Source: a virus. Taken from it: a stretch of 35,447 nt of DNA. This document shows positions 1 to 35,447 of this stretch, in pieces (position 1 is the stretch's first letter; the number at the start of each line of letters is the position of its first letter). The position numbers were made by a program, and so were the translations under genes. The DNA lies in IMG/VR virus record IMGVR_UViG_3300032220_000391, positions 1 through 35,447 of that record; one strand, given 5' to 3'. The notes under the pieces are model-generated. The model searched no databases. It had not been told where the DNA came from and saw only the letters and a program-made list of their open reading frames with translations.

Positions 1-73
1 CAATGAAAAAAAACACCGTGGTGGGCTTAAAACCAGCCTTCCTGAGCATTATGATAGGTTGTTGACCAATCAT
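1..73 (-). CDS. Partial gene cut by the left window edge, unknown
   Basis: An open frame begins with an ATG that overlaps the stop of the DUF1376 gene as TAATG and runs without a stop to the window edge, giving 24 residues (MIGQQPIIMLRKAGFKP and onward). A GGAG sequence lies about six bases before the ATG, inside the end of the upstream gene, so the start is credible and translationally coupled. The sequence is too short to assign a family. Its place directly after a replication-initiation-type protein suggests a replication role, but that is only inference from position. Confidence 0.5.
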   Translation of the reverse strand, partial: MIGQQPIIMLRKAGFKPTTVFFFI

Positions 74-777
74 TACACTCTCCATTCAGGTGCTAAATGT
101 TTTTTGGACTTTACCGCCTTAGTCTCATCCCTAGGGTAAATCGTTTGCCAACCGTTAGCGATTGCGGTATCCATCAACTTTTTGCAGTCATGCCCCTGTT
201 CTACGAAAGCGATTAGTTGATTTAAGAACTTTGTCTTGGATAAATCGGACATTGGTTTTTTGATTGAAGTACGGTAATTCACCCATTCTTCCCACGATTC
301 TAAAGACAAAAAAGGTGGGAGTTGAACACTACTCTTCTCTTCTCTTCTCTTCTCTTCTATATTGGGTGGTGCTAGAACTTGCTTAGCACTTGCTAGGACT
401 TGCTTAACGACTGTTTTTTTAGGCTTAGTATTCAAAGACTTAGAGACACCGCCTTTTTTACCACTTTCGGATTTTGCAAGACGCTCTGCATCCTTCTCTG
501 TACGCATAGATTCCATCTTTTCGTTGATGTAAACACCATCTAGCAACACAAAGCAACTCTCTAGCACTTGCCAAGCACTTGCCATAACTTCCTTAGGACA
601 TCCACAGATTTCTGCAAGACTTGCTATGTCATTTGGAATGCTACCTTCCACCCAACACTCATCCAATAACTCACGGTACAAACCACGCTCGATATACGAC
701 ATTCTTTGGGCTTTGCGGTTAGCTCGCCAATCTTGCCAAAACCATTTGTAATAAGGTAGTGCACGAAGATTACTCAT
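73..777 (-). CDS. DUF1376-type phage replication protein
   Basis: The N-terminal ~100 residues (LPYYKWFWQDW, then MSYIERGLYRELLDECW) have the character of DUF1376/YdaU-like domains of phage replication modules, which resemble winged-helix replication-initiation proteins and probably bind origin DNA. A basic Lys/Gly/Ser stretch and a charged EEKRREEK linker follow, then a C-terminal region (~150-234) with LSLESWEEWVNYR, a pattern common in primosomal and helicase-loader tails. The linker is encoded by a (CTCTT)5 pentanucleotide repeat (332-358). The gene is downstream of the Cro-like regulator with no obvious promoter of its own, and its Shine-Dalgarno is weak (GTGAG). The family call is from residue pattern only. 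Confidence 0.75.
   Translation of the reverse strand: MSNLRALPYYKWFWQDWRANRKAQRMSYIERGLYRELLDECWVEGSIPNDIASLAEICGCPKEVMASAWQVLESCFVLLDGVYINEKMESMRTEKDAERLAKSESGKKGGVSKSLNTKPKKTVVKQVLASAKQVLAPPNIEEKRREEKSSVQLPPFLSLESWEEWVNYRTSIKKPMSDLSKTKFLNQLIAFVEQGHDCKKLMDTAIANGWQTIYPRDETKAVKSKKHLAPEWRV
332..358. repeat. Pentanucleotide tandem repeat (CTCTT)5 inside a gene
   Basis: Five perfect CTCTT units plus CT lie inside the DUF1376 gene. On the coding strand they read as AAGAG repeats encoding the EEKRREEK linker. Five is not a multiple of three, so gain or loss of one unit would shift the frame between the two protein domains. Confidence 0.9.
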
Positions 778-806
778 TTTTTAAACTCACTAAAAATTTT
801 TAGAAT

Positions 807-820
807 CTAGCTCTTGCTAG
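807..820 (-). other. Small hairpin at the end of the regulator gene
   Basis: CTAGC-TCTT-GCTAG is a perfect 5-bp stem overlapping the stop codon of the Cro-like gene. It is followed on the minus strand by an AT-only palindrome, CTAAAAATTTTTAG (790-803). There is no clean T-run next to the stem, so this is at best a weak terminator or a processing/attenuation site between the regulator and the replication gene. Confidence 0.35.
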
Positions 821-1017
821 TTGTTGAATAAATCAGGACGCATCATTGCTTTAGTCAACCTACCCTGAGAAAGGTCGCTAATTTTTTTCAAATGTTTAAT
901 AGGTATTTGCTTACGAGCTACCCAGTTATAGACTGCTGAATTCTTAATTCTTAATTCGCCTGCAAGCCTATCCAATGTGCCGAATTCTGCCTGCAAAATT
1001 AATTTCATATCTTTCAT
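817..1017 (-). CDS. Cro-like HTH transcriptional regulator
   Basis: A 66-residue single-domain DNA-binding protein. Residues ~13-30 (GTLDRLAGELRIKNSAVYNW) form a helix-turn-helix of the Cro/YdaS type, with the recognition helix KNSAVYNWVARKQIP followed by IKHLKKISDLSQGRL. Such proteins bind small palindromic operators as dimers. The gene has a good Shine-Dalgarno (AAGGAGG) and is divergent from the plus-strand early operon, the usual position for a Cro/repressor switch. An operator-like TCACA-N4-TGTGA palindrome sits between its own -35 and -10, consistent with autoregulation. No integrase or second repressor is visible, so it may be an early-gene regulator of a lytic phage. Confidence 0.8.
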   Translation of the reverse strand: MKDMKLILQAEFGTLDRLAGELRIKNSAVYNWVARKQIPIKHLKKISDLSQGRLTKAMMRPDLFNN

Positions 1018-1035
1018 AAATCCTCCTTACAAAAA

Positions 1036-1065
1036 ACTATATCACATTCTTGTGAGATTAAACAA
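1036..1065 (-). promoter_or_regulatory. Promoter of the Cro-like gene with internal operator
   Basis: On the minus strand a -35-like TTGTTT (1060-1065) and a -10-like TATAGT (1036-1041) are 18 bp apart, just upstream of the AAGGAGG of the regulator gene. The spacer contains the inverted repeat TCACA-TTCT-TGTGA (1042-1055), placed so that a bound dimer would block RNA polymerase. Confidence 0.55.
1042..1055. promoter_or_regulatory. Candidate operator palindrome TCACA-N4-TGTGA
   Basis: A perfect 5-bp inverted repeat with a 4-bp centre, in the promoter spacer of the Cro-like gene and in the divergent control region. Its size and spacing suit a Cro-family dimer. I saw no second exact copy in 1018-1163, so this may be the only strong site. 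Confidence 0.45.
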
Positions 1066-1119
1066 CAAAAAATAAATAATTATTTTTATATTATTGTGTT
1101 GTATTGAATAATTATATGA

Positions 1120-1150
1120 TATATTAATCGTACAGCAACTTTGCTGTTTT
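1120..1150 (+). promoter_or_regulatory. Early plus-strand promoter -10 and 5' leader palindrome
   Basis: A -10-like TATATT (1120-1125) follows AT-rich DNA with several weak -35 candidates (for example TTGTGT at 1094). Six bases after the -10 lies the perfect palindrome ACAGCAA-CT-TTGCTGT (1132-1147), then a T-run and TAGGAG before the ATG at 1164. The palindrome should lie at the very 5' end of the mRNA. The same arrangement recurs at 4786-4824. Confidence 0.5.
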
Positions 1151-1163
1151 ATAGGAGCATACA

Positions 1164-1379
1164 ATGCACAAACACGACGAAGAGTATCACCAAGCAATGC
1201 TAGAAAGAGAGGAACGCTTAGACGAGGCTCTAATCCGACTAGAAACAAATCAATGCACTGAGGAAGATATAAACATCATCCGATTTGAGTGCGGTAAACC
1301 AAAAGCAATTTCACGCATAACCCAACCACGGCAAGATTTTTTGGCGGATATGGGAATTCTATTCTCTAGAGGAAACTAA
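1164..1379 (+). CDS. Hypothetical early protein, first gene of plus operon
   Basis: A 71-residue, charged, mostly helical protein (HDEEYHQAMLEREERLDEAL), with a central segment CTEEDINIIRFECGKPK. I do not recognise a family. It has a strong AGGAG six bases before the ATG and is the first gene after the early promoter, which suggests high and early expression. The next gene starts two bases after its stop. The long plus-to-minus shadow frame at 1042-1248 crosses the promoter and was not accepted. Confidence 0.7.
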   Translation: MHKHDEEYHQAMLEREERLDEALIRLETNQCTEEDINIIRFECGKPKAISRITQPRQDFLADMGILFSRGN

Positions 1380-1380
1380 A

Positions 1381-2004
1381 ATGTCATTAATAGCAAAAAG
1401 CACAGGCGGAGCAGATTTTAAGAACCCACCCAACGGTAACCATTTAGCTCGTTGTTTTCGTATTACAGACTACGGCTCACAAACATCAAAATATGGGTCA
1501 CAACGCAAGATTCTAATTACATGGGAGTTGCACGGTGAAGATGATGATGGTAATCCATTATCGATGGATGACGGCAAACCATACGCTGTAAGCTCGTATT
1601 ACACACTATCCCTATCTAATGGAGCAACCCTACGGCTAATGCTTGAGCAGTGGCGTAATAAGGCATTCACCATAGATGAACTAGCAGGTTTTGATGTAAA
1701 GAACCTTCTAGGTCAGTTTTGCATGGTTTCTGTTGCCAATGATAAAGGTGTTGATGGTAAGGAGTATTGCAATGTAAAGGCTGTTAGCCCTGTTCCTGCT
1801 GCCATTAAGAAGGCAGGCTTACCTGATGGATACAACCAAACAGTCCTATTCTCCTTAGATGACTTTGACAGGAAGATTTACGATAGTTTGTCACAAAAGA
1901 CAAGGGACAGAATAGCATCGAGTCCTGAGTATAAAAAAGCAGTTGGAAATAATCTTGTCAACATGAAAGATGACGACCCAAGTGACCAAGACATTCCATT
2001 TTAA
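1381..2004 (+). CDS. Phage ssDNA-binding (SSB-like) protein
   Basis: A 207-residue protein of a type common in phage recombination modules: a beta-rich body (residues ~5-130, with NGNHLARCFRITDYGSQ and KILITWELHG) and an acidic tail ending DDDPSDQDIPF. The last residues closely match the acidic DDDIPF tip with which bacterial SSB recruits partner proteins. This supports an OB-fold ssDNA-binding role in replication or recombination. It sits upstream of a PD-(D/E)XK nuclease, a typical pairing. GAGG precedes the ATG. Functional assignment rests on the tail and context; the core fold is inferred. Confidence 0.65.
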   Translation: MSLIAKSTGGADFKNPPNGNHLARCFRITDYGSQTSKYGSQRKILITWELHGEDDDGNPLSMDDGKPYAVSSYYTLSLSNGATLRLMLEQWRNKAFTIDELAGFDVKNLLGQFCMVSVANDKGVDGKEYCNVKAVSPVPAAIKKAGLPDGYNQTVLFSLDDFDRKIYDSLSQKTRDRIASSPEYKKAVGNNLVNMKDDDPSDQDIPF

Positions 2005-2023
2005 ATTTAACAAGGAGAACATT

Positions 2024-2200
2024 ATGCCAATCAGCAAAAAAGAAAAACACATGATTCAAGATAGTATAGGTAATACAAATATTGAATTAATGCAATTAAC
2101 ACTTAGAGTCGAAAATTTAGAGTTTTTATTTCATGAATTTTTTAAATCACAATCTCCTAAAAAACGTGGTCGTCCTTTAGGTTCAAAGAACAAAAAATGA
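2024..2200 (+). CDS. Small AT-hook-like DNA-binding protein
   Basis: A 58-residue protein. The start at 2024 is chosen over an in-frame ATG at 1970 because AAGGAG lies seven bases before it and the earlier start would overlap the SSB-like gene in another frame. A helical N-terminal part (MPISKKEKHMIQDSIGNTNIELMQL) is followed by a basic tail KKRGRPLGSKNKK. The tail contains the RGRP core of AT-hook motifs, which bind the minor groove of AT-rich DNA. The stop overlaps the start of the cytosine methyltransferase as ATGA, so the two are probably co-translated. Role unknown. Confidence 0.65.
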   Translation: MPISKKEKHMIQDSIGNTNIELMQLTLRVENLEFLFHEFFKSQSPKKRGRPLGSKNKK

Positions 2201-3300
2201 GGTTTATTGAACTCTTTGCAGGCATTGGTGGCTTTCGCCTTGGATTAGAAAGGGCAGGTCATCAATGCGTTTGGGCTAATGAATTTCTTGATAAACCTAG
2301 GAGTATTTATGAATACAACTTTAAACACGCACCTGATGGAAGAGACATCCGAACAGTTCAGCCTGATGAAATCCCCGATGCCGACTTACTCGTTGGAGGA
2401 TTTCCGTGTGCAACTTTTTCGGTTGCTGGCAGACGTACAGGCTTCGGCACAGAAGATACACGAGGTACACTCTTTTTTGAAATCTGCAGACTTATCAGTA
2501 GTAAAAGAATCCCATATGTATTCCTTGAAAATGTTAAGGGACTCCTCAACCACGACGGAGGAAGAACCTTTGGAGTTATCATCGCAAGTTTGGATGAATT
2601 GGGGTATGACATCCAATGGGAATGTGTTAACAGCAAGAATTTCGGAGTCCCACAGAATAGGGAACGAATATTTATTATCGGAAATCTTAGAGGACACCCC
2701 CGACCCGAAGTATTTCCTCTCGGAAAATGCTTTGCAACACATGCTGAAGAGGGTGAAGGTGAACAGGGAGAAAAATCGAGGATTCGACAACCCTATCTAC
2801 CAACGCTCGACGCACACTATAACCAAGTTGGAGGTGGAGGAAGAGCCTACATCGACGAAAACGGAGTTAACGCAGAATCCACAGATGGGGTTGTTCGAGT
2901 AACGCAGTGGCGTAGGTCGTATTTTAGAGACATGAAGGGTGGTCATACGCCAACATTAACAGCTGCCATGGGCACAGGTGGCAATAACGTGCCATATGTT
3001 GCTGTAAAGGCTGTATTGACTCCTGAACGTCATGAAAAAAGACAGAATGGCAGAAGAATTAAAGAAGATGGTGAGCCTTCCTTTACCCTAACCGCACAAG
3101 ATAGACATGGGGTTATGGTTGGCTCTACTTTAAGAAAGCTTACTCCACTCGAATGCGAGCGTTTACAAGGACTTCCTGATGATTGGACTAAGTGGTATAG
3201 CGATGGGTCTTTAGTGCCTGATTCACAGCGTTATGAGCGTTGTGGGAGGGCTGTCACAGTTAATGTAATAGAACAAATAGCAAGGAGATTTCCCATATGA
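2197..3300 (+). CDS. Orphan DNA cytosine-C5 methyltransferase
   Basis: A 367-residue enzyme transferring a methyl group from SAM to cytosine C5 in DNA. Motif I is FIELFAGIGGFRLGLE (residues 3-18); motif IV has the catalytic Cys in GGFPCATFS (Pro70-Cys71); motif VI is ENV (111-113); motif VIII is QNRERIFIIG (Gln153, Arg155, Arg157). The target-recognition region is ~165-310, and motif IX-X is LTPLECERLQGLPDDW, then RYERCGRAVTVNV. The usual motif X GNAV reads GRAV here. No partner restriction nuclease is nearby, so it most likely protects phage DNA from host restriction. The start overlaps the AT-hook gene and the end overlaps the next methyltransferase (ATGA). Confidence 0.93.
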   Translation: MRFIELFAGIGGFRLGLERAGHQCVWANEFLDKPRSIYEYNFKHAPDGRDIRTVQPDEIPDADLLVGGFPCATFSVAGRRTGFGTEDTRGTLFFEICRLISSKRIPYVFLENVKGLLNHDGGRTFGVIIASLDELGYDIQWECVNSKNFGVPQNRERIFIIGNLRGHPRPEVFPLGKCFATHAEEGEGEQGEKSRIRQPYLPTLDAHYNQVGGGGRAYIDENGVNAESTDGVVRVTQWRRSYFRDMKGGHTPTLTAAMGTGGNNVPYVAVKAVLTPERHEKRQNGRRIKEDGEPSFTLTAQDRHGVMVGSTLRKLTPLECERLQGLPDDWTKWYSDGSLVPDSQRYERCGRAVTVNVIEQIARRFPI

Positions 3301-3962
3301 AAGATTGGACATTTAAGAACTTTGCGGATGACTTTGACGGTCATGTCCGTGAGCAGTTACCGTGGTATGACTTAGTGACCGAGGCGGTTGCTTTTATTGC
3401 TAAGAACTACATCCCTCAGGGTGGTAAGGTGTATGACATTGGTTGTTCTACAGGGAATATTACAAAGAAGTTGTTGCCTACAATCATTGAGCGTAAAGCA
3501 ACCATTTGTGGCATAGACAATGAAAAGTCAATGCTTGACAGGTATAAGAAGTCTTTTAAAGACAAAAAACTGCCTGTTTGTGCAAAGGTCAGTGATGCTC
3601 AGCATTACATCTACAGTAACTTTGATGTAGCTATTGTTTTTTTAACAGCGATGTTTATTCCAAAAGAAGAACAAGAGCGACTTTTTTTCAATTTATACCA
3701 ACACATTAATGAGGGTGGTTGCATTATTGTTGTTGATAAAGTCAATGACTCAGGTGGTTATGTAGCTACAGTTCTCAAGCGTTTAGCAATGCATTTTAAG
3801 CTGTTAAATGGAGCAGACTCTGCCGATATTATTGACAAAGAATTAAGATTATCAGGGATTCAACGTCCCATAGATGAGCAAGATTTCAGTGGCAAAGTAA
3901 CACAATTTTTTCAAATGGGTGAATTTAAGGGATGGATAATAGAAAATGATAGCAAAAGATAA
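3297..3962 (+). CDS. Class I SAM-dependent methyltransferase (CmoA-like)
   Basis: A 221-residue Rossmann-fold methyltransferase. The SAM-binding motif I is VYDIGCSTGNIT (residues 45-56), with the following acidic residue in CGIDNEKSML (Asp74). AIVFLTAMFIP and an EGGCIIVVDKVND strand complete the core. The overall pattern (N-terminal FADDFDGHVREQLPWYD, later acidic strand) resembles CmoA, the SAM enzyme of tRNA wobble-uridine modification, but phage relatives may act on other substrates. It is coupled to the cytosine methyltransferase by ATGA and to the nuclease by a 17-base overlap, suggesting a shared DNA-modification or recombination operon. Substrate uncertain. Confidence 0.75.
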   Translation: MKDWTFKNFADDFDGHVREQLPWYDLVTEAVAFIAKNYIPQGGKVYDIGCSTGNITKKLLPTIIERKATICGIDNEKSMLDRYKKSFKDKKLPVCAKVSDAQHYIYSNFDVAIVFLTAMFIPKEEQERLFFNLYQHINEGGCIIVVDKVNDSGGYVATVLKRLAMHFKLLNGADSADIIDKELRLSGIQRPIDEQDFSGKVTQFFQMGEFKGWIIENDSKR

Positions 3963-4710
3963 TGGTAGACCGAGTGAATCAGGGCATTGGTATAGCCGAG
4001 ATGGAAAGCCTGTTTATGAGGTAAAAGCCAAAGACGGCAGTATGCGTAATACAACCCTGCGAGATGCTCGTACAATGAACCTTGTACCGTCCGTATCAGG
4101 CATTATTAAGATGATGGCATCTCCTGGGCTAGAGCATTGGAAGTTACAGCAAATGAAACTTGCAAGCTTGACATTACCAAGGATACCCAATGAGTCTGAA
4201 GAAGAATATCAAGACCGAATTGATTATGACGCAAAGGAAACAGCTAGAAAGGCCGCGGAGCGTGGTACAGCAATCCATGCAAGCGTACAAGGCTACTTTG
4301 AAGGTATCGCTGAGGTAAAGTACCAAAACCACGCTATAGCAAGTCAGATTGCTTTAGATGATTTTTTTGGGGCAAGACCTTGGGAGTGCGAGAAAAGCTT
4401 TGCTATCAACGGTTTTGGGGGTAAGTGTGACCTTATAGACACAATGGGCAACGGTATTGTGGCTGATATAAAAACTAAAGACTTTACTGACCCTGAGAAA
4501 ATCATAGCCTACGACGAGCATTTAATGCAGTTAGCAGCCTATCGTATGGGCTTTGGGTTACATAAAGCTCGTTGCGTTAATGTCTTTGTATCTGTGCACG
4601 AGCCTGTACAAATCAAGATTAAAGAGTGGCGAGATGAAGAGCTACAACGTGGATGGGCAATGTTTTCCTGCCTGTTACGGTTATGGCAATTAAAAAACAA
4701 GTACGAATAA
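3946..4710 (+). CDS. PD-(D/E)XK nuclease (Cas4/RecB/phage exonuclease type)
   Basis: A 254-residue nuclease. Conserved elements in order: RKAAERGTAIHASVQGYFEG (~101-120) with Gly107 and His111; FGGKCDLID (Asp162); VADIKTK with the catalytic Asp174 and Lys176; and HLMQLAAYRMG (Gln195), the motif-IV helix of the RecB/Cas4/lambda-exonuclease-like group. It probably resects or processes DNA ends in partnership with the SSB-like protein upstream. The first ~60 residues (WYSRDGKPVYEVKAKDGS) are typical of phage PD-(D/E)XK proteins. Its gene ends the first early transcription unit, a few bases before a terminator hairpin. Confidence 0.82.
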   Translation: MIAKDNGRPSESGHWYSRDGKPVYEVKAKDGSMRNTTLRDARTMNLVPSVSGIIKMMASPGLEHWKLQQMKLASLTLPRIPNESEEEYQDRIDYDAKETARKAAERGTAIHASVQGYFEGIAEVKYQNHAIASQIALDDFFGARPWECEKSFAINGFGGKCDLIDTMGNGIVADIKTKDFTDPEKIIAYDEHLMQLAAYRMGFGLHKARCVNVFVSVHEPVQIKIKEWRDEELQRGWAMFSCLLRLWQLKNKYE

Positions 4711-4718
4711 ACCTAGGG

Positions 4719-4738
4719 AAAACCCTATTAGGGTTTTT
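4719..4738 (+). terminator. Rho-independent terminator after the nuclease gene
   Basis: AAAACCCT-ATT-AGGGTTTT is a perfect 8-bp stem with a 3-base loop running into T residues, nine bases after the nuclease stop. It separates the first early unit from the second promoter at 4764. The stem would also fold on the opposite strand. Confidence 0.8.
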
Positions 4739-4763
4739 AGTTTATAAATTGTTGTAAAAAAGG

Positions 4764-4791
4764 TTGACACCATTGCACAAATGGATAATAC
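4764..4791 (+). promoter_or_regulatory. Strong sigma-70-type promoter
   Basis: A perfect TTGACA (4764-4769) and TAATAC (4786-4791) are 16 bp apart. This is the clearest host-type promoter in the window, between a terminator and the gene at 4832. The spacer contains the short inverted repeat CATT-GCACA-AATG (4771-4783), a possible operator. Confidence 0.85.
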
Positions 4792-4798
4792 TGTAGTT

Positions 4799-4819
4799 AC
4801 TGTCATGTGACAGTTTTTT
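4799..4819 (+). promoter_or_regulatory. 5' leader palindrome followed by T-run
   Basis: ACTGTCA-TG-TGACAGT is a perfect 7-bp inverted repeat (4799-4814), beginning seven bases after the -10, that is at the expected transcription start. A run of T (4814-4819) and then AGGAG follow. It copies the layout at 1132-1150 with a different sequence. It could be an mRNA-stabilising 5' hairpin, an attenuator or an operator. Confidence 0.6.
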
Positions 4820-4831
4820 AGGAGAAACAAA

Positions 4832-5131
4832 ATGAATGCACCACAAAACTTAAACCCTGTATTAGTAGACAACCTAGGTTCTTTATTAGCACAGATTGCA
4901 GAATTAACTAAGCAAGCCGATGCTATCAAAGACGCTTTCAAAGACCAAGCAACATTGCCAAGTGGCTCTAAAGTATTCGAAGGCGCATTATTCAAGGCTA
5001 CTGTTGTAGAGCAAAACCGCTCTGTAGTTGATTGGAAAGCAATCGCTAAGGCTTACAACATCCCTGACGAAGTCATTATCGACAACACCAAAGTAACTGC
5101 TGTTTTTTCTGTAAGAACAACTTCTAAGTAA
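4832..5131 (+). CDS. Small early protein with coiled-coil N-terminus
   Basis: A 99-residue protein. Residues ~10-40 (LGSLLAQIAELTKQADAIKDAF) form a likely coiled coil. The C-terminal half (EGALFKATVVEQNRSVVDWKAIAK...NTKVTAVFSVRTT) is a beta-alpha-beta unit seen in many small phage proteins beside recombination genes. Function is not known. It has its own strong promoter and an AGGAG eight bases before the start, so it should be one of the most expressed early genes. It is followed, 11 bases later, by the cysteine-peptidase-like gene. Confidence 0.75.
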   Translation: MNAPQNLNPVLVDNLGSLLAQIAELTKQADAIKDAFKDQATLPSGSKVFEGALFKATVVEQNRSVVDWKAIAKAYNIPDEVIIDNTKVTAVFSVRTTSK

Positions 5132-5142
5132 GCGGAGGATAT

Positions 5143-5586
5143 ATGGAATTTATATTTAACGACGGTGGAAGAGCCAAGGCAGGTTTTAAAGGAAAGGCAA
5201 GCGATTGTGTTTGCCGTTCCATTGCAATCGCTACAGGCAAGCCATATCAGGAAATTTATGATGTGCTTGCTGACATGAACGAAAGCACTCGTAAAACAAA
5301 AAGAACTAAAAAAACTGCAGGCAAGAAAACAGCCGACAAAGGTATCTATACCACTCGTAAGGCATTCAAAGATTATATGGTTAGCCTAGGGTTTAGTTGG
5401 GTATCAACGATGGGTATTGGGACAGGTTGTAAGGTGCATTTAAAAGCATCCGAGATTCCTGCAGGGGTCATCATAGCAAGAGTAACTAGGCATTACTGTT
5501 GCGTGATTGATGGCGTTATTCATGATACGCATGACCCATCTCGTAATGAGAGTCGTTGTGTATATGGATATTGGAAACTTAACTAA
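5143..5586 (+). CDS. Phage protein with cysteine-peptidase-like residue pattern
   Basis: A 147-residue protein of a widespread but uncharacterised phage type. An early Cys stands at the start of a helix (SDCVCRSIAIATGKPYQEIYD; Cys22/Cys24). Late in the protein RHYCCVIDGVIHDTHDPSR supplies His117 and Asp123/Asp128, followed by RCVYGYWKLN. Cys-His-Asp in this order, with a helix after Cys, is the papain-like arrangement. A peptidase, amidase or transglutaminase-type activity is therefore possible, but this is inference. The middle (KTKRTKKTAGKKTADK) is strongly basic and probably a flexible insertion. GGAGG precedes the start. Confidence 0.7.
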   Translation: MEFIFNDGGRAKAGFKGKASDCVCRSIAIATGKPYQEIYDVLADMNESTRKTKRTKKTAGKKTADKGIYTTRKAFKDYMVSLGFSWVSTMGIGTGCKVHLKASEIPAGVIIARVTRHYCCVIDGVIHDTHDPSRNESRCVYGYWKLN

Positions 5587-5595
5587 AGAAAGGAT

Positions 5596-5609
5596 GCCCC
5601 TTAGGGGGC
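5596..5609 (+). promoter_or_regulatory. Hairpin containing the ribosome-binding site of the next gene
   Basis: GCCCC-TTAG-GGGGC folds as a 5-bp GC stem ten bases after the stop of the peptidase-like gene. Its distal arm is the only Shine-Dalgarno-like sequence (AGGGGG) for the ATG at 5616. Folding should hide that site, so translation may need unwinding. There is no T-run, so it is not a standard terminator. Confidence 0.45.
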
Positions 5610-5615
5610 TATCTC

Positions 5616-5813
5616 ATGAAAACATTACACACAACCCCTCAGGGTAATACCATATTAGACTCGGACGTATTCGCTGTTCGCTTACTTGTCTATACAGAAA
5701 CAAATGGCGAGATTGACCTGCCAATTGATAGCGTTTTAAAGCTCGTGGATATATTTGAAACAATCGCTGATAAGAATATCCATTTGTACAACAGTAATGG
5801 AGAAAAGGTATGA
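5616..5813 (+). CDS. Hypothetical 65-residue protein
   Basis: A small acidic protein (TTPQGNTILDSDVFAVRLLVYTETNGEIDLPIDSVLKLVDIFETIADKN) with alternating beta and alpha character; no family recognised. Its only Shine-Dalgarno-like sequence is inside a GC hairpin (5596-5609). The stop overlaps the next start as ATGA, so it is coupled to a tiny membrane protein. Confidence 0.6.
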   Translation: MKTLHTTPQGNTILDSDVFAVRLLVYTETNGEIDLPIDSVLKLVDIFETIADKNIHLYNSNGEKV

Positions 5814-5899
5814 AACATACTATTTGGGATTATTTAGTTGTCGTTGTTTTTGGTATAGCCTTTGGTTGGCTAATGGTTGTTTACTTTACAGGAGCGTAA
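5810..5899 (+). CDS. 29-residue single-span membrane peptide
   Basis: A short gene, ATG at 5810 and TAA at 5897. The product MKHTIWDYLVVVVFGIAFG continues with WLMVVYFTGA, so nearly the whole peptide is one transmembrane helix. It is supported by GGAG seven bases before the ATG, by the ATGA overlap with the previous gene, and by its ending within the CAGGAG/ATG start region of the next gene. It may act on the host inner membrane, for example in early takeover or superinfection control, but no family is recognised. Confidence 0.65.
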   Translation: MKHTIWDYLVVVVFGIAFGWLMVVYFTGA

Positions 5900-5901
5900 A
5901 A

Positions 5902-6114
5902 ATGGAATTAAAAAGTCAGAAGGAACTAGTCTTAAATTATTTAGGAAAAAATAAGTCCATCACATCATGGGATGCTATCAAGTTGTATCGTATCACACGA
6001 TTAGCGTCTATCATCCATTTATTAAGGGCGGAAGGGTATAAGATATTTACCGCCAAAGAGCAGATTGGTGATAAGAATTGGGCTCGTTATGTCTTGATGA
6101 AGGATAAGCCATGA
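5902..6114 (+). CDS. Small helix-turn-helix protein (HTH_39-like)
   Basis: A 70-residue winged-helix-type protein: QKELVLNYLGKNKSITSWDA, then IKLYRITRLASIIHLLRAEGYKI. This matches the pattern of a small phage HTH family (helix, SIT-S-DAI, LYxITRLAxxIxxLRxEGY, then a beta wing ending in RYVL). It is likely a DNA-binding regulator. The start at 5902 is chosen over an upstream in-frame ATG at 5755 because CAGGAG lies eight bases before it and the longer frame would overlap two other genes. Its stop overlaps the next start as ATGA. Confidence 0.75.
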   Translation: MELKSQKELVLNYLGKNKSITSWDAIKLYRITRLASIIHLLRAEGYKIFTAKEQIGDKNWARYVLMKDKP

Positions 6115-6302
6115 ACACACCATACGATACAGGCAAGGTAAAAATAGGTATTAATTACAAGCAACCCATTTATATGGAGTGCGACAGGGACATGCTTTAT
6201 CTACAGTCATGCCTACTCAAAAAGGATAGCCCATCTTATAAACAGTTTGCTTGTGTAGCTGTATTGGTGTCTCTTACCTTTGGATGGTTTGTATTCAAAT
6301 GA
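6111..6302 (+). CDS. Small tail-anchored membrane protein
   Basis: A 63-residue protein with a soluble N-terminus (MNTPYDTGKVKIGINYKQP, then MECDRDMLYLQSCLL) and one C-terminal hydrophobic helix (FACVAVLVSLTFGWFVF, ~46-62). The N-terminal YDTGKVKIG pattern followed by a single C-terminal helix is seen in small phage proteins of unknown role. It overlaps both neighbours by ATGA and is the second membrane protein in this early group. Confidence 0.65.
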   Translation: MNTPYDTGKVKIGINYKQPIYMECDRDMLYLQSCLLKKDSPSYKQFACVAVLVSLTFGWFVFK

Positions 6303-6532
6303 ACATTCGAGAAAAGGCAAGGCAATTAGGAGTCCCACCAACAACCCTCGAATACCGCATAAAACACGGTTGGGAAGAGTCTAGGTGGGGCTACCGTCGT
6401 CCTATCATTGAGAAAGGATATAAGCTCTGCTCTGTCTGTAAGAAGGTCAAGGCGGAGTTCTTATTCTATAAAAGAAAAAGTCGTAGAGGTTACCTGAGTT
6501 GGTGCAAGGCTTGTAAAAAGAGCCCCTGTTAA
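6299..6532 (+). CDS. HTH plus zinc-ribbon protein
   Basis: A 77-residue protein; the start at 6299 is chosen because it overlaps the previous stop as ATGA. The N-terminus (REKARQLGVPPTTLEYRIKH) looks like a resolvase/HNH-associated HTH. The C-terminus holds two Cys pairs, CSVCKKVK and CKAC, spaced as a zinc ribbon of the type that precedes HNH nuclease cores (CSVC-KxVK-F-Y-KRK-GY-W-CKAC). No HNH core follows: the frame ends KKSPC. It may be a trimmed homing-endonuclease remnant or an independent DNA-binding protein. Its last codons lie inside the convergent terminator hairpin. Confidence 0.7.
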   Translation: MNIREKARQLGVPPTTLEYRIKHGWEESRWGYRRPIIEKGYKLCSVCKKVKAEFLFYKRKSRRGYLSWCKACKKSPC

Positions 6533-6538
6533 GGGGCT
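6521..6538 (-). terminator. Terminator between convergent operons
   Basis: AGCCCCT-GTTA-AGGGGCT is a perfect 7-bp GC-rich stem. Read on the minus strand it is followed by CTTTTTAC, making it a good rho-independent terminator for the late operon. Read on the plus strand it is followed by TTAAAT and would be weaker. It lies 15 bases beyond the last late gene and overlaps the stop of the last early gene. Confidence 0.8.
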
Positions 6539-6553
6539 TAAATACTACTCACG

Positions 6554-7381
6554 TTAGGGACTGTATGGGGAAGACGCTCCCATAGAGTTATCAGTTTGAC
6601 TACTAGGCTGACCAATAGTTGGGTTTTGCTTGCGTAGGTAGTCATAAAGCATTAATGCGAATGGGGAGGCGAACGCAGCTGTTGCTCCAACCCCTTTTGC
6701 AATTGCTGTTGGTGGGCTAACAGGAGGTAGCATAGAAGCAGCAGAACCTGCAGCACCCATTCCTGCTATTACCGCCCCAGGAATATCACCTTGTTGGGCA
6801 CGATTATAAGACTCTGAGCCTTGTAAAGCACCACCGCCTAGACTCAATGCTCCACCAAGCCTTGGACCTGTTTTTTGACCCATTGCACTACTAACAGAAC
6901 CTAATTTTTGTCCCATCGCCTCTAAAGGAGACAATATCTTTTGCATGATATTTTGTGGTGGTGGCTCAGGTAAGGCTCTCGTAAAGTTAGGAAATTTATT
7001 CCGTAAGTCGGTATTCCTTCTAACCCCTTTAGCAACTTCACTTTGAGCCTCTTGGTAGTTTCTCCAATTAGCTACGCTGTCTTGAACATTAACACCCCTA
7101 GGATTATATGCAGTTTTAGCAGGAGCGGAGCTTGTGGGTGTAAGGGTACTTGCCAACACTCGTTGAGCGGTTGGACCTACTACTGCACCTGCTACTGCGC
7201 CTGCTACAGTAGGTCTAGTTGGGTCAATAATATTAGGCTGACCAAGGGTAACACTACCGCCCTGCACAGGCTCTTCTTTAGTAATTAAACTTGCATAAGG
7301 ATTCTCTTGCTTAACTTCTTCTTCACCCTTACGAACAGGAGCGTCTTCATCAATTAATTTTAGATATGGATTATCAGGCAT
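6554..7381 (-). CDS. Internal/ejection-type virion protein, last late gene
   Basis: A 275-residue protein opening with two copies of an NPYxxLI motif (NPYLKLIDED and NPYASLITKEE, the second near residue 27). A hydrophobic Ala/Gly/Val stretch (TVAGAVAGAVVGP), a Pro-rich middle, and a Gly/Ala-rich C-terminal region with possible membrane segments (GAVIAGMGAAGSAASMLPP; GATAAFASPFALMLYDYLRK) follow. Short NPYxxLI openings and glycine-zipper segments are typical of internal virion proteins of short-tailed phages, which are expelled to form a DNA channel across the host envelope. Function is inferred from composition and from its place after three similar large proteins. Confidence 0.6.
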   Translation of the reverse strand: MPDNPYLKLIDEDAPVRKGEEEVKQENPYASLITKEEPVQGGSVTLGQPNIIDPTRPTVAGAVAGAVVGPTAQRVLASTLTPTSSAPAKTAYNPRGVNVQDSVANWRNYQEAQSEVAKGVRRNTDLRNKFPNFTRALPEPPPQNIMQKILSPLEAMGQKLGSVSSAMGQKTGPRLGGALSLGGGALQGSESYNRAQQGDIPGAVIAGMGAAGSAASMLPPVSPPTAIAKGVGATAAFASPFALMLYDYLRKQNPTIGQPSSQTDNSMGASSPYSP

Positions 7382-9165
7382 TATTTAATCCCCATTCGAC
7401 TAGCAGAAATCTTAGCGGCTTCTTCTACTGCGTCCATATAGTTCTTACGCATTAATTTGGTTTCTTTAGACATAATAAAGTCTGTATAAGATACTGAAGG
7501 ACGACCCTTGTTTAACTCATAATATCGGTTTGCCATATCTTGCTCAAATTGCCCTTGAATCTTTAATCGATTGGCAATGTACTTTAAAAACTCAGCAGAG
7601 TTGGCAGGCGTACCATAGACGCTCTTAACCATCTTATCTTCGTAATTTGATACTGAACCCTTCATTTTCGAGGCTTGTTCAATTGATATTTGGTTTAGTA
7701 AGGATTCAACACGTTGAACCGCAGCTTGTTGTGCAGGGCTTAAATTCTTTCTCAAACTCTCTTCAATCGGAAAGCCTGCTTGAAAGTTACCAACCTTAAT
7801 ACCGTTTTCAAGGAAATTAGCCAAACCCTTAGCCAAGTCTTTATCCCCTCGTAATAAACCAAACGCAGCCTCATTACCTGAAACAGCGTTATATAGTTGA
7901 TTACCAATCAAGGCTTGCTTTTCACCTGCCTCTATCATGTCAGGTATTGCACTCATCCTCTCTTGGATTTTTTCAATATCCTTCTTCATTAAATCTCGTT
8001 TTACTTCTATTGGGAATCCTGCATACTTGTCGGTACTTGCTACTAACACACCTTCTTGTTGTGCAGGCTTACCACCAAGCATGCTCTGTAATGGAGGATA
8101 ATCTAATGGGTTAATTGACTTTCTATCAGGAGTCTTTATACCAATCTCTACATGTGGATTTGTTGACTTACCTGTTGAGCCAAGATTGCCAATAATGTCA
8201 CCTGCCTTAATAACATCCCCATCTTTGACACTTGTCTTATCCAAATGAGCGTAGTAAGAATGATGACCATCATCGTGCTGTACAACCACTGTATTGCCGT
8301 ATTGACCAATAGGTGATGCATTGATAACCGTGCCACCAAAAAGTGCTTTAAGGGGCTCTCCTGCCTTTCCTGCAAGGTCAATTCCATTATGCATTGTTTC
8401 TCTTTTGCTAATGGGGTCAATCCTCATCCCAAATGGGCTAGTAACGGTTAGATTTGAGCCGAGAAGGTTGGTTATTTTGCTAACATCTATTGGCTGATTT
8501 TTAGTTGGCTCTGATGGCTTTTCAGGCTGTGGAGCTGTTGTATTTTTAATCAACGCATCTTTAATATACTGAGGTAAAGTTGCAACAGCCTCATCACCAT
8601 ATTGCGCTCTGAATTTCTGTAAGTCCATGCCCTTACTAACAACGTCCATGAACAACTTATCTCTTTCTGTCTTGAGTTTTTCAGTTTCTACGTTCATCGA
8701 GAACATTTGCTTAACCATCTCAGCACGTTTAGGAGATAGTTGGGCAATTACAGGATAAAGTTCTTGTAAGGTGCTAATTTGGTTTTTATCAATGTTGCCT
8801 TGAGAAAGAGCACTTTCCGCCTCAGTTGGGGATAATCCTAGTTTATTACCAATTAAATCTAAAGCCTTGGCATCATTTTGCATTTCGTATTTTTGACCTG
8901 CAATAGATGCTCGCATTTGTGCTAAAGAAGGGGCTAGTTTTTGTTGCTCAGCCTGTTGTCTACCAAATTCAGATGCACCTGACGCTAAAGCCTCTGACCA
9001 ATGACCTGTTGGCGTAGGCTTACCAAGAGCACCTGCAAGTGAGAATAGGTTAGGCTCGGCTTGTCCTTGTAAAGACTCCATTACCTTGTTTAAAGCATCT
9101 AAATACTCTTTTTGAGCAGATGTATCCCCACCAAATGAGGTTACAGGTACAGTAGGTAGTGCCAT
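7381..9165 (-). CDS. Ejection-type virion protein with M23 peptidase domain
   Basis: A 594-residue protein. Helical, Gln-rich N-terminus (1-205), Pro/Lys linker, LytM/M23 metallopeptidase domain (~235-350), then a long helical C-terminus. M23 landmarks: SPFGMRIDP, HNGID (His259, Asp263), YAHL (His307) and the STGKSTNPHVEIG loop. In standard M23 enzymes the loop is PHLHF, with the second His binding zinc; here His338 is kept but the zinc His is Glu340. The domain probably opens peptidoglycan cross-links during genome entry, if active with a His-Asp-Glu site. The stop abuts the next gene's start at 7381. Confidence 0.8.
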   Translation of the reverse strand: MALPTVPVTSFGGDTSAQKEYLDALNKVMESLQGQAEPNLFSLAGALGKPTPTGHWSEALASGASEFGRQQAEQQKLAPSLAQMRASIAGQKYEMQNDAKALDLIGNKLGLSPTEAESALSQGNIDKNQISTLQELYPVIAQLSPKRAEMVKQMFSMNVETEKLKTERDKLFMDVVSKGMDLQKFRAQYGDEAVATLPQYIKDALIKNTTAPQPEKPSEPTKNQPIDVSKITNLLGSNLTVTSPFGMRIDPISKRETMHNGIDLAGKAGEPLKALFGGTVINASPIGQYGNTVVVQHDDGHHSYYAHLDKTSVKDGDVIKAGDIIGNLGSTGKSTNPHVEIGIKTPDRKSINPLDYPPLQSMLGGKPAQQEGVLVASTDKYAGFPIEVKRDLMKKDIEKIQERMSAIPDMIEAGEKQALIGNQLYNAVSGNEAAFGLLRGDKDLAKGLANFLENGIKVGNFQAGFPIEESLRKNLSPAQQAAVQRVESLLNQISIEQASKMKGSVSNYEDKMVKSVYGTPANSAEFLKYIANRLKIQGQFEQDMANRYYELNKGRPSVSYTDFIMSKETKLMRKNYMDAVEEAAKISASRMGIK

Positions 9166-9199
9166 ATTATTTCCTTAAACTTTGTTCATTTATATTGCA

Positions 9200-11143
9200 T
9201 TATGCATCTGGGTCGTAATTAGAATAATCATAAACATTTGAATCATTTACATCTGAGCCGTCATCAAATGAAACATTTCCTGGGTTACCACTATTTAATA
9301 AATTTTGTGCCATTCTATCTGCGTCTGTGGCATTTGGGTCAGCATATGCATCATAGTTAGGATTTGGTCTACCATCAGGTAATGTTTTCATACTTGCTGA
9401 AACATCACCTATACTTGTTGAAGTTGTTGTATTGGTGCTTGGATTAGCTGTATAAGTACCGCCTGTGAGTCTTTTTATAAGACTGTCTAATCCGCTATAT
9501 AAATTACCACCTGCGGATTTTCCATCAGCCCCTGGCTTAGCTAATGCACCTAACAATGTGCCGACAGACATAATTTGCTGTAATGGCGATGTTTGGAATT
9601 GTCCCTGTTGTCCTGGCCCTGTTTGCGATGCGCTAACACTAGTAGGTATGGTATATCCTCTGAGTAGAGCAGACTGATTAGCTAACTGTTGCATTGGGAA
9701 TAGCTGTTGATTCTGACCAATTATCTGCTGTTGCTGTCCTAGTGTGGATAGAGCATTAACATCACCTAAGCCTAACTGTTGCGTTGAATTGGCAAGTGTT
9801 CCGAGTTGTTGAGCCGCGGCTATTCTATTTGCCATATCTTGTTGCATAGCCTGCTGTTGTTGTGCTGTCAATCCTAATTCAGCATTAGCAATTACATCAC
9901 CCAAGGCTTGTGCTCCACGCTTAGAGCCAAACTGTCCTGAACCGACAATACCTGCGGTTGCTTGTGGGGCTAAGTTCCTTGCTATGTTCGCCTGTCCAAC
10001 ATCACCAATCGCTTGAGCAAGATTTGTATTGCCTACGCTAGATGCTAAATTAATAGCATTTTGTAGTGTGGGTTGATAGTTACCTACATTCTGTGATGCT
10101 AGATTAAAGGCTTGCTCTTGTAATGGTTGTGCGCCTACATATTGAGCATCCTGAGCTGCCCTACCACCTTGTGTTGCTAACTGATTTAAGTAGTCAGTGT
10201 AGAAAGTAGGAGCAGCGGTTACTTGCTGTTGAGTGGTTGTAACATTTGGAAGTATGCCACCCTGACCAAAAGAACCTGAAGACGCAGACCCAGGAGTTAC
10301 TCCTAAATTAGGCGCAGGCGTAGAGCCTGTGGTTGGTGTTGTAGCATAGGTACTTAAAGGATTAGTAGCCATATTAGTTGTTCCTGTAGGTATTGCTGTT
10401 TGTAAATTGCTAAGTGAGCCTTGTATCATTGTTTGAGGTGGCTGTAACACAGGGCTTGGTTGCTGTGCTTGATTATAAAAAGGCTGTATTAACTGTTGCT
10501 TTGCATCCATAGACAGAGGATTGCCTTGGTCATCTAATACATTTGCATTTTTATAGTAATTAGAATCAAACTCAGGATTTTTCATTGCAGTTTGCACATC
10601 TTGAGCTGTGTAATTTCTTTGAACATAATTAGGGTCAGTTGGCTCTTGTCTAAACATTGCACCTTGACTTGAGCCTTGTTGACCAAACAAATTATCTTGT
10701 GGCTGATACGGCATACTATTTTGTTTATTAATTAAATCTTGTTGCCCTAAATATGAAACATAGTCTTGAGGCGGTGATGGCATCATGTCACGGAATTCGC
10801 CAGTAAAAGGAGCATTTCTATAGCTATCAGCATCTGCATAAAACTTTTTTAAGTAGGCTGTATATTGTGGGTCAGCTTGTCCTGCGTCATCTATTGCTTT
10901 AATTTGCGTGTTTAAATCGCCACCAAAATTGTTTTTGTCATTAAAATAATTAATTCTAGGGTTTGGGCCTACATATTTATAGTCAAGAACTTCTTGCGTA
11001 GCAGGTTGTTGTCCTAGCCCTGAAAATCCTGTATTTTGTGGCATACCTGTCGGCAAAGCACCCTGCTGAGGAGCGGACGCATCATTGCCCATAGTCTGAC
11101 TTGGGTTTACTGATGCGCTTGCAAATGTTGGGTTGAGTGCCAT
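9200..11143 (-). CDS. Large Gln/Asn-rich internal virion protein
   Basis: A 647-residue protein. The first ~330 residues are low-complexity and rich in Gln, Pro, Asn and Thr. Residues ~340-500 are alpha-helical with Ala/Gln heptads (LQNAINLASSVGNTNLAQAI, LTAQQQQAMQQDMANRIAAA) and a conserved-looking GSGQFGSKRGAQALGD. The C-terminus is Ser/Thr/Asp-rich (DDGSDVNDSNVYDYSNYD). GSGQFGS-R-A-AL patterns recur in internal proteins of marine and freshwater short-tailed phages. It is likely part of the ejected DNA-channel complex with its neighbours. No enzyme motif seen. Confidence 0.65.
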   Translation of the reverse strand: MALNPTFASASVNPSQTMGNDASAPQQGALPTGMPQNTGFSGLGQQPATQEVLDYKYVGPNPRINYFNDKNNFGGDLNTQIKAIDDAGQADPQYTAYLKKFYADADSYRNAPFTGEFRDMMPSPPQDYVSYLGQQDLINKQNSMPYQPQDNLFGQQGSSQGAMFRQEPTDPNYVQRNYTAQDVQTAMKNPEFDSNYYKNANVLDDQGNPLSMDAKQQLIQPFYNQAQQPSPVLQPPQTMIQGSLSNLQTAIPTGTTNMATNPLSTYATTPTTGSTPAPNLGVTPGSASSGSFGQGGILPNVTTTQQQVTAAPTFYTDYLNQLATQGGRAAQDAQYVGAQPLQEQAFNLASQNVGNYQPTLQNAINLASSVGNTNLAQAIGDVGQANIARNLAPQATAGIVGSGQFGSKRGAQALGDVIANAELGLTAQQQQAMQQDMANRIAAAQQLGTLANSTQQLGLGDVNALSTLGQQQQIIGQNQQLFPMQQLANQSALLRGYTIPTSVSASQTGPGQQGQFQTSPLQQIMSVGTLLGALAKPGADGKSAGGNLYSGLDSLIKRLTGGTYTANPSTNTTTSTSIGDVSASMKTLPDGRPNPNYDAYADPNATDADRMAQNLLNSGNPGNVSFDDGSDVNDSNVYDYSNYDPDA

Positions 11144-11145
11144 AA

Positions 11146-13443
11146 TTATCCCTTGCTATGCCGTTTTAGTGCTTCTTTCATGTATTCCAATGGTGATGCT
11201 TTTGGAGGTATTTTGTCAACAGGGGCTGACCTTTTGTGTTCTCTTAAAGACTGCCTAAAGTGGTCAAGCAGTTTTGCTCCTGCATCACTTGAGCCATTAC
11301 CTAATTGTGCCACAGTATCGGCATCAAATACATACTCTCCGTCGGCTAACATAGCAGGAATATCGTCAGATTGTCCGTCACCTGCCCCTTTAACATAATG
11401 CCCTGTTGCGCCTGTTATGAACTCAGGAACATGCCCATATTCCATTCCATGGATATGACCACCATCAGCAAAACTTGGCAGGTCTAAATTGGTTGATATG
11501 CCTTTACCCATAAAATTTGTCATAAAGTCATTAGGGTTTTGAGCCTGTGCAACCTGAGCACTTTGAGATAAGGGAGCTTTTCCTTGGGGAGATGCTCCGA
11601 GCATATTTAATAATTTAGGATTAATTGTAGACAATTGTGGGTACATTTGTTTCAATTCGGCTAATAATTGTGGGTTGTTGTTGTACACAGGTGCTCCTGC
11701 TAGGCTAGTTGCTGAAACGGATAAGGGTGCGGTAACCGCAGGTATTGCTTGCGCTCCTGTACTTGGCATTGAAAAGGAATTATCAGTTGCCGTCGGTAAT
11801 GCGCCTGTTGTTTTAGGAGGTGTAGTAGTGGTTGTACTAGGTAATGTACTTGTTCCTACAGACGTTGTAGGAGTTGTTGTAGGGGTCGTTGTAGGAGGTG
11901 TTACAGTTGGAACTACCTCATCAGTCGGTGTTTTGCCTTCTACTTTTAACTCGCCTGCTGTTAAATCAGGAGTTATAGGAGTTAAAGGAGGAGTTGTTGT
12001 GCCAACAGGCGATGTACCTGTTTCATTAGGAGTTATTACAGGCAATACATTTGTGCCTGCAGGCGTATAACCTGACATTTTTGTTGCAAGTGTAGGCTCG
12101 ATACCTTGAGCAAGTAAAGCCTGAAAATAAGTTTCTGAATCTTGTTGGTCTGCAGGATTAGGGCTTAATGGAGATGTAGGCTCATTATCTACAGGCTTAG
12201 GCTCTAAATAAGGCGTGCCATCTTTATTAATGGGATTGCCATTCCCATCACTAAATCCTGTTGGACTTTTTGTATCTTCCATGACAACACCACTAATACT
12301 TACTGTACCTGTGGGTTCTTTATATACTACAGAAGTTGTATCAGGTAATGTACCCTCAGGAACAATAACACCACTATTACTTACAATACCTGTTGAGCCA
12401 TCGGCTAAAATAATTTTAGTCCCTGGGGTTTTGTCAGTATAATCGCCTGCAAAGTTTATATCACCATACTTATTGGAAGTATCTTCACCCCACACAGACG
12501 TAGTAATAGACTTAGTTGCATCGTTTGTTTTCTGTGATGCAGTAGGTCTAAACTCAGCAGAAATTGCACTACCCAAAACTGATGGTGCATTAGCAATAAT
12601 TGCATCACCTATATCATTTCCACCAAGAGCTGCCCTTGTTCCAATATTCGCAATAGATGAAGTAGCTGCGACGGCACTATTTAATTGCCCTGGGTCTAAA
12701 TTATTAACAATTGAACCTGCGTATGCACCAATACCTGAAGCCGCTAAACTAGTGCCTATTAAAGTACCAACATCACCTTTTCCTGTAGCAGCCCCTGCTA
12801 TACCTGATGCAACAGAATTAGATATAACATTAGAAAGTTGATTTACTGATATTCCTGTTGAGGCAGACATTTCTTGAAGAGTCATTAGACCTGCTACTTG
12901 GTCACCACCTCCAAGAATGCTTGTTGATATATCCATTCCACTAGTAGAAACAGCACCACCAAATGCACCACCTGCTGCACCTGCTAATGCCCCTTTTAAT
13001 GGGTCACCACCACGAAGAGATGCTGTTAATGCGCCTGTACCTGCGCCTAACATAGCACCACCAAGAGTAGCCGCTGCGAATGTACTTGCTCCTGCGCCCA
13101 ATACTGCTGTTCCTAATGCAGTTCCTAGCCCAGGGGCAGCGAACGATAAAGCAATTTGAGCAACTGTTGCCCAACCACCAGGGATTACTTCGTTTACCTT
13201 ATCATCAATTTGTGTGCCAATTTTACTAATAGGCTCAGTGACAGGCTGTAATATAACGTCATCAAATTTAGCCAAGTCGTCGCTAATTGCTTGAACAGGG
13301 TCATCAATAAATGCCTCTGCTGTGTCATTAAATCCTGACTTTTCAAATGGTGCAGTAACTATTTCAGAGGCTCTATCAAAAGTTTCTACTATGGTAGGAC
13401 CTACAACAGGAATATCTTCAGTGTGTGAGCGTACCCAATTCAT
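11146..13443 (-). CDS. Large internal virion protein with glycine zippers and DGG/DGE tail
   Basis: A 765-residue protein. A charged N-terminus (~1-90) precedes a Gly/Ala-rich hydrophobic region (~95-300: APGLGTALGTAVLGAGAS, GGAMLGAGTGALTAS, GALAGAAGGAFGGA) able to form glycine-zipper membrane helices. A Thr/Pro-rich low-complexity linker (~450-560) follows. The C-terminus has FADGGHIHGMEYGHVPE and DDIPAMLADGEYVFDADTVA, a pattern found at the ends of many phage tail and internal proteins, then a basic helix. It overlaps the previous gene as ATGA. Likely an ejection/channel protein by composition and position. Confidence 0.65.
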   Translation of the reverse strand: MNWVRSHTEDIPVVGPTIVETFDRASEIVTAPFEKSGFNDTAEAFIDDPVQAISDDLAKFDDVILQPVTEPISKIGTQIDDKVNEVIPGGWATVAQIALSFAAPGLGTALGTAVLGAGASTFAAATLGGAMLGAGTGALTASLRGGDPLKGALAGAAGGAFGGAVSTSGMDISTSILGGGDQVAGLMTLQEMSASTGISVNQLSNVISNSVASGIAGAATGKGDVGTLIGTSLAASGIGAYAGSIVNNLDPGQLNSAVAATSSIANIGTRAALGGNDIGDAIIANAPSVLGSAISAEFRPTASQKTNDATKSITTSVWGEDTSNKYGDINFAGDYTDKTPGTKIILADGSTGIVSNSGVIVPEGTLPDTTSVVYKEPTGTVSISGVVMEDTKSPTGFSDGNGNPINKDGTPYLEPKPVDNEPTSPLSPNPADQQDSETYFQALLAQGIEPTLATKMSGYTPAGTNVLPVITPNETGTSPVGTTTPPLTPITPDLTAGELKVEGKTPTDEVVPTVTPPTTTPTTTPTTSVGTSTLPSTTTTTPPKTTGALPTATDNSFSMPSTGAQAIPAVTAPLSVSATSLAGAPVYNNNPQLLAELKQMYPQLSTINPKLLNMLGASPQGKAPLSQSAQVAQAQNPNDFMTNFMGKGISTNLDLPSFADGGHIHGMEYGHVPEFITGATGHYVKGAGDGQSDDIPAMLADGEYVFDADTVAQLGNGSSDAGAKLLDHFRQSLREHKRSAPVDKIPPKASPLEYMKEALKRHSKG

Positions 13444-13874
13444 TTTTTACCCTTTGCATTCAAATAGGTAATAACCATATAATCGCCTTGTTTAAGGTCA
13501 TCAGATTTTTTAATGTCTTCATTAGGTAATTTATATTTTGTAAGTGTTTTTAATAACGACTTATTAAAATAACAAATTGCCACATCAACATCTTGCTTTT
13601 TCATCAGCGAAAAAAAGACATGACAATTTGTCAGGAATGACTTTAAAGGTTCTGCATTAATTGTGTGATAGTAAATTACAGAACCTACATTTTGGTCAAT
13701 CACAAAAAGTGTATTTCTTACACGAACAATTTGTAAATCATCTTCCATGAATTGTTTAAATAGCCCAATTCCTTGCTCAAGGGTTATTACATTATTATAA
13801 TTTTTTTTAAGGTCTTTTTCTATAATATCAGTAACAGTCATTCTTTTTGATTTAGCTAATTCTAAAGCCATCAT
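13440..13874 (-). CDS. Possible degenerate acetyltransferase-like virion protein
   Basis: A 144-residue protein, starting MM. Either ATG is possible; the second (13871) lies seven bases from AAGGAG and may be better. No certain family. The predicted order is strand (RNTLFVID), strand (GSVIYYHTI), long helix (EPLKSFLTNCHVFFSLMKK), strand plus helix (DVAICYFNKSLLKTLTKYKL) and a final strand (DYMVITYL). This resembles the second half of GNAT folds and the plan of T7 gp13, a small internal virion protein of similar size that also sits between tail and large core proteins. That relation is inference from topology and synteny. It overlaps both neighbours by ATGA. Confidence 0.55.
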   Translation of the reverse strand: MMALELAKSKRMTVTDIIEKDLKKNYNNVITLEQGIGLFKQFMEDDLQIVRVRNTLFVIDQNVGSVIYYHTINAEPLKSFLTNCHVFFSLMKKQDVDVAICYFNKSLLKTLTKYKLPNEDIKKSDDLKQGDYMVITYLNAKGKK

Positions 13875-14569
13875 GCAACTCCTTGCAAGTACATGTCATC
13901 ATTTGTGTGACTAGGATGAAATTTAGGTAGGTATATCTTTAGCATAGGAATTAAGACATTTGTAGTAACAAAAGCACTCCAAACTAACGCATCTTTCCAT
14001 GTACTAATATGCTTAAATTGTCCTTCAGATATTGTCTTTCTGAGCGTGTAGCCTATTAAAAACTTCATCACATAGCGTTGGTTGATAACGGCAATCTTCC
14101 TTAAATCAGCATCTGTATGACCTAAATAACGCCATAAATCAACAGCAAGGCTTTTATGTCCTAACTCTTCTTTAGCATGCCAACAAAATAATTTATAATC
14201 CCTACCCTTACGATGACCCCATCTATTTAATACTGAACGAGACATACAAGACGCTAAGTGTTCTATAGAAACCATAATGCCTAACCAAAATTGCATTTTT
14301 GGCTTGCGATGAATAGCACGAGTACGCTTAAATTCAACTTCCTCTAATTCTTGCAATTGATTTCTTTTATTAAAAGACTCATGTGCAGATGCGTGTGCCA
14401 ACTCTTCTTTCATAAAGTTTACCATGCGAGACTTTAACTCAGCATCATGAACTAATGGTAGATAGTGTTCTATAACGCATGCAAAAGCTCTCTCCCAAGC
14501 AGGGAATAGTATGCTAGATGCGTTGCCATAATGCGTCCAAATAGGGGAGTTATCACACCAATATTTCAT
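13871..14569 (-). CDS. Ferritin-like di-iron 'metal-dependent hydrolase' (PF10118/COG3687 type)
   Basis: A 232-residue, nearly all-helical protein. FPAWERAFACVIEHYLP gives Glu26. FMKEELAHASAHESFN gives Glu56-x-x-His59 and His63. SIEHLASC gives Glu103. WHAKEELGHKSLAVDLW gives Glu135-x-x-His138. The set Glu, ExxH, Glu, ExxH is the di-iron carboxylate arrangement, and spacing and flanking residues follow the PF10118 'predicted metal-dependent hydrolase' family of bacteria. Its substrate is not known; acyl or lipid chemistry is only a possibility. A C-terminal hydrophobic helix (KDALVWSAFVTTNVLIPML) may touch membrane. It lies among virion genes and is coupled to both neighbours by ATGA, so it is probably made late and perhaps packaged. 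Confidence 0.78.
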   Translation of the reverse strand: MKYWCDNSPIWTHYGNASSILFPAWERAFACVIEHYLPLVHDAELKSRMVNFMKEELAHASAHESFNKRNQLQELEEVEFKRTRAIHRKPKMQFWLGIMVSIEHLASCMSRSVLNRWGHRKGRDYKLFCWHAKEELGHKSLAVDLWRYLGHTDADLRKIAVINQRYVMKFLIGYTLRKTISEGQFKHISTWKDALVWSAFVTTNVLIPMLKIYLPKFHPSHTNDDMYLQGVA

Positions 14570-14805
14570 ATATTTCCTATATCCATAATCCCCACTAAAC
14601 TCTTAGCCCAATCCTGCCACGTTTCAAAGTTTCTCGCATCAGGTACACCGCTATTTACAAAGTATCCAATACCTTGCATACCATTAGCCCAATCTCTCCA
14701 TCGCTCTTCAGGAACTGTGCCTAATTCTTGGGCAGCGAATTGTTGTGCCGTAGAAGCGCACCAATAATCCCATGTCATATCCCTAGGGTCAAAAGTAGTC
14801 GTCAT
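14566..14805 (-). CDS. Hypothetical 79-residue late protein
   Basis: A small Trp-rich acidic helical protein (FDPRDMTWDYWCASTAQQFA; GTVPEERWRDWANGMQGIGY; FETWQDWAKSL) with about seven tryptophans. No family recognised. It is joined to the nozzle-like gene upstream by TAATG and to the di-iron protein downstream by ATGA, so it may be a partner of either. No signal peptide or membrane helix. Confidence 0.65.
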   Translation of the reverse strand: MTTTFDPRDMTWDYWCASTAQQFAAQELGTVPEERWRDWANGMQGIGYFVNSGVPDARNFETWQDWAKSLVGIMDIGNI

Positions 14806-16574
14806 TATGGGTTACCTGTACTTCTTTCGTCACCAATATCAGCACTAATTAAGACCTTACCCATCTCGTAGTTGCCGTTAAAGGTGTTGCTCTCAAACTT
14901 CATTCGCAATTCACGACGTTGCTCTCGCATGTCAACTTTTAATGTTGTTGGACTAAAGGTATAAGGCTCAGAGGTGACATCTTCATCATCCGCATAGCCT
15001 TTACCTGTTATATATAAATTCATCTCCCCATCTTGCACAAAATCAGGCTCTACCCTTTCAATCCTTATCCACTTGTTATCGCCCATAACCTGCACATTTC
15101 CTGGCCCGCCTGTTACCCAACCAAGATTGTTTGTCTCAAAATACGATTGCACCGCAGTAACTTGCGTTAAATAAGTCTGATTTACGCCTGTTTCATGCGA
15201 CCACAGCGTGTATTTTCCTTGCGTATTGACTACATTATCAGCCCAAATAGGCTTTCTATATATTTCAGAAAATACGCCTGCAGAACGATTTGCTCCTTCG
15301 GCATAACCTGCGTCATACCAAACTTTATCTCTTACATTATAAATAATGGCATTGTTGCATTCAACAGAATCACCTGATGGATAGAACCACCATATCTCAC
15401 CCCAACGAGGTATCTTAGTGGCCCATACCTTCTGTCTTTGGTTATAGTTTAAGTTATCAAAGAAGAAATTCATATTAGCCATGTTTGGTATTTCTTGTAC
15501 AACACCGTTATACATTAAGAACCTATCAACACCACACCAATAATAAATACCGTCATATTCAATCACACACTGACTTGACATAATCGATGTCTGCGAAGAA
15601 ATAATGTCATACCGCCAATAGATAGTCGATGTGCCTAACTGTTGTGGAGCATAAGTTACTCTTGTTAATTGGTCGGCTGACCAAAATAGTCCTGCAGGTG
15701 ATGTTGTACCACCCCTTAACGCCATTCCTTTGACGATTTTAGTAGCAGATACGTTGTTTTCGTTCGCATCTGCTCCGACCCAATTTTGGAAGTTTCCTGC
15801 CGATGAGTTCTTTATTAAGCCATCATTCCCATAAATGAAAAGGTATGGATATAACATAACAACACCACCTGAAACTGCTAGATTGTTGTCATAAGTCAGT
15901 GTATTTGTCGCTGTAACAGTTGCATTTGCGGACAGAGTAATTGTCGTTGTGCCTGCTGTTTGTGCAATATTTGTTATCGTTGTACTTGATGGAATCCCTG
16001 TTCCTGTGACTTTTTGACCAATACCAACCAATAAATTAGCAGGCGATATAGTAATTGTCGGTGAACCGCTTGTAGTAACGGTAGATGCTGTAAATATCCC
16101 TAATTTGGTCATTGTCCCATAGGGAAAATTACCAATTTGTAAGGTAGTATTAACGGTATTATCAATATTTGTTAGATTCTGCCCTGCATGACCGATTACC
16201 GTTAAATCACCTGAGCCACCGCTATCGTAACCAATCTCCCACTGCCATAAGTTATTAGCATTACTTACAAAACTAGCATCAAGCGTGATTGTTGTTGGAC
16301 CAAATCCTATTGCATTATCGTTGTCAGTCTGCCAAGCCAAAACATCACCGCTTTGCCCTGAATAAACATAATTTAAACCGTTTTGAGACTGCATAACCAT
16401 GCCACGGCTAATGCCTGTAGCATTCAAGAATAAACCTGAATAACCGCCTATCTTACGAGGACGACCACGTTGAAAACGTACCCATTTGCCATCGACATAC
16501 ATCGGTGAATCAAATAGAGTACCATCTCGCTGTATCCCAGGAGGGATTGCTAGAGAGATAACCTTTTGGGTCAA
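14805..16574 (-). CDS. Tail nozzle / P22 gp10-like DNA-stabilisation protein
   Basis: A 589-residue beta-rich protein. Typical opening: IPPGIQRDGTLFDSPMYVDGKWVRFQRGRPRKIGGYSG, shortened here to the IPPGIQRDGT and RFQRGRPRKIGGY parts. The body is propeller-like (NLWQWEIGYDSG; LFWSADQLTRVTYAPQQLG; VCW-type blades such as YYWCGVDRFLMYNGVVQ) and ends IRIERVEPDFVQDGEMNLYI. It resembles the gp10-type proteins that close the lower tail tube of short-tailed phages. Residues ~160-235 (TITISPANLL, then GIGQKVTGTGIPSSTTI) look like a separate Thr-rich beta module inserted between blades, probably a surface or glycan-contact domain. Position after an adaptor and fibre supports a nozzle role. Confidence 0.75.
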   Translation of the reverse strand: MTQKVISLAIPPGIQRDGTLFDSPMYVDGKWVRFQRGRPRKIGGYSGLFLNATGISRGMVMQSQNGLNYVYSGQSGDVLAWQTDNDNAIGFGPTTITLDASFVSNANNLWQWEIGYDSGGSGDLTVIGHAGQNLTNIDNTVNTTLQIGNFPYGTMTKLGIFTASTVTTSGSPTITISPANLLVGIGQKVTGTGIPSSTTITNIAQTAGTTTITLSANATVTATNTLTYDNNLAVSGGVVMLYPYLFIYGNDGLIKNSSAGNFQNWVGADANENNVSATKIVKGMALRGGTTSPAGLFWSADQLTRVTYAPQQLGTSTIYWRYDIISSQTSIMSSQCVIEYDGIYYWCGVDRFLMYNGVVQEIPNMANMNFFFDNLNYNQRQKVWATKIPRWGEIWWFYPSGDSVECNNAIIYNVRDKVWYDAGYAEGANRSAGVFSEIYRKPIWADNVVNTQGKYTLWSHETGVNQTYLTQVTAVQSYFETNNLGWVTGGPGNVQVMGDNKWIRIERVEPDFVQDGEMNLYITGKGYADDEDVTSEPYTFSPTTLKVDMREQRRELRMKFESNTFNGNYEMGKVLISADIGDERSTGNP

Positions 16575-17797
16575 AATCCTCCCCCTTTAATGCCGTTTGT
16601 TGAGTAGAATCCTGTGCTGTCAAAATAACCTGCCAAGGTATTAGCAATAACAAACCCTAGCTTTCCTGAAGTTGGTAAATATAAACCTGTATTTAAGTCA
16701 CCTGAAAACTTGAGCGATGGGACTGCTAAAGAGCCATTGCCTAGCGTAAGCGAAGTTATTGAACTTGCTGAGCCTGAAGCCGCGTTATAGACATTTGTAC
16801 CGTCACAGATAACCACCAAAGAGTCCCCTTGTGGGACAACTACAGTAGCTCCGCCAAAAACGGCTGTTTTAATCGTTAAACTAAACGCCCCTGTAGAGTT
16901 GTTAGTAAAGGTATAAAGCTGTACAGTCGAGGGCACAACAATAATCTGATTACTTGTTAATACGCCTGAATACTCTTGAATAGTGTTAGCAGCTTGTGCA
17001 CTTGTTAAGGTAGTCGTACCACCTGTAATTGTTAACGCTAATTGCGTATAGGCAAAGGAATTGGAGCGTCCTAAGCCAAAGGTATTCCAACCTGTACCAT
17101 TACAAACAATCACTAAGGATTCTGTTAACTGTAGTTGTTGATTAGCGTTACCATCGATTGTGTCTGTTCCTTGCGGAGTGATGGTCAAAATACCTGTGCC
17201 ATTATTGCGAATCATGCAGAACCAATTTTCGCCAACAGAACTTGAAGAAGGTAAGGTTAATGTTCCAACACCACTTGACCATACATTAAATTGCGCTCGT
17301 ACAGAGGATGGAAGGGTTGCACTACCATAGTAGTTAACAACCTCGTAAGATTGATTTAAAGTCGTTCCTATAGCCGTTAAACCGTATCCTGCTAGAGTCG
17401 CTGCGTTTGCTGCTGATGTTCCTGCACCAAATGTTACGGTTGACCAAGTACCCGCCGCGGTTGTGTTACTCGTTGTATAAATATACTGAGCGATACCTGA
17501 TGCGATAGAGACAATCGTCCCACCTGCATAATCTTTAACGGTAAAGGTATTTGCGCCAATATTCCTAATTAATGCTGTTTGTCCAACCGAAACCTGTGTT
17601 GCAGGTGGCATTATCAAGGACAGACTTGCAACTGTTGCGGTTACCTCAATAATGTTTGCAACAACTTGGGTTTGGTCGTTACCGTTGATGGGCCATTGTA
17701 AAGTTGTATCTGCTGATATAGACAGCGATTCGTACCCCACAGGAGATGGGGAAACGGTTTGCCCTGTAAATGGGTTTGTATAGGTAGGATTTGTCAT
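16571..17797 (-). CDS. Tail/collar fibre protein ending in GGGF
   Basis: A 408-residue Ser/Thr/Gly-rich beta-structured protein. Repeated segments of the form LTLPSS-VGENWFCMIRNNGTG, then ILTITPQGTDTIDG and LVIVCNGTGW occur three times (around residues 55, 180 and 290), as in trimeric fibre shafts or adhesin-like modules. A linker GTSAANAATLAGYGLTAIGT (~128-147) is a common phage-fibre element. The C-terminus DSTGFYSTNGIKGGGF shares its last residues with the 806-residue fibre. Lying between adaptor and nozzle genes, it may be attached near the tail base or collar. It overlaps both neighbours by ATGA. Confidence 0.7.
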   Translation of the reverse strand: MTNPTYTNPFTGQTVSPSPVGYESLSISADTTLQWPINGNDQTQVVANIIEVTATVASLSLIMPPATQVSVGQTALIRNIGANTFTVKDYAGGTIVSIASGIAQYIYTTSNTTAAGTWSTVTFGAGTSAANAATLAGYGLTAIGTTLNQSYEVVNYYGSATLPSSVRAQFNVWSSGVGTLTLPSSSSVGENWFCMIRNNGTGILTITPQGTDTIDGNANQQLQLTESLVIVCNGTGWNTFGLGRSNSFAYTQLALTITGGTTTLTSAQAANTIQEYSGVLTSNQIIVVPSTVQLYTFTNNSTGAFSLTIKTAVFGGATVVVPQGDSLVVICDGTNVYNAASGSASSITSLTLGNGSLAVPSLKFSGDLNTGLYLPTSGKLGFVIANTLAGYFDSTGFYSTNGIKGGGF

Positions 17798-18429
17798 GAG
17801 TCAATCGCCATAGCTTGACGGTCAGCAAGGCGTAATTGGTCTTCTTGTTTCAAGACTTGCATTGCTTCCGTATACTTTTGTTGGAAAATCTGTCTTTGGT
17901 CATTTTTTAAGAATGGCATCGCTTGTAGTAATGTTCCATAAAGCATTGCATTCGGAGCATTTTGCGTTATCCAATTCGTTTGATTGGTTGAGGACAGGGG
18001 GGCTAATCTCTCGTAATATAAGACCTCAAAACTATATGCTTGGTCAGGAGTAGGGGCTACGAGCCAATTATCGTAGTTGTAATCAGAGTAATATAAAGGG
18101 GTGCTTGTAGTAGTAGAAGAGGGTGCGTATTGCCTTAAATACTCGTATTTTCTTAATAAAATAGGCTGAATTTGTCCACTTACCGTAACATTCATGGAAA
18201 CTGTTTTACGCCATCTTGCAGGCTTAGGGATTACAGGTTCGCCAATAGTCATCGTAGATTCGACCACTTGTTGTTGACCTAGAGTCTTAATCTGTTCGGC
18301 AATTTCAAACTCCGCTAACATAATGAAGGATGGAATTTGGTTAACAACAGCGGCGTCATTACGCTCTAGATATTGCGTAATATCTGTCGTTAAACTGTCA
18401 TAAGTCATTACTGCCGCAGGAGTTGTCAT
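17794..18429 (-). CDS. Head-tail adaptor-like protein
   Basis: A 211-residue protein. The helical N-terminus (MTYDSLTTDITQYLERNDAA, then IPSFIMLAEFEIAEQIKTLG) is followed by a beta segment (MTIGEPVIPKPARWRKTVSM) and a helical end (APNAMLYGTLLQAMPFLKND, FQQKYTEAMQVLKQEDQLR). This plan matches small adaptor proteins of short-tailed phages that join portal to nozzle (T7 gp11-, P22 gp4- and SU10-adaptor-like). The gene precedes the fibre and nozzle genes, as expected. A 79-base gap without recognisable promoter (18430-18508) separates it from the lysozyme gene. A second adaptor-like gene exists at 27275. Confidence 0.7.
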   Translation of the reverse strand: MTTPAAVMTYDSLTTDITQYLERNDAAVVNQIPSFIMLAEFEIAEQIKTLGQQQVVESTMTIGEPVIPKPARWRKTVSMNVTVSGQIQPILLRKYEYLRQYAPSSTTTSTPLYYSDYNYDNWLVAPTPDQAYSFEVLYYERLAPLSSTNQTNWITQNAPNAMLYGTLLQAMPFLKNDQRQIFQQKYTEAMQVLKQEDQLRLADRQAMAIDS

Positions 18430-18508
18430 ATTTAGTTGCCCTAGTTAATCTCGGCTACCGTTTTTCCCAAACAGTTGTAGTGATTTTAATACTTTTTCTT
18501 GGAAAAGC

Positions 18509-19045
18509 CTATACAATCATGGTTTCTGCTGATTTCTGTACATCAGCCACCCTTTTTAGCCATCCTTTACCATAGGTTGGAAAGTTATCTAGTGACTTGT
18601 AGAACTCTTCTTTATTATTACTGAATTTTTTAAGTAAGTCTAATCCATTAGCATCTTTAATGGCTTGTAAGGTAGCAGGTCCAATAACGCCATCAGCGTT
18701 TACTCGTAAGGCTCTTTGAATCATGCGACGAGCGGCGAATGCCCCTGCATTAATAGCAAAATCAAAAACGGCATAATCCACGCCATTAGGTAAATCATCA
18801 CCCCTAATAGCGTCCCAATAATCTCTTTTGTAAACAGGTTTAACATCTTCTTTCTTCAACGCTTTCATATCATCTTGAGTTACTTCATGTCCTACATATT
18901 TTTCCCAAACAGCTTGTGTACAACCCCACATCGTACATCCTTCACGACCATCAGGTAAATGATTACCTTTATCACGTTGGTCGTTAGTGAATCCGCCCTC
19001 ATGGGCGATAACCATATCAAAAGATTTATCCCAATTACTTAGCAT
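18509..19045 (-). CDS. Endolysin, GH108-type muramidase
   Basis: A 178-residue enzyme hydrolysing the glycan strand of peptidoglycan. The catalytic Glu lies in AHEGGFTND (Glu16), the EGGY/F signature of GH108 phage lysins. RDYWDAIRGDDLPNGVDYAV and DFAINAGAFAARRMIQRAL belong to the catalytic domain. VNADGVIGPATLQAIKD (~117-133) is the C-terminal PG_binding_3-type unit. There is no signal peptide, so it depends on a holin for release. The start overlaps the holin-like gene by 11 bases. The loop KGNHLPDGREGCTMWG replaces the usual GGPTNYGIT segment and is slightly unusual. Confidence 0.85.
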   Translation of the reverse strand: MLSNWDKSFDMVIAHEGGFTNDQRDKGNHLPDGREGCTMWGCTQAVWEKYVGHEVTQDDMKALKKEDVKPVYKRDYWDAIRGDDLPNGVDYAVFDFAINAGAFAARRMIQRALRVNADGVIGPATLQAIKDANGLDLLKKFSNNKEEFYKSLDNFPTYGKGWLKRVADVQKSAETMIV

Positions 19046-19436
19046 TTTTCTTCATCTCCATCACTTTTTCTAGCGTCCTGCCTCCAAAATAGAAGCTCAT
19101 AATGAGCATGCCCCACTGACCTAGCAGCTCTACATAGTTGTTATTTACCTCAATATCCCAAGCTGACATCATCCCAAATGTTGTATAGGTCAACAGAATG
19201 AATATAAGGGTCATAGGGCGAATGTTCTTAGATAGCCAAGAGTCGGACATCATGTCAGCAGATTGTCGCTTGGTGAGTTCTTGAGCCTCTATATTATCAG
19301 CGTTTAATTCAGCTAACTTACCTTCTTGTTGCATTTGTAAAAGTTCTTGCTGAGCTTTAGCTTTAGCCTCATGGTCAGGAATAAACTTATCCAAAACCTT
19401 CATGCCAACATCAAACAAAGCTGTTAATGGAAACAT
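19035..19436 (-). CDS. GTA-type holin-like protein
   Basis: A 133-residue protein. The N-terminus (DKFIPDHEAKAKAQQELLQM, then QQEGKLAELNADNIEAQELT) matches the amphipathic part of GTA_holin_3TM-type proteins (DKxIPDxxAKxxAxxEL). Transmembrane helices follow at ~73-92 (PMTLIFILLTYTTFGMMSAW) and ~104-120 (LLGQWGMLIMSFYFGGR), ending in a basic tail. It likely forms the inner-membrane lesion that releases the endolysin whose gene it overlaps. Confidence 0.75.
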   Translation of the reverse strand: MFPLTALFDVGMKVLDKFIPDHEAKAKAQQELLQMQQEGKLAELNADNIEAQELTKRQSADMMSDSWLSKNIRPMTLIFILLTYTTFGMMSAWDIEVNNNYVELLGQWGMLIMSFYFGGRTLEKVMEMKKNAK

Positions 19437-19726
19437 TATTTATCCTTCCTAAAATGTAACAATGCCAAGTCAAATATAATAATTGATGCGCCAATATCCT
19501 TAGTTATCCACAGAGGGAACAAAGAATCTACAGGGTACGCACCAAACTCAAAGTAGTGTAGTGAACGCATAACCTGAACCATTAAACCTGTTGTCATGAC
19601 AAAGATACCAACCTTTGACAACATCCGCATATCTGTAAAGAATCCTGAAAACGCTAAGAAAGCTACTACAAAAACTGCAATTAGTTCGATGACTAAAATA
19701 GACATGAGCCAATGTATTAACGTCAT
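19436..19726 (-). CDS. Three-span membrane protein of the lysis cassette
   Basis: A 96-residue hydrophobic protein with three likely transmembrane helices: ~5-29 (HWLMSILVIELIAVFVVAFL), ~37-56 (LSKVGIFVMTTGLMVQVMRS) and ~72-91 (LWITKDIGASIIIFDLALLH). It ends in FRKDK. Overlap with both neighbours and placement directly before the GTA-type holin-like gene suggest a holin, antiholin or accessory lysis role, but no family is recognised. Confidence 0.6.
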   Translation of the reverse strand: MTLIHWLMSILVIELIAVFVVAFLAFSGFFTDMRMLSKVGIFVMTTGLMVQVMRSLHYFEFGAYPVDSLFPLWITKDIGASIIIFDLALLHFRKDK

Positions 19727-20079
19727 TTCTTTGCTCTTTTATGCTTAATTTCTTCTGCCACTTCACCAATGTCCATGTGTTCACGCTTGACCATGTAATT
19801 GGACACCCAATTAATGACAGCTACACTACACAAACCAAGTATCCATGCCAATCCAATCTGCATATCCAACTTATCAGAGCTAATGCTTAACTTCTCAGCA
19901 ACGATTCCTGTAAAAGCGAACCCTGCCATAGCACTAATTCCACCTGCAATAAACACGCTTGCAACTTTACCCTTCTCTTGCAACTTTTCAGGTGTCCAAA
20001 ACATTGCCAAACTAAGACCGCCAAATAATCCACCAAGAGCAGGTGCTAGTTTCTCAATGAGAAATCCTTCAGGCATCAT
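19723..20079 (-). CDS. Membrane protein, holin-like
   Basis: A 118-residue protein with three likely helices: ~11-28 (LAPALGGLFGGLSLAMFW), ~40-60 (VASVFIAGGISAMAGFAFTG) and ~76-97 (IGLAWILGLCSVAVINWVSN). The charged C-terminal tail ends HKRAKK. Small size, several helices and a basic cytosolic tail fit a class I holin. The start may be 20079 or the adjacent ATG at 20076, and the previous stop overlaps it. It is one of four membrane proteins in a row, so which one sets lysis timing is unclear. Confidence 0.6.
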   Translation of the reverse strand: MMPEGFLIEKLAPALGGLFGGLSLAMFWTPEKLQEKGKVASVFIAGGISAMAGFAFTGIVAEKLSISSDKLDMQIGLAWILGLCSVAVINWVSNYMVKREHMDIGEVAEEIKHKRAKK

Positions 20080-20282
20080 TTTATAATGACCGCCTGTAGC
20101 AACTCCACAAAAGTATCCTTACCAAAGAAAGTAAATAACATGATTGCATAGAGCATATATTCGATTCGAGCCATGCGTTTAGAGCCTCTTTCAAAAGCCT
20201 CCTCTATTCGCTTGTATCGTTGCTCACAAACTTGTTCGTGAACGCTGATTCGTTTATCGTTCTCTGCAATCATGGCTTCCAT
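20076..20282 (-). CDS. Small membrane protein with coiled-coil N-terminus
   Basis: A 68-residue protein: an amphipathic, charged helix (ENDKRISVHEQVCEQRYKRI, EEAFERGSKRMARIEYMLYA) and one C-terminal hydrophobic helix (~44-66). This resembles XhlA-type holin-accessory proteins in layout, although sequence identity cannot be tested here. It starts the run of four membrane proteins before the endolysin. Confidence 0.55.
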   Translation of the reverse strand: MEAMIAENDKRISVHEQVCEQRYKRIEEAFERGSKRMARIEYMLYAIMLFTFFGKDTFVELLQAVIIK

Positions 20283-20285
20283 GCT

Positions 20286-20495
20286 CTACTCTTTCTTTTC
20301 TAACGATTCTTTTAGTAGATTAATAAATGCGTTTTTACCAACAGATAATTGGTCAAGTTGGAACTGTGCAGAACCAATCTTTCTATCCAAGTCAAGGCAG
20401 TGGTTAAAAAGATGTTGCTGTTCTTGCGTTAAGTCCTCATACGCATACTCTACATCGTCAATCGTGATTTGAGTTTTTTTCGTGTTTTCACTCAT
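20286..20495 (-). CDS. Small helical protein, DUF6447-like
   Basis: A 69-residue protein. A short beta strand (TQITIDDVEYAYEDL) is followed by two helices (TQEQQHLFNHCLDLDRKIGS, AQFQLDQLSVGKNAFINLLK). The pattern ITIDxxEYxxxDL, QxxLFNxxxDLDxKI, QLxxLxxxKNAFxxxL is that of small phage proteins found near fibre and lysis genes (I recall DUF6447). Role unknown. AGGAG lies before the ATG. Confidence 0.6.
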   Translation of the reverse strand: MSENTKKTQITIDDVEYAYEDLTQEQQHLFNHCLDLDRKIGSAQFQLDQLSVGKNAFINLLKESLEKKE

Positions 20496-20529
20496 TTCAT
20501 TCTCCTAGGTTGTACTACGGTTTAAAAAT

Positions 20530-20847
20530 CTATGCGCTCCAAGGTAGCGGTGTATTCTCAGGGCTTGTAGGCGGGTTAATTAGGCTGTCAATCTGCCCTT
20601 GTACACAAGATTGTGCGCTGTCTATTTGGTTCTCAGGAATCCAACCTATAACTAACGCCTCAGTTAAGTCTGCGTAAGGCACAAATGTAGTCTGCTCTGT
20701 AGAGTCAAACTGTGTGTTGCCACCAATAGAGGCAGTATAAGTGCCGTCTACTCCTGTTACTTCCCACAATGCGTTAATCACATAGTTGGGGTCAGGCTGT
20801 TGCACCGTGTACATTGCTGTAATGCGTGTTGTAAATACTGTTGCCAT
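20530..20847 (-). CDS. Small protein after the fibre gene, possible fibre-associated
   Basis: A 105-residue beta-rich protein (ATVFTTRITAMYTVQQPDPN, YVINALWEVTGVDGTYTASI, TTFVPYADLTEALVIGWIP). The start at 20847 is chosen over an in-frame ATG at 20871 because AGGAG lies eight bases before it and the longer frame would run into the end of the fibre gene. Genes of this type often follow the fibre gene and precede lysis genes; a chaperone or cap role is possible but unsupported by motif. Confidence 0.6.
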   Translation of the reverse strand: MATVFTTRITAMYTVQQPDPNYVINALWEVTGVDGTYTASIGGNTQFDSTEQTTFVPYADLTEALVIGWIPENQIDSAQSCVQGQIDSLINPPTSPENTPLPWSA

Positions 20848-20857
20848 TTTAATTCTC

Positions 20858-23800
20858 CTATCTAGATGCAAGTTGTTGTTTAAGTGAATCTACTTCTGCT
20901 TTAAGTTCTTGGATTGATGCCACAAGCAAAGGAATAACATCTGTATAAGAAACACCTAAATATTCCGTTGCATCGTCAGATTTTGGCATTGTTCCTTTTG
21001 TTACTGCTTCAGGCAATACCTTTTCAACGCTTTGTGCAATTAAACCAACACAAGGCTTATTTGATTCATCAGACTTCCATGTAAACTTAACGGCTTCAAG
21101 TTGTGCAACATCATTCAAAGCGTTAGTAAATGTTCCAGTTACATTTTTAAGTCTTGCATCAGAGTTTGCAGTCCAAGATGTTCCGCCATTAGTTAAATAA
21201 ACACCAGCAGAACGATTTTGAATATAAAATCTGTCGTTTGAAGAATACCAAAACATACTTACTTTAACAATTCCAGTTTCAGCAAAATCAATTTCGCTAT
21301 CGCCGCTTATGCTATTTACAGTTGTAGTGCCTGAACTTTTTACATAAATTCTAGGATTACCATCACCATCAGATAACACAATGTTGTTACTTGCTGTACG
21401 GATGTCTAGACCACCTTGATTGCCACCATAAATACCAATAATAGTATTCTTAGAACCAGTAGTAATCGCTGCGCCAGAACCTTGACCTAAAAATGTATTG
21501 TTATTTCCAGTAGTTGCTTGACCAGCCTGACCACCAATAAATGTGCAATAATTTCCTGTGGAAGCGTAGCCAGCTAAATAACCAAAAGAAGTTTGTTGAG
21601 TACCAGTAGTATTGCTATAACCAGCTTGATAACCTACTGCTGTGTTATTAGATGCGGTGGTGTTTCCTGTAAGAGCTTGAACACCAATGGCTGTATTGAA
21701 CGCTCCACTAGCATTACCACTTACACCAGCTAAAGCTGATGTACCAATCGCTGTATTTGACCCGTTAGTTTGCCAAAGTCCAGCATAGTAACCTAGATAA
21801 GTATTGGCGTTATTAGTGACATTCGAGTAACCAGCTTGATAACCAGCATAAAGGTTACTAGTAGCAGTTGTGGTGCTATAACCAGCTTGGTAACCTACTG
21901 CGGTATTGTTAGATGCGGTAGTGTTTGCTTGAAGTGCAGATACACCTATTGCAGTATTTGATGCGCCTGTTGTGTTTGAATATAAAGATTGAAAACCAAA
22001 AGCCGCTACTCCGCTACCTGTTGTATTGGCTAATGCAGCTTGCGCACCTACAGCAGTATTATTGTTTGTGGTATTGGCAAATAAAGCACCTTGACCAAGT
22101 GCAGTATTCTGTACGCCTGTGCTGTTTGAGTAAAGGGCTTGATAACCTAAAGCTGTTTCGTTATATCCTGTTGTATTTGTGTAGGCAGCTTGATAACCTA
22201 CTGCTGTATTACTAGATGCAGAAGTGTTTTTGTTGAGTGCCTGATACCCTACTGCGGTGTTTGAAGCACCACCAAGATTTTCTACCATTGCTTCTGAACC
22301 AAGAGCAGTATTGCCATTTCCCACATTATAGTAAAGCGATAAATGCCCGATAGCAGTATTGTTGGATGTAGTGCTGTTTGCGTTTAAAGAATATGCGCCT
22401 ACGGCAGTATTATAGTTACCTGTGGTGTTTGAATACCCAGCAAAACGACCAATAGCAGTAAGCCTTGTTCCTGTTGTATTGTTATAACCTGCTTGATAAC
22501 CTACTGCGGTATTGTCTGATGCGGTGGTGTTTAAACCTAATGCTTGAAAACCAAATGCAGAGTTATTTGAACCTGTTGTGTTAAATGGTAAAGAATTTTG
22601 ACCAACCGCAGTATTTCCAGTCCCAGTTGTGTTCGCAGTTAAAGCAGTTTGACCAAAGGCAGTTACTTGACCAGTTGTATTTGCTTGACCAGCTTGGTAT
22701 CCTACGGCTGTGTTGTTTGATGCCGTAGTGTTTGATTTTAATGCACTTCTACCAATAGCAAGGTTTTGACCACCAGTAGTGTTGCTGATTAGAGTTTCAT
22801 ACCCACCAATAGCCACATTGTCTGCACCAGTAGTATTAGCAAGTAAAGCCTGATAGCCTATAGCGACTAATTGCCCGCCTGTTGTATTGTTATAACCTGC
22901 TTGATAACCTATCGCAGTATTTAATGAAGCAGTAGTGGTTGAGCCTAATGCCTGATAACCTACAGAAGTATTGTAATTTGCTGTAGTAGCAAACCTCAAA
23001 CTTAGCCCACCAACTGCCACATTATATGAACCTGTTGTGTTAGCGTATAAAGCAAGATTACCTACACCAGCATTTCCTACACCTGTAGTATTGCTAAGTA
23101 CAGCCCTATCTCCAATAGCCGTTAATTCACTTCCTGTCGTATTACTATATCCTGCTTGATAACCTACTGCGGTATTGTTAGAAGCGGTGGTGTTGGATTG
23201 GAGTGCAGACCTACCAATTGCCACATTAGACCCACCAGTTGTATTTGAAGTTAATGCAACGCTACCTACTGCGGTATTGTAATTGCCAGTAGTGTTTGCT
23301 TTTAAGGCTTGGTAACCAACACCAACAATTTCACCCGTTGTATTAAAATATCCAGCTTCAGTTCCTACACCAATGCTGTAACTTCCAGTCGTGTTAGAAA
23401 GTAATGCGGTATAACCAACAGCAACATTATATCCACCGCTAGTGTTTGTATTTAATGCTTGCCGACCAATAGCCGAATTTCCTGTACCAGTAGTATTTTG
23501 TTGTAACGAAACTCTACCAACAGCAGTATTGTGTGAGCCTGAAGTTAAAGCACTTAAAGCACTTGCCCCAACACCTGTGTTTTCTGTTCCTGTAGCTGTT
23601 GCCGCTAAAGCAGATAAACCTAAAGCTGTATTACTAGCAACAGCACCACCACCCCTACCAACAGTAAGACCATAAACAGTTAAGTCAGTACCAGAGTATA
23701 AAAGGTTGGCAGAGTCTGTTAGTAGACCTGCGGTTGTTGCGTATGGAACACGACCACTTGTTAGACTAGAGAATGTAATTGAGCCTGATGATGTCAACCC

Positions 23801-24115
23801 TGTTAGCCCTGTCAGAATACCTGCATCGCTCAAGATGCCTACCGAGTTCTGTATTAGCTTGCCTGTCGTTAAATCAAACCTTGCTAGGGCGTTATCCGTA
23901 GCACTTGCAGGTCCGACTACATCACCTGATGCGCCTGACGTTGATGCGAGCAGAGTGACTACGCCTGAGTTATTCTTGTAGTAGAGCTTGCCGTCGGTGT
24001 AGTTAATAGCTAACTCAGCTCCTGTTGCAGTGCTCGTCATATTAGCAGCTAACGGCACATTGGTAGCCGTTCCGCTTGCGTAAATAAGTATAGGTGTGTA
24101 TCCGCTTTGTGCCAT
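20858..24115 (-). CDS. Giant tail fibre: YadA-like head repeats plus S74 chaperone domain
   Basis: A 1085-residue protein. The N-terminus (1-~150) is a fibre attachment region (LYYKNNSGVVTLLASTSG; GPASATDNALARFD). About 40 repeats of ~20-24 residues with the core NTAVGYQAL/NTAIGxxAL-xxNTTG (~160-900) resemble the left-handed beta-roll of YadA-type trimeric adhesins. The C-terminus is an S74 intramolecular chaperone: NSDARLKNVTG with Ser985 and Lys990, then VGLIAQSVEKVLPEAV and a coiled coil (VIPLLVASIQELKAEVDSLK). S74 domains trimerise the fibre and then cut themselves off before the Ser. It is the most likely receptor-binding protein. AAGGA precedes the ATG. Confidence 0.88.
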   Translation of the reverse strand: MAQSGYTPILIYASGTATNVPLAANMTSTATGAELAINYTDGKLYYKNNSGVVTLLASTSGASGDVVGPASATDNALARFDLTTGKLIQNSVGILSDAGILTGLTGLTSSGSITFSSLTSGRVPYATTAGLLTDSANLLYSGTDLTVYGLTVGRGGGAVASNTALGLSALAATATGTENTGVGASALSALTSGSHNTAVGRVSLQQNTTGTGNSAIGRQALNTNTSGGYNVAVGYTALLSNTTGSYSIGVGTEAGYFNTTGEIVGVGYQALKANTTGNYNTAVGSVALTSNTTGGSNVAIGRSALQSNTTASNNTAVGYQAGYSNTTGSELTAIGDRAVLSNTTGVGNAGVGNLALYANTTGSYNVAVGGLSLRFATTANYNTSVGYQALGSTTTASLNTAIGYQAGYNNTTGGQLVAIGYQALLANTTGADNVAIGGYETLISNTTGGQNLAIGRSALKSNTTASNNTAVGYQAGQANTTGQVTAFGQTALTANTTGTGNTAVGQNSLPFNTTGSNNSAFGFQALGLNTTASDNTAVGYQAGYNNTTGTRLTAIGRFAGYSNTTGNYNTAVGAYSLNANSTTSNNTAIGHLSLYYNVGNGNTALGSEAMVENLGGASNTAVGYQALNKNTSASSNTAVGYQAAYTNTTGYNETALGYQALYSNSTGVQNTALGQGALFANTTNNNTAVGAQAALANTTGSGVAAFGFQSLYSNTTGASNTAIGVSALQANTTASNNTAVGYQAGYSTTTATSNLYAGYQAGYSNVTNNANTYLGYYAGLWQTNGSNTAIGTSALAGVSGNASGAFNTAIGVQALTGNTTASNNTAVGYQAGYSNTTGTQQTSFGYLAGYASTGNYCTFIGGQAGQATTGNNNTFLGQGSGAAITTGSKNTIIGIYGGNQGGLDIRTASNNIVLSDGDGNPRIYVKSSGTTTVNSISGDSEIDFAETGIVKVSMFWYSSNDRFYIQNRSAGVYLTNGGTSWTANSDARLKNVTGTFTNALNDVAQLEAVKFTWKSDESNKPCVGLIAQSVEKVLPEAVTKGTMPKSDDATEYLGVSYTDVIPLLVASIQELKAEVDSLKQQLASR
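21480..23660. repeat. Degenerate tandem repeats inside the fibre gene
   Basis: About 40 imperfect units of roughly 60-72 bases encode the YadA-like repeats. A higher-order copy carrying NTAVGYQAG recurs several times (near 21610, 21830-21900, 22190, 22490, 22690, 22890 and 23160). At the same amino-acid position some copies read ACCAGCTTG and others ACCTGCTTG (plus strand), so the array mixes two synonymous versions. Confidence 0.8.
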
Positions 24116-24150
24116 GATTAATTCCTTTTGTCCATTATATCAACAATCTG

Positions 24151-26571
24151 TTAAAATCCACCACCAAAAATACCTGTTGTTGCTGTTACAGTCGTAAAAT
24201 TACCTGTAGTTGGTGTCGTTGCCCCAACCGTTCCATTAATGTTAATAGAAGCCGTTCCTGTGAGGTTTGTTACCGTTCCTGAAGAAGGCGTACCCAATGC
24301 CCCACCATTAACCACAATCGCTCCTGCACTACCTACATTAACCCCCAAAGCAGTTGCTACACTTGTCCCTAATCCGCTTACTCCTGTTGAAATAGGTAAC
24401 CCTGTTGCACTCGTTAATGTACCACTTGATGGCGTTCCTAATGCTCCTCCATTAACTACAAATGCCCCTGCTGTCCCTGTATTTATAGCTAGAGCAGTAG
24501 CAACACCTGTACCTAAACCTGTTATTGAACCTACCGCAGGAGTAACCGTAGTATTCCCTGCTAAAGTTAACTGACCTTGTGCATTAACTGTAAAAGTACC
24601 CACCTGTGTTGCAGAACCATAAGAACTAGCAGTTACCGCAGTATTTGTAATACTAAACTGTGTTCCTGTAAGCGTTAATCCTGTACCTGCGGTGTAAGAA
24701 CCTACACCAGCAAATTGAACCCAAGTGATGGGAGTCGTACCCAAAGTACCGCCAGCATTAGAGGTACAAACCCAACCAGTGTCAGCGTATAAAGTTCCTT
24801 GCTCAATGAAGGTGAACGCGCCGGGGACTTCCGCCCACGAGTCCATATCCGTTGCACGAGTCCATGCGCCCGCCGCGACCAAATAAATACCATTGTTTTG
24901 GCTCAATGTCTGGTCTTTAACCAAACACCTGTCTCCAGCAATCAACGCCACTCCGTCAATTGTCTGCGTTCCAGACAACGTAATGTTTGCCGTTGTTGCC
25001 GCCACGCAAGATGCTTTTGGGTCTAATCCTTGCGCTACTGAATCAACATACTGCTTGGTAGCCAATTGCAATGCAGACACGGGGTCTTGAGTGACAGTCA
25101 CCGTAGTCAATCCACCCAAGGTAAGACTTGATGCGCCCAAGGCAATTGCCGTCGTACCAATAGTCAAAGAACTATTTGTTAACGACGCATTTGCTATATT
25201 GGTAAGTGTATTACTTGAACCACTAATTGTCTTATTAGTTAATGTCTGAGAACCTGTTAATGTAGCAACTGTTGAATCAATTGCAACCGTAATAGCGCTA
25301 GAGCCATTATAGGATGTGCCTGTCAACCCTGTTCCAATGGTCAATGTATTTAAGTTTGAGCCTAAAGATACCCCTGAAATAGTGCTATTAGTTAATGCAC
25401 TATTAGGAATATTAGTAAATGTGTTACTAGAACCGCTCATTGTTTTATTTGTGAGCGTTTGTGAGCCTGTTAATGTAGCTACAACGCTTGTATCAATTGC
25501 AGTAGTAACATTAGTAGAACCGTTAAATGATGTCCCTGTTAAACCTGTTCCAAGGGTTAAAGTCCCTGTTGTCGAGGCTGTAATGGTGGTTGAACCACCT
25601 AAACTAACAACATTGCCATTAATCGTAATGCTTGAATTGGCAAGTTGAGCATTCGTAATTGTTCCTGATAAATTAGTAGTAGGAATAGTCGCAGATGCTG
25701 TAAATGGAGATGTTCCGTTTCCATAGACATAACCTGATAGGCTAACCGCTCCTGTTCCTCCTGACGGTACGCCTAATGTGCCTGCTAAAGTTATTGCGCC
25801 TGTTGTAGATGAACTAGGCGTTAATCCTGATAGTGTAGTTTCAAAAGATGTAACCCCACCTGATAGCGAGAATTGTTGCCATCCTGTAGAAATAAACCCT
25901 TCAAAAGCACCCAAACTAGTGTTATATCGCACTGCACCAAAAGAACCTAACCGTTGTCCTGTTGTTCCATTTGGAATCGTTATAGAACCTGTTCCGTAAA
26001 TAATCGCATTGTCTGCAATCGATATGGTTGGAGTCGATGTGCCATCCCCACCGACAACAGTAATTTGACTCGCTGTACCGACAATGGTTGCTGTGCCCAT
26101 TGTTGAACCACCTGCGGTTACCAAGAACCCTGTTCCTGATATACCTGCCAATACCGAAGGTAGTCCTGATAATGCAAGGGTTGGGTTACCTGCCAAGCCA
26201 TTCGCATTGGTTACGGCTATTCCTGAGCCTGATACAGCAATACTTCGATTGACAATTGTATTACTTGAAGTCTTGATAATAATGCCACTTGAGGCGTTTT
26301 CTAGGCTTGCAGAGACTGCATTCAATGCTACGGATAATTGCCCTTGCGCTCCGCCATCAGTAACGCCAATACCTAATCCGCCTGCAATTCGACGGCTATT
26401 TGCTAAAGTAGACTCTTGATTAATTGTTAAGAAAGTCTGTTGCTGTGTTGGACTGTTAGCAATAGCAGAGGTTGTTGTCTGAACAGTTATCCCATTTTGC
26501 TGAATAGGGACTTGCTCAGAGCCTGTAATTGGACCTGCTTGAGGTAATTCGTTTATGGTTTTATTAGTCAT
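24151..26571 (-). CDS. Modular tail fibre protein ending in GGGF
   Basis: An 806-residue Ser/Thr/Gly-rich fibre. The N-terminus (MTNKTINELPQAGPITGSEQ, VPIQQNGITVQTTTSAIANS) is a tail-attachment module. Paired shaft repeats follow (LTIGTGLTGTS-NGS, then ATLTGSQTLTNKT-SGSSN), then a domain at ~495-625 (QDPVSALQLATKQYVDSVAQ, later TWVQFAGVG) known from many phage fibres. Two copies of VVNGGALGTPSSGT come next, and the end is ATTGIFGGGF. DNA encoding 495-625 (about 24690-25090) is visibly more GC-rich than its flanks, a sign of transfer. Its start is coupled to the upstream gene by TAATG. Confidence 0.8.
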   Translation of the reverse strand: MTNKTINELPQAGPITGSEQVPIQQNGITVQTTTSAIANSPTQQQTFLTINQESTLANSRRIAGGLGIGVTDGGAQGQLSVALNAVSASLENASSGIIIKTSSNTIVNRSIAVSGSGIAVTNANGLAGNPTLALSGLPSVLAGISGTGFLVTAGGSTMGTATIVGTASQITVVGGDGTSTPTISIADNAIIYGTGSITIPNGTTGQRLGSFGAVRYNTSLGAFEGFISTGWQQFSLSGGVTSFETTLSGLTPSSSTTGAITLAGTLGVPSGGTGAVSLSGYVYGNGTSPFTASATIPTTNLSGTITNAQLANSSITINGNVVSLGGSTTITASTTGTLTLGTGLTGTSFNGSTNVTTAIDTSVVATLTGSQTLTNKTMSGSSNTFTNIPNSALTNSTISGVSLGSNLNTLTIGTGLTGTSYNGSSAITVAIDSTVATLTGSQTLTNKTISGSSNTLTNIANASLTNSSLTIGTTAIALGASSLTLGGLTTVTVTQDPVSALQLATKQYVDSVAQGLDPKASCVAATTANITLSGTQTIDGVALIAGDRCLVKDQTLSQNNGIYLVAAGAWTRATDMDSWAEVPGAFTFIEQGTLYADTGWVCTSNAGGTLGTTPITWVQFAGVGSYTAGTGLTLTGTQFSITNTAVTASSYGSATQVGTFTVNAQGQLTLAGNTTVTPAVGSITGLGTGVATALAINTGTAGAFVVNGGALGTPSSGTLTSATGLPISTGVSGLGTSVATALGVNVGSAGAIVVNGGALGTPSSGTVTNLTGTASININGTVGATTPTTGNFTTVTATTGIFGGGF

Positions 26572-26921
26572 TAGTAATAAACATAAGTTGTGCCACTGAT
26601 AGTAACTGTAACGCCTGTAATAGAGGCGTTTACCTGTAAAGTTGACAAGGAGTCTAATACTTGATTACCAACCCATTGCAAATGCGTTTTTGATGCTAAT
26701 GTATTTTGATAATAAAAAGCATTACTTGCTCCTGCTGTACCCCCTTGTGGGACAAAATATATGTCAAAAGTGGCTGATGAACCTGTTGTGTTAACTATAT
26801 CAATATTTTGAATAATTGTTCGTGCTTTTGAAGGCGTAGTATAAACAGTAGTCACCGAAGCAGGAATAGCCACTTGCACAATTGGCAATAAAGTAGGTGT
26901 TTGAGGTGCGTTATATGCCAT
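26571..26921 (-). CDS. Small beta-rich neck/tail protein
   Basis: A 116-residue protein. TTVYTTPSKARTIIQNIDIV, SATFDIYFVPQGGTAGASNA and LQWVGNQVLDSLSTLQVNAS suggest a compact beta-sandwich, as in the small proteins that pair with fibre genes (pattern SNAFYYQNTLASKT-LQWxGxQVL, then VTISGTTYVYY). No enzymatic motif. TAATG overlaps on both sides put it in a tightly coupled trio with the zinc-binding protein and the fibre. Confidence 0.65.
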   Translation of the reverse strand: MAYNAPQTPTLLPIVQVAIPASVTTVYTTPSKARTIIQNIDIVNTTGSSATFDIYFVPQGGTAGASNAFYYQNTLASKTHLQWVGNQVLDSLSTLQVNASITGVTVTISGTTYVYY

Positions 26922-27271
26922 TATGTTGGATTATTGTTAATGGGTAAATAAGTAATACCTTCTAAGTTTCCATTTTCTGTATAAGTTGTTTGTATTGACA
27001 ATAAATCTTGTCCTGCAGGGCTAGTAACAATCTGATTATTTCCTGTCCCAATATAAACATCAGGTCTTGGAAAGCGTACAGAAATCTTTTCTGTTGGTCT
27101 TGCAGGTAATCGATATGGGTCACGCTCATCACTACAGCCTTGATTACATACTCGCAATCCACGGATATTCCCATCATCAGAAATATCTGAGTAAGCACGT
27201 TTCATCTTACAACGGTCACATATTGCAATGTTTAAAACTGTATTGCCACGAGTATCTAACCACATTGGCAT
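26921..27271 (-). CDS. Small zinc-binding-like virion protein
   Basis: A 116-residue protein with a CDRCKMK pair (Cys18/Cys21 region) and a second RVCNQGC pair, forming a likely zinc knuckle, followed by the sequence DERDPYRLPARPTEKISVRF that is typical of a small protein found after adaptor genes in many short-tailed phages. Probably a neck or tail-assembly component. GAGG within the end of the upstream gene serves as its Shine-Dalgarno. Confidence 0.7.
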   Translation of the reverse strand: MPMWLDTRGNTVLNIAICDRCKMKRAYSDISDDGNIRGLRVCNQGCSDERDPYRLPARPTEKISVRFPRPDVYIGTGNNQIVTSPAGQDLLSIQTTYTENGNLEGITYLPINNNPT

Positions 27272-27274
27272 GGT

Positions 27275-28333
27275 TTACCTCGTGTATGGAGAAATATTCG
27301 GAGCAAAATAAATCGGTGACTTATCTCTTTCTTCTTCTTCTGCAATTTTTAAGTATTTTTCTGCCTGTTGTTCACAGTACGCAATACGAGTTGGGTCAAC
27401 CTGTGGAAGTTCCATTGCCATTTGATGTGCCAACATGTTCTGCACGGCTAAATACCACCTCTGCGGTATCTCTAATGAGCCTGATAACGCTCCTACGTCT
27501 TGAATATACCGTGCACACCACGCTACAATTTGTGGTGAATAAAGATTGGGTGTGGGCCAAAGAGTCATGGTTGGTTGTGGAATCGTCCTATTCAACCAAT
27601 ACTGTAGTGGATAGTTGTTTAGGAAGTTCTTATTCGGCAAATTCGTGTAATCATCACGATTCATACGAGCCAACGGTATTTCTGTTGGATTTGAACCAAA
27701 GATTATCTGATAAACACCCATATTTGACCCTGACGCTTGCTTAACTCTCCAATAAGGGGCAGATGTGGATGGGTCAAGGTCGTTATAAATCCATGTTCCT
27801 GCCACCCAACTTGTTGTTGTTGGCGTAAAAACAGTTGTCCATGTACTACCATCTAAGGATGACTGTATAGAATAGTTTACAGTCCCTGTAATAGCAGGCA
27901 ATATACCTACTGTAGTCATGTAAATGGGGTTTTGAACACCGTTATAAATAGCAATATATCCTGTATTAGTCGTTAACTGACATACATTTGTATATGCCCC
28001 ATCAAAGGCGTTTGCAACAGTTCCTGAGGATGATGTTGGACCTTGCGTATTAATTGTTACAGTCCGATAATTGGCGTTTAGAACGTCATTTGTACCTACA
28101 GGCAACGTGTATTGATATTGGTCAGGATATAACCCAATAACATTCTTTTGGATAGCCCAATAGTTAATGCCAATATTCGTTAAATTGGACAACACATAAT
28201 AAAGGCTTTGTTTAGAAGCCATTACCTGTTCAGATGTTAACTCCTCAGCAAGCTTTCCTGCACGACGAGCTCCACTATCAATTAGATTCTGAACAGTTAT
28301 TACTGTTGTGCTGACTGTGCCACTTGTGCTCAT
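27275..28333 (-). CDS. Head-tail adaptor with inserted galactose-binding-like domain
   Basis: A 352-residue protein. The helical N-terminus (VQNLIDSGARRAGKLAEELT, ASKQSLYYVLSNLTNIGINY) and C-terminus (WYLAVQNMLAHQMAMELPQV, ARYIQDVGALSGSLEIPQRW) match the adaptor plan of short-tailed phages. In between, residues ~95-215 (ANAFDGAYTNVCQLTTNTGY, SLDGSTWTTVF, YWRVKQASGSNMGVYQIIFG) have the layout of an F5/8 type C (discoidin/galactose-binding) domain. The adaptor fold appears split by this insertion. Glycan binding near the neck is possible. The stop is followed three bases later by the next start. Confidence 0.7.
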   Translation of the reverse strand: MSTSGTVSTTVITVQNLIDSGARRAGKLAEELTSEQVMASKQSLYYVLSNLTNIGINYWAIQKNVIGLYPDQYQYTLPVGTNDVLNANYRTVTINTQGPTSSSGTVANAFDGAYTNVCQLTTNTGYIAIYNGVQNPIYMTTVGILPAITGTVNYSIQSSLDGSTWTTVFTPTTTSWVAGTWIYNDLDPSTSAPYWRVKQASGSNMGVYQIIFGSNPTEIPLARMNRDDYTNLPNKNFLNNYPLQYWLNRTIPQPTMTLWPTPNLYSPQIVAWCARYIQDVGALSGSLEIPQRWYLAVQNMLAHQMAMELPQVDPTRIAYCEQQAEKYLKIAEEEERDKSPIYFAPNISPYTR

Positions 28334-28342
28334 TCTTATCCC

Positions 28343-28870
28343 TTACCAATTCGGACACTTCCATCTTTTTAATGATGCCTTTGCTCTCGGAGCATCGCCC
28401 TTTGCATTTTTTACAACACCTGACATTCTTGCACAAAAAGAATCTTTTCTTGCTCCACCTTGTGGCTGTGGGGCTTTTAAATTACTACCTGTCTCACGGT
28501 TATACTTAGCACGACCTTTAGCAGTTAACCCTGCCCCTTCCTTTGTCGAAAGTTTTTCACCACGCCCAACAGCCAAAGAGACATTGCCACCATCTTTTTT
28601 GCGAGCTGTTTTAGCGGATTCAATAAAGTCTTGCTTAGTTGGAGCGTCTTTACTCCCAACCTTACGCATGCGCTCTCCACTACCTGCTTCAATTCTTTTA
28701 CGCTTTGCATTGATATTGGCATATAGCCCTCCACTTTTAAAACTCTTTTTTTCATCTGCTTTTGCAAAATCTTTTCCTACCGACTGCGGTATGCCTACCT
28801 TTTTTGCAAACTTAGGGCTGTGTGCCACAGCTTCCATCAAGTTATGCTGAGCCCTCGATTTGCTTGGCAT
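28343..28870 (-). CDS. Basic protein, DUF6321-type C-terminus
   Basis: A 175-residue, very basic protein made of two parts. The N-terminus MPSKSRAQHNLMEAVAHSPK, then FAKKVGIPQSVGKDFAKADE is a common phage module (SKSxAQHxxMxAVAHxPxFAKKVGVPQSVGKDF). The C-terminus LTAKGRAKYNRETGSNLKAP, then QPQGGARKDSFCARMSGVVK, ending RAKASLKRWKC, matches DUF6321 as I recall it. Between them are two GG motifs (FKSGGLYAN; ARKKDGGNVS). The charge suggests nucleic-acid contact in the virion. No strong Shine-Dalgarno; the stop-start gap of one base suggests coupling to the gene upstream. Confidence 0.7.
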   Translation of the reverse strand: MPSKSRAQHNLMEAVAHSPKFAKKVGIPQSVGKDFAKADEKKSFKSGGLYANINAKRKRIEAGSGERMRKVGSKDAPTKQDFIESAKTARKKDGGNVSLAVGRGEKLSTKEGAGLTAKGRAKYNRETGSNLKAPQPQGGARKDSFCARMSGVVKNAKGDAPRAKASLKRWKCPNW

Positions 28871-28871
28871 A

Positions 28872-29279
28872 TTACGATGCGTAAGATTTAATCATTTCAA
28901 GAATAACAAAGTATGTATCACCTGAAGACGCATCTGAGGTTGAAAAAACAATATTGCCATTTTTTCCTGTGCCTGAATTATTTGTTATTCCACCAAAATA
29001 AGAAAAATCATTTGTATAGTTACTGTTTACATTTGATAAGAAAAACGGCACATCTGTTGTAGCATCCCAATACATACGGACTTCCATGCCATAACACACC
29101 GCAGTAATCTTTGACACCGCTACGCCTGAACATGCTTTTCCTGCATTATTAGATGCTAGACTTGATACGGTTACTTTTGTAACGGCAGACTCACCTGTGC
29201 CATCACTAATGTTTGTAAATTTCATGATTGCTAAACGCTCACCATCTAACAATGTTTGACTTGTGACTGCATCAGCCAT
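28872..29279 (-). CDS. Small beta-rich head protein
   Basis: A 135-residue protein (TSQTLLDGERLAIMKFTNIS, EVRMYWDATTDVPFFLSN, YFVILEMIKSYAS) with the look of a compact beta domain. No family recognised with confidence; similar small proteins follow the capsid gene in related phages. It has a strong AGAGGAG and follows a hairpin terminator, so it may be transcribed by readthrough or from an unseen promoter. Confidence 0.65.
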   Translation of the reverse strand: MADAVTSQTLLDGERLAIMKFTNISDGTGESAVTKVTVSSLASNNAGKACSGVAVSKITAVCYGMEVRMYWDATTDVPFFLSNVNSNYTNDFSYFGGITNNSGTGKNGNIVFSTSDASSGDTYFVILEMIKSYAS

Positions 29280-29304
29280 ATAAACTCCTCTAAAATTAAA
29301 AAGT

Positions 29305-29322
29305 GGGTAGGTTTCCCTACCC
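29305..29322 (-). terminator. Hairpin terminator within the late operon
   Basis: GGGTAGG-TTTC-CCTACCC is a perfect 7-bp stem. On the minus strand it is followed by ACTTTTTAATTTT. It lies nine bases after the stop of the 257-residue gene and could reduce expression of the genes downstream relative to the capsid region. Confidence 0.7.
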
Positions 29323-29330
29323 GACCTTTA

Positions 29331-30104
29331 TTAGCACTTAGACATTTTCTTCATGGCAGTGAAACCACCACCGTCTTTACAAGACATTGCAACGTGTCCA
29401 CCATCTTTAAATCCTGCAGGAGCTTGTTTAATGCTACCTGTTTTACCACCCTTTTTAGTTGGATGGCTACCATCTTTGATGTTATTTACATAACGACTTG
29501 CAACGCTTTTAGGCACAGTGCCTCCCATTTTGTATCCAACACCTTCAACGCCACCTGATTTGGTTTTAAAAGATTTGGTTTGTTTAGCTGTAACAACCTT
29601 ATCTTGTACATTGATTTTTGGCTTTAAAGCACCGCCATTTTTGTAGCCTGTGCCTTCAATACTACCTGTCGTACCTCTACTGTGTGGCTTACCTTCAGAA
29701 AGTAATCCACCTACTGTAGGACGATACATTCCGCCTGATTTTAAGCCTTTATGAGCCTTAGATGCCTTCATACTTTCATGATGTTTGAGCTCTTTCTCAA
29801 TCTTGCCCATTTGTTTCATTTCAGACTTGTGCATTTTAGGAGACTCTACTTCGCCACCCTTCTTACGAGCCATCATAGCAGGAGACATAGCAGGTGGCAT
29901 AGCCCCACGACCACGAGGACGCATAGGCATTCCTCTTGCAGGCATACCGCCCATAGGAGCTCTCATAGGGGCTCGCATAGGCATTCTTTCGTCAGCCATT
30001 GGCATACCGCCATCAGCCATCTTTGATTTACCACCTTTTTTCATCTTTAACTCGACTGAAGGCTCGGTGGTTTTCATCTTTGGTTCAGGTTTAAATTGTC
30101 CCAT
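29331..30104 (-). CDS. Basic Gly-Gly-motif repeat protein of the head module
   Basis: A 257-residue, Lys/Gly/Met-rich low-complexity protein. It has about nine short segments of the form K-x-GG-x-[VMAY] (MKKGGKSKM, MADGGMPM, RKKGGEVES, LKSGGMYRP, YKNGGALKP, YKMGGTVPK, KKGGKTGS, FKDGGHVAM, CKDGGGFTA) and a Met/Pro/Arg-rich stretch (~30-75). The whole chain is highly positive and probably disordered, so packaged-DNA binding or a role in head assembly is plausible. Related segments occur in three other late proteins. It lies directly before a terminator and after the 350-residue beta protein. AGGAG precedes the ATG. Confidence 0.65.
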   Translation of the reverse strand: MGQFKPEPKMKTTEPSVELKMKKGGKSKMADGGMPMADERMPMRAPMRAPMGGMPARGMPMRPRGRGAMPPAMSPAMMARKKGGEVESPKMHKSEMKQMGKIEKELKHHESMKASKAHKGLKSGGMYRPTVGGLLSEGKPHSRGTTGSIEGTGYKNGGALKPKINVQDKVVTAKQTKSFKTKSGGVEGVGYKMGGTVPKSVASRYVNNIKDGSHPTKKGGKTGSIKQAPAGFKDGGHVAMSCKDGGGFTAMKKMSKC

Positions 30105-30116
30105 TTCACTCTCCTA

Positions 30117-31169
30117 TTAAGCTTGGTCAGAGCCAAGTAAACCTGCACGAGTTGAATTTGGACCAACTTGAATTGCTGTTAGACCCATACTCAACAATAA
30201 ACGCTTAGAACCATCAGGCGTACCTGTAATTGCATATGTTCCACGAACATCAGGCGTTGTTGGACTTGATGTAGTTGAAGGAACTAGACTCAATGCACTA
30301 GCTGTATAAGAACCACCTGTAGTAACTTTTGTGCCTGCCAAATAGTTAGCTTGAGTAGTTGAAATGTTTCCTGTTGTGCTTGAAGCGTTTGTCCACCAAT
30401 AGGTTGTACTTAAAGCTACACCTGTTAATGAGCCAACTGAGCCTGTAAACGATACAAGAGTTCCACTTGGAGGCGAATAAGCGACTGTGAAAACCCCAGG
30501 AGTTGCTATAGTAAGAGCTGTTACAGCTTGGGTTGAGTAAGTAGTAGAACCACCACCTAAACCTGCCACTACGCCTGAAGTGTTGTCAATCGTACCTGCA
30601 CTGAACTTTGCTGTCATTACATAAGCAGGGTCAGTTACTTTAGCAGGCAATCCCATTACCTTCGTTGTATCTACAGAAACAGCTACAGTAGTACCGCCTG
30701 AGAATGCAACGCTAGTGATTTGGAAGAAAGCCTTACGACCATTAGTAGTGGTAGAAGCGACTGTACCTGAAGTAATAATCTCAGACATTGCTTGACCATA
30801 ATAGTCATATCCTGAAACTGTTATATTGGCACTTGTTGGTGAACCTGCTGCTGTTGTTACAGAGACAGCACGAGGATAATCTAATTGCAAAGCAACTGCG
30901 CCTGTAGGCAGAGTTACACGACTTGTGCCTGCTGTAGCAGATGCGCTTGCCAACTGTGTTCCACTATAAGTGGTTGCTGTAGTTGGTGTCTGAGCTGCTA
31001 ATACGGCTGCTGTTGTTACGGTTGCAGGCGTTTCATCTAATAGATAAACACGACCCATTGGACCGAACCCTAAATCCATTGGAGATGGGTTTTGAAAATT
31101 ATTGTTTACATCAGTTCCTACAAAAGATTGTGCAGAACCTAAGAATAAATCATCTGAAAATTGTGGCAT
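30117..31169 (-). CDS. Beta-rich structural protein next to capsid
   Basis: A 350-residue Thr/Ser/Val-rich protein. Short N-terminus (MPQFSDDLFLGSAQSF, LDLGF-type GPMGRVYLLD), then repeated beta segments (ITVSGYDYYGQAMSEIITSG, KAFFQITSVAFSGGTTVAVS). The end RGTYAITGTPDGSKRLLLSM, GLTAIQVGPN looks like a conserved closing domain. Its place directly after the capsid gene, beyond a strong terminator, suggests a head decoration or head-fibre role; no certain family. GGGAG lies before the start. Confidence 0.65.
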   Translation of the reverse strand: MPQFSDDLFLGSAQSFVGTDVNNNFQNPSPMDLGFGPMGRVYLLDETPATVTTAAVLAAQTPTTATTYSGTQLASASATAGTSRVTLPTGAVALQLDYPRAVSVTTAAGSPTSANITVSGYDYYGQAMSEIITSGTVASTTTNGRKAFFQITSVAFSGGTTVAVSVDTTKVMGLPAKVTDPAYVMTAKFSAGTIDNTSGVVAGLGGGSTTYSTQAVTALTIATPGVFTVAYSPPSGTLVSFTGSVGSLTGVALSTTYWWTNASSTTGNISTTQANYLAGTKVTTGGSYTASALSLVPSTTSSPTTPDVRGTYAITGTPDGSKRLLLSMGLTAIQVGPNSTRAGLLGSDQA

Positions 31170-31203
31170 TGTCTTCTCCCTGAAAATTAGACAAATTAAA
31201 AAT

Positions 31204-31227
31204 GGGGGCTAGGAATCCCTAACCCCC
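31204..31227 (-). terminator. Strong terminator after the major capsid gene
   Basis: GGGGGCTAGG-AATC-CCTAACCCCC forms a 10-bp stem with one G-T pair. On the minus strand it is followed by ATTTTTAATTTG. It lies seven bases after the capsid stop, a typical place for limiting expression after the most abundant protein. Confidence 0.85.
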
Positions 31228-31234
31228 TTTTGCT

Positions 31235-32149
31235 TTAAGCTCCTGGTGTTCCGAAAAGGGCTCTTGGGTCAGTAAAGCCTACCTGATAACGCTCGGTAGC
31301 TTTATAACGCATAGAGTCAGTCTCAAAATCACCTTCCATGGTTTTCTCCAAAGACCGACGCATTAGAAGTTTCATACCTTCAGGTGCGTCTGTTTGAATC
31401 CACCAATTGGTTGCTGATGTTAAACGGCTGATTACTGAACAACCTTCAGGCAACAAACCAATTGACTTAATTGGGTTGATGTCGTTATTGGCTGTACCTG
31501 TACGCAATACGCTCTTCAACAGTGTTTCAGCTTGGAATACATTGCCTGGGGCAACAACAAGCTTTAATGGCTGTAAGCGAATTTTCTTACCGTTGTTGTC
31601 AACTGCTTGACGAACTTGGATAAGCATTTGCTCTAAAGAAGTTTGGGATAGAGCAGCGGCTGTTGCCAACTGATTGCTAAATGTCCCACTTGCTATAGGG
31701 TGCGCTGTGTTGATTAAAGATACTCCGTCACCACCAACATAAGCACTGTTGAATGCACGGTTCAATACGTTAGCACATAACAATTCTTTAGTTTCCACTA
31801 AAGATTGAGCTAAATGCTTGGCATATACTTGACCTAAGCGGATGTGGTCACCGTCTTCGACTAAAACTTTAGTCAAAGCAAATGCCAAACCAAACACTTG
31901 GTAAACATAGCGTTGTAAGAACAATACACCACCTTGTTGATATGTTACAGGTGCACCGTCAGGTAACTGAGGTGCTGCACCGAAACCATATAACACAGGC
32001 TCCTCATGGTAATTGCGTGGAATACCTGCTTGTTCACGGAAAACGGTAGACCATTCGTCTGCTCGTTGGTCGTAAACTCCGTCAAAAGACTCGTTCAGAA
32101 TAGGTTCAACTATTGAACGGAAGTCCGTACTTCTCATTGGGGCTGCCAT
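31235..32149 (-). CDS. Major capsid protein
   Basis: A 304-residue protein. RSIVEPILNESFDGVYDQ at the N-terminus; FLQRYVYQVFGLAFALTKVL in an E-loop/spine-like region; then AHPIASGTFSNQ, KLVVAPGNVFQAETLLKSVL and WWIQTDAPEGMKLLMR, typical of HK97-fold capsid proteins of the Mu gpT-like kind. RYKATERYQVGFTDPRALFG closes the fold. It is downstream of scaffold and decoration-like genes and upstream of a strong terminator, as expected for capsid. AGGAG lies about nine bases before the ATG. The GroES-like protein encoded earlier in the operon probably helps fold it. Confidence 0.88.
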   Translation of the reverse strand: MAAPMRSTDFRSIVEPILNESFDGVYDQRADEWSTVFREQAGIPRNYHEEPVLYGFGAAPQLPDGAPVTYQQGGVLFLQRYVYQVFGLAFALTKVLVEDGDHIRLGQVYAKHLAQSLVETKELLCANVLNRAFNSAYVGGDGVSLINTAHPIASGTFSNQLATAAALSQTSLEQMLIQVRQAVDNNGKKIRLQPLKLVVAPGNVFQAETLLKSVLRTGTANNDINPIKSIGLLPEGCSVISRLTSATNWWIQTDAPEGMKLLMRRSLEKTMEGDFETDSMRYKATERYQVGFTDPRALFGTPGA

Positions 32150-32166
32150 ATTATGTTTCTCCTATA

Positions 32167-32802
32167 TTAAACGGTTGCAGTAAACTGACCGTAGAAGTTT
32201 GTCGAAGCGAGCTGTACACGAACTATTGTGAAAGCATCACCCCAAGCGTTATCTACGTTTTGACATAAATCTACCACACGCATTTGACCTTGGTTACCGT
32301 TAGCTACGGCTGTAGCTGAACCAAGGGTTGCTTGTGATAGCCCTGTTGTTGATGAACCTGCAGTAATATTGGTGAATAAAAATTCATTACCAATAGAAGT
32401 CTGAGCCATAGAGCCATCTGCTTGAATTTCATAAACGATGTTTAGGTCGTTATAGAAGTAAGCATTGGTTATAGAGCCTGACTGCACTGTTGTGCCTGAG
32501 GGCCAGTAGTTGGATACACGACGACGACCTGTTGTGTCAGTGAACTCTACGCCTTGGAATGAACCTGCAACAGCGTATTGTTGACTTGTAGAAGCCGAGC
32601 TTGGTGCTTGGGCAGGGATAATAGTTCCGTTGGCAGAACCTGTTGCGCCTACGTTAGCTGCGTTAACATAAGCTACAGGTTGACCTTTAAGAATATTAGC
32701 CGCTAGACCCGATGTGATTCCGTTTTGTAAGCATTGTGCTCTCTCTAACCCTGTAGGGAAAAAGGAAGGACGCAAACCAAACGGAGCGGATACTGATGAC
32801 AT
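32167..32802 (-). CDS. Head decoration-like protein before capsid
   Basis: A 211-residue beta-rich protein: MSSVSAPFGLRPSFFPTGLE, AVAGSFQGVEFTDTTGRRRV, SNYWPSGTTVQSGSI, then VYEIQADGSMAQTSIGNEF and QGQMRVVDLCQNVDNAWGDA. The APFGLRP opening and the FQGVEFTD, W-P, IQADGxM, and VRV elements are shared by small head proteins encoded just upstream of capsid in many phages, likely a decoration or capsid-stabilising protein. It has AAGGAG and lies after the only 100-base gene-free stretch in the late region. Confidence 0.65.
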   Translation of the reverse strand: MSSVSAPFGLRPSFFPTGLERAQCLQNGITSGLAANILKGQPVAYVNAANVGATGSANGTIIPAQAPSSASTSQQYAVAGSFQGVEFTDTTGRRRVSNYWPSGTTVQSGSITNAYFYNDLNIVYEIQADGSMAQTSIGNEFLFTNITAGSSTTGLSQATLGSATAVANGNQGQMRVVDLCQNVDNAWGDAFTIVRVQLASTNFYGQFTATV

Positions 32803-32905
32803 ATGTGACTCCTTAAAAATGGTTAAATAAAATTTTGGTTTTCGCTTTATGCAAAGCTAAATAAGCAAAATCGCTTTAACGCAATTTTTAAGAAATACTA
32901 CTAAA
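32803..32905 (-). promoter_or_regulatory. Gene-free stretch before decoration and capsid genes
   Basis: About 100 AT-rich bases with repeated short AAAGC/GCTTT elements and a perfect small hairpin GCTTT-ATGC-AAAGC, plus AAGC-AAAATC-GCTT. No convincing sigma-70 promoter is visible. Being the longest gap in a late operon that otherwise overlaps by a few bases, and directly before the most expressed genes, it may hold a phage-specific promoter or RNA-processing site. This is inference. Confidence 0.4.
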
Positions 32906-33439
32906 TCAGTTGAATATCGGTGCTTTCCTACTTAAATCAAAGTCCATTCCGTCACCTTCCACCTTACCAAGCGCACGACCATTGGAGTCTCTTGCATTTA
33001 ACAATTGGTCTTGTTGAACTTTAACCTTTTCCTGTTCATCCATCGGAGCATAGTGGTGTACTTCTGCCATATAGTCCTGATAGATGTCTTGAGGAATTTT
33101 ATAAAGAACCATCTCGTTACATGCAATAAGTCCTTCCATATCGCCCGACTTAACACGGTAGTTATCAAAGCCTGGGACTTCTTCGGCTTTCACAGGAACA
33201 TATCCGATGCGAGTACGTTTATGGATTGGGTCATACTGACTTGTTGTTGACAACCAACATAAGTGAAATCCTGGGATATCAGGTGCGGTAGGCAGTGATT
33301 CTTGCAGAAATTCATTACGGAACATCCTGCGACGTTCCTCCGATAAAGCAAAACTATTTTCAGGAGCATCACGACTTGAATCAGTAGATGCACGACTTTC
33401 ACGATTGCTACCTGAACTCTTTTTTAAGCGATTGTCCAT
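32906..33439 (-). CDS. Head-module protein of unknown function
   Basis: A 177-residue protein. The start at 33439 is preferred over an in-frame ATG at 33472 because it begins two bases after the scaffold stop (TAA-TT-ATG) with AGGAAA upstream. The N-terminus is Ser/Arg-rich and probably disordered. The core is PDIPGFHLCWLSTTSQYDPI, RTRIGYVPVKAEEVPGFDNY, DMEGLIACNEMVLYKIPQDI, followed by a helix. This pattern is shared by proteins encoded between scaffold and capsid in several short-tailed phages. Role not known; a second scaffold or head-completion factor is possible. Confidence 0.65.
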   Translation of the reverse strand: MDNRLKKSSGSNRESRASTDSSRDAPENSFALSEERRRMFRNEFLQESLPTAPDIPGFHLCWLSTTSQYDPIHKRTRIGYVPVKAEEVPGFDNYRVKSGDMEGLIACNEMVLYKIPQDIYQDYMAEVHHYAPMDEQEKVKVQQDQLLNARDSNGRALGKVEGDGMDFDLSRKAPIFN

Positions 33440-33441
33440 AA

Positions 33442-34401
33442 TTATTTCCTGTCCTTGTTCTGTCTGTCCCACTCCATATAACGCTGAGTGGCTCTTTTCC
33501 TTGAATCAGGGTTATCCCACACACCTGCCTCTTTCATGGCAGATACCCTATCAGGAGTCAGTACATACTGATTTCCTTTAGGTGATGCAGAAGATTCTCT
33601 TCCTGAACTTGTCACAAACGACCTCGGTCTTTGGTTACGAACACTAGAATCATTATAAGCACGATTTGACATTTCAGGCAATCTTTTTTTCACTCGGTAG
33701 GTTAATTCATCCCAATAATCAGGACTAGAAGGGTCATAGCCTTCTTCTGTCAGCTTTTTATCGATAATTTGAGTGATTTGTGACTCCTCATTCTTGCCTG
33801 TAGGGTCATACCAAGGGTTCTCTTCCATCCAATCTGTGACATACTTTTGCACAATTGGGTCAGGAACACTGATATTTTGTTTCGGCTGAGAGTTGTAATG
33901 GGTGGCTTGTCTCTTAATATTTGATAAAGCCTCCATCTTTTGCTTAGCATCATAGAGCATTTCTTGTGCTTGAATTGCCCCTTGTCCATCGCTTGCGCTA
34001 ACAGACTCTTGCAATTTCATCTTGGCATACTCAAGTTGAACGCCTGCATCTTCTATGGCTTTATCAACTCGTGCAAGCTCAGCACCTGAGGTTTTCTTCT
34101 CAATGACTGCTAATCTCTCAGCTAGATGTTCATTTTGTTTTTTAAGAGCGGATATTAAGGTGTTTGACTCTCTCGCTTTCTCACGGTGAATTTGCTTTTT
34201 TAAGCGTCTTTCTTCACGACGAGCCTCTCTTATTGCATCTCTTTCAGGGTCAGAATCAGCTTGTTGTGGCTCATCATCATCGTCTTCCCTGTAATCGCTC
34301 TTCGAGGATTCACTCTGAGGAGATACTTCTCCTTCAGGTAGCTGAACCATGGCAGAACCATCTTCAGCCTCTTGCATTTCCAACTTTTCAGTGCTATTCA
34401 T
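33442..34401 (-). CDS. Scaffolding protein
   Basis: A 319-residue, highly charged protein. The acidic N-terminus (SDYREDDDDEPQQADSDPE), a long coiled coil (~65-165: REARREERRLKKQIHREKAR, LISALKKQNEHLAERLAVIE), a middle segment DPIVQKYVTDWMEENPWYDP, and a basic C-terminal helix (YVLTPDRVSAMKEAGVWDNP, RYMEWDRQNKDRK) fit podovirus-type scaffolds, which assemble inside the procapsid and leave before or during packaging. The AREAGVWDNP-like end is typical. It lies between co-chaperonin and capsid-side genes. AAGGAAAA precedes the ATG. Confidence 0.8.
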   Translation of the reverse strand: MNSTEKLEMQEAEDGSAMVQLPEGEVSPQSESSKSDYREDDDDEPQQADSDPERDAIREARREERRLKKQIHREKARESNTLISALKKQNEHLAERLAVIEKKTSGAELARVDKAIEDAGVQLEYAKMKLQESVSASDGQGAIQAQEMLYDAKQKMEALSNIKRQATHYNSQPKQNISVPDPIVQKYVTDWMEENPWYDPTGKNEESQITQIIDKKLTEEGYDPSSPDYWDELTYRVKKRLPEMSNRAYNDSSVRNQRPRSFVTSSGRESSASPKGNQYVLTPDRVSAMKEAGVWDNPDSRKRATQRYMEWDRQNKDRK

Positions 34402-34420
34402 ACAGTTTTCCTTTCAAAAC

Positions 34421-34843
34421 TTAAATAAACGCTTTTATTTCACGAGGGTCACCTGTAACCTTACCAATCAACTCATGGTCGTTAAAGAAGGTAAATAAAG
34501 CCCTTCCCTTAGAGCCATTCTCGTCAGTAAAGTCTATTTCCCAACGGTCACCACCCCATTTAGGGACACGAACATATTCTCCAACTTGTGCCCATGCACC
34601 TTCGGGCCAAGGTTGTTGAGTATCACGGTTACAAAAGGCAATAGGTCCAATAGCAATAACCTTACCAATCATCGTGTTCCACTTCTCTGTTTCCTTTGTT
34701 TCCTCAGGAATATAGATACCTGCACTTGTTACCTTTTCTTTGACAGCTCTAAGTTGTACTAGAACTCTCGCTCCATACGGAGACATTAAAGGGTCAATCT
34801 TTGGAAACGCTTCTGCAAGCGTCTGTTCGATATCATTCGACAT
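34421..34843 (-). CDS. GroES-like co-chaperonin
   Basis: A 140-residue protein. MSPYGARVLVQLRAVKEKVT, then SAGIYIPEETKETEKWNTMI and GKVIAIGPIAF give the Cpn10 plan: beta-barrel strand, mobile loop with a hydrophobic GIYIPE tip (compare GGIVLTG in GroES) and a G-x-V-x-A-x-G strand. VGEYVRVPKWGGDRWEIDF and ALFTFFNDHELIGKV complete the barrel. It probably caps the host GroEL, as T4 gp31 does, to fold the capsid protein. It is longer than bacterial GroES (about 95 residues), with an added N-terminus and barrel insertions. It overlaps the upstream gene by 11 bases and sits immediately before the scaffold gene. Confidence 0.82.
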   Translation of the reverse strand: MSNDIEQTLAEAFPKIDPLMSPYGARVLVQLRAVKEKVTSAGIYIPEETKETEKWNTMIGKVIAIGPIAFCNRDTQQPWPEGAWAQVGEYVRVPKWGGDRWEIDFTDENGSKGRALFTFFNDHELIGKVTGDPREIKAFI

Positions 34844-35021
34844 CTTCGTCCTTTTCTTTCATTAAGTTATTTAAAATATCCAAAGCTTCTTGCAAACCTT
34901 GGTGCTGTCCTACATATCTTTGGTAACTTTCGAAATTAACAAATCGTCCGTTAACCATTGAATCTACTATCTCCACCTGTCGTAATTTAATTTTGTTGAT
35001 TAAACCGTTAATAAGTTCCAT
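34833..35021 (-). CDS. Small helical protein between portal and co-chaperonin
   Basis: A 62-residue, mainly alpha-helical protein (MELINGLINKIKLRQVEIVD, then YQRYVGQHQGLQEALDILNN). The core KIKLRQ-EI-DSMVNGRF-NFE-YQRYVGQHQGLQEALD occurs in many phages next to head genes. Function unknown. TAATG coupling to the gene upstream; its end overlaps the co-chaperonin start. Confidence 0.65.
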   Translation of the reverse strand: MELINGLINKIKLRQVEIVDSMVNGRFVNFESYQRYVGQHQGLQEALDILNNLMKEKDEDVE

Positions 35022-35302
35022 TAACGACCTCTAGCTGAAGGTTTCTTTCCTAGTGATATTGCAATCATCAATCCTGTCTTCTTCGGCATTCCACCGTTTT
35101 TCAACGATGCTACCTTGGCTTTTCCTGCACTAAAATCAGGCTTTAAAGGTGCTCCTTTAGCAGGTAAATTAGCTGCCCTTGACTCAGCAACTGCTCCGCC
35201 ATTAGCATATCTAGCTACCTTGCCACCCTTTTTTAGGTGTTTTTCAGCGTTGGGCATACCCATTGCGATACGTTTGTGCATATTAATAAAATCATCTGCC
35301 AT
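35021..35302 (-). CDS. Small basic Gly-Gly-motif protein
   Basis: A 93-residue protein. The start at 35302 is preferred over an in-frame ATG at 35359 because AAGGAG lies nearby and the longer frame would only translate the Pro/Gln repeat of the portal tail in another frame. MADDFINMHKRIAMGMPNAE leads into basic motifs LKKGGKVARYANGGAVAESR and LKNGGMPKKTGLMIAISLGK. The GG motifs resemble those of the 257-residue head protein. Probably a structural component. It begins one base after the portal stop. Confidence 0.6.
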   Translation of the reverse strand: MADDFINMHKRIAMGMPNAEKHLKKGGKVARYANGGAVAESRAANLPAKGAPLKPDFSAGKAKVASLKNGGMPKKTGLMIAISLGKKPSARGR

Positions 35303-35303
35303 G

Positions 35304-35447
35304 TCATACTCCTTGTGGTGGTTGTGGTGGTTGTGGTTGTTGCTGAGCTTGCTGTGCAACGCCCTCTTGAGCGATACCCTGTTGTTGCGCTTGTTGTTGC
35401 GCTTTTTGCGCCTCTGACACTTGTTGCATTTGTTGCATTTGCATCTG
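35304..35447 (-). CDS. Partial portal protein C-terminus (cut by window edge)
   Basis: The frame is open from the right window edge and ends at TGA 35306-35304, giving 47 residues. They are almost only Gln, Met, Ala and Pro (QMQMQQMQQVSEAQKAQQQA, then QQGIAQEGVAQQAQQQPQPP). Long Gln-rich helical tails are typical of portal (head-tail connector) proteins, and the gene directly precedes the head module. The call rests on composition and synteny only. The next gene's AAGGAG lies within its last codons. Confidence 0.6.
   Translation of the reverse strand, partial: QMQMQQMQQVSEAQKAQQQAQQQGIAQEGVAQQAQQQPQPPQPPQGV

Follow-up and report, generated by a model that had tools for sequence, protein, structure and literature searches.

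Within the window, by which we mean the whole 35,447-nucleotide stretch of the viral record analysed here, a series of minus-strand genes encodes putative virion proteins and, among them, a 232-aa protein of the PF10118 family (Table 1). The 589-aa protein matches PHROG 3287 ('virion structural protein') and an INPHARED 'phage stabilization protein' at 63%, while the 765-aa protein has a weak match to 'tape measure' PHROGs in its C-terminal part only. Based on the gp10-like nozzle match and this weak 'tape measure' match, the genes likely form a podovirus ejection cassette. The ejection cassettes of P22 and T7 likewise combine a nozzle, ejection proteins and a peptidoglycan-cleaving component (PMC8954989). 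Unlike here, that review mentions neither a di-iron nor an acyl enzyme for them, and the terms 'acyl' and 'acetyltransferase' are absent from its text.

Table 1. Genes of the putative ejection cassette, with the evidence for each assignment.
Feature	Position	Strand	Evidence
594-aa protein with M23 peptidase domain, putative ejection-type lytic protein	7381..9165	minus	PF01551 E=8.6e-28
Ejection-cassette protein, 647 aa, no assigned family	9200..11143	minus	synteny
Ejection/tape-measure-like protein, 765 aa	11146..13443	minus	phrog_6090 weak C-terminal match; mosaic map
Predicted GNAT-fold protein, 144 aa	13440..13874	minus	constant downstream neighbour; AF2, Foldseek, VIA
PF10118 ferritin-like di-iron enzyme (predicted), 232 aa, start ATG at 14569	13871..14569	minus	Pfam, ligand invariance, dN/dS, AF2 model, fold matches
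Small 79-aa ORF	14566..14805	minus	constant upstream neighbour in one lineage; ATGA overlap with enzyme
Nozzle / P22 gp10-like 'stabilization' protein, 589 aa	14805..16574	minus	phrog_3287 E=4.5e-24; INPHARED
Fibre-like protein	16571..17797	minus	phrog_12796 E=1.1e-15
Head-tail adaptor-like virion protein	17794..18429	minus	phrog_2941 E=7.8e-33

The two immediate neighbours of the 232-aa ORF are less readily classified. The 79-aa ORF matched no family at a useful E-value in Pfam or PHROGs. No Pfam family was found for the 144-aa ORF either, and its probable GNAT identity comes from its predicted fold: the AlphaFold2 (AF2) model (pLDDT 89.8) adopts a GNAT fold, with a best Foldseek match to an acetyltransferase (E 3.8e-4) and Z of ~10 to Ard1/PaiA/RimI. 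The canonical acetyl-CoA P-loop was not seen when the alignment was inspected by eye, making catalysis uncertain. Elsewhere in the window we noted a 1085-aa fibre-like protein with many 'NTAVGYQAG/SNTTG' repeats and a C-terminal S74 endosialidase chaperone domain (20858-24115, minus strand) and, near the capsid genes, a Cpn10/GroES-like co-chaperonin reminiscent of T4 gp31 (34421-34843, minus strand; PF00166 E=6e-8). On the plus strand, a C-5 cytosine DNA methylase (PF00145 E=8e-77) is followed by a SAM methyltransferase (2197-3962), and a 207-aa ORF lies in another frame within the methylase gene (2279-2902).

The PF10118 profile matched the 232-aa ORF with an E-value of 5.9e-36 and a score of 124.9 bits, above the Pfam gathering cut-off of 33.2, and the match pairs residues 2-222 with profile positions 15-246 of 247. 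This near-full-length match bears out the family membership proposed in an earlier sequence-only reading, for which a profile search had been suggested as the check. PF10118 was the sole family returned by the Pfam scan, placing the protein outside the aldehyde-deformylating oxygenase (ADO) profile, and PHROGs and NCBIfam held no matching family. Both ends of the gene form ATGA overlaps, with the upstream 79-aa ORF and with the downstream 144-aa ORF, and the next junctions outward show the same overlap. Translational coupling, which the same reading had asserted, is thus plausible.

In bacteria, PF10118 (Metal_hydrol) carries the name 'predicted metal-dependent hydrolase'. Cellular members and the phage enzyme match the same profile over its full length and have in common the E-ExxH-E-ExxH residue set, the second-sphere residues H63 and H131 and a mostly kept FHP C-terminus. 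Identity between the phage enzyme and the cellular members (and one outlying phage copy, L080) is nonetheless only 16-27%, and in contrast to its cellular relatives the phage enzyme has a short N-terminus (M-KYWCDNS), forms a separate long-branch clade and is located in a virion operon. The 'hydrolase' label derives from the family name alone, and the predicted fold suggests an oxidoreductase.

Conservation is concentrated on the putative metal ligands. Every one of 68 phage copies keeps E26, E56, H59, H63, E103, H131, E135 and H138, and E134 is replaced, by Asp, in a single one of them. When phage and cellular proteins were aligned together (23 sequences, including 14 cellular members from Burkholderiales), P23, E26, F52, E56, H59, H63, E103, H131, E134, E135 and H138 were invariant, so that residues of the metal set are nearly the only invariant positions. 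The gene is under very strong purifying selection, with a median dN/dS of 0.026 over 143 pairs of phage copies. In the AF2 model (pLDDT 92.8, from an alignment of 15 sequences), helices 9-39, 43-69, 93-117 and 123-138 carry E26, E56/H59, E103 and E135/H138, respectively, giving a four-helix bundle with E, ExxH, E and ExxH on successive core helices. The six-residue pattern singled out by the sequence-only reading was therefore found invariant and in ferritin-like order on four separate helices. A structure prediction had also been proposed as a way to see whether the six residues form one metal site; the model supports the ferritin-like fold, and from that fold and the ligand order the six would probably converge on a single site.

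Structural comparisons were consistent with this class. VIA-align returned Z-scores of 11-12 over ~190-210 residues against ADO, CmlI, the methane monooxygenase (MMO) hydroxylase MMOH, R2 and R2lox, values that helical bundles can attain through their common arrangement. The TenA/heme-oxygenase-like fold scored 10.8 over 172 residues, and differences within ~1 count as ties. Foldseek E-values for the model were weak, with a TenA homologue ranked first (E 0.36), and no convincing relative was found among viral models. Searches of solved structures with the sequence, singly and as a profile, returned chance matches only and no solved structure of any PF10118 member. The ferritin-like di-iron oxidases ADO, CmlI/AurF, R2lox, R2 and MMO hydroxylase resemble the phage enzyme in predicted fold and in length, and presumably in ligand order, but share only ~10% identity with it and no profile-level match. 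We also considered a degenerate scaffold in which the ferritin-like fold serves only structure or assembly. The location in a virion cassette would suit such a role, but every ligand is invariant in 68 copies that range over ~39-71% identity to the window copy, and we regard the idea as very improbable.

Further phage records also contained PF10118 matches. An IMG/VR scan with the phage alignment as query identified at least 76 uncultured phage loci with the gene, several of them fragments. Even very different phages have these genes in the same order, namely adaptor, fibre and nozzle, then one or two small or variable genes, enzyme, GNAT-fold gene and ejection-type protein, the part from nozzle to ejection protein being found in nearly all complete loci. 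The position between nozzle-like and ejection-type genes, as read from the window alone, thus recurs in the virion operon of essentially all relatives. Of these genes, the one for the enzyme is in many cases the most conserved; for example, the window and L010 share 65% identity in the enzyme and 26% in the nozzle. Directly 5' of the di-iron gene, two loci (L008 4300-4704 and L009 3066-3470) harbor an extra 134-aa ORF that looks GNAT-like by eye and has no Pfam match.

In a maximum-likelihood tree, 29 phage copies grouped into one clade (support 100/100), which sits on a long branch and is separate from ~50 cellular sequences. With L080 included, the 30 phage rows lie on one side of a branch with support 89/93. 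L080 itself (861-1442) branches between the cellular and phage clades and does not occupy the usual slot; it may be an intermediate or have been captured separately. The single deep, long-branch clade indicates an old phage gene rather than a recent acquisition from a host. Recent capture is also countered by a Limnohabitans MAG that has a separate, 25% identical cellular copy. Of the INPHARED records with PF10118 matches we opened two, and both look like bacterial DNA. In H1 the match is in an unannotated stretch past the annotated attR. H8 is a contig of Acinetobacter on which trp, fol and acc genes occur, and all other matching records are more contigs from the same Acinetobacter assemblies. 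Among these examined matches, no cultured phage was shown to carry the gene. The opened 254-kb contig of 'Acinetobacter phage MD-2021a' (CAKLQH/CAKLQF), with trp, folC and accD, is a bacterial chromosome deposited as phage.

Close relatives revealed how the gene moves. Over 5.9 kb, ending five bases inside the enzyme start, the window is 93.5% identical to L086; L086 has no enzyme, and strong similarity to the window returns in the ejection protein, within its C-terminal part. According to the mosaic map, the exchanged block comprises the enzyme, the GNAT-fold gene and the N-terminal part of the 765-aa ejection protein. Conversely, the nozzles of L019 and L021 are unrelated (27%), yet the two loci have in common a 93% identical block that begins exactly at the first base of the enzyme and extends through the GNAT-fold gene. 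Breakpoints of exchange thus fall at the enzyme start codon. In a third pair, L040 and L066, most of the sequence on either flank is ~90-98% identical, whereas identity within the enzyme gene is 47-72%. The notion that enzyme and GNAT-fold gene always move together was therefore partly rejected: it is true of L019/L021 and of window/L086, but L040 and L066 differ in the enzyme alone. Co-evolution with the nozzle was likewise rejected as a description, since enzyme and nozzle identity showed no relationship (rho 0.006 over 1003 pairs, which are non-independent and serve as description only).

These patterns bear on the proposal, also made from the window alone, that the enzyme is packaged or injected. 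It could be built into the particle alongside the ejection proteins and so reach the next host, there altering the envelope or shielding the entering DNA. Its constant placement between nozzle and ejection protein is in keeping with this, as is the window/L086 block that reaches into the ejection protein. On the other hand, the gene is optional (L086, with 93.5% identical flanks), is swapped alone in L040/L066, does not track the nozzle and is replaced elsewhere by diverged alleles or by other genes (see below), so that an accessory enzyme synthesized late, within the infected cell, fits better than a virion component. Packaging, although possible, was thus left unsupported, and we consider it unlikely.

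We then turned to what sister phages harbor at this position. Among the best nozzle matches examined were phages with related nozzles that lack PF10118. Three of these (L086, L087 and L093) have only the GNAT-like ORF in the slot and neither enzyme module, and others have an ORF resembling acyl carrier protein (ACP) followed by a ketoacyl synthase (KS). A search with the synthase recovered 66 loci in the order nozzle, small ORF, ACP, KS, GNAT-like ORF and ejection protein. The KS belongs to PF02801 (E=1.4e-15), the Pfam match of the ACP is sub-threshold, and the KS cysteine, both its histidine motifs and the ACP serine (DSL/DSM) are kept wherever the loci cover them. Examples of the pair, with its short KS, are L119 (5334-6703), L166 (10252-11630) and L199-L264. 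The two modules were found together in 0 of ~150 loci. In profile searches of whole contigs, a KS domain was detected in 0/17 contigs with PF10118, and PF10118 in 0/20 contigs with KS or with neither module. The di-iron enzyme and the ACP-KS pair are thus mutually exclusive in the sampled contigs.

Phage-borne acpP and fabF are already known from Rhodobacteraceae prophages, whose fab-like auxiliary metabolic genes lie in the order fabG-acpP-fabF (PMC8224337). The slot resembles those modules in joining an ACP to a ketoacyl synthase and differs from them in that no third fab-type gene was seen and in its ejection-cassette position, where it alternates with PF10118. Given such precedents, and the modular exchange described above, the enzyme gene might be no more than an auxiliary metabolic gene that occupies a permissive insertion point, its alternation with ACP-KS being coincidental. 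However, a deep single phage clade with a dN/dS of 0.026 does not look like a recent host acquisition. A general insertion hotspot also has little support: 81 proteins encoded in the slot region of 35+ further related phages contained almost no other metabolic Pfam domains, which argues that this is not an all-purpose insertion site. We judge the hitchhiker explanation unlikely, to about the same degree as packaging. Overall, the single phage clade, the low dN/dS, the alternation in the slot and the exchange breakpoints identify the di-iron gene as an old, strongly selected and exchangeable accessory enzyme and not a fixed part of the virion.

What such an enzyme might do is suggested by its fold class, by the genes with which it alternates in the slot and by the neighbourhoods of cellular PF10118 genes. 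The latter contain genes for SDR, TetR, FAD/FMN oxidoreductase, thioesterase, wax-ester synthase and cyclopropane synthase (CMAS), a mixed set with one or a few cases per gene type and no control set. From these we infer, with about an even chance of being right, a di-iron oxidoreductase that depends on O2 and acts late, within the producing cell, on a substrate of acyl or lipid type; the metal, the O2 chemistry, the substrate and the site of action are all part of that inference. In this scheme a ferritin-like, carboxylate-bridged di-iron protein would be synthesized late from the virion operon through translational coupling with its neighbours, filling an exchangeable slot directly 5' of the GNAT-fold gene that in sister phages holds ACP and KS or is empty. 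It would act as an oxygenase, hydroxylase or desaturase rather than a hydrolase, on a fatty-acyl group that belongs to the envelope or is borne by a phage protein. Its product may end up in the envelope, on a virion protein or as a small molecule. Acyl or lipid chemistry is favoured by context, although the ACP-KS pair may share with the enzyme only its insertion site. Of the lipid- or envelope-modifying activity delivered with the genome that the sequence-only reading had envisaged, the chemistry is thus favoured by the ACP-KS slot and the cellular neighbours, and the delivery is not.

One special case of this late oxidoreductase is superinfection exclusion or receptor modification, in which a late change to lipid A or to membrane acyl groups would block sister phages or free the progeny from debris. 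A late operon and gene-level turnover among near-identical phages are reminiscent of exclusion cassettes, and acyl-type alternatives occupy the same slot; the acyl route is, however, itself conjectural, and we hold this version to be somewhat unlikely. More speculatively, the slot could provide interchangeable acyl chemistry, with either the di-iron oxygenase or ACP-KS supplying or tailoring an acyl group that the GNAT-fold protein places on the ejection protein or on the envelope being crossed. We think this rather improbable; if true, acylation would tune genome delivery to the host membrane.

Accessory enzymes carried by phages are a known kind. Cyanophage lipid desaturases, reportedly described by Roitman et al. 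in 2018 (cited in PMC8224337), are phage-encoded iron enzymes that act on lipids, as proposed here, but they are of the membrane histidine-box type, with a different fold, and are not known to lie in a virion cassette. PF10118 in phages and an ejection-cassette slot alternating between a di-iron enzyme and ACP-KS are apparently new, as we found no paper on either in a search that covered only a minority of subscription journals. The papers searched included no characterised PF10118 member and a single PF10118 paper, on Streptomyces, in agreement with the earlier statement that the family has no described role in phage particles and with the lack of a PHROG match.

PF10118 is a family without known function, and here it is strongly selected, in a simple system and in a fixed slot that it shares by turns with ACP and KS. 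The slot therefore gives a concrete handle on the function of PF10118 enzymes, and natural pairs of nearly identical phages, one with the gene and one lacking it, offer a clean comparison. The ACP-KS pair, which occupies this cassette position in 66 loci, merits separate study. A question is also raised that we found no paper asking, namely whether acyl or oxidative chemistry takes part in making or delivering tailed-phage particles. In summary, the swappable enzyme slot suggests that infection by freshwater-type phages, or their exit from cells, involves a chemical step that has so far gone unrecognised.
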